NCBI GenBank assembly: GCA_902602695.1
Contig: CACKRO010000004.1
Span: 1-64,000 of the forward strand
DNA: 64,000 bases
From: an uncultured Alphaproteobacteria bacterium
Lineage (GTDB): Bacteria > Pseudomonadota > Alphaproteobacteria > HIMB59 > GCA-002718135
Direction of reading: 5' to 3'
Shown: in pieces, positions 1-64,000 of the stretch
How the letters are laid out: each line of letters opens with the position of its first letter
Position numbering within the stretch: the first letter of the stretch is position 1
Program-made: the position numbers and the translations under genes
The notes under the pieces: generated by a model
Seen by the model: the letters and a program-made list of their open reading frames with translations, nothing else
What the model was told of the DNA's origin: nothing
The model's database searches: none

Positions 1-14
1 ATTAAATGGAGGAA

Positions 15-1343
15 ATGATGAATAAAATTTTAAATATTTTTTTAACTTTTATTCTTTCAGCTTTTTTCGCAACTTCAACATTTGCTGCCACTAAAGTAGT
101 TTGGTGGATGGAAAGTAGTGCAGATACTGACCCTACAGTTCAAGAAATGATGTGTGATGCTTTTAATGCTGAACAAGATGAAGTAGAATTAGAATGTGTA
201 TTCAAAGAAGACATTAATGATACTATCAGACCAGCACTTTTATCTGGAAGTGGACCGGACATGTTTGATACACCTGGTGCTTCTTACATAAAAATTTACC
301 AAGATGCAGGTCTTGTTAAATCTATGCAAGAGTATGCTGATCAATATGGTTGGCAAGATAAACTTCTAGGTTGGGCTTACAACTCAGGAGTCTTTGATGG
401 TGATTTATATTCAATTCCAAAAAACTATGAAACAATGATTTATTTTTATAATAAAACTTTGTTTGAAGAAAATGGATGGAGTACGCCAAATACTTTAGAA
501 GAAGTTGAATCTTTAGCTGCTAAAATCAAAGCTAAAGGAATGAATGTTTACGCGTATGGTTCTGCTGGATGGCAGCCAACTCACGAACATTTAGTAGGAA
601 ACTATTTCAACACTTATGCTGGACCAGATAATGTTTACAAAGCATTAATTGGTGAAAAAAAGTGGACAGATCCAGAGTTTGTAGAAGCAATTGAACTTTT
701 AAGAAAACACATGGTAGATGAAGGTTATTGGTCTGGGAATTTAGAGACATATTATTCTCTAGATTGGGATGATTTTAATAACGAGTTTGCTACCAGAGGT
801 TCTGCAATGCTCATGATTGGAACTTGGGGTTTCAATGTAACGGCAACGAATTTTGGAGAATCTTCTGATGATTGGGATTGGAATCCTTTACCAATTCTAA
901 ATTCACAGGCAGGAAGTGCTCCTAATTACCAACTTGCAACAGGTGGAACAATGTCCATCAATGCAGCATCTAAAAATGCAGATGGAGCTGCAAAAGTAAT
1001 TGATTGGATTCTTTCTGATAAAGCAAGAGCTCTTAAAGTTACTGGTAGCTTAGGTTATGGCGCTTGGTTGTTACCACTAAAATACACTGATGCTGACTTT
1101 GATCCTAATATTGATCCAAGACAAAAAAGATTCTTAACTGAATTCGCAGAAGCTTCTGATTCAGGAAATTATGGATATACAACATGGACATTCTATCCGA
1201 ATGACCCGGGTGTTCATATCTGGAAGGATATGGAAGTGGTTTGGGCTGGAGATATTACCCCACTTGAATTCATGGAAGAATCTCAAAGACTTTGGGACCA
1301 AGCTCGTGCAGACGATGCATTAGTTCCAGTTGGAAAAAGATAA
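15..1343 (+). CDS. Sugar ABC transporter extracellular solute-binding protein
   Basis: Signal peptide-like N-terminus (KILNIFLTFILSAFFATSTFA); family-1 SBP-like body (WWMESSADTDP..., GSGPDMFDTPG, GGTMSINAASKNADGAAKVIDWI). Track start at 6 overlaps a GGAGG; ATG at 15/18 is more likely. Confidence 0.9.
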   Translation: MMNKILNIFLTFILSAFFATSTFAATKVVWWMESSADTDPTVQEMMCDAFNAEQDEVELECVFKEDINDTIRPALLSGSGPDMFDTPGASYIKIYQDAGLVKSMQEYADQYGWQDKLLGWAYNSGVFDGDLYSIPKNYETMIYFYNKTLFEENGWSTPNTLEEVESLAAKIKAKGMNVYAYGSAGWQPTHEHLVGNYFNTYAGPDNVYKALIGEKKWTDPEFVEAIELLRKHMVDEGYWSGNLETYYSLDWDDFNNEFATRGSAMLMIGTWGFNVTATNFGESSDDWDWNPLPILNSQAGSAPNYQLATGGTMSINAASKNADGAAKVIDWILSDKARALKVTGSLGYGAWLLPLKYTDADFDPNIDPRQKRFLTEFAEASDSGNYGYTTWTFYPNDPGVHIWKDMEVVWAGDITPLEFMEESQRLWDQARADDALVPVGKR

Positions 1344-1355
1344 TTTATAAATTTA

Positions 1356-1381
1356 AATAAGGGGAAATATTTCCCCTTATT
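1356..1381. repeat. 26-nt perfect palindrome/stem-loop between SBP and permease genes
   Basis: AATAAGGGGAAAT|ATTTCCCCTTATT read directly in the intergenic gap. Confidence 0.85.
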
Positions 1382-1397
1382 AAAAAATAACAAAATT

Positions 1398-2276
1398 ATG
1401 CCAAAATTTTTAACAAGTATAAATGCAATTTCCTGGTACTTTTTATTTCCAGTTATATTCATTCATTTCTTTGTGGTAGCATTCCCGTCGATACTAAGTT
1501 TATTGTTATGTTTAACGGACTGGAATGGTTTTGGCAGAATAAACTATGTTGGATTAGAAAATTTTCAAGAATTATTTAGAGACCGTGTTTTCAAGAAAGC
1601 AGTTAAACACAACATAATTTGGACAGTAATGTTCTTAACAATACCAGTAATCGTAGCACTTACTATAGCATATCTTTTAACAGGAATAAAAAGAGGACAA
1701 CTTTTTTATAGGCTAGTTTATTTTTTTCCATACATTCTAGCTAGTATCGTTAATTGTTTGATTTGGAGATACATATTCCATCCAAGACATGGTTTAGGTG
1801 GTTGGTTTGAAAATCAAGGTATTGATTTTCTTGCTAAGTCACCATTTGCTATGAAGGAGACTGCCTTATACGCTGTTGCCTGGGTAGATATGTGGCATTT
1901 CTGGGGTTTCTTAGTTATTATCTATTTAACTGGAATGTATCAAGTTGATGACTCTCTCTATGAAGCAGCAGATATTGAAGGAGCAACAAAATTTCAAAAA
2001 TTTAGATACATTACTTTACCAATGATACGACCAATTTTTGTTTTATCTTTAATAATTATAATTATCTGGTCTGTCCCAACATTTGACTATGTATATATTT
2101 TAACAATGGGTGGGCCAGCATATAGTTCTGAAGTTGTAGCAAACCATTTATACTCGCAAGCCTTTCAACGAATGAATGTTGGTTACGCATCTACTATAGG
2201 TGTTATGATGTTCTTCTATGTTGGTATTATAGTAGGTTTCTTTGCAATTTTAAGGCGGATGGGTTGGGAGGTATAA
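1398..2276 (+). CDS. Sugar ABC transporter permease (MalF/UgpA-like)
   Basis: Multi-TM; EAA-type loop 'YEAADIEGATKFQKFRYITLPMIRPIF'. Confidence 0.9.
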   Translation: MPKFLTSINAISWYFLFPVIFIHFFVVAFPSILSLLLCLTDWNGFGRINYVGLENFQELFRDRVFKKAVKHNIIWTVMFLTIPVIVALTIAYLLTGIKRGQLFYRLVYFFPYILASIVNCLIWRYIFHPRHGLGGWFENQGIDFLAKSPFAMKETALYAVAWVDMWHFWGFLVIIYLTGMYQVDDSLYEAADIEGATKFQKFRYITLPMIRPIFVLSLIIIIIWSVPTFDYVYILTMGGPAYSSEVVANHLYSQAFQRMNVGYASTIGVMMFFYVGIIVGFFAILRRMGWEV

Positions 2277-2284
2277 AATTATAA

Positions 2285-3127
2285 ATGGCAACTGCAAGAT
2301 TTAGACAAAGATCGAGCTATATAAATCATGCCATTTTGATTTTTATGGCTTTAACAATAATTTTACCATTACTAGTTTTAGCTTTTAATTCTATAAAACC
2401 ATCTTCTGAATTTGGAGCAAATCCTTTAGGTTTTCCAAATGAAATAAGATTAATGAATTATTATGATGCGTGGGTGAATGGAAATTATACTCAAATATTT
2501 ACAAATTCACTCACCTTAGTTATTGGAACTTTAATATTGAATTTGACTGTTTCGGGTCTAGCTGCTTTCAGTTTGGCAGTTTTAAACCCAAAAGGAATTC
2601 AAACAATTGTTGTTGGTTTATATCTTTTAGTTGGAATTAGTATTCCTGCACAATTATTTATTTTACCATTATTTTTAATGTGGAAAACCTTATACCTCCT
2701 AGACACAAGGATTGGTTTAATTATAATTTATAGCGCTTTAAATGCTCCATTCGCAACTTTTTTAATTCGATCATACATGTTGCAACTACCGACAGAACTT
2801 TTTGAAGCCGCTAAGCTAGATGGAGCATCCGTAATGCAATTGTTTACAAGGGTTGCTCTACCTCTTTCTTGGCCAGTTTTTTTAACAACTGCTCTTATTG
2901 TATCATTAACAGTTTGGAATGAGTTTTTATTTGCTATTACTTTTATTATTACTGATGAATACAAACCCATTTCCTCAATTTTATTTACATTTCAAAGTAG
3001 ATTTGCAAATGATTATGGATTGGTAAGCGCAGCTTCCATTTTAATGGCTGCACCAATTGCTATTTTATTTATGTTTTTTCAAAGACGTTTCATTGCTGGT
3101 TTAACCAGTGGAGCAACAAAAGGTTAG
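2285..3127 (+). CDS. Sugar ABC transporter permease (MalG/UgpE-like)
   Basis: Multi-TM; EAA loop 'FEAAKLDGASVMQLFTRVALPLSWPVF'. Confidence 0.9.
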   Translation: MATARFRQRSSYINHAILIFMALTIILPLLVLAFNSIKPSSEFGANPLGFPNEIRLMNYYDAWVNGNYTQIFTNSLTLVIGTLILNLTVSGLAAFSLAVLNPKGIQTIVVGLYLLVGISIPAQLFILPLFLMWKTLYLLDTRIGLIIIYSALNAPFATFLIRSYMLQLPTELFEAAKLDGASVMQLFTRVALPLSWPVFLTTALIVSLTVWNEFLFAITFIITDEYKPISSILFTFQSRFANDYGLVSAASILMAAPIAILFMFFQRRFIAGLTSGATKG

Positions 3128-3142
3128 TTCAATGGGAGGAAG

Positions 3143-5308
3143 ATGGAACTTAATAAAGAATATCAGGAGAAAGTCTATTCAGGAGTTTTAGGTAAAATTA
3201 TAGGTGTCTATCTTGGCAGACCTTTTGAGGGTTGGTGGTATGATAGAATTATAAAGGAATTAGGGCCAATTAATTATTATGTAAATGATAAGTTAAATAT
3301 GCCTATTCAAATCACAGATGATGACTTAACTGGAACATTTAGATTTATAAACGCCTTAAAAGATTTTAAATATGATAAAAATATTTCTTCCAAGCAAATC
3401 GGTCAAACATGGTTAAATTATTGTTTAGAAAACCAGGCTGTTTTATGGTGGGGTGGTAAAGGTACATCATCAGAAGATACTGCTTATCAAAATTTAAAAC
3501 AGGGTATTGATGCTCCTGATAGTGGATCTATTAAAACAAATGGTAAAATTGTTGCTGAACAAATAGGTGCTCAGATCTTTATTGATGGTTGGGGATTAGT
3601 TTCACCAGGTGATCCAGATCAAGCAGCTGATTTTGCAAAAAAAGCAGGTAGTGTTAGTCACGATGGTGAGTCAGTATACGCAGCTCAAGTTGTTGCTGCA
3701 ATGGAGGCCATGGCTTTTATAGAAAAGGACACAAAAAAAATTATTGAGCATTGCAAAAAATATATTCCAAAAGATTCAACAATTTTTAAACTTATATCTG
3801 ACATTCAAGACTGGAGCTCAGGTAATTTAGATTGGGAGCAAGCAAGAGAAAAAATAGATAATTTTTATGGATATGAAAAATTCATAGGCGGTGTTCACAT
3901 TGTCCCAAATCATGCATTAATTATTTTAGCATTATTATTTGGCGATGATAATTTTCAAAAATCCTTAATGATTGTTAATACTTCAGGATGGGATACAGAT
4001 TGTAATTCTGGAAATGTAGGATGTTTTCTTGGAATTAAAAATGGACTTGAAAGTATAAAAGATGGTCCTGATTATATTACTCCTGTTAATGATACTATTT
4101 ATCTTCCAACTAGTAATGGAGCTGAAACAATGACTGATGCTCTTAGAGAAAGTCAAAATATTGTAAATATTACAAGACGGATTAACGGTTTGGAAAATAA
4201 TTTAATAAAAGATAATGCAAGATACAATTTTGAAATGCCTGACTCAACTCAGGCTTGGAAGGTTAATAAGTTAAATGATAATAATCTTAATACTAGAATT
4301 GCAAATGTTGCTTATGAATCAAATATTGGTCAAAGAGCTCTAGAAATTGACTTTTCTAATTTATCAATTGGTCATTCAAGTGTTGTGTATGTAGATACTT
4401 TTTTCCCAGATTGGTTTACTGAATTAAAAGGCGTTCAAAGGCAGAAATTTTTTCATTATGATTTTGTTGGATGTCCAATAGTTTATACTGGTCAAAAAAT
4501 TAAAACTGAAATAATTTCTAAAAGTAAAAATAATATTAAAGTTACTTTATTTATAAAATATTGGGGAGAAGAAGATAAACTAAAACAAATAGATGCAGAG
4601 CAATATGAACTTTTAAATAATGAAGTAAAATCTATTGAGTGGACTGTTCCAGACACATTTTCTAATCCAATTGGACAAATTGGATTTGTTATTTCTTCAG
4701 ATACAAATACTTCAGGTAAACTGTTAATTAATTATCTTGATATTGAAGGAACACCAAAAACAACTTTTAAAAGACCTGAACATATAGAAAATGCTGCAAA
4801 AAATGGATATTTTTTCAATCAAGAATTTTATGGTCAATTATGGAAAAGAGCATGGGTTAACGATATTGATAAGTGGCAATATAGATGGATGGAGTCTTTT
4901 AAAATAATTAACGGTGTGGGAAGAGGGCATATTTTACAGGGTTCATCTTCTTGGAAGGATTATTCTGTTTCTTCTAAAGTTAATTTTCCTTTAGCATCAG
5001 CTGGAGGATTAATTATAAGATCTCAAGGTGTAAAAAGGTATTATTCTTTAGAATTAACGTCAAAAAATAAATTACAGATAAATAAAATGTTCTATGAACT
5101 TGAAACGTTAAAAGAAGTAGATTTCAATTTTGAATTTTATAAAGATTATGAATTACGATTTGTAGTTAAAGGAAATAAATTATCTGGTTATGTAGATGGG
5201 AATCTTTTAATTGAGACACAAGATAAAGATAACTCATTTGAATCTGGGATGATTGGTTTTATTGCTCAAGATGGAACATTATCATCAAACGCAATTAGCA
5301 TAGAATAA
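3143..5308 (+). CDS. ADP-ribosylglycohydrolase-family protein with C-terminal beta/LamG-like regions (paralog 1)
   Basis: DraG-type motifs 'TDDDLTGTF', 'SVSHDGESVYAAQ', 'GWDTDCNSGNVGC'; C-terminus 'GGLIIRSQGVKRYYSLELTSKNKLQINKM' resembles ConA/LamG-like domains. SD ggagg upstream. Confidence 0.85.
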   Translation: MELNKEYQEKVYSGVLGKIIGVYLGRPFEGWWYDRIIKELGPINYYVNDKLNMPIQITDDDLTGTFRFINALKDFKYDKNISSKQIGQTWLNYCLENQAVLWWGGKGTSSEDTAYQNLKQGIDAPDSGSIKTNGKIVAEQIGAQIFIDGWGLVSPGDPDQAADFAKKAGSVSHDGESVYAAQVVAAMEAMAFIEKDTKKIIEHCKKYIPKDSTIFKLISDIQDWSSGNLDWEQAREKIDNFYGYEKFIGGVHIVPNHALIILALLFGDDNFQKSLMIVNTSGWDTDCNSGNVGCFLGIKNGLESIKDGPDYITPVNDTIYLPTSNGAETMTDALRESQNIVNITRRINGLENNLIKDNARYNFEMPDSTQAWKVNKLNDNNLNTRIANVAYESNIGQRALEIDFSNLSIGHSSVVYVDTFFPDWFTELKGVQRQKFFHYDFVGCPIVYTGQKIKTEIISKSKNNIKVTLFIKYWGEEDKLKQIDAEQYELLNNEVKSIEWTVPDTFSNPIGQIGFVISSDTNTSGKLLINYLDIEGTPKTTFKRPEHIENAAKNGYFFNQEFYGQLWKRAWVNDIDKWQYRWMESFKIINGVGRGHILQGSSSWKDYSVSSKVNFPLASAGGLIIRSQGVKRYYSLELTSKNKLQINKMFYELETLKEVDFNFEFYKDYELRFVVKGNKLSGYVDGNLLIETQDKDNSFESGMIGFIAQDGTLSSNAISIE

Positions 5309-5320
5309 AATTTATTGGTT

Positions 5321-7525
5321 ATGAAATTAGATAATATCTTTGAAAATAAAGTTTATGCTGGAGTTTTAGGAAAGATTATTGGAGTCTACTTAGGAAGACC
5401 TTTTGAAGGTTGGCCGTATGATAAAATAATCAAAGAACTTGGACCTATTTATTATTATGTAAATGATAAATTAAATGTACCTATGCATGTAACTGATGAC
5501 GATCTTAATGGTACGTTTGCATTTATCAAAGCTTTTGAAGATTTTAATTTTGATAAAAATATTACTTCTGAACAAATCGGTCAAACATGGTTAAATTATT
5601 GTTTAGAAAATCAAGCTGTATTGGCATGGGCAGGAAAGGGACTACTAACTGAAGAAAGTGCATATTTAAATTTAAAGCAAGGTATTACAGCTCCTGATAG
5701 TGGATCTATAAAAATAAATGGAAAAATTATAGCTGAACAAATTGGTGCTCAAATTTTTATTGATGGTTGGGGTATGATTGCCGGAGGTGATCCTGATTTT
5801 GCATCTGATTTAGCTAAAAAAGCAGGAAGTGTTAGTCATGATGGAGAATCTGTCTATGGTGCTCAAGTTGTTGCATCAATGGAAGCAATGGCATTTATTG
5901 AAAATGATACAAGGAAAATAATTGAGCATTGTAAAAAATATATTCCTAATGATTCTATTATTTATAAATTAATATCAGATATCCAGGATTGGAGTTCTGG
6001 TAATTTAGATTGGGAACAAGCAAGATCTAAAATAGAAGAAAATTATGGATATGATAAGTACCAAGGTTTTTGCCATATTGTTCCAAATCATGCTTTGATA
6101 ATTTTAGCTCTTTTGTTTGGAGATGATGATTTTCAAAAAACATTAATGATTGTTAATACTGCTGGCTGGGATACTGATTGCAACTCAGGCAATGTAGGTT
6201 GTTTTATGGGTATTAAAAATGGCATAGAAGGAATCCAGAAGGGTCCAGACTTTATTTCACCAGTAAATGACACATTATATATAACATCAGCTCGTGGCTC
6301 AGAAACAATGACTGATGCTCTTAGAGAAAGTCAAAATATAATTAACATTAGAAGAAAGTTAGATGGTCTTGAAAGTAAGGTTATAAAAAATAATGCTAGA
6401 TATAATTTTGAAATGGAAACATCCACACAAGGATGGATGGTTGATAAATCAAATGATAATAATCAGAATACTCTCTTAAAAAATATCGAATATAAATCTA
6501 ATATTGGAAATAGAGCACTTGAGATAAATTTTAATAATCTAACAAAAGGTATTAATAGCGAGTTACATGTAAATACTTTTTTTCCAGAAGAGTTTACAAC
6601 CTTAAATGAGCAACAAGAAATGATGCTCATGGTGTACAGTTTTGTTGGGTGTCCTATAATTTATTCTGGTCAAAATATTATAACTGAAATAATTTCAAAA
6701 ACAAAAAAAGATATAAAAGTTAAATTGTTTATTAAATATTATGGTGAAGGTGATAAATTAAGTAAAATAAATTCAGCTGAATATATCCTATCAGAGCATC
6801 AGACAGAAACATTAGAATGGAATGTTCCTGATACATTTTCAAACCCTATTGCGCAGATTGGAATTTCTATTTCTTCTGATGAGCAAGTATCAGGTAAAGC
6901 CTTGATGAATTATCTTCATATTTCTGGAATACCTCAAATGACATTTAGAAGACCAGATCATATTAAGGATAATCACGCTAATACCAAAAGTCACAATATT
7001 AAATCTTTAACAAATGGGATTTATATTCCCGAAGAAGATAAATATTATGGGCAATTATGGAGATTAGCTTGGGTAAATGATGTAGACAAATGGTACAGTG
7101 TAGGAAAAAATTCTTTTGGATTAATAAAAAATAATTCAAGAGGACATATTTTTACTGGCTCATCTGAATTGAAAGATTATTCTGTATCTTCAAAAATTCT
7201 GTTTCGTTTGGCATCTTCTGGAGGAGTAATTATTAGATCTCAAGGACTTCAAAGATATTACTCCTTAGAAATAACATCTACAAACAAATTACAAATTAAT
7301 AAAATGGAATATGGTCTAAAAAATTTGAAAGAAGTAGATTTTAAGTTTGAGCAATTCAAAGTATACGAAGTACGTTTTGAGGCTTATGGCAAAATTTTAA
7401 AAGGTTTTATTAACAATCAATTGTTAATTGAAGTTGAGGATAAGACAAATCAGTTTGATAAAGGAATGATAGGTTATATTGTTGAAAATGGAACTATTAT
7501 TAGTGAAGATATTTCTATAAATTGA
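5321..7525 (+). CDS. ADP-ribosylglycohydrolase-family protein with C-terminal beta/LamG-like regions (paralog 2)
   Basis: 'TDDDLNGTF', 'SVSHDGESVYGAQ', 'GWDTDCNSGNVGC'. Track start 5315 is TTG; ATG at 5321 preferred. Confidence 0.85.
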   Translation: MKLDNIFENKVYAGVLGKIIGVYLGRPFEGWPYDKIIKELGPIYYYVNDKLNVPMHVTDDDLNGTFAFIKAFEDFNFDKNITSEQIGQTWLNYCLENQAVLAWAGKGLLTEESAYLNLKQGITAPDSGSIKINGKIIAEQIGAQIFIDGWGMIAGGDPDFASDLAKKAGSVSHDGESVYGAQVVASMEAMAFIENDTRKIIEHCKKYIPNDSIIYKLISDIQDWSSGNLDWEQARSKIEENYGYDKYQGFCHIVPNHALIILALLFGDDDFQKTLMIVNTAGWDTDCNSGNVGCFMGIKNGIEGIQKGPDFISPVNDTLYITSARGSETMTDALRESQNIINIRRKLDGLESKVIKNNARYNFEMETSTQGWMVDKSNDNNQNTLLKNIEYKSNIGNRALEINFNNLTKGINSELHVNTFFPEEFTTLNEQQEMMLMVYSFVGCPIIYSGQNIITEIISKTKKDIKVKLFIKYYGEGDKLSKINSAEYILSEHQTETLEWNVPDTFSNPIAQIGISISSDEQVSGKALMNYLHISGIPQMTFRRPDHIKDNHANTKSHNIKSLTNGIYIPEEDKYYGQLWRLAWVNDVDKWYSVGKNSFGLIKNNSRGHIFTGSSELKDYSVSSKILFRLASSGGVIIRSQGLQRYYSLEITSTNKLQINKMEYGLKNLKEVDFKFEQFKVYEVRFEAYGKILKGFINNQLLIEVEDKTNQFDKGMIGYIVENGTIISEDISIN

Positions 7526-7550
7526 TAAGTTGATCATTTGGGAGAAAAAT

Positions 7551-9713
7551 ATGAATTTAGATAAAGTATTTGAAAATAAAGTTTATGCTGGTGTCCTAGG
7601 CAAGATCATTGGTGTCTATCTTGGTAGGCCTTTTGAGGGCTGGTCTTACGATCGCATAATGGAAGAACTAGGTCCAATTAATTATTACGTAAATGATAAA
7701 CTTGATTTTCCTATACATGTTACAGATGATGATCTTTCTGGTACTTTTAGGTTCATTAATGCTCTGAAACATTTTAACTATGATAAAAAAATATCTGCAA
7801 AACAAATTGGTCAAACATGGCTTAACTATTGTTTAGAAAATCAAACTATTTTAGCTTGGGCTGGCAAAGGTATTTTAACTGAAGAAAGTGCATACATGAA
7901 TTTAAAACAAGGAATTCATGCACCTGAAAGTGGCTCAATTGAAAGAAACGGTAAAGTGATAGCTGAACAAATTGGCGCCCAAATTTTTATTGATGGTTGG
8001 GGAATGGTTTCTCCTGGAGATCCAGAACAAGCTGTTGATTTAGCTAAAAGAGCAGGCAGTGTAAGTCATGATGGGGAATCTGTTTACGGTGCTCAAGTCG
8101 TTGCTGCAATGGAGTCTATGGCATTTATCGAAAATGATATTAAAAAAATTATTGAAGAAAGTAAAAAATTTGTACCAACTGACTCAACAATTTACAAACT
8201 CATATCAGATATCCAGGATTGGAGTTCTGGTAATTTAGATTGGGAACAAGCAAGATCTAAAATTGAAGATAAATATGGATACAGTAAATTTCCAGGAAAT
8301 TGTCACATTGTACCTAATCATGCACTCATTATATTAGCATTACTATTTGGAGATGATGATTTTCAAAAATCATTAATGATAGTTAATACTGCAGGTTGGG
8401 ATACAGATTGTAATTCTGGAAATGTTGGCTGTATTTTAGGAATAAAAAATGGATTAGAAGGTATCCAGAAGGGCCCAGATTATATTACCCCAGTTAATGA
8501 TATAATTTATTTACCATCTGCATATGGTTCTGAAACTATGACTGATGCCTTATTGGAAAGTCAAAATATTATTAATATAACAAGAAAAATGAATGGGCTT
8601 GAAGGCAAGGTTATAAAAAATAATGCTAGATATAATTTTGAAATGGAAACATCCACTCAAGGATGGATGGTTGATAAAGCAAACGATAATAATCTAAATA
8701 CTAATTTATCAAATGTAGAATACAAATCTAATAATGGTACTAGAGCACTACAAGTTAGTTTTACAGATTTGTCTTTTGGTCTTTCTAGTGAAATTTTTGT
8801 AGATAGTTTTTTCCCCGAATGGTTTACAAAATTAGAAGGTTATCAGGTACAAAGATATTTTCATTATGATTATGTTGCTTGCCCCCTTGTTTATACAGGT
8901 CAAAATATAAAAACTGAGATTGTTTCAAAATCTGAAAAAGATTTAAGAATTAATTTGTTCATAAAATATTGGGGCGAGGGTGATAAATTAATTAAAATCT
9001 CTTCTGAGGATCATACTATCAAAGCTAATGAAAATAATGTTATAGAGTGGAATGTTCCTGACACATTCTCTAATCCAATTGGTCAAATGGGAATAAGTAT
9101 AAATTCTGATGATAATGTTACAGGTAAATTATTAATTAATTATTTAAATATTTCTGGTTCTCCTAAAATGACATTCAGAAGACCAGATCATATAGATGAA
9201 TTTAAAAGAGGTATTTTTTATAAAGAAGAAGTTTACGGTCAATTATGGAAAAGAGCTTGGGTAAATGATGTAGATAAATGGCAATACCGTCATAACGAGT
9301 CGTTTAAAGTTGTTAGAGGTATCGGCCGTGGTCATATAATGACTGGAAGTGAAACATGGAAAGATTATTCAATTTCAGCAAAAATTTCTATTCCTCTTGC
9401 ATCTGCTGGAGGTTTGATACTTAGATCACAAGGACTTAAAAGGTATTATTCTCTTGAGCTTACAAAAGAAAATAAACTTAAAATTAATAAAATGGAGTAC
9501 GACCTGAAAACTCTTAAAGAAATTGATTTTGATCTCGAATTCTTTAAAGACTATGAATTGAAATTTAAGGTTGATGGTAATAAATTACAAGGTTTTGTTG
9601 ATAATAAACTATTAATTGAAGTTGAAGATAAATCGAACCCATATGAAGAGGGAATGATTGGTTTTTTAACTGAAAATGGTGCCATTCAGAGTGATTCAAT
9701 ATCAATTGAGTAA
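7551..9713 (+). CDS. ADP-ribosylglycohydrolase-family protein with C-terminal beta/LamG-like regions (paralog 3)
   Basis: 'TDDDLSGTF', 'SVSHDGESVYGAQ', 'GWDTDCNSGNVGC'. Track start 7530 is TTG; ATG 7551 with SD GGGAG preferred. Confidence 0.85.
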   Translation: MNLDKVFENKVYAGVLGKIIGVYLGRPFEGWSYDRIMEELGPINYYVNDKLDFPIHVTDDDLSGTFRFINALKHFNYDKKISAKQIGQTWLNYCLENQTILAWAGKGILTEESAYMNLKQGIHAPESGSIERNGKVIAEQIGAQIFIDGWGMVSPGDPEQAVDLAKRAGSVSHDGESVYGAQVVAAMESMAFIENDIKKIIEESKKFVPTDSTIYKLISDIQDWSSGNLDWEQARSKIEDKYGYSKFPGNCHIVPNHALIILALLFGDDDFQKSLMIVNTAGWDTDCNSGNVGCILGIKNGLEGIQKGPDYITPVNDIIYLPSAYGSETMTDALLESQNIINITRKMNGLEGKVIKNNARYNFEMETSTQGWMVDKANDNNLNTNLSNVEYKSNNGTRALQVSFTDLSFGLSSEIFVDSFFPEWFTKLEGYQVQRYFHYDYVACPLVYTGQNIKTEIVSKSEKDLRINLFIKYWGEGDKLIKISSEDHTIKANENNVIEWNVPDTFSNPIGQMGISINSDDNVTGKLLINYLNISGSPKMTFRRPDHIDEFKRGIFYKEEVYGQLWKRAWVNDVDKWQYRHNESFKVVRGIGRGHIMTGSETWKDYSISAKISIPLASAGGLILRSQGLKRYYSLELTKENKLKINKMEYDLKTLKEIDFDLEFFKDYELKFKVDGNKLQGFVDNKLLIEVEDKSNPYEEGMIGFLTENGAIQSDSISIE

Positions 9714-9733
9714 AAAGACAAAGAGGAGGAATG

Positions 9734-11893
9734 ATGAAACTAGATAAAGTTTATGAGGAAAAAGTATATGCAGGTGTGCTTGGTAAATTAATAGGTGTTT
9801 ATCTAGGACGTCCTTTTGAGCAATGGACTCACGAAAGAATAATAGAAGAGCTAGGTCAGATTAATTATTATGTAAATGAAAAATTAAATGTCCCTTTGGT
9901 TGTAACTGATGACGATATAACTGGCACCTTTACTTTTTTAAGAGCTTTAAGAGAAAATAATTTTGATCCTAATATAACTGCAAAACAAATAGGTCAAAGT
10001 TGGTTAAACAATCTCATAGAAAATAAAACTGTTTTGTGGTGGGGAGGTAGAGGTCACTCAGCTGAAGATACAGCATTTCAAAATCTTAAAGATGGTATTC
10101 ATGCACCAATGAGTGGATCTATTGAAACAAATGGTGAAGTTATTGCACAACAAATAGGCGCTCAAATATTTATTGATGGTTGGGCTTTAGTAGCTCCGGG
10201 TGATCCAGAAAAAGCAGTTGAACTAGCAAAAAAAGCAGCAAGTGTAAGTCATGATGGAGAAGCAATTTATGGAGCGCAAATGGTTGCCGCTATGGAGTCA
10301 TTAGCTTTTATCGAAAAAGATATTAATAAAATAATTAATGAAAGTAAAAAATATATTCCCAATACATCTGAGATTTATAAAGTAATTGGAGAACTTCAAA
10401 ATATACGATCTGGAAATAGCGATTGGATGCAAGCTCGACAATTCTTAGCAGAAAACTATGATTATGATAAATATTTAGGTGAGTGTCATATGATACCTAA
10501 TCATGCTATAATTATCCTTTCTTTGTTGTTTGGTGATGACGATCTTCAAAAGACATTAATGATTGTTAACACTGCAGGTCGTGACACAGATTGTAATTCT
10601 GGGAATGTAGGTTGCTTAATGGGTATTAAAAATGGATTGGAGGGTTTAAATAAAGGACCTGACTATCTATCCCCAATCCAAGATAGAATGTATTGCCCAA
10701 CTGCCAATGGTGGTGAGACTCAAACAGATGCTTTAACCGAAGCTTATAAAGTTATTAATACTGCTAAAAGAATGAATAATGAAAATATTATTCAGCCTAA
10801 AAATGGATCAAGATTTCACTTTGAGATGCCTGGCTCAGTTCAAGGTTGGAGAGCTAATTATAAAGAAAATAAAAATATCTCTACTCATGTTCAGAACATA
10901 AAATTTGATAGTAAAATAGGTAACAGAGGACTTGAAATTAAATTTGATCGAGTTGCTCCTGGTGTTATCTCTGAGGCATTAGTTGATATTTTTTTTCCTC
11001 AAGAATTACATGAATTAACAGGGCGTGCTAGAGAAAGATTTTTTCAAAGTTATAATTTTATTTCATGTCCATTATTATATTCTGGTCAAACAATTGAATC
11101 GGAAATAAGCTTTATTTCTAACTCAGATAAACCAATCAATGTGAAATGTTTTATAAATATTTTTGGAAAAGATGATGAATATGAAAGAATGAATTCAGAG
11201 GAAATCATCATTTATCCTGGTAAATCACATAACTTAAAATGGAAAATTCCATCAACAGAAGGTAATCCTATAACTCAAGTAGGCTTTTCTATTGAATCAG
11301 AAGAAACAAATTCAGGAAGTTTGATAATAAACCATTTAGATTTTACTGGAGAGCCAAATTGTTCATTTTATAAGCCCAAGCATATTGGAGATCATAAAAG
11401 AGGTGTCGTTAAATCAAAAGCAATAATGTGGAAATCTAGCTGGGTAAATGCAGTAGATAAGTGGGAAGTTGGTGCTCGAACTTTTAGAATCACAAAAGAT
11501 AGTGGTAGAGGTATCATTATTACCGGTAATGAAGCATGGAAAAATTATACTGTTAGTGCTGAGATAGCAGTTCAAAGATTAACTACAGGTGGTCTTGCTG
11601 TAAGAGTTCAGGGATTGAATAGATATTATGGATTAGTAATTAATTCATCAAATAAACTTCAATTAATAAAAGTAATAAATGATGTTGAGATTTTAAAAGA
11701 AATGGATTTTAATTTAGAGTATTTTAAAAACTATAATCTGTCTCTTAAAATATTAAATAATAATTTATCAGCATATTTAGAAAACGAATTAGTTTTGGAA
11801 TATGAAGACAAAAAAAATGTACTTGAGTCAGGAGCTATAGGATTAGTTATTGAAGATGGAACATTAGTTACTGATGAAATAATTGTAAAATAA
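9734..11893 (+). CDS. ADP-ribosylglycohydrolase-family protein with C-terminal beta/LamG-like regions (paralog 4, divergent)
   Basis: 'TDDDITGTF', 'SVSHDGEAIYGAQ', 'GRDTDCNSGNVGC'; SD GAGGAGG just upstream. Confidence 0.85.
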   Translation: MKLDKVYEEKVYAGVLGKLIGVYLGRPFEQWTHERIIEELGQINYYVNEKLNVPLVVTDDDITGTFTFLRALRENNFDPNITAKQIGQSWLNNLIENKTVLWWGGRGHSAEDTAFQNLKDGIHAPMSGSIETNGEVIAQQIGAQIFIDGWALVAPGDPEKAVELAKKAASVSHDGEAIYGAQMVAAMESLAFIEKDINKIINESKKYIPNTSEIYKVIGELQNIRSGNSDWMQARQFLAENYDYDKYLGECHMIPNHAIIILSLLFGDDDLQKTLMIVNTAGRDTDCNSGNVGCLMGIKNGLEGLNKGPDYLSPIQDRMYCPTANGGETQTDALTEAYKVINTAKRMNNENIIQPKNGSRFHFEMPGSVQGWRANYKENKNISTHVQNIKFDSKIGNRGLEIKFDRVAPGVISEALVDIFFPQELHELTGRARERFFQSYNFISCPLLYSGQTIESEISFISNSDKPINVKCFINIFGKDDEYERMNSEEIIIYPGKSHNLKWKIPSTEGNPITQVGFSIESEETNSGSLIINHLDFTGEPNCSFYKPKHIGDHKRGVVKSKAIMWKSSWVNAVDKWEVGARTFRITKDSGRGIIITGNEAWKNYTVSAEIAVQRLTTGGLAVRVQGLNRYYGLVINSSNKLQLIKVINDVEILKEMDFNLEYFKNYNLSLKILNNNLSAYLENELVLEYEDKKNVLESGAIGLVIEDGTLVTDEIIVK

Positions 11894-11895
11894 AA

Positions 11896-12879
11896 ATGAA
11901 ATATAGAAAATTTGGATTATTAGATTGGAATGTATCCGAAATCGGATTAGGTTGCTGGCAAATAGGAGCTGACTGGGGAGAGGTTAGTGAAGATAAAGCT
12001 AAAGAAGTATTAAAATCATCTTTTGAAAATGGTGTTAATTTTTTTGATACTGCTGATGTCTATGGCATGGGTAGAAGTGAAAAATTTGTGGGTGAATTCA
12101 TTAAATCAGTATCTGAAAGAATTTATGTGGCAACAAAAGCTGGAAGACAAATCAATCCTCATGTTGCCGAGGGATACTATGATAAAACTTTAATGGAGTC
12201 TTATGTGGATCAATCTTTATCAAATCTTAATGTTGAAACAATTGATCTATTACAAATGCACTGTCCACCTACTGAAGTTTATTCATCTGGAAATACATTT
12301 GAAATGCTAGATTATTTAGTAAGTAAAGGAAAAATACAAAACTATGGTTTTAGTGTTCAGACTGTAGATGAAGCTTTAGAATGTATAAAATTTCCCAATA
12401 CAAAATCTATTCAAGTTATTTTTAATATGTTTAGGCAAAAACCTGCTGAAAAATTATTTCAAATTGCAAAAGAAAAAAATATTGCCATAATTGTACGAGT
12501 TCCACTTGCGAGCGGATTGTTGACAGGTAAGTTTACTAAAGAATCTTCATTTGCACCGGATGATCATCGTAATTACAATATCAATGGAGATGCTTTTGAT
12601 GTTGGTGAAACCTTCTCAGGTGTTAATTATAACAAAGCTTTAGAAGCTGTAGATGATTTGAAAAAGATTATACCACCAGGAATAACTTTATCTCAATTAT
12701 CACTTAGATGGATTTTAATGCATGATGCTGTCAGTGTAGTAATTCCAGGCGCAAAAAATAAAGATCATGTAAATTTAAATACCTCTTCTTCAGATGCCAA
12801 TGAAATTTCATCTTTAATGAGTGAAATTCAAAATATTTATACAAAATATTTTTTTGATGATGTTCATCACCGTTGGTAA
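11896..12879 (+). CDS. Aldo/keto reductase
   Basis: AKR signatures 'LGCWQIG', 'NFFDTADVYGMGRSEKFVGEFI', 'VVIPGAKNKDHVNLN'. Confidence 0.9.
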   Translation: MKYRKFGLLDWNVSEIGLGCWQIGADWGEVSEDKAKEVLKSSFENGVNFFDTADVYGMGRSEKFVGEFIKSVSERIYVATKAGRQINPHVAEGYYDKTLMESYVDQSLSNLNVETIDLLQMHCPPTEVYSSGNTFEMLDYLVSKGKIQNYGFSVQTVDEALECIKFPNTKSIQVIFNMFRQKPAEKLFQIAKEKNIAIIVRVPLASGLLTGKFTKESSFAPDDHRNYNINGDAFDVGETFSGVNYNKALEAVDDLKKIIPPGITLSQLSLRWILMHDAVSVVIPGAKNKDHVNLNTSSSDANEISSLMSEIQNIYTKYFFDDVHHRW

Positions 12880-14036
12880 AGTACCTTGTGTTAGAAGAAG
12901 ATAAAATAATATTTAAAAGAGCTACTTTTGCATCGGTAATAACATCTGCTTATCCCATGATAGTTGTGGGTTGTTATTTTGGAATAACCCCATGGAATAT
13001 GAATAGGCTTTCAATTGATGAAACCGATTTAAGTTATGCTATTTTACTTTTTGGAATATTTTTTATTATTTCTAATCAAATAGCTGGAAGAATATTAGTT
13101 CCAAAATTTGGGACAAAGTTAGTTATGAGTTTAGCTTTTCCTATTGTTGCTTTTTCTACTTTTTTATCAATTATTTCTCCAACATATTTCTATTTCTTAT
13201 TATCTGCTATTCCAACAGGAATTGGATGGGGTGCATCAGGGCCAATAGGGGGTATACATTCACAATTAATTGAACAAAGATTCAAAAAAATTATTACTCC
13301 TTATTACGCAATGGGTTTTAGCTTAGGTATTCTTATAGGTGGAGGATTAGCAGGTTTAATAATGAAAAATGAATATGAGCCATATATTTCTTTTATTTTT
13401 TTAGCTTTCTTTTCCATATTAGCATCATTTACCGTATATTATTTGGGCTTACCAAGAAATATGGACTTTAAAGGTGAGGCTGAAAAATTCAAAATACCTG
13501 AAGGTAATATTCTTTTATTTGGGCTGCTTTTATTTTTTGTCTTTGGCTCAGGCGGTATAATAATGGATTGGTCAACATTATGGTTGAACAAAGACTTGGG
13601 CGCACCATTACATTTAGCAAGTACAGGATTGATATTTTTGAGTATTGGATCAATTTTTGCTAATTTACTTTCCAATACCTTAATAGATATTTTTACTGAA
13701 AAGGTTGTTGGTTGTTATTTTATTATGATTGGCGCTATAATTATGTTTATAGTTTTACTTACCAATAATTTTTACATTATTTTAGTAATGTTTGGTATTT
13801 ATGGTTTTTCTTCAGCAAATTTTGTACCAATAATCATTAGGCAAGCAGTTAAACAATCCAATGAAAGTATACCGATGACTGTAACAAATCTTATTACTAT
13901 TGGATTATCTTCTACAATGATAATGCCCGCAGGAATTGGTTTTATAGCAGAAACATTTTCACTTACACTAAATATGTATTTATTATCTTTTATAGTATTT
14001 ACTTGTGGGGTAATTTTTTTATTTAAATATAAATAA
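12873..14036 (+). CDS. MFS transporter
   Basis: About 12 hydrophobic segments; 'GIGWGASGPIGGIHSQLIEQRF' MFS-like. Start is TTG at 12873 or GTG near 12888; overlaps the AKR end. Confidence 0.8.
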   Translation: MVKYLVLEEDKIIFKRATFASVITSAYPMIVVGCYFGITPWNMNRLSIDETDLSYAILLFGIFFIISNQIAGRILVPKFGTKLVMSLAFPIVAFSTFLSIISPTYFYFLLSAIPTGIGWGASGPIGGIHSQLIEQRFKKIITPYYAMGFSLGILIGGGLAGLIMKNEYEPYISFIFLAFFSILASFTVYYLGLPRNMDFKGEAEKFKIPEGNILLFGLLLFFVFGSGGIIMDWSTLWLNKDLGAPLHLASTGLIFLSIGSIFANLLSNTLIDIFTEKVVGCYFIMIGAIIMFIVLLTNNFYIILVMFGIYGFSSANFVPIIIRQAVKQSNESIPMTVTNLITIGLSSTMIMPAGIGFIAETFSLTLNMYLLSFIVFTCGVIFLFKYK

Positions 14037-14040
14037 ATTA

Positions 14041-14847
14041 ATGAATAATTTAAAAATTTCTCAAGTTCAATTTACTGCAAGTCAAATACCTAATTTGAAT
14101 TCTAAATTTCTAGAGAAATATTTTAATAAAGCATTAAAATCTAAACCTCATTTAATTTGCACACCAGAATGTTCAAACATCATTACCAATGATAAAAATT
14201 ATTTAAAACAAAATGCACCATATCAAAATACATGCCCAGTTTTAAAAATGGCTAAAAACTTTGCAAAGAAAAATAAGGTTAATATAAATCTTGGATCTTT
14301 GCTTTTAAAAGTAAAAAATCAATCTAAACTAGTCAATAGATCTTTTTTTATTGATGATCATGGAATAATCAAAAAAATATATGATAAAATTCATATGTTT
14401 GATGCTCAAATTAATAACAAAGAAACACATCAAGAGTCATCTTTGTTTCAAGCTGGTAATAAAATAACATATACAAAAATTAATAATATTAAATTAGGAA
14501 TGACAATTTGTTATGATTTACGATTTCCTTCTTTGTACAGGAAACTTGCTAAAAAAGATTGTTCAATTGTTTTAGTTCCAGCTGCCTTTACTAGACCTAC
14601 GGGAAAAGACCACTGGGAAATTTTGAATCGGTCAAGAGCAATAGAAAATAATGTATTTATTGTTGCAACAGGTATGTGTGGAAATCATCATATGCAAAGA
14701 AAAACTTATGGATATTCTCTTTTAGTTGATCCATGGGGGAAGATCGTAAATAGTACTAAAGATAAACCTTCAATTCTTAACTCAACTATAAAAATTATGG
14801 AGGTAAAAAAAATTAGAAAAAAAATTCCTTCACTTCAATATGAATAA
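14041..14847 (+). CDS. Carbon-nitrogen hydrolase (nitrilase superfamily, Nit/omega-amidase-like)
   Basis: Glu/Lys/Cys triad context 'ICTPECSN', 'YDKIHMFD', 'GMTICYDLRFPSLYR'. Confidence 0.88.
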   Translation: MNNLKISQVQFTASQIPNLNSKFLEKYFNKALKSKPHLICTPECSNIITNDKNYLKQNAPYQNTCPVLKMAKNFAKKNKVNINLGSLLLKVKNQSKLVNRSFFIDDHGIIKKIYDKIHMFDAQINNKETHQESSLFQAGNKITYTKINNIKLGMTICYDLRFPSLYRKLAKKDCSIVLVPAAFTRPTGKDHWEILNRSRAIENNVFIVATGMCGNHHMQRKTYGYSLLVDPWGKIVNSTKDKPSILNSTIKIMEVKKIRKKIPSLQYE

Positions 14848-15463
14848 TTTTAAATTTCTAGTTTCAGGTGTTGGAAATATAAATAAAACAAGAAAATACT
14901 ATGACGATTGGTCAGAAAATTATGATGCAACACTTAAGTTATGGAATTATCAAGCTCCTAAAAAAAGTATAAAATTTCTAAAAGAAACAATTAATATTAA
15001 TCCACAAAAAATCTTAGATTTAGCATGTGGTACCGGTTTATTTGGTACTGAGTTAAAAAAAATTTATCCAAAAAGCCAAATCTATGGCTCTGATATTTCC
15101 AACAAAAGTTTAAAAATTACATCAGGCAAAAAAATTTATAAAAAATTACAAATAAAAAACTTTGAACAATTACATCATTATAAATTAAAATTTGATCTTA
15201 TTTCTCTGATTGGTTCTATGACTTATTGTAAAAACTTTGACAAACTTTTTGCTAATATTAATAAAAATATTAAAGAAAAAGGTTTTGTAATATTTTCACA
15301 TAGAACTGATTTATGGAAACAACAGGATTTTTTAAGAATTTTGAAAAAACATCAAAAAACATTGAAAATTATTAAAATTTCTAGACCTTTAAATTATTTA
15401 CCTTTGAATAATGATTTTAAAAACAAAATAAAAATCAAAATTGTTTTGTTACAAAAATATTAA
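14840..15463 (+). CDS. Class I SAM-dependent methyltransferase
   Basis: 'YDDWSENYDATLKLWNY', 'ILDLACGTGLFGTEL' motif I; 8-nt overlap with upstream CDS. Confidence 0.85.
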   Translation: MNNFKFLVSGVGNINKTRKYYDDWSENYDATLKLWNYQAPKKSIKFLKETININPQKILDLACGTGLFGTELKKIYPKSQIYGSDISNKSLKITSGKKIYKKLQIKNFEQLHHYKLKFDLISLIGSMTYCKNFDKLFANINKNIKEKGFVIFSHRTDLWKQQDFLRILKKHQKTLKIIKISRPLNYLPLNNDFKNKIKIKIVLLQKY

Positions 15464-15524
15464 AAATTAAAGCTAATTAATTAAAAATTTGAGCCAAAAT
15501 AGAGAATCGGGTATTTATAAATTA

Positions 15525-15547
15525 GGTTTATTTTCTATCCATAAACC
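15525..15547. other. Small hairpin in convergent intergenic region
   Basis: GGTTTAT-(9 nt)-ATAAACC immediately upstream of the stronger 15555-15587 hairpin. Confidence 0.5.
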
Positions 15548-15554
15548 AAGAATG

Positions 15555-15590
15555 AAAAGAAGGGATATTCGCCGTGTCCCTTCTTTTTTA
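15555..15590 (+). terminator. Rho-independent terminator (possibly bidirectional) between methyltransferase and mntR-like gene
   Basis: AAAAGAAGGGA-TATTCGCCGTG-TCCCTTCTTTT, 11-bp perfect stem followed by T-run. Confidence 0.8.
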
Positions 15591-15626
15591 TACACTAGTT
15601 AAATTTGATTTGGCTATCAATTAATA

Positions 15627-16016
15627 TTATTTCTTTGAGTTAAAATTATCCATTTTTTTGAGTGTCTTCTCACTAACATGATGTTCTATTCCTTCTGCAT
15701 CTTCAGAGGCTGTATTCTTATCTAATCCAAGATTTCGTAAAAAATTATAAACTATATTATGCCTCTTTTTTGATTCACTTGCTATTTTTTGACCCTTATA
15801 AGTTAAAAAAATAGACCGATAAGGTTCTCTTTTTATATAACCTTGGGAATGTAATCTTTGTATTGTTTTATTGGCTGTAGCTTGAGCTATACCTAATTTT
15901 TCAGCAATATCAACGATACGGGCTTCTCCTTTTGAATTCAAGAGTTCTGCAACGAGTTCTAAATAATCTTCTGTATTTTCTGTTCTATGAGCATTTCTGA
16001 CTTTCCTGAAAGACAT
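15627..16016 (-). CDS. mntR: MntR-like DtxR-family manganese-dependent transcriptional regulator
   Basis: 'RTENTEDYLELVAELLNSKGEARIVDIAEKLGIAQATANKTIQRLHSQGYI' wHTH and 'DAEGIEHHVSEKTLKKM' metal-binding helix. Start may be the internal Met (MSFRKV) rather than track start 16031. Confidence 0.88.
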   Translation of the reverse strand: MSFRKVRNAHRTENTEDYLELVAELLNSKGEARIVDIAEKLGIAQATANKTIQRLHSQGYIKREPYRSIFLTYKGQKIASESKKRHNIVYNFLRNLGLDKNTASEDAEGIEHHVSEKTLKKMDNFNSKK

Positions 16017-16064
16017 TATTATTTTTAACATAAAAATTGAAAAAATTTAATAGAAAATGTAGCC

Positions 16065-16087
16065 ATAGCTATATTTATTAGCTATAT
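16065..16087. promoter_or_regulatory. Tandem TAGCTA-containing palindromes in divergent promoter (candidate MntR operator)
   Basis: ATAGCTAT at 16065-16072 and TTAGCTATA at 16078-16086 between divergent mntR-like gene and transporter. Confidence 0.45.
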
Positions 16088-16096
16088 ACACACTTT

Positions 16097-17248
16097 ATGA
16101 ACGCGTTAATTAATGCCATTAATGAAAAAACCAAAATCATTCTTGAGAATGATGGAAGGTTATTAAAAAAATCCTTTTTTGGCCTTTTACTTCTTTCTCT
16201 TGTTTTTCAAGGAGGAGAATTCGGGGAAGTTATACGAGCATCAATGATTGATGCCTATATCCAAGTATCTGTTTTTGTTGGATTTACTCTTTTTGTCTTC
16301 ATTGGGCTCGATAGTCTAACTAAATTTGATGTAAAGACTTTTCTATCTAAAACCCAAAAGCTCCACGTTGGTATAGCAGCATTCTTAGGTGCAATACCAG
16401 GATGTGGGGGAGCAATAATAGTTGTTACTCAATACATTCAAGGTCGTATATCCTTCGGTTCTTTGGTTGCTGTACTCACAGCAACAATGGGAGATGCAGC
16501 TTTTTTAATACTTGCTATTGAGCCCACAACTGGACTTTTAATATTTGGTATTGGAATTATTGTTGGATCAATATCTGGTTATATAATAGATTTTATCCAT
16601 GGCACAAATTTTATGTCAGCTGAAACAAAAATTAAAGTTGAATTTGAAAAAATAAATAAAACATTTGTATCCAATTTCAATTTTTTTTGGCTTTTTTTAT
16701 TTATTCCTGGTTTTGTTTTAGGCATTTTAGTAGCATTCCAAATTGAATTTGAATCTGCTTCTTATAATACATTTTTAGTTTTCATTGCATCTGCTGGAGC
16801 AATACTTTCAATATTCATGTGGTCATTAAATCCTTTAAGTGATTTTCAATGCTCAACTGATAAGAGTAGAGGATTTTTATCAAGAGTAGTAGACACAACC
16901 AATTTTGTGACTACCTGGGTAATTAGTGGATTTCTCGTCTTTGAAATTTTTATGTATTTTACAAGCTTGGATTTAAAAATATTTTTTGATTTATGGCTTC
17001 CATTTGTTCCTTTAGTAGCAATCCTTTTTGGTTTTTTACCTGGTTGCGGACCACAAGTTGTCGTAGCAACTTTTTATTTAAATGGCTATATCCCTCTTTC
17101 CGCGGAACTAGGAAATGCCATTTCAAATGATGGTGATGCCTTATTTCCTGCAATAGCTCTAGCACCAAAAGCTGCAATTTTAGCGACTCTTTATAGTGCA
17201 ATACCTGCATTAGTTGTTGCCTACGGATATTTTTATCTATTCGAGTAA
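16097..17248 (+). CDS. Putative manganese transporter (10-TM, ArsP_2-like)
   Basis: Two related halves with 'AIPGCGGAIIVVTQYIQGRISFGSLVAVLTATMGDAAF' and 'FLPGCGPQVVVATFYLNGYIPLSAELGNAISNDGDALF'; divergent from mntR-like gene. Confidence 0.75.
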   Translation: MNALINAINEKTKIILENDGRLLKKSFFGLLLLSLVFQGGEFGEVIRASMIDAYIQVSVFVGFTLFVFIGLDSLTKFDVKTFLSKTQKLHVGIAAFLGAIPGCGGAIIVVTQYIQGRISFGSLVAVLTATMGDAAFLILAIEPTTGLLIFGIGIIVGSISGYIIDFIHGTNFMSAETKIKVEFEKINKTFVSNFNFFWLFLFIPGFVLGILVAFQIEFESASYNTFLVFIASAGAILSIFMWSLNPLSDFQCSTDKSRGFLSRVVDTTNFVTTWVISGFLVFEIFMYFTSLDLKIFFDLWLPFVPLVAILFGFLPGCGPQVVVATFYLNGYIPLSAELGNAISNDGDALFPAIALAPKAAILATLYSAIPALVVAYGYFYLFE

Positions 17249-17252
17249 AAAA

Positions 17253-17393
17253 TTGAAGAAAAATTTACCATCTAAAATTTGTATAGTTTGTAATAAACCA
17301 TTCACTTGGAGAAAAAAATGGGAAAGAGATTGGGAAAATGTTTTATATTGTTCTAAGAAATGTTCTAAAAATGCTTTAAACAAAAAAAAGTAA
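17253..17393 (+). CDS. DUF2256-like small Cys4 protein (46 aa; not in supplied track)
   Basis: TTG start; translation MKKNLPSKICIVCNKPFTWRKKWERDWENVLYCSKKCSKNALNKKK, matching the CxxCxxPFxWRKKWxxxWxxVxYCSxxC pattern. Confidence 0.8.
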   Translation: MKKNLPSKICIVCNKPFTWRKKWERDWENVLYCSKKCSKNALNKKK

Positions 17394-17408
17394 TAGATAA
17401 TCATATTT

Positions 17409-17558
17409 GTGACAGAAAAATTAAATAAAGAAAAAAATATAAATCATCAAAAAGATGACTCAAAAAAAGATTCTCGTTTAACAAGACTAAAAAGGTTAGA
17501 AAAAAAACTGAAATCAAATATTTTAAAAAGAAAAAAAGCTATTAACAAAAATGGATAA
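17409..17558 (+). CDS. Small basic hypothetical protein (49 aa) overlapping murA start
   Basis: GTG start; VTEKLNKEKNINHQKDDSKKDSRLTRLKRLEKKLKSNILKRKKAINKNG; 8-nt overlap with murA ATG. Confidence 0.45.
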   Translation: MTEKLNKEKNINHQKDDSKKDSRLTRLKRLEKKLKSNILKRKKAINKNG

Positions 17559-18807
17559 ATTAATAATAAAAGGAGGTTCTGAAATTTCTGGCTCAGTTAA
17601 TGTTCACGGTTCAAAAAATTCTGCACTACCGATTATAGTATCTTCTTTATTATCTAAAAAAACTTTAAAACTCTCAAATGTACCTAATGTGGTTGATGTT
17701 CTAAATTTAATAAAATTACTGAAAAATTATGGTGTAAAAATTGAACACAAAAAAAATAAATTAAAAATAAATCCATCAAAAATTAAGAATCTATCAGCAG
17801 ATTATGATGTTGTGCGAAAAATGAGAGCCTCTATATTGATTCTAGGTCCATTACTTTCTCGATTTGGTGAGGCTAGAATATCTTTACCAGGAGGATGTGC
17901 CATTGGAACTAGGCCAATAGATATACATCTTGCTGGTTTATCAAAATTGGGAGCTAATTTTGAAATTCAAAATGGTTTTGTTGTTGGCAGTGTTAAATCA
18001 CAATTAATTGGAAATAAAATTAAATTACCATTTCCAAGTGTAGGAGCAACTGAAAATATACTAATGGCCTCAGTATTGGCAAAAGGTGAAACTAAAATTT
18101 CTAATGCTGCAAGAGAACCAGAAATAGAAGATTTGTCAAAATGTCTTATAAAAATGGGTGCAAAAATAGAAGGTCATGGAACAAAAACTATTCTTGTACA
18201 AGGTGTAACAAATTTAAAAAAAGCAGAGCATGAGATAATTGCTGATAGAATTGTAGCTGGCACATATATAATTGCAGCTTTGATGTTAAATTCAGCTTTA
18301 GAAATAAATAACTTTAATACTATTTATTTAAAATCCTTAATTGATATTTTAAAAAAAATGGGTGCAAAATTAAAAGTAAGTAAAAATTCGATAAAAGTCT
18401 CTAAAGGATCAAAACTAAAATATATCAGTCTTTCAACTAGTCCATATCCAGGTTTCCCCACCGATTTACAAGCTCAGTTAATGTCTCTTATGTGTATCTC
18501 CGATGGGAAGTCAAAAATTAAAGAAACAATTTTTGAAAATAGATTCATGCATGTTCCTGAACTGAATCGATTAGGTGCGAATATTACAGTAGAAAAAGAT
18601 ACCGCTACAATAATAGGCAATCAAACATTTAAAGGAGCGCAGGTAATGGCTAGTGATTTACGAGCTAGTATAAGTTTAGTGTTAGCTGCTATGAATGCGA
18701 ATGGTCAAACGACACTAAATCGTGTCTATCATCTTGATAGAGGCTATGAAAATATTGAAAAAACATTAGGTAGTTTGGGAGTAAAAATAAAAAGACAGAA
18801 AAACTAA
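17551..18807 (+). CDS. murA: UDP-N-acetylglucosamine 1-carboxyvinyltransferase
   Basis: 'GSVNVHGSKNSALPIIVSSLLS', 'PGGCAIGTRPIDIHL', 'PGFPTDLQAQLMSLM', 'DLRASISLVLAAM'. Confidence 0.97.
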   Translation: MDKLIIKGGSEISGSVNVHGSKNSALPIIVSSLLSKKTLKLSNVPNVVDVLNLIKLLKNYGVKIEHKKNKLKINPSKIKNLSADYDVVRKMRASILILGPLLSRFGEARISLPGGCAIGTRPIDIHLAGLSKLGANFEIQNGFVVGSVKSQLIGNKIKLPFPSVGATENILMASVLAKGETKISNAAREPEIEDLSKCLIKMGAKIEGHGTKTILVQGVTNLKKAEHEIIADRIVAGTYIIAALMLNSALEINNFNTIYLKSLIDILKKMGAKLKVSKNSIKVSKGSKLKYISLSTSPYPGFPTDLQAQLMSLMCISDGKSKIKETIFENRFMHVPELNRLGANITVEKDTATIIGNQTFKGAQVMASDLRASISLVLAAMNANGQTTLNRVYHLDRGYENIEKTLGSLGVKIKRQKN

Positions 18808-18853
18808 CTTTTTCTAGTTTTTTCTTTGATCACAATATAAAAGCCTGCAATTT

Positions 18854-19501
18854 ATGAGCAAAATAGTTATTGCATTACCAAGAGGCAGAATAACAAAAGA
18901 ATGTAAAAACTTGTTACTTAAAACAAGTTTTGCCCCTGATCCTCTACTATTTGATAAAGATACAAGAAAGTTAACGTTCAAATCAAAAAAAAGAAACATT
19001 GAGTATATTAAAGTAAGAGCCTTTGATGCATGTACATTTGTTGCATTTGGAGCTGCACAAATAGGAATAGCTGGTGAAGATGTAATTAATGAATTTGATT
19101 ACTCAGAAATATATGCTCCACTCGATTTAAATATTGGTCATTGTCGAATTTCTGTAGCTGCTCTGAAATCTTTATTAAAAAAAGAGGATCCAGAAACCTG
19201 GAGTAATATAAGAATTGCCACTAAATACCCAAATATTACTAAAAAATTTTTTTATAATAGGGGTATCCAAGTTGAAATTATAAAATTAAGTGGCTCAATG
19301 GAATTAGCTCCTTCTTTAAATATGTGTAGGAGAATTGTAGATTTAGTTTCTACAGGAAAAACATTGAAAGAAAATGGTTTGACTGAAATTGAAGAAATAA
19401 TGAAAATTCAATCTAAATTAATTGTCAATAGATCAGCTTATAAGACAAATATGAATGAGGTTTCAAAAATTATTTCTGAAATAGGTACTTTTGTAAAATG
19501 A
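18854..19501 (+). CDS. hisG: ATP phosphoribosyltransferase, short form
   Basis: 'IALPRGRITKECKNLL', 'GAAQIGIAGEDVINEF', 'GSMELAPSLNMCRRIVDLVSTGKTLKENGL'; 215 aa, lacks the C-terminal regulatory domain. Confidence 0.95.
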   Translation: MSKIVIALPRGRITKECKNLLLKTSFAPDPLLFDKDTRKLTFKSKKRNIEYIKVRAFDACTFVAFGAAQIGIAGEDVINEFDYSEIYAPLDLNIGHCRISVAALKSLLKKEDPETWSNIRIATKYPNITKKFFYNRGIQVEIIKLSGSMELAPSLNMCRRIVDLVSTGKTLKENGLTEIEEIMKIQSKLIVNRSAYKTNMNEVSKIISEIGTFVK

Positions 19502-20778
19502 AAATAATTAAATTTAACAAAAATTTTTATAACCAACTTGAAACAATAATTGAAAAAAGAAATGCATTATCAAGTAAATCAATTCAAGTTGATGTAAAAA
19601 AAATTATTAATGATGTAAAAAAAAATGGTGATAAATCTCTTATTAAATACGCTGCAAAATTTGATAAAGTTAAAATTAGTAAAAATGATCTTAGTTTAGA
19701 TTCATCTAAAATAAAAATACAAACTAAAGTTGAGCCACACATATTTAATAGTTTTAAAAAAGCAATAAAAAATATTTCATCTTTTCATAAACAGCAATTA
19801 CCTAAAAATATTATCTATACTAATAATGGTGCAAAATTGAAATCTGTATGGAGCCCCATTGATTCAGTTGGCTTGTACGTACCTGGAGGAAGGGCTTTTT
19901 ATCCTTCTTCTTTAATTATGAACGCAATACCGGCAATCATAGCTGGAGTAAAAAGAATAGTTTGTATAACACCACCAACTAAATCAATTAATCCATATTT
20001 TATAAAATTAATTAAGGAATTAGGTATTAAAGAAACATATTTTGTAGGAGGGGCTCAAGCTATCAGTGCGCTAACGTTTGGCACTCAAACTATTAAGCCA
20101 GTAAATAAAATATTTGGACCTGGGAATGCTTACGTAGCAGAAGCAAAAAAACAATTGTATGGAAAAGTAGGTATAGATTTACTAGCAGGACCATCTGAAA
20201 TAATAGTGGTTGCGAACAATGATAATAACCCAGATTGGGTAGCTTCAGATCTAATAGCTCAAGCAGAACATGATGAAAATGCACAATCAATTTTAATCAC
20301 GGATAATAAAGATTTTGCAACTAAAGTCTTAAGTTCAATTAAAAAAATTAAAAAAGATTTATCAAAAAAGAAAATAATTGAAAAAAGTTTAAATAATAAT
20401 GGAATTATTGCTTTGGTCGATAATATAGAACTTGCTTCAGAAATTATAAATTTTATTGCACCAGAACATTTACATATTCATATTTCTAATAATAAAAAAT
20501 TATTACCAAAGATAAATAATGCTGGTGGTATATTTTTAGGTGAATATTCTGTTGAAGCTTTTGGTGATTATATTGTAGGAACTAACCATGTATTACCTAC
20601 ATCAGGAGCGGCAAAATTTTCATCAGGTCTAGGTGTTTTAGATTTTATGAAAAGAAGTTCCGTAGTTGAGATGAATAAAAAATCTTTTAACATTCTTTCA
20701 AAAGATACGCAAAAAATGTCAGGACTTGAAGGTTTAGATGGACATAAATTATCAGTTAAAATTAGACAAAAGAAATAA
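19498..20778 (+). CDS. hisD: Histidinol dehydrogenase
   Basis: 'VGLYVPGGRAFYPSSLIMNAIPA', 'FGPGNAYVAEAKKQLYG', 'GPSEIIVVAN', 'EHDENAQSILIT'. Confidence 0.97.
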   Translation: MKIIKFNKNFYNQLETIIEKRNALSSKSIQVDVKKIINDVKKNGDKSLIKYAAKFDKVKISKNDLSLDSSKIKIQTKVEPHIFNSFKKAIKNISSFHKQQLPKNIIYTNNGAKLKSVWSPIDSVGLYVPGGRAFYPSSLIMNAIPAIIAGVKRIVCITPPTKSINPYFIKLIKELGIKETYFVGGAQAISALTFGTQTIKPVNKIFGPGNAYVAEAKKQLYGKVGIDLLAGPSEIIVVANNDNNPDWVASDLIAQAEHDENAQSILITDNKDFATKVLSSIKKIKKDLSKKKIIEKSLNNNGIIALVDNIELASEIINFIAPEHLHIHISNNKKLLPKINNAGGIFLGEYSVEAFGDYIVGTNHVLPTSGAAKFSSGLGVLDFMKRSSVVEMNKKSFNILSKDTQKMSGLEGLDGHKLSVKIRQKK

Positions 20779-20802
20779 TATTTACTATAAGCTTATAAAA
20801 AT

Positions 20803-21021
20803 ATGCCAAAAGAAGGATCGATTGAATTTCAAGGAGTTGTATTAGAACTACTTCCAAATGCAATGTTTAAAGTAAAATTAGAAAATGATCATGAAATCTT
20901 AGCTCATTCGTCAGGAAAAATGAGAAAAAATAGAATTAGAGTATTAGCCGGTGATAAAGTTACAGTAGAAATGACACCATATGATTTAACTAAGGGCAGA
21001 ATTACTTTTAGATGGAAGTAA
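20803..21021 (+). CDS. infA: Translation initiation factor IF-1
   Basis: 72 aa; '[72 protein letters not shown]'. Confidence 0.97.
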
Positions 21022-21191
21022 GAAAATCAAAAAAAAATAATATTATTTCTTTAAAAAAAAAATCTAAATGCCCAACATGTAAAAAGGTTTCTAAGGAACC
21101 ATTTATACCTTTTTGTTCAAAAAAATGTGCTAGTATTGATTTGATGAAATGGCTCACTGATGAGCATGGGCTGCAAATAAAATCTGATTAA
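21012..21191 (+). CDS. yacG: YacG-like zinc-finger protein (DNA gyrase inhibitor family; not in supplied track)
   Basis: 59-aa [62 protein letters not shown]: CPxC...FCSxxCxxxDLxxWL pattern; 10-nt overlap with infA. Confidence 0.75.
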
Positions 21192-21242
21192 TTTTCTATT
21201 TTTAATTGAATTTAATTATAAATACTTTATCTGATGTCTTGT

Positions 21243-21318
<76 letters not shown>

Positions 21319-21542
21319 CTTTTTTTTACTTTTTTTTGAAGGTGACTCTTTTGCTTTTGCAAAGATAAACAACACAGCTTTTATTAGAGAAAAGGTTAAG
21401 TTTTGTTAATTATCGGTTAATTAATAAGGTCGTAAATATCACCTTTTATAACCCTCGAAATATTTTGTTTTATTTACACTATTTAATATTTCAATTCTTC
21501 AAAATTTAGACTCTTGCAAAATTTGTGTTAAAGTATTCTAAT

Positions 21543-22517
21543 ATGGACAAAAAAATTTTAGTTTTTTCAAATGGTGAAAAAATTGGAGATGGAATAATAA
21601 AATTACAACTTCTTCATGAAATTAAAACAAGACTTCCAGACTATAAATTATATTGGCTTACTAATAAGGGTAAAACTGTTTATTCAACCACTCTTAAATT
21701 CATTGCAAGTAATTATATTGATGAGATTCTTGATCAAGCAGATCTTAGTCCATTTTTTTGGAATAAAATATCAAAAAAATATAAATTAGAAAATGATTTT
21801 TTTGATTATATTTTAGATACACAAAAATCAGTAATAAGAACTATAGCATTAAAAAGAATCAAGCACAAAAATTTTATTTCTGGATCAGCTAATGGTTTTT
21901 TTTCTTCTAAAAAAATTAAAAGTAATAAGAAAAGAAAATATTATTTAAACTATATTTTAGATTTATTAGATATAATAGTTATTAAAAAAAATAGAAATGA
22001 TTTTAAAATTCCAATAAGTGAAAATCTCGAAGGAGTAATAAGTAATATTTTATTAAAACATAAAAGCTATGTAGGAATTGCACCTGGTGCTGGAGAAAAG
22101 AATAAGATTTGGCCATTAGAAAAATTCATTGAGTTATGTAACTATCTACAAGAAAATAATAAGACTATAGTTTTTTTTATTGGACCTGATGAACTACATT
22201 TAAAAGAAAAATTAAAAAATCTCTATCCTAATTCCATATTTATTGAGGATCATATTACTGGATATCAAAATATAGAAATTATTATGGCTACCACCAAATA
22301 TTTACAATTAGCCATATCGAACGATAGTGGTGTTAGTCATATGTTGTCCACTGGATATTGCCCATTAATCAAACTCTTTGGTCCAAAAGATTCTACAAAA
22401 TTTACTTCTGAAAATCCAAATCTATTTTCTATATCTTCAAGTGATTTTAACTCTAAAAATATCAATAAAATACCTGTATCTAGAGTGATTGAAGAAATAG
22501 AAAAAGTTCTGATTTAA
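21543..22517 (+). CDS. Glycosyltransferase family 9 (heptosyltransferase-like)
   Basis: 'VGIAPGAGEKNKIWPLEKFIEL', 'AISNDSGVSHMLSTGYCPLIKLFGP'. Track start 21525 is GTG; ATG 21543 preferred. Confidence 0.85.
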   Translation: MDKKILVFSNGEKIGDGIIKLQLLHEIKTRLPDYKLYWLTNKGKTVYSTTLKFIASNYIDEILDQADLSPFFWNKISKKYKLENDFFDYILDTQKSVIRTIALKRIKHKNFISGSANGFFSSKKIKSNKKRKYYLNYILDLLDIIVIKKNRNDFKIPISENLEGVISNILLKHKSYVGIAPGAGEKNKIWPLEKFIELCNYLQENNKTIVFFIGPDELHLKEKLKNLYPNSIFIEDHITGYQNIEIIMATTKYLQLAISNDSGVSHMLSTGYCPLIKLFGPKDSTKFTSENPNLFSISSSDFNSKNINKIPVSRVIEEIEKVLI

Positions 22518-22539
22518 AATTTCATATATTAGAAGGTAG

Positions 22540-22566
22540 ACAAGTATATTTTTCATCATTACTTGT
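22540..22566. other. Intergenic hairpin (possible weak terminator)
   Basis: ACAAGTA-(13 nt)-TACTTGT followed by TTACTTTTAT, between the glycosyltransferase and permease genes. Confidence 0.4.
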
Positions 22567-22576
22567 TTACTTTTAT

Positions 22577-23284
22577 ATGTTTAAATTTGATAAGCTTGTA
22601 TTTGGAGATGCAGGGTGGGGCGATGAATTTCTTATTGCAACACTCATGACTCTACTAGTAAGCATTTTATCAATGGGGTTGGGTCTTTTTTTAGCAATTA
22701 TTACAGTTTGGGCAAAGATAATACAAAACAGAATAACAAGATTTATTGGAAATTTTTATACAACAGTAATCAGAGGTGTTCCTGAATTATTAGTTATTTA
22801 TCTAATTTTCTTTGGTGGCAATGCTGTTGTTATGAGTATAGCTAAAGTATTTGGATATAATAAATATATAGAATTAAACGCACTTACAATTGCGACAATA
22901 GCCATTGCAGTAATATCAGCTACATATTCCAGTGAAGTTTTAAGAGCTTCTTATTTGGCTATATCTAAGGGTCAAATAGAAGCTGCAAAAGCACTGGGTA
23001 TGAATAAATTTAGTATTTTTTTTAAAGTTATTTCGCCTCAGGTTATAAGACATGCTTTACCGGGAATAGGGAATGTATGGCAAATAACTCTTAAAGATAC
23101 TTCCCTCATTTCCGTAACTGGTCTTGTTGAAATTATGCGTCAATCTAGAATATCTTCTAACGTTGAGCATTCACCTTTAACTTTCTTAATAACAGCCGCA
23201 ATATTGTATTTATGTTTAACAACAATCTCTGGCAGAGTTTTTAAAACGTTAGAAGTAAATTATTCAAAAGGATTTTCGACATGA
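22577..23284 (+). CDS. Polar amino-acid ABC transporter permease (HisQ/OccQ-like)
   Basis: 'RGVPELLVIYLIFFGG', 'AAKALGMNKFSIFFKVISPQVIRHALPGIGNVWQITLKDTSL'. Confidence 0.9.
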   Translation: MFKFDKLVFGDAGWGDEFLIATLMTLLVSILSMGLGLFLAIITVWAKIIQNRITRFIGNFYTTVIRGVPELLVIYLIFFGGNAVVMSIAKVFGYNKYIELNALTIATIAIAVISATYSSEVLRASYLAISKGQIEAAKALGMNKFSIFFKVISPQVIRHALPGIGNVWQITLKDTSLISVTGLVEIMRQSRISSNVEHSPLTFLITAAILYLCLTTISGRVFKTLEVNYSKGFST

Positions 23285-23991
23285 TTGAATTTTTAAATAG
23301 TATTCAAAATTCTCTAATTTATAAAAATTTCTTTTTGGTCCTATCTGGCTTAGATAATACAATTTTATTATTATTAATTTCATTACCAGTTGGTTTTGTT
23401 TTAGCATTATTATTTGCTCTAGGAAGAGTTTCTAAAATTGCATTATTATCAAGAACAATTGCTAGTTATATTTTTGTCATTAGAGGAACCCCTTTACTTG
23501 TTCAAATATATTTAATTTATTTTGGTTTAGGTTCAGTAAAATTTATTCGAGAAAGTTTTTTATGGTACGCATTGAAAGAACCTTTTTGGTGCGGAGTAAT
23601 AGCACTTACAATTAATACTGTTGCATATGGAGCAGAAATTTTTCGAGGTGGTATTCAATCAATTGAGAAAAGTCAGGTTGAATCAGGCTTATCTCTTGGG
23701 TTTGGAAAATTTTTACTTTTAAGAAAAATTATTCTACCTATAGCTATACGAAAAGTTCTACCTTCTTACGGTAATGAATTAATACTAATGGTTAAAGCAA
23801 CCTCTTTAGTTAGTCTGACAACCTACATGGAAATGACAGGTATTGCTAGAAAGATAATGGCTAAAACATTTGCACCTGTTGAAGCATTTATTGCTGCAGG
23901 AATTCTTTATCTTTTTTTAAATTTTCTAATGGTTCAATTTGTTAAATATTTAGAATGGAAATATAATCCACACTTAAGATTAAATAATTAA
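23281..23991 (+). CDS. Polar amino-acid ABC transporter permease (HisM/OccM-like)
   Basis: 'FVIRGTPLLVQIYLIYFGLG', 'ESGLSLGFGKFLLLRKIILPIAIRKVLPSYGNELILMVKATSLVSL'. Confidence 0.9.
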   Translation: MIEFLNSIQNSLIYKNFFLVLSGLDNTILLLLISLPVGFVLALLFALGRVSKIALLSRTIASYIFVIRGTPLLVQIYLIYFGLGSVKFIRESFLWYALKEPFWCGVIALTINTVAYGAEIFRGGIQSIEKSQVESGLSLGFGKFLLLRKIILPIAIRKVLPSYGNELILMVKATSLVSLTTYMEMTGIARKIMAKTFAPVEAFIAAGILYLFLNFLMVQFVKYLEWKYNPHLRLNN

Positions 23992-24437
23992 TTTCTAAAT
24001 TTTTTATGACAAGTGCTGCAATTTGCAGCCATTGCTTTAATAGCATCACTTATCATCTCTTTATCTTCTAATTCTATACTTAAAGATATCATTTCGATAT
24101 CATCTACAAAGTTTTGGTTATATTCATTAAATGTCTCAGGATCACTCCAAATATTATCACTAGCTCCTACTGCTTGACTATTTTCAGGATAAAAATCTTT
24201 AAATTCAGATGCTGAGTGAAGAAGAGTTGCATTAAGCTCTAACATTTCCTCATATTGATCTGAATTTGATAATCTGTAAAGTTTCGATGATGTGCTTTTA
24301 ATTTTTTGCATTATTGCCATTCTTTCGTTAACAATCTTTTCTAACGATTTGTCCTCTAAAGTTACTTTGTGAGCTAGAACATATAAAGGAATGAATGAAA
24401 TTAAAGTACTAATTGCTATTTTAAAGAATATACCCAT
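23988..24437 (-). CDS. Cytochrome c (c'-like), one heme
   Basis: N-terminal signal-like segment; single C-terminal CSTCHKKF heme motif. Confidence 0.8.
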   Translation of the reverse strand: MGIFFKIAISTLISFIPLYVLAHKVTLEDKSLEKIVNERMAIMQKIKSTSSKLYRLSNSDQYEEMLELNATLLHSASEFKDFYPENSQAVGASDNIWSDPETFNEYNQNFVDDIEMISLSIELEDKEMISDAIKAMAANCSTCHKKFRN

Positions 24438-25314
24438 TTTTTGTTATTATATTATACAAGTAATTATGTCCTAATTTTGCATATTCAAGAGGGTTTGCTT
24501 TTTTAGGATCCTGCTCAGCTTCAATAATTAACCATTCCTGATATTTTGCCTCATATAGTATCTTAATTAATGGATCGTAATCGATGCAACCATCTCCTGG
24601 AACAGTGAAAACACCATCTAAAAAAGACTCTCTAAAACTTAAGTCATCTTTAATAGATTTTAAAAAAACATCTTTTCTAATATCTTTACAATGAACATGG
24701 TTAATTCGAGAAATATAATTTTTTAATACTCTTTCGTAATTTGCTTCAGCAAACATTAAGTGTCCAGTATCGTAAAGCAAAAATGTATTTTGATTTGTCA
24801 TATCCATAAATCGATCTACATCTTCCTCGGACTGTATAATAGTTCCCATATGCTCATGATACGACATTGGCATTCCTTCACCCATCAGCATATCAGATAA
24901 TTCACTGATTTTTTTGCAATAGCTATCCCATTCATCTTTTTCAAGTATTGGTCTTTTACTAAGAGCTTTTGATTGATCGCCTTGGATTGAACCAGATACA
25001 TCAGCAAAAACAAAAACATCCGCATTAATTAACTTTAATAAATTTAAATGATCTTGGAGTGCTATCCATTCTTCTTTTACACTTCTTTCTCTTAGCATTG
25101 CGCCATACCAACCACCTGGCATTTTTAAATTAAATTTTTCTAAAAGATATTTTGTTATTCCAGGATTTCTGGGAAATTTTCCACCTAATTCAATACCTGA
25201 AAATCCAGATGTGCTTGCATCCTCTAAACATTTTTCAATAGGAGTGTCACCTCCTAGTTCTGGCATATCATCATTGCTCCAGGCAATAGGCGCGATACCA
25301 AGTTTAATTTTCAT
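24421..25314 (-). CDS. Sugar phosphate isomerase/epimerase, IolE (inosose dehydratase)-like
   Basis: 'IAPIAWSNDDMPELGGDTPIEKCLEDASTSGFSGIELGGKFPR'; 'HCKDIRKDVF'; 'VPGDGCIDYDPLIKIL'. Confidence 0.85.
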   Translation of the reverse strand: MKIKLGIAPIAWSNDDMPELGGDTPIEKCLEDASTSGFSGIELGGKFPRNPGITKYLLEKFNLKMPGGWYGAMLRERSVKEEWIALQDHLNLLKLINADVFVFADVSGSIQGDQSKALSKRPILEKDEWDSYCKKISELSDMLMGEGMPMSYHEHMGTIIQSEEDVDRFMDMTNQNTFLLYDTGHLMFAEANYERVLKNYISRINHVHCKDIRKDVFLKSIKDDLSFRESFLDGVFTVPGDGCIDYDPLIKILYEAKYQEWLIIEAEQDPKKANPLEYAKLGHNYLYNIITKNGYIL

Positions 25315-25357
25315 GAAGTTTTACATATTTCATGATAGATGAAAAATAAAGATAAAT

Positions 25358-26179
25358 ATGAACATATTATTAGTCGATGGAAATGAAAAAGAAGCTTCTG
25401 ATCGATATATAAAATTGGGTATGGATACTCAATTTCAAGTATATGAAAAAATTTTAAAAAAATATTCTAGTTCAACTATCAATATTACAACAATTCATCC
25501 TGCTGTTCATAATAATTATCTTCCTTTAGGAATAAGTCTTGACGATTTCGAAGCGGTTGCTTGGACAGGAAGCTTACTTAATATATATAACATGACAAAA
25601 TCCATAACTAATCAAATAGATTTAGCTAAAGAATTATTTAAAAAAAAGAATAAAATATTTGGTAGTTGTTGGGGGCTTCAGGTTTTAGTAACTGCCGCAG
25701 GAGGTAAAGTAAGAAAAAATCCAAATGGTCTTGAAGCAGTTTTAGCTAAAAATATTACATTAAATCAAGATGGTGAAATTCATCCCATGTATAAAAACAA
25801 AAAAAAATCATTTAATGCACTCTGTTGGCATTATGATGAAGCAGAAAAGCTTCCAAAAGAGACTAAGGTACTAGCCTCAAATAAGATCAGTCAATTCCAA
25901 TCTATAAGTTTTGAAGTAAATCAATCAAGTGTTTGGGCAGTGCAATACCATCCAGAATTTAATTCAAAATGGATGGCCGGACTTATGGAAATGAGAAAAG
26001 ATATTTTGTTGGAACAAAAAGTATATGAAAATTTATCAGAATTTGAAAACGAAAAAATGATTTTACAAAACCCTGATAATCTTGAGAAAAAAGAATTACA
26101 TATATATGATGATGTAGTTGATGAAGAAATCCATTCTTTAGAACTTTCAAATTGGTTAAATCTTAATAAAAATTATTGA
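25358..26179 (+). CDS. Class I glutamine amidotransferase domain protein
   Basis: 'KIFGSCWGLQVLVTAAGG' Cys nucleophile and 'AVQYHPEF' His/Glu motif. Confidence 0.85.
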   Translation: MNILLVDGNEKEASDRYIKLGMDTQFQVYEKILKKYSSSTINITTIHPAVHNNYLPLGISLDDFEAVAWTGSLLNIYNMTKSITNQIDLAKELFKKKNKIFGSCWGLQVLVTAAGGKVRKNPNGLEAVLAKNITLNQDGEIHPMYKNKKKSFNALCWHYDEAEKLPKETKVLASNKISQFQSISFEVNQSSVWAVQYHPEFNSKWMAGLMEMRKDILLEQKVYENLSEFENEKMILQNPDNLEKKELHIYDDVVDEEIHSLELSNWLNLNKNY

Positions 26180-27644
26180 CTACATTTATAATTGATTTCC
26201 ATTTACTAATACTAGAAGTTGAAATGGATTTTTTAATTTTTGCTTTTACTGTTTTATCTTTTTTCCAAAGTTTACTTATTTGGCTTGTATTTTTTAAATA
26301 TCCAGATTGAATTGCTGCAAGATATGCTGCGCCAAGTGAAGTAGTCTCAACATTACTTGGTCTAATAATTTTAATTTGAGAAATATTTGCTAAACTTTGT
26401 AGAAAGCTATTATTTTTAACCATACCCCCATCAACTCTTATTTCACTAATCTTTGTCTTAGAATCTTTTTCCATACACTCAATTAATTCATAAGTTTGAA
26501 AAGATAGACTGTCCAAAGTTGCTTTGATGATATCTTCTTTAGACGTATTTCTAGTGATGCCAAAAAATGTTCCTCTTGCATTAGGGTTCCAATATGGTGC
26601 TCCAAGACCTGTTAAGGCGGGGACAAAAAATAAACTTTCATCTTTATTAGCTTTTTTATACAATTTATCAGTTTCACTAGAATCTTTTATAAATTTTAAA
26701 TTATCGCGAAGCCATTGTATGGCAGAGCCTGCTACAAAAATACTTCCTTCATAGCAAAACATTTTTTTACCATTTATTTTAAAAGCAACAGTTGTTAGTA
26801 ATCTGTTTTTAGATAATTTAAATTTTTCTCCAATATTCATTAGAAGAAAACAGCCTGTACCATATGTACTTTTTGATTGCCCTTTTTTAAAACAAGCTTG
26901 ACCAATTGTTGCTGACTGTTGGTCTCCAGCCATGCCTCCAATTGGTATTGAATCACCAAATAATTTAGTAGAGCCAAAATCATATGCATTTTCAACTACA
27001 GTTGGTAAGATATTTTTTGGAATATTAAATATTTTTAAAATTTTGTCAGACCACTGCTCTTTTTGAGAATCAAAAATCATGGTTCTTGAGGCATTTGATA
27101 TATCTGTTAGATGAGATTTTCCCTTGGTTAATTTCCATAATAGCCAGGTGTCTATTGTTCCAAAAAGTAAATTATTATTTTTTAAATTCTTATTTACTTC
27201 CTTAACATTATCAATAATCCATTTAATTTTAGTAGCTGAAAAATATGGATCAAGCTCTAGACCAGTTATTTTTTGAATTTTTTTATCAATCCCTTTTCTT
27301 TTTAAATTTTCACAAAGATTAGCTGTTCTTCTATCTTGCCAGACTATTGCTCTGTAAACTGGTTTCCCAGTTTTCTTATTCCACAAAACTGTTGTTTCTC
27401 TTTGATTGGTAATTCCAATTGAAATTATGTTTTTTGAATTTAAATTATTTTTTCTTAATATTTTTGAAATTAAATTTCTAACATCATCCCAAATTTCTGT
27501 TGCATTATGTTCTACCCATCCTTCATTGGGAAAATATTGTTTAAATTCTTTTTGGACAATATCGAATATTTCAAATTTTTTATTATACAGTACAATTCTT
27601 GAACTTGTTGTTCCTTGATCTATTACCAAAAAATATTTTTTCAT
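26163..27644 (-). CDS. glpK: Glycerol kinase
   Basis: 'LVIDQGTTSSRIVLYN', 'IGITNQRETTVLWNKKTGKPVYRAIVWQDRRT', 'GGMAGDQQSATIGQACFKKG', 'VPALTGLGAPYWNPNARG'. Confidence 0.96.
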   Translation of the reverse strand: MKKYFLVIDQGTTSSRIVLYNKKFEIFDIVQKEFKQYFPNEGWVEHNATEIWDDVRNLISKILRKNNLNSKNIISIGITNQRETTVLWNKKTGKPVYRAIVWQDRRTANLCENLKRKGIDKKIQKITGLELDPYFSATKIKWIIDNVKEVNKNLKNNNLLFGTIDTWLLWKLTKGKSHLTDISNASRTMIFDSQKEQWSDKILKIFNIPKNILPTVVENAYDFGSTKLFGDSIPIGGMAGDQQSATIGQACFKKGQSKSTYGTGCFLLMNIGEKFKLSKNRLLTTVAFKINGKKMFCYEGSIFVAGSAIQWLRDNLKFIKDSSETDKLYKKANKDESLFFVPALTGLGAPYWNPNARGTFFGITRNTSKEDIIKATLDSLSFQTYELIECMEKDSKTKISEIRVDGGMVKNNSFLQSLANISQIKIIRPSNVETTSLGAAYLAAIQSGYLKNTSQISKLWKKDKTVKAKIKKSISTSSISKWKSIINVVNNFY

Positions 27645-27647
27645 AAA

Positions 27648-29582
27648 TTAGACGTCTAAATTTTTAATGAAGTTAGCATTATTTTGAATAAATTTAAAAC
27701 GTAACTCTGCTTGTTTTCCCATTAAGGTTTCGAATAAACTTTCTGTATTCTTTATATCTTTCTTAGCTTTTTCAGAGTTAATCAATATTAGATTCCTTTT
27801 GTTTTGATTCATTGTAGTCTCTTTCAATTGATCAGCTGGCATTTCACCCAAACCTTTAAATCTTGTAATGTTATAATTGTCAGACTTAAATTCTTTTTCA
27901 ATTAATTTATCTTTCTCTTTTTCATCATATGCGTAAAAAGATTTATTTTTATTATAAATTTTGAATAAAGGAGGCATTGCTAGATATAGTTTATTTTCAT
28001 CAATTAAACTTTTCATATATTTATAAAAAAAAGTAATAAGTAGAGTTGCAATATGTGAACCATCTACGTCCGCATCAGTCATTAAAATTATTTTCTCATA
28101 TCGAAGTTTTGAAATTTCAAAGTTTTTTCCAATACCACAACCTAAAGATTGAATAAGATTCTGTATTTCATTGTTATCAGCAATTTTAGATAGCCCAACA
28201 TTATAAACATTTAATATTTTCCCCCTTAAAGGAAGTATTGCTTGAAATTCTCTATTTCTTGCTTGCTTAGCAGAACCTCCAGCACTGTCGCCTTCAACAA
28301 TAAATATTTCAGAATCTTTTATAGATTTACTCGAACAATCAACTAGTTTACCTGGAAGACGATTTCTTTCTTTAATACTTTTTCTATCTAACTCTTTAAT
28401 TTTTGATAAATCAGTTCTTTGAAGAGCTCTTTCAATTAAATTATCTAAAAGTATTTTTGAATTTTTCTTATTAGCATTTAACCATAATAAAAATTCTTGT
28501 TGTGTTTTTGTTTCAATTTCTTTTTGTAAATTTGGCATTATTATCCTCTTTTTAGTTTGACCTTCAAAACTTGGATCATTTATAAAGATTGAAATAATAA
28601 CGTTAGAGTAATCAAAAATATCACTGTGATTGATATTACTGATTTTTGAGAATTGATTTTTTTGGCCATAAAGTTTTATAGCTTTTAGAATTCCATTACG
28701 AATACCATTTTCATGAGAGCCGCCATCTGGTGTTTCAATGGTGTTACAATATGACATTAAACTTGAATTTTCATTTGTATTAAATGAAATTAAAGTTTCA
28801 AAATTTTCATTATCTTTTATTTTTGATTTTAATAAAAAATTTTTTTCAAATAATTTAGAGTTGTTTGCGTATTCTAATTGAAAATAATCTTCAATTCCTT
28901 TTTTATAAAAAAAACTTTTTTTGTTAGGGGTTTTATCTTTTATTAATTCTTTATCAATTTCAAAGTTGATAGTTGTGCCTCCAACTAATACTGATTTCAT
29001 ATTTATAAAATTATATAATTTTTTTGGAACAAATTGTGTTTCTTCAAATATACTTTCATCTGGAATAAAAGAAATTTCTGTACCTTTTAATTTTTTGCTA
29101 CATTTTTCAATTTTTATTTTTGTCTTAACCTTTCCTTTTGAGTAATCTTGTCTATACACTTTTCCATCTTTGAATACCTGAACTTGTAATAAAGAACTTA
29201 ATGCATTTACAACAGAAATCCCAACCCCGTGTAATCCACCAGAAGTTTTGTAAGCATTACTGTTAAACTTACCACCTGCGTGAAGTGTAGTTAAAACTAC
29301 TTCAAGTGCTCTTTTATTTTTATATTTAGGATGAAAATCAATAGGAATACCTCTTCCATTATCTTTTATTTTTATCGAACCATCTTTTTTATATTGAAAA
29401 CTTATATCGGTCGCGTGACCAGCTAAAACTTCATCTATACTATTATCTAGTACTTCGTTAACTAAATGATGAAGACCATCTTGATTTGTGCTTCCAATAT
29501 ACATACCCGGTCTTTTACGAACTGGCTCAAGACCCTCAAGTACTTCAATATCTTTGGCATTATAAGTAGATTTTTTAGCCAC
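27648..29582 (-). CDS. parE: DNA topoisomerase IV subunit B
   Basis: 'GLEPVRKRPGMYIGSTNQDGLHHLVNEVLDNSIDEVLAGHA', 'VEGDSAGGSAKQARNREFQAILPLRGKILNV', 'MTDADVDGSHI'. Confidence 0.93.
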   Translation of the reverse strand: MAKKSTYNAKDIEVLEGLEPVRKRPGMYIGSTNQDGLHHLVNEVLDNSIDEVLAGHATDISFQYKKDGSIKIKDNGRGIPIDFHPKYKNKRALEVVLTTLHAGGKFNSNAYKTSGGLHGVGISVVNALSSLLQVQVFKDGKVYRQDYSKGKVKTKIKIEKCSKKLKGTEISFIPDESIFEETQFVPKKLYNFINMKSVLVGGTTINFEIDKELIKDKTPNKKSFFYKKGIEDYFQLEYANNSKLFEKNFLLKSKIKDNENFETLISFNTNENSSLMSYCNTIETPDGGSHENGIRNGILKAIKLYGQKNQFSKISNINHSDIFDYSNVIISIFINDPSFEGQTKKRIIMPNLQKEIETKTQQEFLLWLNANKKNSKILLDNLIERALQRTDLSKIKELDRKSIKERNRLPGKLVDCSSKSIKDSEIFIVEGDSAGGSAKQARNREFQAILPLRGKILNVYNVGLSKIADNNEIQNLIQSLGCGIGKNFEISKLRYEKIILMTDADVDGSHIATLLITFFYKYMKSLIDENKLYLAMPPLFKIYNKNKSFYAYDEKEKDKLIEKEFKSDNYNITRFKGLGEMPADQLKETTMNQNKRNLILINSEKAKKDIKNTESLFETLMGKQAELRFKFIQNNANFIKNLDV

Positions 29583-29618
29583 AAATATTTCTTATCAAAA
29601 GTGTTGTTCTAAAAACAT

Positions 29619-29644
29619 AAAAAAAACCGCCCTGAGGCGGTTTT
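29619..29644 (-). terminator. Rho-independent terminator downstream of glnA
   Basis: AAAACCGCC-CTGA-GGCGGTTTT with a T-run on the minus strand. Confidence 0.88.
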
Positions 29645-29666
29645 CTTTATAGAGAAAAGTATAATT

Positions 29667-31097
29667 CTACACGTCGTAGTATAGTTTAAACTCGTGTGGA
29701 TGAGGTCTAATATTAATTGGGTCAACCTCACTCTCTTTTTTATAGCTAATATAAGTTTCAATTACATCTTTGGTGAATACATCACCCTCTAATAAAAATG
29801 CATGATCTTTTTCAAGAGCCTCAAGAGATTCAGCTAAAGATCCAGGCGTAGATTGAATTTTAGACAAAACTTCATCGCTAGCAGCATAGAGATTTATATC
29901 TGTTGGATCACCAGGATTAATTTTATTTTTAATTCCATCTAATCCTGCCATTAACATTGCTGAGAATGCTAAGTATGGATTTGCACTTGGATCTGGACAT
30001 CTAAATTCCATTCTTTTTGCCTTAGGGCTTTGAGAATAAGCAGGAATTCTAACAGATGCAGTTCTATTTCTTTGAGAGTAAACAATGTTCACCGGAGCCT
30101 CAAAGCCTGGGACCAATCTTTTATAAGAATTAGTAGTAGGAGCGCAAAAAGCTAAAAGAGCAGGTGCATGTTTAAGTATACCGCCAATATAATTTAGAGC
30201 TAAATCACTTAGGTTAGCATAGTTACCCTCTTTATACATTAATGTATCACCGTCTTTCCAAACACTTTGATGAACGTGCATACCTGAACCATTATCTTCG
30301 AATAAAGGTTTAGGCATAAATGTAGCTGTCATTCCATGTTGTCTAGCAACATTTTTAACTACATACTTATATTTCATCATATCATCAGCCATTTTCAATA
30401 AAGGTGAAAACTCTAAATCAATTTCACATTGTCCACCTGTTGCAACTTCATGGTGATGTGCCTCAACAGTTAAACCAATGTCTTGCATTGTCATTACCAT
30501 TTCAGTTCTAACATCTTGAAGTGTATCTACTGGTGGAAGAGGAAAGTAACCCTCTTTATGTCTTGGTTTATGACCCAAGTTTGGATTTTCATCTGTACCA
30601 CTATTCCAGGTACCTTCTACTGAATCAACTTCATGAAAGGCAAAGTTAGAACCCGAGTCAAACTGAACATTATTAAAAACAAAAAATTCTGCTTCTGGAC
30701 CAAAAAAAGCAGTATCTCCAATTCCAGAAGATTTTAAATAAGCCTCCGCTTTTTTGGCAATGTTTCTTGGATCTCTTGAGTAATCTACCAAAGTTACTGG
30801 ATCTTTAATATTACAATGTATAGCAATTGTCTTTTCAGAAAAGAATGGGTCTATGTAAGCCGTGCTTGCATCTGGAATCACTATCATGTCACTGTCTTGA
30901 ATTTCTTGAAAACCTCTCACTGATGATCCATCAAAACCAAGTCCGTCTGAGAAAGTGTCTTCATCTAAAAATTTAATTGGAATTGTAAAATGTTGTGTTG
31001 TACCTGGTATATCAGTAAAGCGTATATCCGCCATTTTAATATCCATATCTTTAATTTCAGACATTAAATCTTTTGGAGTCGAGCTTTTTAATTTCAT
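29667..31097 (-). CDS. glnA: Glutamine synthetase type I
   Basis: '[22 protein letters not shown]', '[13 protein letters not shown]', '[14 protein letters not shown]', '[39 protein letters not shown]'. Confidence 0.98.
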
Positions 31098-31112
31098 ATC
31101 TATCTCCTAACT

Positions 31113-31144
31113 TCAACAAAAAGGTATGCCTTCCAGCTATACCT
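31113..31144 (-). promoter_or_regulatory. Candidate expression-platform hairpin in glnA leader
   Basis: Minus strand AGGTAT-AGCTGGAAGGC-ATACCT followed by TTTTTGTTG; competes with an alternative CCAG-GTATAG-CTGG hairpin. Confidence 0.45.
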
Positions 31145-31182
31145 GGTTAAATCATGCTCTAGTTATGAAATCCGCTTTTTAA

Positions 31183-31240
31183 TGCGCGTTCCTTCAGCAA
31201 GTGGCCTACTTCCGACCTATTAAAATAGGTTGAACGATTT
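31183..31240 (-). ncRNA. Glutamine riboswitch aptamer (glnA RNA), glnA-proximal copy
   Basis: Minus strand ATCGTTCAACCTATTTTAATAGGTCGGAAGTAGGCCACTTGCTGAAGGAACGCGC: CGTTC/GAACG P1, ACCTAT/ATAGGT P2, conserved GGAAGTAGG and GAAGGAACG. Confidence 0.85.
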
Positions 31241-31251
31241 ATAACTTTTGC

Positions 31252-31305
31252 ATGCGTTCCTTCGGCACAATGCCTACTTCCGACTCTAAAAGAGTTGAAC
31301 GATTA
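31252..31305 (-). ncRNA. Glutamine riboswitch aptamer (glnA RNA), glnA-distal copy
   Basis: Minus strand AATCGTTCAACTCTTTTAGAGTCGGAAGTAGGCATTGTGCCGAAGGAACGCATG: same architecture with P2 ACTCT/AGAGT and P3 GGC/GCC. Confidence 0.88.
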
Positions 31306-31344
31306 ATTAATAATTACTTGGTTTTAAATAAAAGTAAAGAAAAA

Positions 31345-32840
<1,496 letters not shown>

Positions 32841-32893
32841 ATTTTTGATATAGCGATTTAATATAAAAATTAAACTTTTAAATAAGATACATG

Positions 32894-32970
32894 GCGAGCG
32901 TAGCTCAGTTGGTTAGAGCGCAGGCTTGTGGTGCCTGATGCCGTGGGTTCGAATCCCATCGTTCGCCCCA
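32894..32970 (+). tRNA. tRNA-His (anticodon GTG)
   Basis: G-1 at 32893, acceptor GCGAGCG/CGTTCGC with C73 and CCA; anticodon loop TTGTGGT. Confidence 0.96.
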
Positions 32971-33035
32971 TTTTTATTTAGTTTATTTTCTCTATTGTTT
33001 TTTAATTTATTGTACATAAAAGGCTAATAATAATA

Positions 33036-33120
33036 GGGCCGGTGGTGGAATTGGTAGACACGCTAGATTTAGGTTCTAGTGCCGCGAGGTGTGAAGGTTC
33101 AAGTCCTTTCCGGCCTACCA
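33036..33120 (+). tRNA. tRNA-Leu (anticodon TAG)
   Basis: Class II tRNA with long variable arm; anticodon arm CTAGA-TTTAGGT-TCTAG; encoded ACCA. Confidence 0.96.
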
Positions 33121-33136
33121 TTGGGTTTGATGAAAT

Positions 33137-34489
33137 ATGAATACAAAAGAATTAAAATCTACAAAACTTTATAAAGAATACTCATTGGAAATTCCATATG
33201 AAGAAATTGATTCTGAAGTAGATAATAAAATAAATCAAATACTACCCACAGTAAACATACCTGGTTTTAGAAAGGGTAAAGCACCATTAAATATTGTCAA
33301 AAAAAAATATGAAGACAATGTCTTAAATGAAGTTATTCAAAAAGTAATAGATATAAATACAAAAAAATTAATTGAAGAAAAAAAATTTTCACTTTTTAGA
33401 GCCCCTAAGGTCGAGCTTAGTAACTATGAAAAAAATAAACCCATAACTTTAAGTTTAAAATTTGATTTAAAACCTGAAATTAAACTCAAAGATTTTAAAG
33501 ATCTTACAACAAATAAATATGAAATTGAATTAGACAAAAAAGTAGAGGAAAATCAGTTTAAGAGTTTTATTGCTTCACAAAAAAACTTTAAAAAAATTGA
33601 AAGTTCTCGACAAGTTAAAAATACTGATAAAGTTATTGTTAATTTTGGATCTACCCAAGAAGAGCTGCCAGAATATTTAAAATCTCAAAAAAATTTTCCT
33701 ATTGATCTGGAGTTTGATGACGGAATACTTCCAAACTTAAACAAGGAATTGATTTCTAAAAAAGTAAAAGTAGGTGATAAATTAGACTTAGAATTAAATT
33801 TGTCAAAAATTCTTAAAGATGAGAAATTTAATAAAACAACTTTTAATTTTGAAGTAATATCCATAGAAGAAAAAATTAAATTTGAACTTACAAAGGAGTT
33901 TTTGGATAAAAATGGTTTCAAGACAGAAAAAGATTTGAAAGATTTCTTAGTCAGCAATATCAAAACCCAATATGAGCAAGGCATAAAACAAATAGAAAAA
34001 AAAGAATTGATGGATCTTTTAGATAAAAGTTATAAATTTGAATTACCTGATGGAGTACTAGAAGATGATTTTAATCAAATATGGAATCGTTTAGAGCAAG
34101 CTAAAAGAGAAGGTAGTTTAGATGAGGATGATAAGCTTTTAAAAGATGACGATCTTAAAAAAAGATATAAAAAAATTTCAGAAAGAAGGGTTAAGCTTGG
34201 TTTATTAATGCAACATATCGCCTCAGAAGAAAAAGTAGTTGTATCTGAGGAAGAGATTAACAAAGGTATATTAGAGTATACTAGCCAATATCCAGGCCAA
34301 GAAAAGCAGATTATGGAATATTTTGAAAAAAATCCATCATCACTCGATACAATTAGAGCACCTCTTATTGAGCAAAAAGTAATTGATTCAATTATTTCCA
34401 AATCGAAAACAAATGTTATAAAATTAAATGAAGATGAATATAAAAAACTTGAAGTTATAACATTTGATATTAAAGATACGAAAAAATGA
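33137..34489 (+). CDS. tig: Trigger factor
   Basis: '[44 protein letters not shown]'; upstream of clpPX-lon. Confidence 0.95.
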
Positions 34490-35097
34490 AAGATCCGATA
34501 GAAAATCTTACAAATAACTTAATTCCAATGGTAGTAGAGCAATCATCAAGAGGTGAAAGATCTTACGACATTTACTCGAGATTGTTAAAAGAAAGAATAA
34601 TCTTTCTAACTGGTCCAATTGACGATAACATTGCAAGTTTAATGTGCGCACAAATATTATTTCTAGAATCTGAAAATCCAAAAAAAGAAATCTCTTTTTA
34701 TATCAATTCTCCTGGGGGCATTGTTTGGTCAGGATTAGCAATTTACGATACTATGCAATATGTTTCTTCGAAAATTATGACTATTTGTATAGGGCAAGCT
34801 GCATCAGCAGGCTCTCTTCTTTTAACTGCTGGTGAAAAAGGAATGAGATTTTCTCTCCCAAATTCAAGAATTATGGTTCATCAACCTAGTGGCGGTATGC
34901 AAGGACAAGTTACAGATATTGAAATTCAAACTAATGAAATTAAAAAAACTAAATTGAAATTAAATGAAATTTATTCAAAACATACAGGAAAGAAATTATC
35001 AGAAATTTCAAGTATAATGGAAAGAGACAAGTATTTCTCGGCTGATGAAGCGATTAAATTTGGACTTATAGATAAGATTGTAAAGGATAGGAAATAA
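34486..35097 (+). CDS. clpP: ATP-dependent Clp protease proteolytic subunit
   Basis: '[21 protein letters not shown]', '[14 protein letters not shown]', '[16 protein letters not shown]'. Confidence 0.98.
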
Positions 35098-36362
35098 TGA
35101 ATAAAAAAAATGATAAAGATTCATTATTTTGTTCTTTCTGTGGCAAAAATCAAAAAGAAGTAAAAAAATTAATTGCTGGACCGACTGTTTTTGTATGTGA
35201 TGAATGCGTAGAACTGTGCATGGATATTATTAAAGAGGACAATAAGAATAATAAATTTAAAATTAAAAAAGATATTCCAAAACCCTCAGAGATAAATAAA
35301 TTTTTAAATGATTACGTAATAGGCCAGAAAGATTCAAAGAAAATACTTTCAGTAGCAGTTTATAATCACTATAAAAGATTATCTTCCAACCTAGAAAACG
35401 ATAATGTAGAAATCTCTAAATCAAATATTCTTTTAGTTGGGCCTACTGGTACTGGCAAAACATTATTGGCTCAAACTTTAGCAAAAATATTAGATGTTCC
35501 TTTTACAGTCGCAGATGCAACTAGTTTAACCGAAGCAGGATATGTTGGAGAGGATGTAGAAAATATAATTCTTAAATTATTGCAAGCATCTGATTACAAT
35601 GTTGAACGCGCACAAAAGGGTATTGTTTATATCGACGAAATTGATAAAATTGGAAGAAAAAGTGATAATCCTTCTATAACGAGAGATGTTTCTGGAGAAG
35701 GTGTACAACAAGCTTTGCTTAAAATTATGGAAGGAACTGTAGCTAGCGTCCCACCACAAGGAGGAAGAAAGCATCCTCAACAAGAATTTTTGCAAGTCGA
35801 TACATCCAATATACTTTTTATATGTGGAGGAGCATTTTCAGGTTTAGAAGAAATTATCAATTATCGTTTAAAAGGAACTGCTATCGGTTTTAATTCTAAA
35901 CTAGATCTTGAACCTAAAAAGACCATTGGTGTATCACTTAAAAAACTAGAGAACCAAGATTTATTAAAATTTGGAATGATACCAGAATTTATTGGAAGGC
36001 TTCCTGTTATCACTACTTTAAGTGAACTTGATGAAGATATGCTTATTAAAATAATGACTCAGCCAAAAAATGCTATTGTAAAGCAATTTGAATCTCTGAT
36101 GAAAATGGATGGAGTTAAATTAGAAATTAAAGAAGATGCTCTAAAAGAGATAGCAAAGTTAGCTGTTTCACAAAATACAGGTGCTAGAGGCTTGAGGTCT
36201 ATTATCGAAGATTCGTTAATGGATCTTATGTACAAAGTTCCAGAACAAAAAGACTTATATAAAGTTGTTATTAATAAAGATGTAATTGCAAAAAAATCTG
36301 ATCCAATTTTAATTTATTCGAACAAAGAAAATAATCAAAAATTAATGTCTAATAACTCTTGA
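35097..36362 (+). CDS. clpX: ATP-dependent Clp protease ATP-binding subunit ClpX
   Basis: N-terminal Cys4 zinc finger, Walker A '[15 protein letters not shown]', '[13 protein letters not shown]'. Confidence 0.98.
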
Positions 36363-36392
36363 ATTTAATCAATATATAGACATTTAATAAAT

Positions 36393-38759
36393 ATGGTAAA
36401 AAATTTAATTCCAGTTCTACCTCTTAGAGACATAGTAGTATTTCCTAATATGGTAGCCCCCCTATTTGTTGGGAGAGAGCAATCTGTAAATGCTCTTAAT
36501 CATGTAATGACTGGTGATAAAAAAATCTTTTTACTTTCTCAAAAAAATTCAAAAGTTGATAATCCTAACAAGGAAAACCTATATTCATTTGGGACTGTTG
36601 CTAAAATTATACAACTATTAAAACTTCCAGATGGCACTCTTAAGGTTTTAGTTGAAGGTTTGCAAAGAGCAAAAGTAAATAAAATAAATTTTAATAAAGA
36701 GTTTATAACCGCTTCCATTACTGAAATTAATCATAAGACTAAAAAAAATTCAAATATAAAGGCTTTACAGAAACTCGTTATTGAACAATTTGTTGAGTTT
36801 CAAAAAATTAATAAAAAAGTTTCTTTGGATGCAATTAATAATGTTAAAACATTAAATGATCCTAATAAAATTGTTGATATAATCGTATCAAACATTTCAA
36901 TTTCTTTATCTCAAAAACAAGAAATTTTAGAAATTATAAATACAGAAGAAAGACTTAATAAAATTTATGGATATTTAGTATCTGAAATTGATTCTTTTCA
37001 GGTTGAAAAAAAAATAAAAGGTCGTGTTAAGAGACAAATGGAGAAAACACAAAAAGAATATTATTTAAATGAACAAATGAAAGCAATACAAAAGGAGTTA
37101 GGTGAAAACGAAGACTTAGATGAAATTGCTGAGCTTGAGAAAAAATTAAATCAATACAATTTATCTAAGGAAGCTAAAGATAAATGTACTTCTGAAATTA
37201 AAAAGCTAAAAAATATGAGCCCTATGTCAGCAGAGGCAACAGTTATTAGAAATTATTTAGACTGGGTAATGTCAATACCCTGGAATAATCCTGATCAAAT
37301 CTCTCAAAATATTAATAAAGCTTCAACAATTTTAGAAAACGATCACCATGGCTTAGAAAAGGTAAAAGAGAGAATACTTGAATATCTAGCGGTTCAAAAA
37401 AGAACCAATAAACTTAAGGGTCCTATTTTATGTTTAGTTGGACCACCTGGTGTTGGCAAAACATCACTTGGTAAATCTATTGCAAATTCTACTGGAAGAA
37501 GCTTTGTAAGAATGTCTCTTGGTGGCGTAAGAGATGAAGCAGAAATTAGAGGTCATAGAAAAACATATATTGGATCAATGCCTGGTAGATTTATTCAAGC
37601 AATGAAAAAATCAAAATCTTCTAATCCTCTAATATTATTAGATGAAATTGATAAACTTGGTGCTGATTGGAGAGGGGATCCATCCTCTGCTCTTCTTGAA
37701 GTTCTTGATCCTGAACAAAATAGTAAGTTCAATGACCATTATTTAGAACTTGATTACGATCTTTCAGATGTAATGTTTGTATGCACAGCAAATACTCTTA
37801 ATATACCGCCTGCACTTCTCGATAGAATGGAAGTGATTAGAATACCAGGATATACAGAAAAAGAAAAAAATCAAATTGCAAAAAAATATTTAGTCCCTAA
37901 ACAAATCAAAAATCATGGTTTAAAAATATCAGAGATCTCATTTAATTCTAAAGTTTTAAATTCAATAATAAGAAATTATACTAAAGAAGCTGGTGTAAGA
38001 AATCTTGAAAAAGAAATTTCTAAAGTTTGTAGGAAGACTGTAAAGAAATTAGAAACTACCAGATTAAAAAAAATTAAATTAAATGATAAATCTTTACAAG
38101 AACTTTTAGGCATTGCTAGGTTTAGATCTAGTGAAATTGAAAAAAAGAATTTGGTTGGTGTTACTAATGGTCTAGCCTGGACAGAAGTAGGTGGAGAAAT
38201 TTTATCAGTTGAAGTTATTTTATCAGTAGGTAAAGGTAAATTGACTATTACAGGCAAATTAGGCGAAGTCATGAGAGAATCAATTCAAGCCGCAACTTCA
38301 TACGTAAAGTCTAAATCTGTTAATTTAGGAATTAATCCTAAAGATTTTGAGAACTATGATATTCACATACATGTACCTGAAGGAGCTACGCCAAAAGATG
38401 GTCCAAGTGCAGGAATAGCAATCTTTAATTCTCTAGTATCCTCCCTAACTAACAACAAAATTAGAAGAGATGTTGCGATGACTGGAGAAATTACACTTAG
38501 GGGTCGAGTTCTTCCAATTGGAGGCTTAAAAGAAAAAATTTATGCTGCTAGCAGAGCAGGTATAAAAAAAGTTTTAATACCTCAAGAAAATTTTAGAGAA
38601 GTATCTGAATTTGATAAAGAAGTTATTAGAGGTATCAAAATAATTCCTGTTTCTGATGCTTTTGCAATTCTTGAACATACTTTGACTAAATCGGTAATTC
38701 CATTAAATTTAAGCGAATCTCAATTAAAAAATAATCAAAACACTACAAGTACCCATTAA
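36393..38759 (+). CDS. lon: ATP-dependent protease La
   Basis: 'LPLRDIVVFPNMVAPLFVGRE', 'GPPGVGKTSLGKSIA', 'PEGATPKDGPSAGIAIFNSL' catalytic Ser. Confidence 0.98.
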   Translation: MVKNLIPVLPLRDIVVFPNMVAPLFVGREQSVNALNHVMTGDKKIFLLSQKNSKVDNPNKENLYSFGTVAKIIQLLKLPDGTLKVLVEGLQRAKVNKINFNKEFITASITEINHKTKKNSNIKALQKLVIEQFVEFQKINKKVSLDAINNVKTLNDPNKIVDIIVSNISISLSQKQEILEIINTEERLNKIYGYLVSEIDSFQVEKKIKGRVKRQMEKTQKEYYLNEQMKAIQKELGENEDLDEIAELEKKLNQYNLSKEAKDKCTSEIKKLKNMSPMSAEATVIRNYLDWVMSIPWNNPDQISQNINKASTILENDHHGLEKVKERILEYLAVQKRTNKLKGPILCLVGPPGVGKTSLGKSIANSTGRSFVRMSLGGVRDEAEIRGHRKTYIGSMPGRFIQAMKKSKSSNPLILLDEIDKLGADWRGDPSSALLEVLDPEQNSKFNDHYLELDYDLSDVMFVCTANTLNIPPALLDRMEVIRIPGYTEKEKNQIAKKYLVPKQIKNHGLKISEISFNSKVLNSIIRNYTKEAGVRNLEKEISKVCRKTVKKLETTRLKKIKLNDKSLQELLGIARFRSSEIEKKNLVGVTNGLAWTEVGGEILSVEVILSVGKGKLTITGKLGEVMRESIQAATSYVKSKSVNLGINPKDFENYDIHIHVPEGATPKDGPSAGIAIFNSLVSSLTNNKIRRDVAMTGEITLRGRVLPIGGLKEKIYAASRAGIKKVLIPQENFREVSEFDKEVIRGIKIIPVSDAFAILEHTLTKSVIPLNLSESQLKNNQNTTSTH

Positions 38760-38839
38760 TATTTTATTATAAATAATCTCTAAATTTAGCCATTTAATTG
38801 TTAAATTCCCTTATTTCTGCGAAAATTTTTATAATAATG

Positions 38840-38868
38840 TTGACTTGTTGGAAAAACAGACAATTATT
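38840..38868 (+). promoter_or_regulatory. Candidate sigma70-type promoter for hupB
   Basis: TTGACT, 17-nt spacer, ATTATT about 30 nt upstream of the hupB start. Confidence 0.4.
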
Positions 38869-38895
38869 ATGTAAATTTATTAAAGGAGATTAAAA

Positions 38896-39171
38896 GTGAA
38901 CAAAAATGATCTTATCGCATCTGTAGCATCTTCTGCTGGACTATCAAAATCTGACGCAACTAGAGCAATTGAAAGCTTTCTAGACGCAATAACTAATTCT
39001 TTAAAAAGAGATGAAAAGGTTAGTATTGTTGGATTTGGTAATTTTAGTGTAAGCCATAGAAAAGCAACTACTGGTAGAAATCCTAGAACAGGTGAATCAA
39101 TTCAAATACCAGCATCTAAAAGACCTAAATTTACTGTAGGAAAAGCTCTAAAAGATTCAGTAAACAATTAA
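38896..39171 (+). CDS. hupB: DNA-binding protein HU
   Basis: GTG start with AAGGAG SD; 'MNKNDLIASVASSAGLSKSDATRAIESFLDAI', 'GRNPRTGESIQIPASKRPKFTVGKALKDSVN'. Confidence 0.96.
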   Translation: MNKNDLIASVASSAGLSKSDATRAIESFLDAITNSLKRDEKVSIVGFGNFSVSHRKATTGRNPRTGESIQIPASKRPKFTVGKALKDSVNN

Positions 39172-39190
39172 TTATCTTTTTTCCTTGCAC

Positions 39191-39224
39191 CGGCTGTTAA
39201 ATAAATTTAACAGCCGCTTTTATT
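39191..39224 (+). terminator. Rho-independent terminator after hupB
   Basis: CGGCTGTTAA-ATAAAT-TTAACAGCCG followed by CTTTTATTT. Confidence 0.9.
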
Positions 39225-39225
39225 T

Positions 39226-39301
39226 GGGTGTTTAGCTCAGTTGGTAGAGCATCTCGTTTACACCGAGAGGGTCGGGAGTTCAAGTCTCTCAACACCCACC
39301 A
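39226..39301 (+). tRNA. tRNA-Val (anticodon TAC)
   Basis: Acceptor GGGTGTT/AACACCC, anticodon loop TTTACAC, encoded ACCA. Confidence 0.96.
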
Positions 39302-39304
39302 TGC

Positions 39305-39381
39305 GCGGGAGTAGTTCAGCTGGTTAGAACGCTGCCCTGTCACGGCAGAGGCCGCGGGTTCGAATCCCGTCTCTCGCGCCA
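39305..39381 (+). tRNA. tRNA-Asp (anticodon GTC)
   Basis: Acceptor GCGGGAG/CTCTCGC, anticodon loop CTGTCAC, encoded GCCA. Confidence 0.96.
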
Positions 39382-39481
39382 CTTAATTAAGTGTTTTTTT
39401 GTGTACTAAAGTCGCAACGAGACACATTGTTATTGTTGAATAAATCGTTAAATACATTACTAATTTAATTGTGAGATTATA

Positions 39482-39847
39482 GTGTCAGAGCTTCTATTTG
39501 AATATTTACCCATTTTGATATTTATATTTATTGCATTGGCATTAGCTGTTGGAATGACAATGTTATCTTTTGTGGTAGGGGATTCTCAACCAGATCAAGA
39601 AAAATTATCGGCTTATGAGTGTGGATTTGAAGCTTTTGATGATGCTCGAGGAAGATTTGATGTAAGATTTTATTTAGTAGCGATCTTATTTATTATCTTT
39701 GATTTGGAAGTTGCATTCTTGTTTCCATGGGCAATAACACTTGGCAAAATTGGATTGTTTGGTTTTTGGTCAATGATGATTTTCCTGACTGTTTTAACAA
39801 TTGGTTTTATTTATGAATGGAAAAAAGGAGCTTTAGAATGGGAGTAG
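39482..39847 (+). CDS. nuoA: NADH-quinone oxidoreductase subunit A
   Basis: '[45 protein letters not shown]'. Confidence 0.98.
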
Positions 39848-40350
39848 ATGAAGCAAAAAAAATTGTTGATGATACTCTGAATACAGAATTATCATCCAAA
39901 GGCTTCTTAGTTGCTAGCTATGATAAAATTCTCACATGGGCTAGAACTGGTTCTTTATGGCCAATGACTTTTGGTTTGGCATGCTGTGGAGTAGAAATGA
40001 TACATTCTTACATGGCAAGATATGATCTTGATCGTTATGGGGTAATACCTAGAGGCAGTCCAAGACAATCTGATGTAATGATAGTTGCTGGTACATTAAC
40101 AAATAAAATGGCTCCAGCTTTAAGAAAGGTTTATGATCAAATGCCAGAACCTCGATGGGTTATATCAATGGGTTCTTGTGCAAATGGAGGAGGATATTAT
40201 CATTATTCATATTCAGTAGTTAGAGGATGTGATCGAATTGTCCCTGTTGATGTTTATGTACCAGGATGCCCCCCAACAGCAGAAGCATTAGTTTACGGCA
40301 TATTGCAATTACAGAAAAAAATTAGAAGAGAAAATAAATTCAAAAGATAA
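39838..40350 (+). CDS. nuoB: NADH-quinone oxidoreductase subunit B
   Basis: '[47 protein letters not shown]'; ATG 39838 preferred over track start 39817. Confidence 0.98.
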
Positions 40351-40356
40351 TTTTAT

Positions 40357-40938
40357 ATGATTAAAATTCTTACTAAAATAGATGGCATAAATAATGTTTT
40401 AGAGAATAATAATCTGTTAGAAATAGAATTTGAAAAAAATAATATTATAAAAATTTTTAACGAATTAAAAGATAACACCGAGCTAAATTTTAATCAATTA
40501 TTAGATATTACAGCTGTTGACTATCCTTCAAGAGAATTTAGATTTGATTTGATTTATATTTTGCAAAGTTTAACAAAAAATAAAAAAATTATTCTTAAGA
40601 CTTTTATTAAAGAGAACGAAAATATAGAATCAATAACCAATATTCACAAATCTGCGGATTGGTATGAAAGAGAATGTTATGATTTATTTGGAATAGAATT
40701 TATTAACCATCCCGATTTAAGAAGGATAATGACAGATTACAATTTTGAAGGTTATCCATTACGTAAAGATTTTCCTTTAACTGGACATACAGAAGTTCGC
40801 TATGATGATCTTGAAAAAAAAGTAATATATGAGCCTGTTAAGTTAACTCAAGAATTTAGAAATTTTGATAGTGAATCTCCTTGGGAAGGAATGGAAAACA
40901 AACTTTTTGGTGATGAGAAATCTACTGGTGAAAATTAA
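40357..40938 (+). CDS. nuoC: NADH-quinone oxidoreductase subunit C
   Basis: 'SADWYERECYDLFGIEFINHPDLRRIMTDYNFEGYPLRKDFPLTG'. Confidence 0.97.
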   Translation: MIKILTKIDGINNVLENNNLLEIEFEKNNIIKIFNELKDNTELNFNQLLDITAVDYPSREFRFDLIYILQSLTKNKKIILKTFIKENENIESITNIHKSADWYERECYDLFGIEFINHPDLRRIMTDYNFEGYPLRKDFPLTGHTEVRYDDLEKKVIYEPVKLTQEFRNFDSESPWEGMENKLFGDEKSTGEN

Positions 40939-42117
40939 ATGAAAGAAGTAGAGCTTAATACAACTACTATTAATTTTGGCCCCCAACATCCAGCTGCACA
41001 TGGTGTTTTACGTTTAGTAGTTGAACTGGAAGGTGAGGTAGTTCAAAGAGCAGAACCTCATATTGGATTGTTACATAGGGGAACAGAAAAATTAATTGAA
41101 TATAAAACTTATCTTCAGGCAGTTCCTTATTTTGATAGACTTGATTATGTTTCACCAATGTGTCAAGAACATGCTTTTGCATTGGCAACTGAAAATCTCC
41201 TAGGTATCAATGTTCCTGAAAGAGCTAAATATATTCGAGTTATTTTTGCCGAAATTACTAGAATACTAAATCATTTATTAAATATACCTGCCTATGCTGC
41301 TGACATTGGTGCAGTGACACCTTTTTTATGGTGTTTTGAAGAAAGGGAAAAGCTTTTGGAGTTTCATGAAGCCGTATCTGGTGCAAGATTTCATGCAGCC
41401 TATTTTAGACCTGGAGGTGTTCATCAGGATATGCCAGAAGGAATGGAAGAAAAATTATTTGACCATTTTAAAACTCTTCCAAAATTTATTGATGATCTTG
41501 AAAGCTTGTTAACTAATAACAGAATTTTAAGACAAAGATCAGTTGATATAGGAATAATTTCAAAGTCAGAAGCAATTGAATGGGGGTGTTCGGGTCCTGT
41601 ATTAAGAAGTGCAGGTATAGCATGGGATTTAAGAAGATCTCAACCTTATGACGCCTATGATAAAGTTGATTTTGATGTTCCTGTTGGAAAAAAGGGTGAT
41701 TGTTTTGATCGATATTTGGTTCGCATAGAGGAAATGAGACAAAGCATTAGTATTATTAACCAATGTTTAAATAAAATCAAATCAGGTCCAATATCAATTG
41801 AGGATAATAAAATTACACCTCCTAAAAGAAATCAAATGAAAAAATCAATGGAAGCTTTAATTCATCATTTTAAACTTTTCACTGAAGGTTACCGTGTTCC
41901 CGCTGGTCAAGTTTATAGTGCAGTAGAAGCTCCAAAAGGTGAATTTGGCGTTTACCTTGTTTCTGATGGATCTAGTAAACCATATAGATGTAAAATAAGA
42001 GCACCAGGTTTTGCACACCTTCAAACATTGGATCATTTATCTAAAGGCCACTTAATGGCTGACATAGCCGCTATACTTGGTAGCTTAGATATTGTTTTTG
42101 GAGAGATAGATAGATAA
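40939..42117 (+). CDS. nuoD: NADH-quinone oxidoreductase subunit D
   Basis: '[24 protein letters not shown]', '[19 protein letters not shown]'. Confidence 0.98.
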
Positions 42118-42716
42118 TGCATCATCCTGGTACAAATAATAAAGTATATAAAAAAATTAATGATAATTTTGAATGGTCATCAGAAAATTTTAAAAAAATT
42201 TCTGAAATAATAAAAAAATATCCATCAAATCGTATTCAAAGCGCAGTTATTCCTTTACTTGATTTAGCACAAAGACAAAATAATGGATGGCTAAGTAAAA
42301 ACTCAATGGAAAAAGTAGCTGAAACTCTAAGTATGTCTTATATAAGAGTTTTGGAAGTTGCCACTTTTTATTCGATGTTTAATTTAGAACCTATTGGTAA
42401 AAATTTTGTCCAAATTTGTAGAACGACACCTTGTTGGTTAAGAGGGAGTGATAAACTGTCTAAAGTTGCACAAGAAGTTTGCGAAACTAATATTGGCGAG
42501 ACAAGTGATGATGAAATATTTACAGTTGTTGAAGTTGAATGCTTAGGTGCATGTTGCAATGCCCCTATGGTCCAGATTAATGATGATTATTATGAAGATT
42601 TAGATGAAGAGAGTTTTAAAAAAATACTTCAAGATTTAAAAGATAATAAATCAATAAAAGTAGGTTCACAAATTGGTAGAAAATCATCACAACCTGAAAG
42701 AAAATTTGATGCTTAA
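42117..42716 (+). CDS. nuoE: NADH-quinone oxidoreductase subunit E
   Basis: '[15 protein letters not shown]' and '[17 protein letters not shown]' 2Fe-2S ligands. Confidence 0.97.
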
Positions 42717-43983
42717 GGAAAAAGATAAAATTTTTAAAAATTTATACGGTTTTGAAGACTGGAAATTAGAAGGTGCCAAAAAAAGAGGTATTTGGACAAA
42801 TACTAAAGAACTTATCAAAATGGGTAGTGATAAAATTGTTGAGGAAATTAAAAATAGTCAATTAAGAGGAAGGGGAGGAGCAGGTTTCCCTGCGGGACTT
42901 AAGTGGTCATTTATGCCAAAAGATTCTGGAAAAGATCATTACCTAGTTGTTAATGCAGATGAGTCAGAGCCAGGCACATGTAAAGATCGAGAGATTATGA
43001 GAAACGATCCACATCTTCTTTTAGAAGGTTGTTTAGTTGCTGCCTTTGCAATGCATGCACATACTTGTTATATTTATATCAGGGGCGAATATTATTCTGA
43101 ATCTTCTAATTTACAAAAAGCAATAGATGAAGCTTACGCAAATAATTTAATTGGTAAAAATGCATGTGGAACAGGGTGGGATTTTGATATTTATCTTCAC
43201 AGAGGAGCAGGAGCATATATTTGTGGTGAAGAAACTGCTTTACTTGAAAGTTTAGAGGGTAAAAAAGGTCAGCCCCGATTAAAGCCTCCATTTCCTGCGG
43301 GTGCAGGTTTATATGGATGTCCTACAACAGTTACAAATGTTGAAACAATCGCTGTCTCGCCAACTATTTTAAGACGTGGTTCTAAATGGTTTGCTAATTT
43401 AGGTAGTGCAAATAATACAGGTACAAAAATTTTTAGTATCTCTGGACACGTAAATAACCCATGTAATGTAGAAGAAGAAATGGGCATACCACTCAAAGAT
43501 CTCATTGAAAAACATGCAGGTGGGGTAATTGGTGGTTGGGAAAATCTATTAGCTGTAATTCCTGGAGGCGCAAGTGTGCCTTTATTACCTAAGTCTATTT
43601 GCGATACTGTTAAAATGGATTTTGATAGTCTAAAAGAAGTGCAAAGTGGATTAGGCACTGCGGCTGTTATTGTAATGAATAAATCAACAGATATTGTTGA
43701 GGCAATAGCCAGATTATCACATTTTTATAAGCATGAAAGTTGTGGTCAATGTACACCTTGCAGAGAAGGTACTGGATGGATGTACAGAATGATGGAAAAA
43801 ATGATTCATGGAAACGTTAAACATAAAGATATTGATAAAATTTTAGATGTAACAAAGCAAATTGAAGGTCATACTATTTGCGCCTTAGGTGATGCCGCTG
43901 CTTGGCCTATTCAAGGTTTGTTTAGACATTTTAGACCTGAAATTGAAAAAAGAATTGAAGAAAGAAACAGAAGAGTAGCCTAG
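42709..43983 (+). CDS. nuoF: NADH-quinone oxidoreductase subunit F
   Basis: '[20 protein letters not shown]', '[25 protein letters not shown]', '[15 protein letters not shown]'; ATG 42709 preferred over 42673. Confidence 0.98.
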
Positions 43984-46022
43984 TGCCAAAGATAACAATT
44001 GACAATAAAGAATACGAATTTGAAAACGGCATGACCGTAATGCAAGCTTGTGAACAAGCAGGAACTGAAATTCCAAGATTTTGTTATCATGAAAAACTCT
44101 CAATAGCAGGAAACTGTAGAATGTGTTTAGTAGAAATGGAAAAAGCTCCCAAACCTATTGCATCATGTGCCATGCCAGCTTCAGATGGAATGGTTATAAA
44201 AACTAATACTGAAACAGTTAAAAAAGCTCGTAAAGGCGTAATGGAGTTTCTTCTTATTAATCATCCATTGGATTGCCCTATTTGTGATCAAGGAGGAGAG
44301 TGCGATCTTCAAGACCAAGCTATGTATTATGGTTTTGACAAAACTAGATATGAAGAAAATAAAAGAGCAGTTCAAAATAAAAATATGGGACCACTTGTCA
44401 AAACAATTATGACAAGATGTATACATTGCACAAGATGCGTAAGGTTTTCTACAGAAGTTGCTGGAGTTGATGATATAGGATTGCTTGGCAGAGGTGAAAA
44501 TGCTGAGATCACTACATACTTAGAAAAAACTATTGAGTCAGAATTATCTGGAAATGTAATTGATTTGTGTCCTGTAGGTGCGTTAACAAGTAAGCCATAC
44601 GCATTTAAATCAAGACCATGGGAACTAACTAAGACAGAAACATTCGATGTGTTTGATGGCATAGGTTCAAGTATAAGAATTGATACAAGAGGAAAAAAAG
44701 TTTTAAGAGCTCTTCCTAGAATAAATGAAGATACCAATGAAGAATGGATAAGTGATAAATCTAGATTTGCAGTTGATGGACTCTCAAGTCAAAGATTGGA
44801 TAATGTATATTCAAAATCAAATAAAAAACTCCAAAAATGTTCATGGGATGATGCATTTGAATTAATAAAAAAAGAAATTACAAAAAGAGGTAAAGAAAAT
44901 ACTGTATTCCTATCTGGTAAGTTTACTGATATTGAAACTTTATATTCCGCACAAAAATTTAGCAATTCACTAAAATCAAAAAACTATGATTGCAGATTTG
45001 ATAATACACAAATTATCGATAATTCATCTTCAAGTTATAAATTTAATTCAACAATTCAAGAAATTGAAAAAGCTGATGCTATTCTTTTAATTGGATCCAA
45101 TCCTAGATGGGAAGCGGCGGTACTAAATGCTAGAATTAGAAAGGCATATATTGAAAATAACTGCAAAATTGGTCTTATAGGTCCTAAATTAGATCTTACT
45201 TACGATTATCATCATTTATCTGATTCTTTAGATTACCTTAATAATTTATCTAATAATAAATCTGAATTCAATAAAGTTTTAAAATCTGCAAAAAACCCAC
45301 TTATAATATTAGGTACTTCAGCAATAAATAATGATCATGGAAAAAAAATATTAGAAACTGCAGGATTAATTGCAAAAAAAATTCAAAAAAATAAAAATAT
45401 AAATCCATTAAATATTCTTAACCAAGATATTTCTAGAGTAGGAGCATTAGATTTGAAATTTTATAATAAAAAATTTGATAATGATTACAATAAACAATTA
45501 AAAAAACATATTGATAAAACAAAGCCTGTAGTTTTCTTAATGGGGTTAGATGAGATAAATTTTTCAACATTTGAAAATGCTTTTGTTGTTTATCTTGGTC
45601 ATCATGGAGACTTTTCAGCATCTATAGCTGATATAATTTTACCAACCCCTGCGTATACCGAAAAAAGTTCTACTTATATGAATATAGAAGGTAGAGTTAT
45701 TCAAACGACTAAGTGTCATAACCCAATAGGTGAAGCAAAAGAGGAGTGGAAAATTTTTAGAGTTTTAAGCGACTTATTTGAAAAAAATTTAAATTTTAAT
45801 AATCTTGGGGAGCTTCGAAATGAGCTTACAAGTACTTATGGTCAATTTGCTCTCTTAAATGAAGTTAATTCTATTGGCGAAATAACTTTTGCTAAAAATA
45901 ATAAAATTGAGAATATTAAAATTAAATATAACATTGAAAATTTTTATATGAATGACTCTATTTCTAGATCTTCTGAAACAATGGCAAAATGTACTAAAGA
46001 TATTTTAAATAAGGCAGCATAA
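43983..46022 (+). CDS. nuoG: NADH-quinone oxidoreductase subunit G
   Basis: GTG start; 'RFCYHEKLSIAGNCRMCLVE', 'HPLDCPICDQGGECDLQDQAM', 'RCIHCTRCVRF'. Confidence 0.97.
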   Translation: MPKITIDNKEYEFENGMTVMQACEQAGTEIPRFCYHEKLSIAGNCRMCLVEMEKAPKPIASCAMPASDGMVIKTNTETVKKARKGVMEFLLINHPLDCPICDQGGECDLQDQAMYYGFDKTRYEENKRAVQNKNMGPLVKTIMTRCIHCTRCVRFSTEVAGVDDIGLLGRGENAEITTYLEKTIESELSGNVIDLCPVGALTSKPYAFKSRPWELTKTETFDVFDGIGSSIRIDTRGKKVLRALPRINEDTNEEWISDKSRFAVDGLSSQRLDNVYSKSNKKLQKCSWDDAFELIKKEITKRGKENTVFLSGKFTDIETLYSAQKFSNSLKSKNYDCRFDNTQIIDNSSSSYKFNSTIQEIEKADAILLIGSNPRWEAAVLNARIRKAYIENNCKIGLIGPKLDLTYDYHHLSDSLDYLNNLSNNKSEFNKVLKSAKNPLIILGTSAINNDHGKKILETAGLIAKKIQKNKNINPLNILNQDISRVGALDLKFYNKKFDNDYNKQLKKHIDKTKPVVFLMGLDEINFSTFENAFVVYLGHHGDFSASIADIILPTPAYTEKSSTYMNIEGRVIQTTKCHNPIGEAKEEWKIFRVLSDLFEKNLNFNNLGELRNELTSTYGQFALLNEVNSIGEITFAKNNKIENIKIKYNIENFYMNDSISRSSETMAKCTKDILNKAA

Positions 46023-46029
46023 TAATTAA

Positions 46030-47031
46030 ATGAATTATGATATATTAATTACAGGGTTAATAATCGTTGCCCAAATACTTGCTGTTGTTGTGCCAGTTTT
46101 AATATCTGTAGCTTTTTTAGTTTATGCTGAAAGAAAAGTTTTAGCCCTAATTCAATTAAGAAGAGGTCCAAATATAGTAGGGCCTTTTGGTATATTACAA
46201 AGCTTTGCTGATGCATTAAAACTTATTACTAAAGAAAATATTATACCTAGTGGATCAAATAAAATTGTTTTTATTTTAGCACCCATAATAACAATGGTAC
46301 TTAGCTTAGCAGGTTGGGCAGTAATTCCTTTTGCTCCAGGATGGGTAGTCTCTGATATTAACGTAGGTATAATGTATCTGTTTGCAGTATCATCTCTTGG
46401 AGTATATGGAATAATAATGGCCGGTTGGGCTAGTAACTCTCAATATCCTTTTCTAGGAGCATTAAGATCAGCTGCTCAAATGGTTTCATATGAAGTATCT
46501 ATTGGATTTGTAATAATTACAGTATTATTATGTGTAGGTTCTTTAAATTTATCAAAGATAGTTTTAGCTCAGCAGACTGTCTGGTTTGCAATTCCATTAT
46601 TACCTATGTTCATTATTTTTTTTATTTCTGCTTTAGCTGAAACAAATAGATTACCTTTTGATCTTCCTGAAGATGAATCAACACTTGTTGCAGGATTTTT
46701 TACTGAATATTCATCTGCTTCATTTGTATTATTTTTTTTAGGTGAATACGCGAGTATGATTTTAATGTCTTCTATGACTGTCATTCTTTTTTTAGGCGGA
46801 TGGCTTCCTCCAATTGATGTATACCCATTAAATGTTGTTCCTGGAGTAATCTGGTTTACTGTGAAAGTAATATTTATATTATTTTTATTTATTTGGGTTA
46901 GAGGAACTTTCCCAAGATATAGATATGATCAGTTAATGAGACTTGGATGGAAAGTTTTTCTACCATTTTCTTTGTTTTGGGTTGTGGCAACTTCTGGTTT
47001 TTTAGTATATTTTGATATGCTGCCAAATTAA
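46030..47031 (+). CDS. nuoH: NADH-quinone oxidoreductase subunit H
   Basis: '[34 protein letters not shown]', '[25 protein letters not shown]'. Confidence 0.98.
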
Positions 47032-47032
47032 T

Positions 47033-47512
47033 ATGTATAAATTTATTAAATCTTTTACTTTATTTGAATTATTTCAAGGACTATTTTTAACTTTCAAATA
47101 CATATTTAAATCTAAAGTTACAATAAATTATCCTCATGAAAAAGGTCCATTAAGCCCACGTTTTAGAGGTGAGCATGCTTTGAGAAGATATCCAAGTGGG
47201 GAAGAGAGATGTATCGCATGTAAGCTTTGTGAAGCAGTATGTCCTGCTCAGGCAATTACAATTGAAGCAGAGCCAAGAGAGGATGGAAGCAGAAGAACAA
47301 CAAGATATGATATAGATATGACTAAATGTATTTACTGTGGTTTATGTCAAGAATCTTGCCCAGTTGATGCAATAGTCGAAGGACCAAATTTTGAATTTGC
47401 CACTGAAACGAGAGAAGAATTAATTTATAATAAAGATAAACTTTTAGAAAATGGAGATAGATGGGAGCAAGAAATTGCTCAAAATATTCATCTCGATAGA
47501 AAATATAGATAA
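47033..47512 (+). CDS. nuoI: NADH-quinone oxidoreductase subunit I
   Basis: Two 4Fe-4S motifs '[16 protein letters not shown]' and '[23 protein letters not shown]'; ATG 47033 preferred. Confidence 0.98.
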
Positions 47513-47514
47513 GA

Positions 47515-48126
47515 ATGATTCTTTATTCATTAACATTTTATCTTTTTTCATCTGTTGCGGTTCTTTCTGCTCTAATGGTTATAAGTGCAAAAAATCCAGT
47601 TCATTCAGTTTTGTTCTTAATTTTAAGCTTTGTTAACGCATCAGGACTCTTTGTTTTATTAGGCGCTGAATTTTTGGCAATGATCCTTGTCGTTGTATAT
47701 GTTGGAGCTGTTGCTGTCCTCTTTCTATTTGTTGTAATGATGCTTGATATAAATTTTGTAAAGTTGAGAGAAGGTTTTTTGCAATATTTACCTTTTGGAG
47801 CATTATTAGGGATAGTTCTAGTAATTGAACTTGGAATACTTTTTTTAACAGATAGATCATCTAATATTTACAACAATCAAACACCATTACAACCTATAGT
47901 TAGTGAAGTGGAGAATACAAAAATGATTGGGCAAATACTCTACACTGAATATTTTTATTTATTTCAAATATGTGGGATAATTTTATTAGTCGCAATGATT
48001 GGCTCTATCACACTTACATTAAGAGATAAAGGTGGCGTTAAAAGGCAAAATATTGATTCACAAAATACAGTTGATGCATCAACAGCTATAGAAAAGAAAA
48101 AAGTAAAAATAGGCGAAGGAATTTAA
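47515..48126 (+). CDS. nuoJ: NADH-quinone oxidoreductase subunit J
   Basis: 'SAKNPVHSVLFLILSFVNASGLFVLLGAEFLAMILVVVYVGAVAVLFLFVVMML'. Confidence 0.97.
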   Translation: MILYSLTFYLFSSVAVLSALMVISAKNPVHSVLFLILSFVNASGLFVLLGAEFLAMILVVVYVGAVAVLFLFVVMMLDINFVKLREGFLQYLPFGALLGIVLVIELGILFLTDRSSNIYNNQTPLQPIVSEVENTKMIGQILYTEYFYLFQICGIILLVAMIGSITLTLRDKGGVKRQNIDSQNTVDASTAIEKKKVKIGEGI

Positions 48127-48129
48127 TTA

Positions 48130-48435
48130 ATGATTACTCTTGAGCACTATCTTTTTCTCGGCGCAATTATTTTTACCTTAGGTGTTTTAGGGATATTTTT
48201 AAATAAGAAAAATTTAATTATAATTTTAATGTCTATAGAACTCATCTTGTTGTCAGTAAATATTAATTTTATTGCTTTCTCAGCGTATATTAATGATATT
48301 TCAGGGCAAATCTTCGCAATGCTTACACTTACTGTTGCAGCAGCTGAAGCAGCAATTGGACTCGCCATACTTGTAGTATTTTTTAGAAATTTAGGATCAA
48401 TAGAAGTAAATAAAATTAATCAGCTTAAGGGATAG
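48130..48435 (+). CDS. nuoK: NADH-quinone oxidoreductase subunit K
   Basis: 101 aa; '[31 protein letters not shown]', '[17 protein letters not shown]'. Confidence 0.97.
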
Positions 48436-48438
48436 TAG

Positions 48439-50346
48439 ATGGCAACCTCAATTATATTTTTACCTCTACTTGGTTTTCTTTTTTGTTTTTTACTAGGTAA
48501 ACAGTTTAACTATAGGGTTTATCAAATATCAACAACTTCAATCCTTTTTCTTTGTACTTTATTTTCTTGGATAATATTCATTCAGTTTGTTAATAATAAG
48601 GAAACTGAAATAATCTTTATCCTTAACTGGATAACTTCTGGAAACTTTATTGTTGATTGGTCAATTAGATTAGACACTTTAACTGCTGTGATGTTCATTG
48701 TGGTTACAACTGTTTCTGCTTGTGTTCATTTATATTCAATAGGATATATGGAAGAAGATCCATCAAAAATAAGATTTATGGGTTATCTAAGCTTATTTAC
48801 TTTTTTTATGCTTGTTCTTGTATCAAGTAATAACTTGCTGCAAATGTTTTTTGGTTGGGAAGGTGTTGGGCTAGCCTCATATTTATTAATTGGTTTTTGG
48901 CACCATAAAGATTCAGCAAATAAAGCTGCTATAAAAGCATTTATAGTAAATAGAGTTGGAGATTTTGGATACGCAATAGGAATTGCTGGAATTTTTTATA
49001 TTTTTGGCACGGTAAGTTTCGACAGTATATTTTTACAAGTGGATCAATTTAGTGATCATCAAATTCAATTTCTTTCATTCAGTTTTCCAACTTTAGATTT
49101 TTTATGTTTTCTTTTATTCATAGGCGCAATGGGTAAATCTGCTCAATTAGGTTTACACACCTGGTTGCCAGATGCTATGGAGGGACCTACTCCTGTATCT
49201 GCACTAATACACGCTGCAACAATGGTAACAGCTGGTGTATTCTTAGTTGCAAGAATGAGTCCTCTTTATGAATTTGCTACATTTACTAATTTATTCATTA
49301 CTTTTATTGGTGCGGCCACAGCTATTTTTGCTGCCTCTATAGCCTTAACGCAAAATGATATTAAAAGAGTCATTGCATATTCAACATGCAGTCAATTAGG
49401 ATATATGTTTTTTGCAGCAGGTGTAGGAGCTTATAATGCATCAATATTTCACTTAACAACCCATGCCTTTTTTAAAGCTCTTCTATTTCTTTCTGCAGGT
49501 TCTGTAATTCACGCAATGCATCATGAACAGGATATGAGAAAAATGGGGGGACTTTTCAAAAAAATACCTTTTACTGCTACAATGATGTGGATTGGATCTC
49601 TTGCAATTATTGGTTTCCCATATCTATCTGGTTACTATTCAAAAGAAAGTATTTTAGAAAATGCTTTCTATACTTCAAATGGAATAGCATATTTTGCATA
49701 TTTAGTAGGTATTTTAACTGCTTTACTTACTGCTTTTTATTCATGGAGATTATTATTCCTAACATTTCATGGTGAAAATAGATCAAATAATAAAACATAT
49801 GATCACGCCCATGAATCACCTTTAGTAATGACAGTGCCATTATTTATTCTTGCAATTGGTTCTATTTTTTCTGGAATATTCTTTGCTGATTATTTTATTG
49901 GATATTACAAAAAAGAATTTTGGGATAATGCAATATTATTAACAGAAAGCTCTCATAAATATCTTCCTCTTACGCAATCATTAATATCAAAATCGGCTGT
50001 TGCAATTGGAATTCTTGTCTGTGTGTTGATATATTCAAATAATTTAAACAGAGCAAAAAATCTTTCCTATAACTTAGATCCTTTATATTCTCTTTCTAAA
50101 AATAAATGGTATGTGGATGAGCTATATCATAAAGTATTTGTTTTAACTTTTTTCAAATTGGCAAACTTTTTCTGGAAAAAAGGAGATGAAAAAACTATTG
50201 ATGGTTTAGGACCAAACGGGGTCTCCTGGATTATTTCAAAATCGTCATCTTATGTAAGTTTGTTTCAATCAGGGTATTTGTTTCATTATGCTTTTGCTAT
50301 GCTTGGAGGCTTAGTAATAATTTTAACATGGTTTTTATATTACTAA
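48439..50346 (+). CDS. nuoL: NADH-quinone oxidoreductase subunit L
   Basis: 'FFGWEGVGLASYLLIGFW', 'AQLGLHTWLPDAMEGPTPVSALIHAATMVTAGVFLVAR'. Confidence 0.98.
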   Translation: MATSIIFLPLLGFLFCFLLGKQFNYRVYQISTTSILFLCTLFSWIIFIQFVNNKETEIIFILNWITSGNFIVDWSIRLDTLTAVMFIVVTTVSACVHLYSIGYMEEDPSKIRFMGYLSLFTFFMLVLVSSNNLLQMFFGWEGVGLASYLLIGFWHHKDSANKAAIKAFIVNRVGDFGYAIGIAGIFYIFGTVSFDSIFLQVDQFSDHQIQFLSFSFPTLDFLCFLLFIGAMGKSAQLGLHTWLPDAMEGPTPVSALIHAATMVTAGVFLVARMSPLYEFATFTNLFITFIGAATAIFAASIALTQNDIKRVIAYSTCSQLGYMFFAAGVGAYNASIFHLTTHAFFKALLFLSAGSVIHAMHHEQDMRKMGGLFKKIPFTATMMWIGSLAIIGFPYLSGYYSKESILENAFYTSNGIAYFAYLVGILTALLTAFYSWRLLFLTFHGENRSNNKTYDHAHESPLVMTVPLFILAIGSIFSGIFFADYFIGYYKKEFWDNAILLTESSHKYLPLTQSLISKSAVAIGILVCVLIYSNNLNRAKNLSYNLDPLYSLSKNKWYVDELYHKVFVLTFFKLANFFWKKGDEKTIDGLGPNGVSWIISKSSSYVSLFQSGYLFHYAFAMLGGLVIILTWFLYY

Positions 50347-51831
50347 ATGATTGACTGGCCATTAGTATCAGTAATAATTTTTTTACCTTTAATTGGTGCT
50401 TTAATTATTCTTTTTATTAAAGAAGATGAATTAACATCAATTAATATTAAATGGGCTGCTTTACTAGCGACATTAGGAACATTTATTTTAAGTTTAATAC
50501 TCTGGTTACAATTTGATTATTCCAATCCGTCTTATCAATATGAAGAAAAATTTAGATGGTTTGATGATTTTAATTTCTTCTACCATGTTGGAGTTGACGG
50601 TATCTCACTTTTTATGATTTTACTAAGTACATTTTTGACCCCACTTTGTATTTTAGCTAGTTGGAATAATATAAAAAAAAGAGTCAAGGAATACATGCTT
50701 TCTTTTTTATTTTTAGAGACTGTAATGATTGGAATGTTTGCTTCTATAGACATACTTTTATTTTATATTTTTTTTGAAGCAGTATTAATACCAATGTATC
50801 TAATCATAGGTATATGGGGAGGTAATAGAAGAATCTATGCTTCTTTTAAATTCTTTCTCTACACTCTTTTGGGGTCAGTACTCATGTTGATTGCTATTAT
50901 TGTGATGTACAGAAATACAAGTTCAATGAGTATTGAATTCTTACAAGGTAATTATTTTTCCTATAATACTCAATTGTTTCTATGGCTCGCTTTTTTTGCC
51001 TCCTTTGCAGTTAAAATTCCTATGTGGCCGTTTCATACATGGTTGCCCGATGCCCATGTTGAAGCTCCAACAGCTGGATCTGTTATTTTAGCCGGAGTAC
51101 TTTTAAAAATGGGTGGATATGGTTTTATCCGTTTCTCTTTAGGCATGCTTCCAGAAGCAACAGAGTTTTTTATTCCTTTAATTATGACATTAAGTATAGT
51201 TGCCATAGTATACACTTCCTTAGTAGCACTAGCACAAACTGATATTAAAAAACTAATTGCATATTCATCTGTTGCTCATATGGGAATTGTAACAATTGGA
51301 ATTTTCTTAGTGAATCAACAAGGCTTAGAAGGAGCAATGATTCAAATGATTAGTCATGGACTAGTTTCAGCAGCTTTATTTTTATGTGTTGGTGTTATTT
51401 ATGATCGAATGCATACTAGAGAAATTGAATTTTACGGAGGATTAGTTCAAAGAATGCCACTTTATGCAACAGTATTCATGATTTTTATGCTCGGATCAGT
51501 TGGATTGCCTGGAACTAGTGGTTTTATTGGAGAATTTTTAGTTATTGTTGGCGCATTTAAATTTTCAAGTTACGTTGTTATTGGCGCGGCTTTTGGAATA
51601 ATATTATCTGCTGTTTACATGCTATACCTTTATAAAAGAATTATTTTTGGCACCATAACTAATAATAAACTTGCAGATATTTTAGATATAAACACAAGAG
51701 AGAAAATCATATTAATTCCTTTAGCAATTTCAGTAATATTATTAGGTATATTTCCAAATCTATTTTTAGATCCTATGAGACTATCACTTGAACTGATTAT
51801 AACAAATTATGAAATAGCCAATGCTAAATAA
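50347..51831 (+). CDS. nuoM: NADH-quinone oxidoreductase subunit M
   Basis: 'KIPMWPFHTWLPDAHVEAPTAGSVILAGVLLKMGGYGFIRF'. Confidence 0.98.
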   Translation: MIDWPLVSVIIFLPLIGALIILFIKEDELTSINIKWAALLATLGTFILSLILWLQFDYSNPSYQYEEKFRWFDDFNFFYHVGVDGISLFMILLSTFLTPLCILASWNNIKKRVKEYMLSFLFLETVMIGMFASIDILLFYIFFEAVLIPMYLIIGIWGGNRRIYASFKFFLYTLLGSVLMLIAIIVMYRNTSSMSIEFLQGNYFSYNTQLFLWLAFFASFAVKIPMWPFHTWLPDAHVEAPTAGSVILAGVLLKMGGYGFIRFSLGMLPEATEFFIPLIMTLSIVAIVYTSLVALAQTDIKKLIAYSSVAHMGIVTIGIFLVNQQGLEGAMIQMISHGLVSAALFLCVGVIYDRMHTREIEFYGGLVQRMPLYATVFMIFMLGSVGLPGTSGFIGEFLVIVGAFKFSSYVVIGAAFGIILSAVYMLYLYKRIIFGTITNNKLADILDINTREKIILIPLAISVILLGIFPNLFLDPMRLSLELIITNYEIANAK

Positions 51832-53257
51832 TATTTACAATATTTTTTTTATACCCGAAATTTTTTTAGCATGCTCTTCTTTTGTTTGCTTACTTTTTGG
51901 GCTTTTTTTAAAAAAGAATGCATTTAGACAAACTTCCAATCTAGCAGTTTTCGTTTTATTATTAACCATTTTGCTTGTTTACTATGATAGTGAATCAAAT
52001 TTTGCAAATTATAAAAGTTTATTTAGCCACTCTTCTTTTATAAATTTTTTTAAAATTTTAGCTCTATTTGGATCTATAGCTAGTATCATCATTTCTAAAG
52101 ATTATTTCTTAGGCATTAAGCTTAAAAATTTTGAAATTCCTGTTTTATTTTTATTTTCTACACTTGGGATGATGTTAATGATTGCTTCGCATAATCTTAT
52201 GTCCATGTATCTAGCAATAGAACTACAAAGTTTATCTCTATATGTTGCTGCAGCAATAAAAAGAGATTCAATCTCATCAGCTGAGTCAGGAGTAAAATAC
52301 TTTATTTTAGGAGCATTGTCGTCTGGTATACTTTTGTACGGCTTCTCCTTAATTTATGGATTTACTGGTTCAATGAATTTTGATGATATAAGTTTCTATT
52401 TATCAAAATATGATAATTTAAATTTAGGTCTAATATTTGGGCTTGTATTTGTGATGGTAGGCTTGGCTTTTAAGGTTTCAGCCGTACCTTTCCATATGTG
52501 GACTCCTGATGTTTATGAAGGAGCTCCAAACTCAATTACAGGTTTTTTTGCTATTGTCCCTAAGATTGCTGCAGTAGCTTTAATTTATCGTTTTTGCATA
52601 GTTCCATTTGAAAATTTTTACTTAGAATGGAGTCAAATAATTTTATTTTTATCAATAGCCTCAATGTTTCTTGGAGCTGTGGCGGCTATAGCACAGTCAA
52701 ATATTAAAAGATTATTAGCTTATAGTTCTATCGGACATATAGGTTATATCTTAATAGCTTTAGTTGCTGCAAATGATGATGGAATTAAAGCAGCATCAAT
52801 TTATATGTTTTCATACATGATAATGAATGTTGCTATTTTTGCTATTTTACTTTCGTTAAAAGTTAAAAATGAATATTTAATTAATATAAGTGATTTAAAA
52901 GGGTTAAGTAAAAGTAATCCAATCGTTAGTCTTTCTATTTCAATAATAATGCTATCTATGGCTGGCATCCCACCCTTTATAGGATTTTTTGGAAAGTTTT
53001 ATGTTTTCATTGCTGCAATTGAACAAGAATTATATGTGCTTTCAATTCTTGGCGTCCTAGCTAGTGTTATTTCTGCTTTTTATTATTTAAGAATTATTAA
53101 GATAATGTATTTTGATGAAAGTAAAAGTGAAGGAATAATTAATTTTCAAATTTCTTTTCAATCAAAAATTATTCTGTCCTTAAGTTTGTTTGTAATTATT
53201 TGTTTTATATTTTACCCGTCTTTATTGATTAATATATCAGCAAGTTTGACCATTTGA
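51821..53257 (+). CDS. nuoN: NADH-quinone oxidoreductase subunit N
   Basis: 'SAVPFHMWTPDVYEGAPNSITGFFAIVPKIAAVALIYRF'. Confidence 0.97.
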   Translation: MLNNIYNIFFIPEIFLACSSFVCLLFGLFLKKNAFRQTSNLAVFVLLLTILLVYYDSESNFANYKSLFSHSSFINFFKILALFGSIASIIISKDYFLGIKLKNFEIPVLFLFSTLGMMLMIASHNLMSMYLAIELQSLSLYVAAAIKRDSISSAESGVKYFILGALSSGILLYGFSLIYGFTGSMNFDDISFYLSKYDNLNLGLIFGLVFVMVGLAFKVSAVPFHMWTPDVYEGAPNSITGFFAIVPKIAAVALIYRFCIVPFENFYLEWSQIILFLSIASMFLGAVAAIAQSNIKRLLAYSSIGHIGYILIALVAANDDGIKAASIYMFSYMIMNVAIFAILLSLKVKNEYLINISDLKGLSKSNPIVSLSISIIMLSMAGIPPFIGFFGKFYVFIAAIEQELYVLSILGVLASVISAFYYLRIIKIMYFDESKSEGIINFQISFQSKIILSLSLFVIICFIFYPSLLINISASLTI

Positions 53258-53260
53258 TTA

Positions 53261-53995
53261 ATGTCATTAGATAAAATTAAAAATCTATTAGATAAAAACA
53301 ATTTTGATTTTCATTTTATTGAATCTGTAGACTCTACAATGTCAGAGGTTAAAAAACTTATTTATAATAGGGATATATGTTTGATGGCAAATGAACAAAA
53401 AAAAGGATTTGGAAGACGAGGAACAACTTGGGAAAGTCCAAAAAATAATGTCTATATTTCTATTTTATCTAAAAATATATTGCCAATAGAAAATCATTTT
53501 TTAAATAATGCTTTTATTACTAATATGATCTGTTCTGTGATTGAAAATATTTGTAATGTTAAAACTCAAATTAAATGGCCAAATGATATTTTAATTAATA
53601 AAGAAAAAATTTCTGGAATAATTTCTGAAATATTTAGTATCAAAAGTGATAAATATATCAATACTGGTTTTGGAGTTAATATAGTATCTTCTCCTAAAAT
53701 TGAAAATTATCCAACAACTAATCTTAATAAATACACTAAAGAAATTAACAATTTTTATTTTGTATATGAAATTATGGAAGAGTATTTTAAAAATTTTAAA
53801 CAACTGCTAAATAACCACGAAAAAATTATGACTGAATATAAAAGTAGATTATTATATTTAGGAAGCAATATTAATTTAAAAATTGATGAACAAAATGTAA
53901 AACAAGGAATATTTCATAATCTTAACCCAGATGGTTCAATCACTTTAAAAAATAATATTAATTTTGAAAATATATATAATGCTAGAATAATTTAA
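53261..53995 (+). CDS. birA: Biotin--[acetyl-CoA-carboxylase] ligase
   Basis: 'SVDSTMSEVKKL', 'EQKKGFGRRGTTWESPKNNVYISIL', 'IKWPNDILINKEKISGIISE'. Confidence 0.93.
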   Translation: MSLDKIKNLLDKNNFDFHFIESVDSTMSEVKKLIYNRDICLMANEQKKGFGRRGTTWESPKNNVYISILSKNILPIENHFLNNAFITNMICSVIENICNVKTQIKWPNDILINKEKISGIISEIFSIKSDKYINTGFGVNIVSSPKIENYPTTNLNKYTKEINNFYFVYEIMEEYFKNFKQLLNNHEKIMTEYKSRLLYLGSNINLKIDEQNVKQGIFHNLNPDGSITLKNNINFENIYNARII

Positions 53996-54756
53996 TGATT
54001 GTTATAGATGCAGGTAATACGAATATAGTTATAGGTTTTTATACAAAAAATAAATTAATTAAAATTATTAGATTAAAAACAGAAAAAAAAATCAATATTA
54101 CAAAAAAAGAAATAAATAAATTTTTTATATCTAACAAAAAATTGATTAATAATCTTAAAGATAGATTTTGTATCTTGTCCTCTGTTGTACCATCTTTAAA
54201 CTTAATTTTTAAAAATATTTTTCAAAAAAATAAATTCAAATTTTATATAATTAATCCCAAAAAAATATCATTCAGAAATAGTATCAATTATAATCTAAAT
54301 CAAATTGGGAGTGATCGAATAGCAAACTATGCCTATGTATATAGTAAGAAAATCAAAGACTGTATAATTCTCGACTTTGGTACAGCTACTACTTTTGATG
54401 TCATTAAAAATAATCAATATTTAGGTGGATTAATTTTTCCAGGTATAAATCTTTCAATGGAGACACTTTTAAAAAATGCTGAGTTAATAAAAACTTCAAA
54501 AATCTCAAAATCAAATAAAATTGTTAATAATAATACATCAACTTCTATTCAATCAGGTTTCTATTTTGGTTATTTGCATGCAGTTAATGGCATATTAAAG
54601 CAAATTATTAAGGAGAATAACTTTAAGCCCAAAGTCTATATTACGGGTGGTCTAGGTAAAATATTTAGGGATAAAATTATTTATAAACCTATATATATGG
54701 AACATTTGACATTAGAAGGAATAAAAGAAATCGGTAACAAACATTTTTATGAGTAA
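53995..54756 (+). CDS. coaX: Type III pantothenate kinase
   Basis: 'MIVIDAGNTNIVIGFY', 'GSDRIANYAYVYS', 'ILDFGTATTFDVI', 'GGLIFPGINLSMETL'. Confidence 0.94.
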   Translation: MIVIDAGNTNIVIGFYTKNKLIKIIRLKTEKKINITKKEINKFFISNKKLINNLKDRFCILSSVVPSLNLIFKNIFQKNKFKFYIINPKKISFRNSINYNLNQIGSDRIANYAYVYSKKIKDCIILDFGTATTFDVIKNNQYLGGLIFPGINLSMETLLKNAELIKTSKISKSNKIVNNNTSTSIQSGFYFGYLHAVNGILKQIIKENNFKPKVYITGGLGKIFRDKIIYKPIYMEHLTLEGIKEIGNKHFYE

Positions 54757-56422
54757 TAATTTACAACTAAATGAATTCAATGAAGGACTACACTTTTTAT
54801 CTCTTGGAGGTATTGGAGAAATAGGTGCAAATTGTTATCTTTACGGATGTGATGGAAAATGGATAATGATAGATTTAGGTCTTTCATTTGCAGATGAAAA
54901 GTTTCCTGGTGTAGATTTATTAGTACCAAAAATTGATCATATTGAAAGTTTAGAAGATAATCTCGAGGCTATTATTATCAGTCATGGTCATGAAGATCAT
55001 GCAGGAGCTGTTGCGTTCTTAGCAAATAAAATTAAATGTCCTGTATATGCTAGTAAATTTGCAAAATTTCTTATCGAAAATAGGCTAAAAGAATTCAATA
55101 AAGTAGAAGGATTTACTTTAAAAGAGATAAATCTAGATAAGAAATTAACACTCAATAATTTTGATATAAGTTTTATTCCAACTACACACTCAATTCCTGA
55201 ACCAACTGCAATAGTAATTAATACAGCATATGGATCATTACTTCATACTGCTGATTGGAAAATAGATCATTCACCTACTTTAGGAGAATCATTTTCAAAA
55301 GAAAAATTTGAAAAATTAGGAAATGATGGATTACTTGCCTTAATAGGTGACTCTACTAACGCAAATGTGCCTGGTAAATCAGAATCTGAAAGTGACGTTA
55401 GAGATGAACTGACAAGTATATTTTCAAGATTTTCTAATAGAATTGTTGTTACCTGTTTTTCTTCAAATATTGCACGAATGAAAAATATTATTCAAGCAGC
55501 AAAAAAAAATAAAAGAAAGGTCGCTCTTGTTGGTAGGAGTATGAAAAAAAATATCGAGGTAGCAAGAAAATGTGGTTATGTTGCAGATGATGAAATTTTT
55601 ATCAGTGAAGATGAAGCTTCTTATATACCAAGAGAAAATTTGGTCATAATTTGTACTGGTAGTCAGGGTGAAAAAAGATCTGCCCTTTTTAGGATAGCTT
55701 ATAATTCTCATCAACATTTACATTTAGAGCCTGAAGATGTAGTAATTTTTAGCTCTAGAGACATTCCTGGTAATGAAAAATCAATAAATAATTTAAAGAA
55801 CTTACTTATTAGACAAAGAGTTGAGATAGTAACTGCTGATGATGATTTAGTGCATGTTTCAGGTCATGGTTATGCAGATGAAATAAAACAAATGTATAAT
55901 TGGACAAAACCTTACTTATCTATTCCTGTGCATGGTGAACACATGCATCTAGAGGCGCATAAACAATTATCTTATTCATCTCAAGTACCATTTACTAAGA
56001 TTTTAGAAAATGGAAAATGTCTCAAAATTGCACCAGGTGAACCTAAAATTGTAGAAAAATTTGAAACTGGAAAGTTAATTGTTGAGGGTAAAAATCTTTA
56101 TGACTCTGAATCTGCATTTATTAAAGAGAGAAGAAAATATTCATTTGAGGGATTAGTTTTAATATCTTTAATTATCAATGAGGATGACTATTCAATTAAT
56201 AAAAATATGTTACTTAGCTTAAAAGGATTGCCGGGAATAGATGAAGAAAATATTAAAAGTGATTTTAAAATACTTTTTATAGAAAACTATACAAAACTTA
56301 ACAAAGATCAAAAATCATCAGATCTTATAGTATCTGACTTAGTTAAAAGTAGTTTTAGAAAGATTATAAAAAATTCAATTCAAAAAAAACCAGAAATTGA
56401 AGTTCATTTAATACGTTCTTAA
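54749..56422 (+). CDS. rnj: Ribonuclease J
   Basis: Metallo-beta-lactamase motif 'SHGHEDHAGAV', 'LLHTADWKIDHSP', 'GDSTNANVPGKSESE', 'VHVSGHGYADEIKQM'. Confidence 0.94.
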   Translation: MSNNLQLNEFNEGLHFLSLGGIGEIGANCYLYGCDGKWIMIDLGLSFADEKFPGVDLLVPKIDHIESLEDNLEAIIISHGHEDHAGAVAFLANKIKCPVYASKFAKFLIENRLKEFNKVEGFTLKEINLDKKLTLNNFDISFIPTTHSIPEPTAIVINTAYGSLLHTADWKIDHSPTLGESFSKEKFEKLGNDGLLALIGDSTNANVPGKSESESDVRDELTSIFSRFSNRIVVTCFSSNIARMKNIIQAAKKNKRKVALVGRSMKKNIEVARKCGYVADDEIFISEDEASYIPRENLVIICTGSQGEKRSALFRIAYNSHQHLHLEPEDVVIFSSRDIPGNEKSINNLKNLLIRQRVEIVTADDDLVHVSGHGYADEIKQMYNWTKPYLSIPVHGEHMHLEAHKQLSYSSQVPFTKILENGKCLKIAPGEPKIVEKFETGKLIVEGKNLYDSESAFIKERRKYSFEGLVLISLIINEDDYSINKNMLLSLKGLPGIDEENIKSDFKILFIENYTKLNKDQKSSDLIVSDLVKSSFRKIIKNSIQKKPEIEVHLIRS

Positions 56423-56655
56423 TGGCATTATTCACTCATGTTCTAATTTTTATCCTTGTTTGGTGGATTTTATTTTTCATACTCCTGCCGATTAAGATAA
56501 AAGTACCACAAAAAGTAGAATCTGGACATGCAAAAAGTGCGCCAAGTAAGCCATATCTTCTAATAAAATTTATAGCAACTTCATTAATATCAGCTTTAAT
56601 TTTATTTTTTTTGATTTTATTTGGATTTGATTTATCAAATATATTTAATAAATGA
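56422..56655 (+). CDS. DUF1467-family membrane protein
   Basis: 'WWILFFILLPIKIKVPQKVESGHAKSAPSKPYLLIKFIATSLISALI' and conserved rnj-DUF1467-proS order. Confidence 0.8.
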   Translation: MALFTHVLIFILVWWILFFILLPIKIKVPQKVESGHAKSAPSKPYLLIKFIATSLISALILFFLILFGFDLSNIFNK

Positions 56656-57947
56656 AATATTCAAATTTTTTTCTTCCCACTATTAAAGATGTACCGTCAG
56701 ATGCTGAAATAATTTCACATAAATTAATGATCAGAGCTGGTATGATTAAACAATCTAGTGCCGGTATTTATTCGTGGTTACCTCTAGGTCTACTTGTATT
56801 AAAAAAAATTGAAAAGATTGTCCGAGAGGAACAAAATAATGCAGGAGCAATAGAACTGCTTATGCCTACGATTCAATCTTCTGATTTATGGATTAAATCA
56901 GGAAGATACGATGATTATGGAAAAGAAATGTTAAGGATTACAGATAGAAGTGGAAGGGAAATGCTTTACGGCCCAACAAATGAAGAATTAATTACAGATA
57001 TATTTCAATCACATATAAATTCTTACAAAGATCTTCCAAAAAACCTGTATCATATTCAATGGAAATTCCGAGATGAAGTTAGGCCTAGGTTTGGAGTAAT
57101 GCGAGGAAGAGAATTCTTAATGAAGGATAATTATTCATTTGATCTTGATGAAAGCGAAGCAAAGAAATCTTATGACAATATGTTTAAAGCATACATAAAA
57201 ACTTTTATTAGAATGGGTTTAACACCAATTTCCTTAAGAGCAGAAACAGGGCCAATTGGAGGTAACTTAAGTCATGAATTTCAAATACTAGCTAAGACTG
57301 GTGAAAGTACACTTTATTATGATAAAAAATTAGAAACACTAAACCCTGAAACTATAGACCCAAATGAGTTGCAGTCATTTTATGCTGCAGTTGATGATCA
57401 ACATGATGAAAAAAATTGCCCAATTTCAAATGAAGATTTAAAAATTTCTAAGGGCATTGAAGTTGGTCATATATTTTATTTTGGAACAAAATATTCTGAG
57501 AAATTAAACGCATTTGTTCAAGATAAAAGTGGGAAAAATGTTCCAGTGCATATGGGATCATATGGCATTGGTGTTTCAAGACTTGTGGGCGCAATTATAG
57601 AAGCTTATCATGATGAAAAAGGAATTAGGTGGCCTTTAGAAGTTGCTCCATTTAAGGTTTCCATAGTTAATTTAATGCCAGAAGATCAAGATTGTGCCAC
57701 AAAATCATCAGAATATTATGAATATTTTATGAAAAATAATATTGAAGTCATTTTAGATGATAGAATCTGCAGTATAGGAAAAAAATTATCTGATAATGAG
57801 TTAATTGGGACACCATATCAAATTATTATTGGCAAAAGAGATTTAAAAGATAATTTAGTAGAAATAAAAAATCGCCAAAATAATGTAAGTGAAAAAATTT
57901 CATCCAGTAGTGTAATTGATTTTATTAATAATAAGTTAAAAAAATAG
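56652..57947 (+). CDS. proS: Prolyl-tRNA synthetase (short type)
   Basis: 'HKLMIRAGMIKQSSAGIYSWLPLGL', 'YGPTNEELITDIF', 'QIQWKFRDEVRPRFGVMRGREFLMKDNYSFD'-type motif 2. Confidence 0.97.
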   Translation: MKYSNFFLPTIKDVPSDAEIISHKLMIRAGMIKQSSAGIYSWLPLGLLVLKKIEKIVREEQNNAGAIELLMPTIQSSDLWIKSGRYDDYGKEMLRITDRSGREMLYGPTNEELITDIFQSHINSYKDLPKNLYHIQWKFRDEVRPRFGVMRGREFLMKDNYSFDLDESEAKKSYDNMFKAYIKTFIRMGLTPISLRAETGPIGGNLSHEFQILAKTGESTLYYDKKLETLNPETIDPNELQSFYAAVDDQHDEKNCPISNEDLKISKGIEVGHIFYFGTKYSEKLNAFVQDKSGKNVPVHMGSYGIGVSRLVGAIIEAYHDEKGIRWPLEVAPFKVSIVNLMPEDQDCATKSSEYYEYFMKNNIEVILDDRICSIGKKLSDNELIGTPYQIIIGKRDLKDNLVEIKNRQNNVSEKISSSSVIDFINNKLKK

Positions 57948-59198
57948 ATGATTTCTAAATCAGAACGATTACTGATTTTTAGGTTTTTATTCTCTAAGAA
58001 ATCTGATGGCTATGTGTCTATTTTCGCTTGGTTTTCAATAATAGGTATTAGCTTAGGAGTGGCAGCAATTATTATAGTAATGTCTGTTATGAATGGTTTT
58101 AGAATTGATCTAACTAACAGAATAATTGGGCTTAATTCACACCTGAATATTTATAGTTTTGATAATGAGATAACAAATAAGCAAGCTGATGAACTCATAT
58201 TGAATATTGATAATTCTTTTTTTTACCAACACTACAAATCTATTGAAACAAATGGATTAATTATAAAATCAAATAACTCAAAAGGTGTTATGATAAAAGG
58301 CTATGACGAATATGATAAAAATCATTATTTGTTTAATTCAATTAATATAGGTACATTAATTCAAAATCCCAAAAGTGAAATATTAATTGGAGATTCCTTA
58401 GCAAATGAAATGAATTTAAGTTTAGGAGATAAGGTTAAAATTGCAATACCAAAGACCGATAAAACAATATTAGGAAATATTCCAAGATTTAAAACATTGG
58501 AGGTAGTAGGTGTATTTGATCTAGGTTTATATGAATATGATTCAAATTTAATTTTTTTATCTTCAGAACTTGTTAGAAAATTACTCTTATATGATGAAGA
58601 TATATACAACAAAATTGAATTCTTTACATCATCTCCTAATGAAATTGAATTATTTAAAAATAAAGTAGAATTAGAAACATCTAATCTTTTATTAAATTTT
58701 TATTCAATATCTTGGAAGGATCAAAACAAAACTTTAATAAATGCTCTTAAGGTTGAAAAGAATGTTATGTTTATTATTCTTTCTTTAATTATCTTAGTTG
58801 CATCATTAAATATAATTTCAGGATTAATTATATTTGTAAAAGAAAAAAACAAAGATATTGGAATTTTGAAAACTATTGGAATGAGTAATAAAAGTATCAT
58901 AAAAATATTTTTTACTATTGGAATCTCAATTGGTTTAATAGGATCTTTAATAGGATTAATAATTGGAATTCTTTTCACAATAAATATTAAATCAATTCAA
59001 AGTTTTTTAGAATATTTACTTGGCACAAAACTGTTTTCTGAAGAAGTTTATTATTTATCATCTTTACCTTCTAAAATTAGCGTAAATGAAGTAGTTTACG
59101 TACTTTGTGTAGCAATAATTATATCAATTATCTCAACTATTTTTCCAGCTTTAAGTTCAGCTAGAATAGACCCTGTTAAAAGTTTAAGAAGTGAATAA
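57948..59198 (+). CDS. lolC: Lipoprotein-releasing ABC transporter permease (LolC/LolE family)
   Basis: 'SIFAWFSIIGISLGVAAIIIVMSVMNGFR', 'DIGILKTIGMSNKSI', '[18 protein letters not shown]'. Confidence 0.93.
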   Translation: MISKSERLLIFRFLFSKKSDGYVSIFAWFSIIGISLGVAAIIIVMSVMNGFRIDLTNRIIGLNSHLNIYSFDNEITNKQADELILNIDNSFFYQHYKSIETNGLIIKSNNSKGVMIKGYDEYDKNHYLFNSINIGTLIQNPKSEILIGDSLANEMNLSLGDKVKIAIPKTDKTILGNIPRFKTLEVVGVFDLGLYEYDSNLIFLSSELVRKLLLYDEDIYNKIEFFTSSPNEIELFKNKVELETSNLLLNFYSISWKDQNKTLINALKVEKNVMFIILSLIILVASLNIISGLIIFVKEKNKDIGILKTIGMSNKSIIKIFFTIGISIGLIGSLIGLIIGILFTINIKSIQSFLEYLLGTKLFSEEVYYLSSLPSKISVNEVVYVLCVAIIISIISTIFPALSSARIDPVKSLRSE

Positions 59199-59880
59199 TA
59201 AATATTTATTAGAGATAACCAATCTTTGTAAAAATTATACAAATGAAAATAATTCAAAAATTGAGATAATTAAAAATTTAAATTTTAAATTAAAGCTAAA
59301 CACTAAAGTTTCAATTATTGGACCTTCAGGTTCAGGCAAAACAACTTTTCTCAATATTATTGGTTTACTTGACTCAGAATATGATGGAAACTTTTATTTT
59401 AAGAACAAAGATATTTCTTTGTCCTCAAAAGATGAAACGAATAAAATCAGAGGATTATCCATTGGTTTTATTCATCAATTTTTCCATCTAATTCCTGAAC
59501 TCACTGTGATCGAGAATGTTATGCTACCATTATTAATTAATAAAAATGAAAAGAAAAGTTATGAAATTTCTAAAAAACTACTTCTTGAATTCGGTTTAGA
59601 TGAAAGGATAAATTATAAACCTTTAAAATTATCAGGAGGAGAGCAACAAAGAGTCGCTATTGCTAGATCTTTGGTAAATGATCCTGATTTAATTTTAGCT
59701 GATGAGATGACTGGCAATCTTGATGAAGATACTGCTAACAATATTTTTAAATTTTTTATAAATTATATCCAACAAAATAATAAAACTTTAGTATATGTAA
59801 CTCATAACAAAACTTATTCTTTATTAGCTGATGAAATTTATTATTTTAAAAATAAGAAAATACATTTGACAAATGAATAA
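59191..59880 (+). CDS. lolD: Lipoprotein-releasing ABC transporter ATP-binding protein
   Basis: Walker A '[15 protein letters not shown]', signature '[32 protein letters not shown]'. Confidence 0.93.
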
Positions 59881-62800
59881 TCCCTTTATTCATTTACGAT
59901 CTTTATCTTCATATTCTCTCTCTGAAAGTACTCTAAAAATTACTAATTTAGTGGATTTGGCAAAAAAAAATAACATGCCTGCAATTGCCATTACAGATAA
60001 TAATAATATGTTTGGAGTATTTGAATTTTCTAAAGAATGTGTAAAAAATAATATTCAACCAATAATTGGAACTTCAATAAATTTATTAGATATTATTGTA
60101 AATAATCAAATTTCCCAAATTACACTTTTAGTCAAAAATGAACTTGGGTATAGAAATCTATTAGAATTAAGCTCCCTTTCTCATCTTAATGAAGGAAATA
60201 ATATTGGTATATACTTTTCACAATTAGAAAAATATTCTGAAGGTTTATTCTGTTATATAGGTGGTGAATTTAATCCTTTACTTTTATTAAATAAGGAAAA
60301 TAGAAAAAATGAAATCAATCAATTAATTAATAATTTTAAAGGAATATTTAAGCAAAATTTTCTTTTTGAAATACAAAGAATTAAAGATAAAAATATAGAT
60401 TTTTTTGAAAAAGAATTCATCAATTTATCAAAAGAATTTGACATACCCCTTATTGGTTCAAATAATATTAAGTACGCTAATAAAGATGATTATTCAGCTC
60501 ACGATGCATTGTTATGTATTGCACAAAAATCTACTATAAATAATTCTCAAAGAAATACCTCTAATGAAAATATTTATTTTAAGTCAAGTGAGGAAATGTA
60601 TTCAAATTTTGAAGATATTCCGGAAATAATAAAAAATAATTTAAATATTTCTCTATCTTGTAATTATTTTCCTGAGTCTACAAAACCACAATTACCTGAA
60701 TTTAAGAATGATCTAAATTTATCAGCTGAAGATTTTCTATTAAAATCATCAGAAGTAGGCCTTGGTAAAAAAATAAAAGAAATGAATATTAAGAATACAG
60801 AAATTTATACTGATAGATTAAAATATGAAAATGAAACAATTATTAGAATGGGGTTTGCCGGATACTTTCTAATAGTTGCAGACTTTGTTAATTGGGCTAA
60901 AAAACAAGATATCCCAGTTGGTCCTGGAAGAGGTTCAGGTGCTGGAAGCCTGGTTGCTTGGTCATTAGGGATAACAGATTTGAACCCATTAGATTATGAA
61001 TTATTATTTGAAAGATTTCTAAACCCAGAAAGAGTATCAATGCCAGACTTTGATATTGATTTTTGTCAAACTAGAAGAGACGAAGTTATAGAGTATGTAA
61101 ATAATAAATATGGAAGTGAATGTGTTGCACACATAATTACATTTGGCACACTTGCATCCAGAGCAGCGGTGAGAGATATTGGCAGGGTATTAGAAGTTCC
61201 TTATGGGGAGGTAGATTCTTTTGCAAAATTAATACCTTTTAATCCATCAAATCCTCTGACTTTAAGTGAGTCAATCAAATCCGAAAGAAGCTTACAAGAG
61301 AGAATTAGCAATGATGAAAGAATATCAAATATTATTGATGTAAGCCTCAAAATTGAAGGAACTCATAGACACGCTTCTACGCATGCAGCTGGAGTCGTTA
61401 TTGGTCACGAAAAGTTATCTAAAGTAGTTCCTTTATACAAAGATCAAAACACTAATACTAATGCAACACAATTTTCTATGAAGTATGTTGAAGAGGTAGG
61501 TCTAATAAAATTTGATTTCCTAGGTTTAACAACTTTATCAATCATAGATGATTGTGTAAAACTTATAACAAAAGAAAATAAAAATTTTTTAATTAATAAA
61601 ATACCCTTAAATGATAAAAAAACTTACGATCAGTTAAGCAAAGGAGACACTGTTGGAATATTCCAATTGGAGAGTAACGGTATGGGTAGTGTGCTGCGTC
61701 AATTGCAACCAGATAGATTTGAGGAGATAATTGCTGTTGTTGCTTTATTTAGGCCAGGACCAATGGATAATATTCCATCTTTTTGTAATAGAAAGCATGG
61801 ACGTGAAGAAATTAAATATCTTCATTTTATGTTAGAAGATGTATTAAAAGAAACTTACGGAATCATTGTTTATCAAGAACAAGTAATGCAGATTGCACAG
61901 GTTTTATCAAATTATTCTTTAGGTGAAGCAGACCTACTAAGAAGAGCAATGGGAAAAAAAATTCAAAAAGAAATGGATATGCAAAAATCAAGATTTATTG
62001 AAGGCGCAATCCAAAACAATATTGAAAAAAAAGAAGCTTCAAAAATTTTTGATTTGGTTGATAAGTTTGCAGGATATGGTTTTAATAAAAGCCATGCTGC
62101 AGCATATGCTTTGATATCTTATCAAACAGCTTTTCTAAAAGCTAATTTTCCACACGAATTTCTCACAGCAACTTTAAACTACTCTATTGATAGGACTGAA
62201 AAAATAATTTTATTAAAACAAGAAATAGAACGTTTGAATATAAATTTTTTAAAACCAGATATTAATTTTTCAAATCCTTTATTTTCAATTGAAATAAGTG
62301 AAAATTCAAAATCAATTAGATTTGGTCTTGCTGCAATTAAAGGAGTTGGGCTTAAATCTATTTCAAGTATGGTAGAAGAGAGAAAAATAAATGGAAAATT
62401 TAAAAATATTATTGATTTTATGAACAGAGTTTCTAAAGAAGTGATAAATAAAAGACAGCTTGAAAAACTTATACAAGCTGGAGCTTTTGATAGTTTGGAA
62501 CCAAATAGGTCAAAACTATTTAATAATGTTTCAAAATTTGTTGATTTATTTGGTGGAGAAAAAGATCTTAATCAAGATATGCTTTTTGAAGATAATGAGA
62601 TTTCTTTTGACGATAAAAATCTATTTAACCAAAATTATCAAAACTGGAAAAACTCAGAAATATTATCTAATGAACTTGAAGTAATTGGTTTTTATTTTTC
62701 TGACCATCCACTTAATCATTATCCAAGAAAATTTTTTGAATTAGAAAATATTGTTTCGTTTAAAGATAATTTTGAAAATAATAATAACAATTCAATTAAA

Positions 62801-63277
62801 GTTTGTGGCGCAATTTTGGATATTAAAGAGAGATCAAATAAAGATGGAAAAAAATATGCATTTATCACCGTTTCAGAACTTGGCTATCAATTTGAATTAA
62901 CAATTTTTAGTGAAAATCTATATAAACACAGGCCAGTTTTAAAAGAGGGAAATTTATTAGTATTTACGATTGATATTGTAAAAAACAATACAGATACTCG
63001 CTTTATAATAAGAGATATTTTATCTCTTGAAACTATATTTGTTAGAAATAATTATAAGTTTAATATTTATTCAAATATTAATAATATAATTGAATTAAAG
63101 AGTAATATTTTTGAAAAAAAATATAATAGTAATACTAATAATTTTATTGAGCTATTTATAACAGTTGATCAAAAATTAATAAACTTTGATTTTAGTAAAT
63201 ATACCATTAAATCATTCAAAAAACTTGATGAACTAAACAAATCAAAAATCTTAGATTATTCACTAGAAATGTCTTGA
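59873..63277 (+). CDS. dnaE: DNA polymerase III subunit alpha
   Basis: PHP domain 'FIHLRSLSSYSLSES', 'GPGRGSGAGSLVAWSLGITDLNPL', 'MPDFDIDFCQTRRDEVIEYV', 'FNKSHAAAYALISYQTAFLK'. Confidence 0.98.
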   Translation: MNNPFIHLRSLSSYSLSESTLKITNLVDLAKKNNMPAIAITDNNNMFGVFEFSKECVKNNIQPIIGTSINLLDIIVNNQISQITLLVKNELGYRNLLELSSLSHLNEGNNIGIYFSQLEKYSEGLFCYIGGEFNPLLLLNKENRKNEINQLINNFKGIFKQNFLFEIQRIKDKNIDFFEKEFINLSKEFDIPLIGSNNIKYANKDDYSAHDALLCIAQKSTINNSQRNTSNENIYFKSSEEMYSNFEDIPEIIKNNLNISLSCNYFPESTKPQLPEFKNDLNLSAEDFLLKSSEVGLGKKIKEMNIKNTEIYTDRLKYENETIIRMGFAGYFLIVADFVNWAKKQDIPVGPGRGSGAGSLVAWSLGITDLNPLDYELLFERFLNPERVSMPDFDIDFCQTRRDEVIEYVNNKYGSECVAHIITFGTLASRAAVRDIGRVLEVPYGEVDSFAKLIPFNPSNPLTLSESIKSERSLQERISNDERISNIIDVSLKIEGTHRHASTHAAGVVIGHEKLSKVVPLYKDQNTNTNATQFSMKYVEEVGLIKFDFLGLTTLSIIDDCVKLITKENKNFLINKIPLNDKKTYDQLSKGDTVGIFQLESNGMGSVLRQLQPDRFEEIIAVVALFRPGPMDNIPSFCNRKHGREEIKYLHFMLEDVLKETYGIIVYQEQVMQIAQVLSNYSLGEADLLRRAMGKKIQKEMDMQKSRFIEGAIQNNIEKKEASKIFDLVDKFAGYGFNKSHAAAYALISYQTAFLKANFPHEFLTATLNYSIDRTEKIILLKQEIERLNINFLKPDINFSNPLFSIEISENSKSIRFGLAAIKGVGLKSISSMVEERKINGKFKNIIDFMNRVSKEVINKRQLEKLIQAGAFDSLEPNRSKLFNNVSKFVDLFGGEKDLNQDMLFEDNEISFDDKNLFNQNYQNWKNSEILSNELEVIGFYFSDHPLNHYPRKFFELENIVSFKDNFENNNNNSIKVCGAILDIKERSNKDGKKYAFITVSELGYQFELTIFSENLYKHRPVLKEGNLLVFTIDIVKNNTDTRFIIRDILSLETIFVRNNYKFNIYSNINNIIELKSNIFEKKYNSNTNNFIELFITVDQKLINFDFSKYTIKSFKKLDELNKSKILDYSLEMS

Positions 63278-63323
63278 ATAAATTACACATTATAATAATA
63301 CATCAGTCAAATTAAATCTAGCA

Positions 63324-63370
63324 CACAGAAAAAACCGGTGTTTTTGTTTCTGTGGAGGTTAAACCGGGAG
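63324..63370 (+). promoter_or_regulatory. Structured rpsB 5' leader (hairpin plus potential RBS pseudoknot)
   Basis: CACAGAAA/TTTCTGTG stem capped by AAAAC-CGGT-GTTTT; loop CCGGT (63335-63339) complementary to ACCGG (63363-63367) overlapping the SD GGGAG. Confidence 0.6.
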
Positions 63371-63375
63371 TTATT

Positions 63376-64000
63376 ATGAATTTACCAGAAGTTAAAATTG
63401 AAGATCTTCTAGAGTCAGGTGTCCATTTTGGTCATAATGTAAGAAGATGGAATCCAAAAATGAAAGAATACATTTATGGTGTTAGGAATAACATTCATAT
63501 TTTTGATTTAAGAATTACATTGGAGTTATTGAATCTTGCTTTAACCAAAATTCACGAAACTGTTTCTAAATCAGGAAAAATCCTTTTTGTTGGTACTAAA
63601 AAACAATGTAGTGATGTTGTTAAAGAATTAGCAATGCTTAATAATGATTTTTATGTAAATAAAAGATGGCTTGGAGGAACTCTCACTAACTGGAAAACTA
63701 TTTCTAACTCTATAAAAAGATTAGATGAAATAGAATTATTTTTAAAAGATAATGAATTGTCTAAAAATTTATCAAAAAAAGAATTATTAGATATCTCAAG
63801 GGAAAAACAAAAATTAGATCTAAATATAGGTGGAATTAGAACGCTTAATGGTAAACCAGATTTATTAATAGTTTTTGATGTAATTAAAGATAAAATTGCA
63901 GTCCGAGAAGCAACAAAACTCAACATTCCAGTTATAGCAATTGTAGACTCTAATGCTGATCCAGAATTTATTGATTATGTTATTCCTGGAAATGATGACG
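63376..64000 (+). CDS. rpsB: 30S ribosomal protein S2 (3' end beyond window)
   Basis: Translation [45 protein letters not shown]...; open to window edge. Confidence 0.97.

Follow-up and report, generated by a model that had tools for sequence, protein, structure and literature searches.

Tandem DraG-type proteins encoded with a sugar importer form a putative riboside-catabolic cassette in marine Alphaproteobacteria

Introduction

Enzymes of the DraG/ARH family take ADP-ribose off proteins, and the chemistry of the DraG family acts on ribose C1. Its described members, among them R. rubrum DraG, human ARH3 and MJ1187, share a catalytic fold with TDD and DTD metal motifs. A family member is found next to a transporter in E. 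coli yegTUV–yegW, where a single-domain, canonical DraG protein (TDDT...DTDT) is accompanied by an MFS transporter, a PfkB kinase and a regulator. Two further kinds of described system are relevant here, namely CUT1-type importers of xylo- and chitin-oligosaccharides, built from an SBP_bac_1 protein and two permeases, and the operons for nucleoside and ribose salvage (rbsK, deoC, rih, udp).

Here we describe four consecutive genes for ~720-aa DraG-type proteins (D1–D4; DraG-720) that follow a sugar importer in a 64,000-nt stretch of DNA from an uncultured alphaproteobacterium (the window). DraG-720 has the fold and metal motifs of the DraG/ARH family, but differs from it by an invariant Cys in place of the last Thr/Ser, by the lack of the ADP-diphosphate loop, by two added β-domains and by its co-inheritance with an importer. 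As in yegTUV–yegW, a transporter and a DraG-family protein are combined, with the difference that the E. coli system employs an MFS rather than an ABC importer and lacks a CBM66-like part. Compared with CUT1-type systems, the operon contains neither a dedicated ATPase nor a CAZy-type hydrolase, the hydrolase being of the DraG type. DraG-720 homologs occur inside nucleoside/ribose salvage sets (loci L157, L159, L166 and L168), although the proteins fall outside the nucleoside hydrolase and phosphorylase families. The openly accessible literature yielded no account of such a cassette, nor of any DraG enzyme with sugar-related activity, and papers on AEGEAN-169/HIMB59 describe sugar importers without mention of ribosyl-type hydrolases. 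The catabolic system thus appears to be undescribed.

Results

D1–D4 are intact open reading frames on the + strand, encode proteins of 720–736 aa and match PF03747 (ADP_ribosyl_GH) with 155–175 bits (gathering cut-off, 26.2 bits); the DraG-type motif triad noted in a previous, sequence-only reading was found in all four (Table 1). A profile search of the assembly returned four PF03747 matches, all within this array. Pairwise identities span 51–71% (D1 versus D2, 67%; versus D3, 71%; versus D4, 51%), and an internal ATG at 7551 is a plausible alternative start for D3. The same four-copy array is present in four further genomes of the genus (L016, L017, L018 and L019) and hence is not an assembly artefact. 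Given an assembly of 1.28 Mb at about 74% completeness, the genome is plausibly streamlined.

Table 1 Features of the DraG-720 locus in window coordinates.
Feature	Coordinates	Strand	Support
SBP (SBP_bac_1), periplasmic, N-terminal signal peptide by inspection	6..1343	+	Pfam 91 bits; AF2 pLDDT 88.5
Strong hairpin between SBP and permease 1, GGGGAAATATTTCCCC core	1355..1384	+	RNA fold −16.3 kcal/mol, z −3.9
Sugar ABC permease 1 (P1)	1398..2276	+	PF00528 over cut-off; best NCBIfam GlcT/UgpA, below cut-off
Sugar ABC permease 2 (P2)	2285..3127	+	PF00528; best NCBIfam GlcU/UgpE, below cut-off
D1, DraG-720 paralog, 721 aa	3143..5308	+	PF03747 156 bits
D2, DraG-720 paralog, 736 aa from TTG	5315..7525	+	PF03747 155 bits
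D3, DraG-720 paralog, 727 aa from TTG	7530..9713	+	PF03747 173 bits
D4, DraG-720 paralog, 720 aa	9731..11893	+	PF03747 175 bits; AF2 model
Aldo/keto reductase (AKR)	11896..12879	+	PF00248 210 bits
MFS transporter	12873..14036	+	PF07690 73 bits; synteny
CN_hydrolase (nitrilase-type, NIT) and methyltransferase (MT)	14041..15463	+	PF00795 (first gene); synteny

Pfam matches confirmed the array to be preceded by an SBP_bac_1 gene and two BPD_transp_1 permease genes, and to be followed by genes for an aldo/keto reductase and an MFS transporter. Spacers from P1 through MT measure −8 to +17 bp (4–17 bp from the permeases through D4) and that between SBP and P1 54 bp; therefore, SBP through MFS likely form one directon extending across NIT and MT, in line with the single transcription unit proposed earlier. 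A scan for promoters gave a signal at chance level. The window starts at the contig edge, 5 nt upstream of the SBP gene. The core of the hairpin between SBP and P1 occurs once in the window, with 0 occurrences expected, and is possibly part of a differential-expression stem-loop. Downstream of the hydrolases, the AKR has IolS and GSP69 as its nearest solved structures, and its gene lies 3′ of the hydrolase at both genomic locations found in the group, and likewise in L024, L034 and L057. The MFS gene is missing beside AKR in L024, and the transporter is a probable accessory. NIT and MT, syntenic in relatives at 82–91% identity, are conserved neighbors, probably outside the pathway.

The AF2 model of D4 (pLDDT 91.5, pTM 0.93) comprises a DraG domain (~1–350), a β-sandwich (~360–550) and a CBM66-like domain (~570–720). 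We looked for the fold of DraG and for intact metal-site residues, and both were predicted with high confidence: in the D4 model, the N-terminal domain adopts the all-helical fold, with MJ1187 (TMt 0.77), DraG (0.73) and ARH3 (0.69) as best Foldseek matches. The C-terminal part is indeed β-rich, as read from the sequence; an additional β-sandwich separates the DraG domain from the last ~150 aa, whose former LamG/ConA-like label was replaced by a CBM66-like one. In the predicted model, the last ~150 aa match CBM66 (TMt 0.82–0.84, rmsd 1.6–1.8), a fold also seen in B. subtilis levanase; this likeness is one of fold at ~18% identity, and D4, unlike the levanase, has no signal peptide. Across 76 homologs, E30, D60, D61, D62, H174, N257, H258, D285, D287, C288 and N289 are identical. 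Thus, of the metal motif T-D-D ... D-x-D-T/S, residues D60, D61, D285 and D287 are invariant, T59 varies (T/S/P) and the final T/S ligand is C288 in 76/76 sequences. In addition, QIGAQIF replaces the ADP-diphosphate loop GNG(G/A)AMR, carried by YegU, MJ1187 and ARH3, in all copies. As both the last Thr ligand and this loop are gone, ADP-ribose is an unlikely substrate judging by these sequences.

The paralogs form separate clades across genomes, with a hydrolase copy number of 1, 2 or 4 in the genus. D1 keeps its metal-site residues, W102 and W283 and has a conserved Cys changed to V251; conserved Trp and Gly residues became A104 and A106 in D2 and A109 and A111 in D3, and two conserved Trp became I225 and R284 in D4. 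Expressed in D4 numbering, D2 and D3 lack W103 and G105, D4 lacks W225 and W284, and D1 lacks the equivalent of C252. The lost positions are near-invariant elsewhere, each change being fixed inside its orthologous group. Since D2/D3 and D4 lost different tryptophans with the metal site kept, these residue patterns favor substrate specialization over dosage.

The importer has the make-up of a CUT1-type system, with an SBP_bac_1 protein and two BPD_transp_1 permeases in one operon. No ATPase gene was found in the cassette, nor upstream of SBP in relatives, where only a divergent aldolase gene lies; elsewhere in the window's genome, two UgpC-class ATPases scored over cut-off. The order SBP–P1–P2–DraG holds in all loci of the genus that reach that far. 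Between genome types, alleles of the cassette are 54% (SBP), 70% (P1), 65% (P2) and 57% (DraG) identical, as against 89% for the upstream aldolase, 85% for AKR, 81% for MFS, 83% for NIT and 86% for MT (conserved flanks overall, 81–97%). Importer and hydrolase are therefore exchanged as one cassette within the genus, and the linkage of array and importer, looked for in relatives, is real.

Full-length homologs exist in Chloroflexota, Bacillota and others, often along with an importer: of 62 distant loci, 24 have importer genes in the hydrolase directon and the other 38 show none there. Ribokinases over the curated TIGR02152 cut-off (299.65) lie in or adjoining the hydrolase operon in six distant loci (L092, 373; L096, 338; L107, 347; L159, 315; L166, 340; L168, 306), L166 also containing a DeoC over cut-off. 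Locus L157 unites an importer, two tandem DraG-720 genes and a PfkB gene with a uridine-phosphorylase family member, an IU nucleoside hydrolase and a nucleoside deoxyribosyltransferase. PfkB genes account for 12/236 genes within two genes of DraG-720 versus 2/491 farther off, a count somewhat biased by a PfkB model built from neighbors of the same loci. For LacI regulators in four ribokinase/nucleoside-type loci, RbsR was the best or near-best match, below cut-off. PfkB genes of L094-type loci fell below every curated cut-off, and in L106 the hydrolase is accompanied by a GH4 glycosidase and by a PfkB that is not a ribokinase. The operon of the window's own lineage contains AKR instead of a kinase; its genome encodes a ribokinase over cut-off. 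Within the order, co-occurrence of ribokinase and cassette gave no signal, because ribokinase is also present in order-mates without the hydrolase.

Discussion

That DraG-720 is an intracellular glycosidase of whatever the linked importer brings in is probable, in keeping with the earlier proposal of cytoplasmic hydrolases of imported glycosides with differently tuned paralogs, which is still the best reading. We lean toward an importer-plus-hydrolase catabolic cassette in which D1–D4, as binuclear-metal enzymes, cleave imported ribosides and release ribose. In the periplasm, the SBP would bind a small glycoside, which the permeases would bring in with the help of an ATPase encoded elsewhere (UgpC/MalK type), presumably shared. 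Soluble DraG-720 would then split the glycosidic bond at a DraG/ARH-type two-metal site, setting free a sugar, most likely D-ribose, for phosphorylation by the cell's own ribokinase. The AKR probably acts on either the sugar or the aglycone, and the four copies would combine a common chemistry with different substrate pockets. That the transporter works inward, that the site holds metal, that the enzymes are glycosidases yielding ribose and that the copies are specialized are inferences, as is any role of the β-domains.

As to the substrate, ribosides rather than protein repair are probable since the enzyme of relatives adjoins genes for ribose and nucleoside use, which narrows the broader substrate list of the sequence-only reading; for a riboside specifically, the chances are about even. 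The SBP speaks against it by its resemblance to oligosaccharide binders: the solved structures closest to it in fold are binders of chitin- and xylo-oligosaccharides, of lacto-N-biose and of galactose (AcbH), and its sequence relatives, too, are all saccharide binders. Together with the CBM66-like C-terminus, the IolS-like AKR and the GH4 gene beside one homolog, this would fit an ordinary oligosaccharide or a glycoside of another sugar (e.g., algal or cyanobacterial), the ribokinase neighbors then reflecting some lineages only. We judge this unlikely, though far from negligible, in view of the curated ribokinases in six distant loci, the DeoC in one and the nucleoside gene set in another, and of a family chemistry directed at ribose C1. 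True ADP-ribose hydrolysis, be it of imported ADP-ribose/NAD fragments or in the reversal of protein ADP-ribosylation with an incidental transporter link, would agree with the PF03747 match and the ARH3/DraG fold; it is improbable considering the lost diphosphate loop, the Cys ligand, the two extra β-domains, the cassette's being swapped as a unit with its importer and the four copies with putatively diverged pockets, and ADP-ribose is accordingly disfavored as a substrate.

Other alternatives concern the role of the proteins and their number. A LacI HTH–DraG fusion adjoins one homolog, implying that a DraG domain can take on a sensing function, and the C-terminus is of a carbohydrate-binding type, as might be expected if the copies served the importer as non-catalytic regulators or sugar-binding proteins. 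This is very improbable, because proteins that only bind would not be expected to keep invariant metal-site residues (T59 excepted). Functionally equivalent copies kept for dosage only would be compatible with their tandem, same-strand arrangement, their identity and their varying number; here the paralog-specific losses fixed per orthologous group and the separate clades leave little probability. Of the breadth or dosage previously offered as explanations, breadth is thus favored and dosage alone disfavored.

More broadly, we tentatively view the DTDC-type, CBM66-tailed DraG branch as widespread metal-dependent intracellular riboside hydrolases, expanded in some open-ocean bacteria to a specialized four-enzyme array that passes between strains along with its importer. 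This provides a testable function for a large uncharacterized branch of a family presumed to act on ADP-ribosylated proteins, with the E. coli yegTUV operon as nearest laboratory analog. It also points to an unrecognized carbon source for oligotrophic marine bacteria, and the joint replacement of importer and hydrolase gives a clear-cut way to study how strains differ in niche.

Importer–hydrolase linkage within the genus

From position 6, the window carries a same-strand run of genes for a solute-binding protein (SBP), two sugar permeases (P1, P2), four 720–736-aa DraG-720 paralogues (D1–D4), an aldo/keto reductase (AKR), an MFS transporter, a CN-hydrolase (NIT) and a methyltransferase (MT), confirming the coordinates, motifs and neighbours of the sequence-only reading. 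Spacers from P1 through the final gene measure −8 to +17 bp, and a strong hairpin lies inside the 54-bp gap between the SBP and permease genes. The window opens a contig of a 1.28 Mb, ~74% complete assembly, in which a profile search returned D1–D4 as the only PF03747 matches.

Among 60 relatives searched, PF03747 matches occurred in 22 genomes (the window's own included), all of one genus; 24 order-mates gave none. Twenty genus regions, read for synteny, revealed one chromosomal place with the recurring order SBP-P1-P2-DraG(1, 2 or 4)-AKR-MFS-NIT-MT, and the proposed linkage of array and ABC transporter thus holds in relatives within the genus. Between four-copy and single-copy genome types, proteins of the cassette (importer plus DraG-720) share 54/70/65/57% identity (SBP/P1/P2/DraG), as against 81–89% for the flanks; an ABC-F gene in the flank reaches 97% between two-copy and single-copy types. 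A diverged cassette between conserved flanks shows that importer and hydrolase are exchanged as a unit, strong evidence that they function jointly. At one locus (L024), and probably a second with short contig context (L034), cassette and AKR occupy another genomic context; AKR thus moves with the cassette, while MFS may not. A classical single-domain DraG-family gene with other surroundings is present in one congener that lacks the array (G011).

Coordinates of the genes discussed
Feature	Locus	Position	Strand
SBP	window	6–1343	+
P1	window	1398–2276	+
P2	window	2285–3127	+
D1	window	3143–5308	+
D2	window	5315–7525	+
D3	window	7530–9713	+
D4	window	9731–11893	+
AKR	window	11896–12879	+
MFS transporter	window	12873–14036	+
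Single-domain DraG, G011	L035	410–1318	+
Single-domain DraG	L085	8783–9928	
Single-domain DraG	L100	6365–7522	
Single-domain DraG	L109	8765–9892	
Single-domain DraG	L158	2507–3508	
Single-domain DraG	L159	2340–3335	
LacI–DraG fusion	L098	2853–4460	-
Secreted-type DraG	L098	4679–6409	-
Tandem DraG-720 pair	L157	6974–11187	-
Interrupted homologue	L164	6940–9099	-
GH127-like gene	L128	2125–4071	-

Active site and architecture

In all 76 homologues, drawn from several phyla, E30, D60–D62, H174, G176, E177, N257, H258, D285, T286, D287, C288 and N289 (D4 numbering) are invariant. Canonical DraG/ARH members (yegU, MJ1187, ARH3) have TDDT/S and D-x-D-T/S where DraG-720 has TDDD and DTDC, and the canonical GNG(G/A)AMR loop, which binds the ADP diphosphate in ARH enzymes, reads QIGAQIF. 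We infer that DraG family chemistry is likely retained and ADP-ribose recognition likely not. The cysteine is common to a wider branch rather than peculiar to the array, since two other DraG proteins at L098, one LacI-fused and one secreted-type, carry DTDC/DSDC motifs.

The D4 model (alignment of 34 sequences; pLDDT 91.5, pTM 0.93) has the expected DraG fold, helical to ~residue 350, followed by two beta-domains. Compared with solved structures, its first part resembles MJ1187, ARH3 and DraG, its last part CBM66 (TMt up to 0.84) and, more weakly, its middle tandem beta-sandwich proteins, e.g. CBM22 pairs and galactocerebrosidase. As the DraG domain's first helix already forms the N-terminus, there is no space for a cleaved signal peptide, matching the earlier failure to see an obvious one; a cytoplasmic location is assumed for the enzymes.

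The sequence-only reading had left substrate breadth and dosage as explanations for the four copies. In the tree, the group's copies fall together, with D1, D2, D3 and D4 as separate clades each common to several genomes. All keep the metal site and change positions near-invariant elsewhere: D2/D3 lineages alone have W103A (14/76 sequences) and G105A, whereas W225I/M and W284R/H are confined to D4 lineages (9/76) and C252V to D1 (6/76). W284 lies immediately N-terminal of the DTD metal motif; the other tryptophans may line the pocket. These lineage-limited changes favour divergent specificity over dosage.

Spread outside the genus

A genome scan found full-length homologues at 74 loci. They span Alphaproteobacteria (Rhodobacteraceae and SAR116-labelled records among them), Chloroflexota, Abditibacteriota, Bacillota and Poribacteria. 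Frequencies were 31/400 genomes in the phylum of a Chloroflexota genome (G062), 7/399 in that of a Bacillota-labelled genome (G066) and 2/385, both of the same genus, in the window's class; this patchiness suggests horizontal transfer. Other marine Alphaproteobacteria show the order LacI-SBP-P1-P2-DraG, and DraG-720 directons at 62 distant loci included permease genes in 24, SBP in 20, LacI in 12 and PfkB in 9.

Several loci hold further variants. Single-domain DraG genes sit beside importer and DraG-720 at L085, L100, L109, L158 and L159, where two DraG types may work within one operon. At L098, adjoining SBP-P1-P2-DraG-720, one protein joins a LacI-type DNA-binding domain (PF00356) to a DraG domain that scores 164 bits against PF03747 and carries DDD and DTDCN motifs, possibly a transcription factor sensing via its DraG domain; a second protein there, with a signal-peptide-like N-terminus, an additional C-terminal region and a DSDCN motif, suggests secreted DraG enzymes acting extracellularly. 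Histidine-biosynthesis-like genes (hisD, hisC, hisB, hisN-like, by inspection) follow the cassette in Chloroflexota (L094, L095, L097, L099, L100, L105), and hisG and hisD lie ~7 kb downstream in the window; this may be coincidence. A contig with this alphaproteobacterial cassette type (L051, 72% identity) appears under the record label Euryarchaeota archaeon MAG, probably through a binning error, and an in-frame TAG interrupting a Bacillota group homologue (L164) possibly reflects a pseudogene or sequencing error.

All protein families in the cassette are already known. An open-access literature search returned no published account of the cassette, nor of a DraG enzyme active in sugar catabolism; E. 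coli yegTUV comes closest as an analogue, and its functions are described as unknown (PMC10819704).

Product and substrate

Kinase neighbours are the most telling clue to the product. They exceed the curated ribokinase cut-off at L092, L096, L107, L159, L166 (where deoC also passes) and L168 (where kinase and hydrolase genes share a run, a few genes apart). PfkB genes make up 12/236 genes within two of DraG-720 versus 2/491 further away (Fisher p 5e-5, optimistic given the relatedness of the loci and a PfkB profile built from the same neighbourhoods). In a distant genome, the nucleoside-type operon at L157 combines an importer, a second, independent tandem DraG-720 pair, a PfkB kinase, a uridine-phosphorylase-family protein, an inosine-uridine nucleoside hydrolase and a nucleoside deoxyribosyltransferase. 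A ribokinase gene is also present in the window's genome, where it shares a run with DeoC-like and mutarotase-like genes. Elsewhere in that genome (contig C22), a large gene, GH127-type hydrolase-like by inspection, is flanked by sugar ABC importer genes, among them three for MalG-type permeases and one for a UgpC-class ATPase.

Given these ribokinase, DeoC and nucleoside-gene neighbours, the sugar released is most likely ribose. Since the nearest relatives of the SBP are saccharide binders, the importer may take up some ribose-containing glycoside and not a plain nucleoside. Judged from gene context, a glycosidase role for DraG-720 is well supported, and a riboside role moderately so.

Follow-up and report, generated by a model that had tools for sequence, protein, structure and literature searches.

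Tandem glutamine aptamers before glnA in an uncultured alphaproteobacterial genus that appears to lack GlnD-type sensing

The 64,000-nucleotide stretch of DNA analysed here (hereafter the window) comes from an uncultured alphaproteobacterium and carries, on the minus strand ahead of glnA, two related repeats that a first-pass annotation read as a tandem glutamine riboswitch. GlnD, which a review calls ubiquitous in proteobacteria, is a protein that reads glutamine, and Tyr51 in the T-loop of PII is the uridylylation site (PMC4285133). The locus raises the question of whether the two repeats are glutamine aptamers and, if so, what part an RNA sensor would play in the nitrogen control of this lineage.

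Two RF01739 aptamers in the glnA leader

A search of the window against Rfam with cmscan found two matches to RF01739, the glnA RNA, both on the minus strand. The features of the locus are as follows.

31345..31686 (-): PII signal protein gene with a remodelled T-loop (Pfam P-II, 116 bits)
31347..31363 (-): terminator-like hairpin at the end of the PII gene (pattern scan, 1 found against 0.2 expected)
31251..31303 (-): aptamer 1 (RF01739; cmscan 64.3 bits, E 6e-12)
31237..31254 (-): inter-aptamer linker L, CATGCAAAAGTTATAAAT, complementary to P (sequence; L:P duplex test)
31183..31238 (-): aptamer 2 (RF01739; cmscan 60.9 bits, E 5e-11)
31153..31172 (-): conserved element P, GATTTCATAACTAGAGCATG, after aptamer 2 (conservation; pairing tests)
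31122..31144 (-): hairpin H, AGGTATAGCTGGAAGGCATACCT, between P and the ribosome-binding site (folds, sequences)
31104..31108 (-): Shine-Dalgarno sequence AGGAG of glnA (sequence)
29667..31097 (-): glnA, type I glutamine synthetase, 476 aa, start codon at 31097 (TIGR00653, 663 bits, cut-off 429)

Both aptamers score well above the RF01739 gathering score of 35 and are full length, with all positions of the model (1-53) aligned. Each contains P1, P2 and P3 together with the conserved CGGAAGTA and GAAGGAACGC; the genes found downstream of RF01739 are nitrogen-assimilation genes (glnA, amtB), and the leader holds two aptamers, an arrangement expected of a cooperative tandem riboswitch. The cooperative or steeper glutamine sensing that the first-pass annotation read from this arrangement may follow from it. 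The Infernal search with the Rfam glnA model that the first-pass annotation had proposed was therefore positive for both copies, and the observation of tandem RF01739 aptamers before glnA is confirmed. Re-reading the sequence also bore out the earlier description of three motifs (AATCGTTCA, TCGGAAGTAGG and GAAGGAACGC) and of two P2 stems that differ from each other (ACTCT/AGAGT in one, ACCTAT/ATAGGT in the other). The two minus-strand copies stand, but their sizes, given as 54 and 58 nt with a gap of 11 nt, become 53 and 56 nt with a gap of 12 nt by the Rfam boundaries; a P1-to-P1 count gives a linker of 18 nt. The alphaproteobacterial host that had been assumed agrees with the named carriers of the same architecture, which are Alphaproteobacteria. 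No match to RF01704 (Downstream-peptide) was found by cmscan in the window, where tRNAs were the sole further RNA families in the Rfam search.

The aptamer pair lies about 86 nt 5' of glnA, behind the PII gene. The terminator-like hairpin that closes the PII gene makes it probable that riboswitch and glnA share a transcript with its own start. Hairpin H differs in sequence between lineages, yet folding predicts a hairpin in each.

Riboswitch-linked genes and the absence of GlnD

The genome from which the window comes (1.28 Mb in 35 contigs, 74% complete) has five aptamers in total at three loci, two before glnA, two before amtB and one before a CP-ATP-grasp/Alpha-E/transglutaminase operon, where a contig end cuts the first aptamer partner. 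The genus to which it belongs is alphaproteobacterial and probably falls in AEGEAN-169/SAR11 subclade V, outside the HIMB59 family, which is the sister family used here for comparison. RF01739 was present in 36/37 genomes of the genus, with 2 to 8 aptamers each, versus 0/24 genomes of the sister family. The sole genus genome with no RF01739 match is a doubtful negative, as no close glnA was recovered from it either (G015).

We collected 88 loci, among them the two further loci of the genome that holds the window, so that the window locus brings the number to 89. By pattern, 83 of the 88 have two aptamers, one has an aptamer beside a second copy truncated at a contig end, and the remaining four are single, all of them before a divergent Amt. 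The spacing between aptamers is 16-18 nt in nearly all tandem loci. The genes that follow the aptamers in the 89 loci are glnA (28), amt-like genes (40) and CP-ATP-grasp genes (20), with one unassigned. A genome can have up to four riboswitch leaders: that of glnA, one or two of amtB and that of the CP-ATP-grasp/Alpha-E/transglutaminase operon.

This distribution bears on whether the aptamers have a function at all. Chance matches or decayed aptamers would be at odds with scores of 61-64 bits, with recurrence before the same genes at conserved spacing in 36 genomes, and with P2 stems that differ in sequence and still pair. Conservation refutes this explanation, and we give it practically no weight.

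Two further features of these leaders were observed. The single aptamers found in some members of the genus (L029, L054, L101 and L105) lie ahead of a divergent gene that resembles an ammonium transporter (about 33% identical), and these leaders have a different downstream hairpin beside the ribosome-binding site. The CP-ATP-grasp leaders have, after the riboswitch and ahead of the main start codon, a short and variable ORF (near 8090-8040 in L006, and in homologous loci such as L033 and L040), whose translation may be coupled to that of the operon.

In Burkholderia cenocepacia under nitrogen limitation, NtrC activates glnA, glnB and a DUF404/407-DUF403-transglutaminase cluster (PMC5491218). 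This cluster is the same operon type as the CP-ATP-grasp/Alpha-E/transglutaminase operon. By analogy, the riboswitch gene set resembles an NtrC regulon, which supports a takeover of nitrogen control and also argues for expression of these genes at low glutamine.

GlnD (TIGR01693) was found in 0/37 genomes of the genus versus 24/24 genomes of the sister family. It is absent too from a genus genome that is 96% complete and has eight aptamers (G221), and incompleteness of individual genomes can hardly account for all 37 absences. GlnE was found in 0/10 genus genomes versus 3/4 sister-family genomes. A comparison of PII sequences with those of the sister family and of a further alphaproteobacterial family (f10) found the T-loop altered in the genus, without the ELYRGAEY uridylylation site, whereas both comparison families keep G(R)QKGHTELYRGAEY..DFLPK in the T-loop. 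The gene block clpX-clpP-tig-PII-glnA is common to the window and to one single-contig genome of the sister family, which we take to be HIMB59 itself; there the PII-glnA spacer is 44 nt long without an aptamer, and glnE follows glnA.

GlnD and riboswitches do not strictly exclude one another, because family f10 (GlnD in 3/4 genomes, one single aptamer each) and 5/20 of the other riboswitch carriers have both. These gene contents suggest that glutamine sensing by protein has been lost from the genus, and riboswitch RNA probably fills the place of the GlnD branch in nitrogen control. Taken jointly, the identity as a tandem glutamine riboswitch, the regulon and the replacement of GlnD sensing form a reading that we hold with good confidence on comparative sequence evidence.

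The linker, element P and the sign of control

The linker L (CATGC-A(2-4)-GTTAT...) and the element P that follows aptamer 2 (ATA(A/G)CTA..GCATG) are mutually complementary, and P is conserved before glnA, amtB and the CP-ATP-grasp genes. Across 38 distinct L/P combinations from 115 loci, many of which are close relatives, the L:P duplex has a mean energy of -9.9 kcal/mol versus -3.5 kcal/mol with shuffled L. Nearly every pair is standard when the two are in register; when one partner of the 6-bp block is slid by 1-3 bases, 17-37% remain. In the L:P core no compensatory changes were found, and variation was one-sided (A-U to G-U). Hence the case for the L:P helix rests on kept complementarity and position, and amounts to strong conservation of complementarity, short of proof by compensatory change. 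A tandem pair in TMED109 (L266) has a 63-nt linker with a perfect hairpin and keeps the CATGC and GCATG elements.

In the glnA leader the start codon region offers P a second complementary stretch (TATGAAAT with ATTTCATA). This pairing has a mean energy of -7.7 kcal/mol with the gene's own start region versus -3.7 kcal/mol with random coding windows, and -4.3 to -4.7 kcal/mol with the start regions of the other gene classes. The corresponding duplex energies make the pairing of P with the start weakly specific in the CP-ATP-grasp leaders and hardly better than random windows in the amtB leaders. A general anti-start role of P across all gene classes was accordingly rejected for amtB.

We propose the following mechanism. 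Each aptamer would fold into the known glutamine-binding structure, and glutamine binding would refold the leader and change the output of glutamine synthetase. P would have the linker as one possible partner and, in glnA, the start codon region as the other; glutamine binding would shift the choice and so alter access of the ribosome to the glnA start. Both ligand binding by this RNA and the switch between the two pairings of P are inferred. Translational control by P is suggested by its complementarity to the glnA start codon region, and we give it an even chance.

Intrinsic termination was considered as a mode of control and rejected. A T run comes after hairpin H in some glnA leaders but is lacking in other glnA lineages and in the amtB leaders; furthermore, a pattern scan found no terminator-like hairpin between aptamer 2 and glnA.

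The sign of control could take either direction. We lean towards high glutamine lowering expression (OFF), because the gene set matches the nitrogen-starvation type. Conversely, glutamine may raise expression if bound aptamer 2 and the linker:P helix free the start region from P. This helix is conserved and encloses aptamer 2, and when aptamer 2 is forced to fold in models of the amtB and CP-ATP-grasp leaders, linker:P pairing goes up and P:start pairing goes down, with an ON tendency in the CP-ATP-grasp and some amtB leaders. The experimentally tested glutamine riboswitches of cyanobacteria also raise expression with glutamine, at least as a review summarises them (Klahn 2018, reviewed in PMC6316151). 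In the glnA models, however, forced folding of aptamer 2 favours start-codon pairing and it is folding of aptamer 1 that favours linker pairing. An ON switch would moreover place glnA and amtB under positive feedback from their own product, and the gene set fits a nitrogen-starvation (NtrC) regulon. On balance we regard ON control as possible and somewhat doubtful.

A different alternative takes the linker and P as a rigid scaffold for the two aptamers and nothing else, with control exerted for example by Rho-dependent termination or mRNA decay. This would suit amtB, where the linker:P helix dominates every modelled state and hence would not switch; it fits poorly with the glnA leaders, in which the match of P to the gene's own start region is specific and holds across lineages, and we consider it unlikely. 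Deriving the sign from folding was set aside as an approach, as forced-aptamer ensembles and folding of the growing transcript gave no consistent answer.

The data can also be joined into a wider and more tentative model, to which we give somewhat less than an even chance. In one lineage RNA may have replaced protein for the whole of glutamine sensing. GlnD would have disappeared along with the uridylylation site of PII, and tandem riboswitches with a conserved inter-aptamer helix would have taken over the former NtrC-type regulon of glnA, amtB and the CP-ATP-grasp operon, the linker acting as switching strand and the aptamer pair as one unit. The model provides a concrete hypothesis for why aptamers are retained in pairs.

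Comparison with known systems

A scan of species genomes found the RF01739 class in many marine Alpha- and Gammaproteobacteria. SAR86 and other Gammaproteobacteria have one to three aptamers in series (L249, L267, L272, L291, L300, L306, L314 and L319), SAR86 two or three. Some gammaproteobacterial aptamers precede a glutamine synthetase of another type, which is about 25% identical to GlnA and looks like type II, and single ones precede glutamate synthase-like genes (gltB- and gltD-like starts, by eye; L260 and L263). A CP-ATP-grasp gene follows a glutamine riboswitch in several lineages (L006:4850-8037 on contig C23 of G000; L114-L117; L250, L262, L298, L302 and L309). These riboswitches are tandem in the genus, where the operon includes Alpha-E and transglutaminase genes, and single in family f10 and its relatives; the homologue in L302, a SAR86-named carrier, is 39% identical. 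This poorly understood operon is thereby tied to glutamine status in several lineages. Among the matches listed, at least 120 stretches of IMG/VR viral contigs have glutamine aptamers (L125-L204), mostly single, with a few tandem at linkers of 6-9 nt, and often before short proteins of unknown function. Glutamine riboswitches are already known from phages of SAR11 and OM43 (PMC9004378).

Marine sequences had already yielded RF01739 in 2010, along with tandem copies and the link to glnA and ammonium transporter genes (Weinberg 2010, PMC2864571); tandem occurrence, which the first-pass annotation had given as known, is therefore established. A later review describes glutamine riboswitches as restricted to cyanobacteria, where they are common, and takes the links to glnA, PII and amt from environmental or uncultured sequences only (PMC6316151). 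The aptamer class, the tandem copies and the glnA association are thus known, and the genus setting is new; the regulon, the GlnD loss and the pairing of the linker with the element after aptamer 2 go beyond the first-pass annotation. The leaders described here are like the type 1 glnA RNA in the full-model match, the glnA or amt genes downstream and the tandem copies. They differ from its description in that their host genus is alphaproteobacterial, nearly all occur as pairs, and the Rfam model does not cover their conserved linker and its partner element. The Downstream-peptide or type 2 glutamine riboswitch (RF01704) shares the ligand and a related core (PMC2864571, PMC6316151), whereas the window matches RF01739 instead.

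The glnA/amt-riboswitch link can now be placed in a defined alphaproteobacterial lineage, where it goes with GlnD loss. Tandem glycine riboswitches have two aptamers for the same ligand in series, joined by a short linker. They are a precedent for more digital control (PMC2864571) and resemble the glnA leader in the serial same-ligand aptamers, while ligand and fold differ. The GlnD-PII-GlnE/NtrBC system likewise responds to glutamine inside the cell and governs glnA together with related genes of nitrogen metabolism; it differs in being a protein cascade, the GlnD of which was not found in the 37 genomes of the genus. The two sister families thus offer a natural comparison, within one order, of protein and RNA sensing of the same metabolite.
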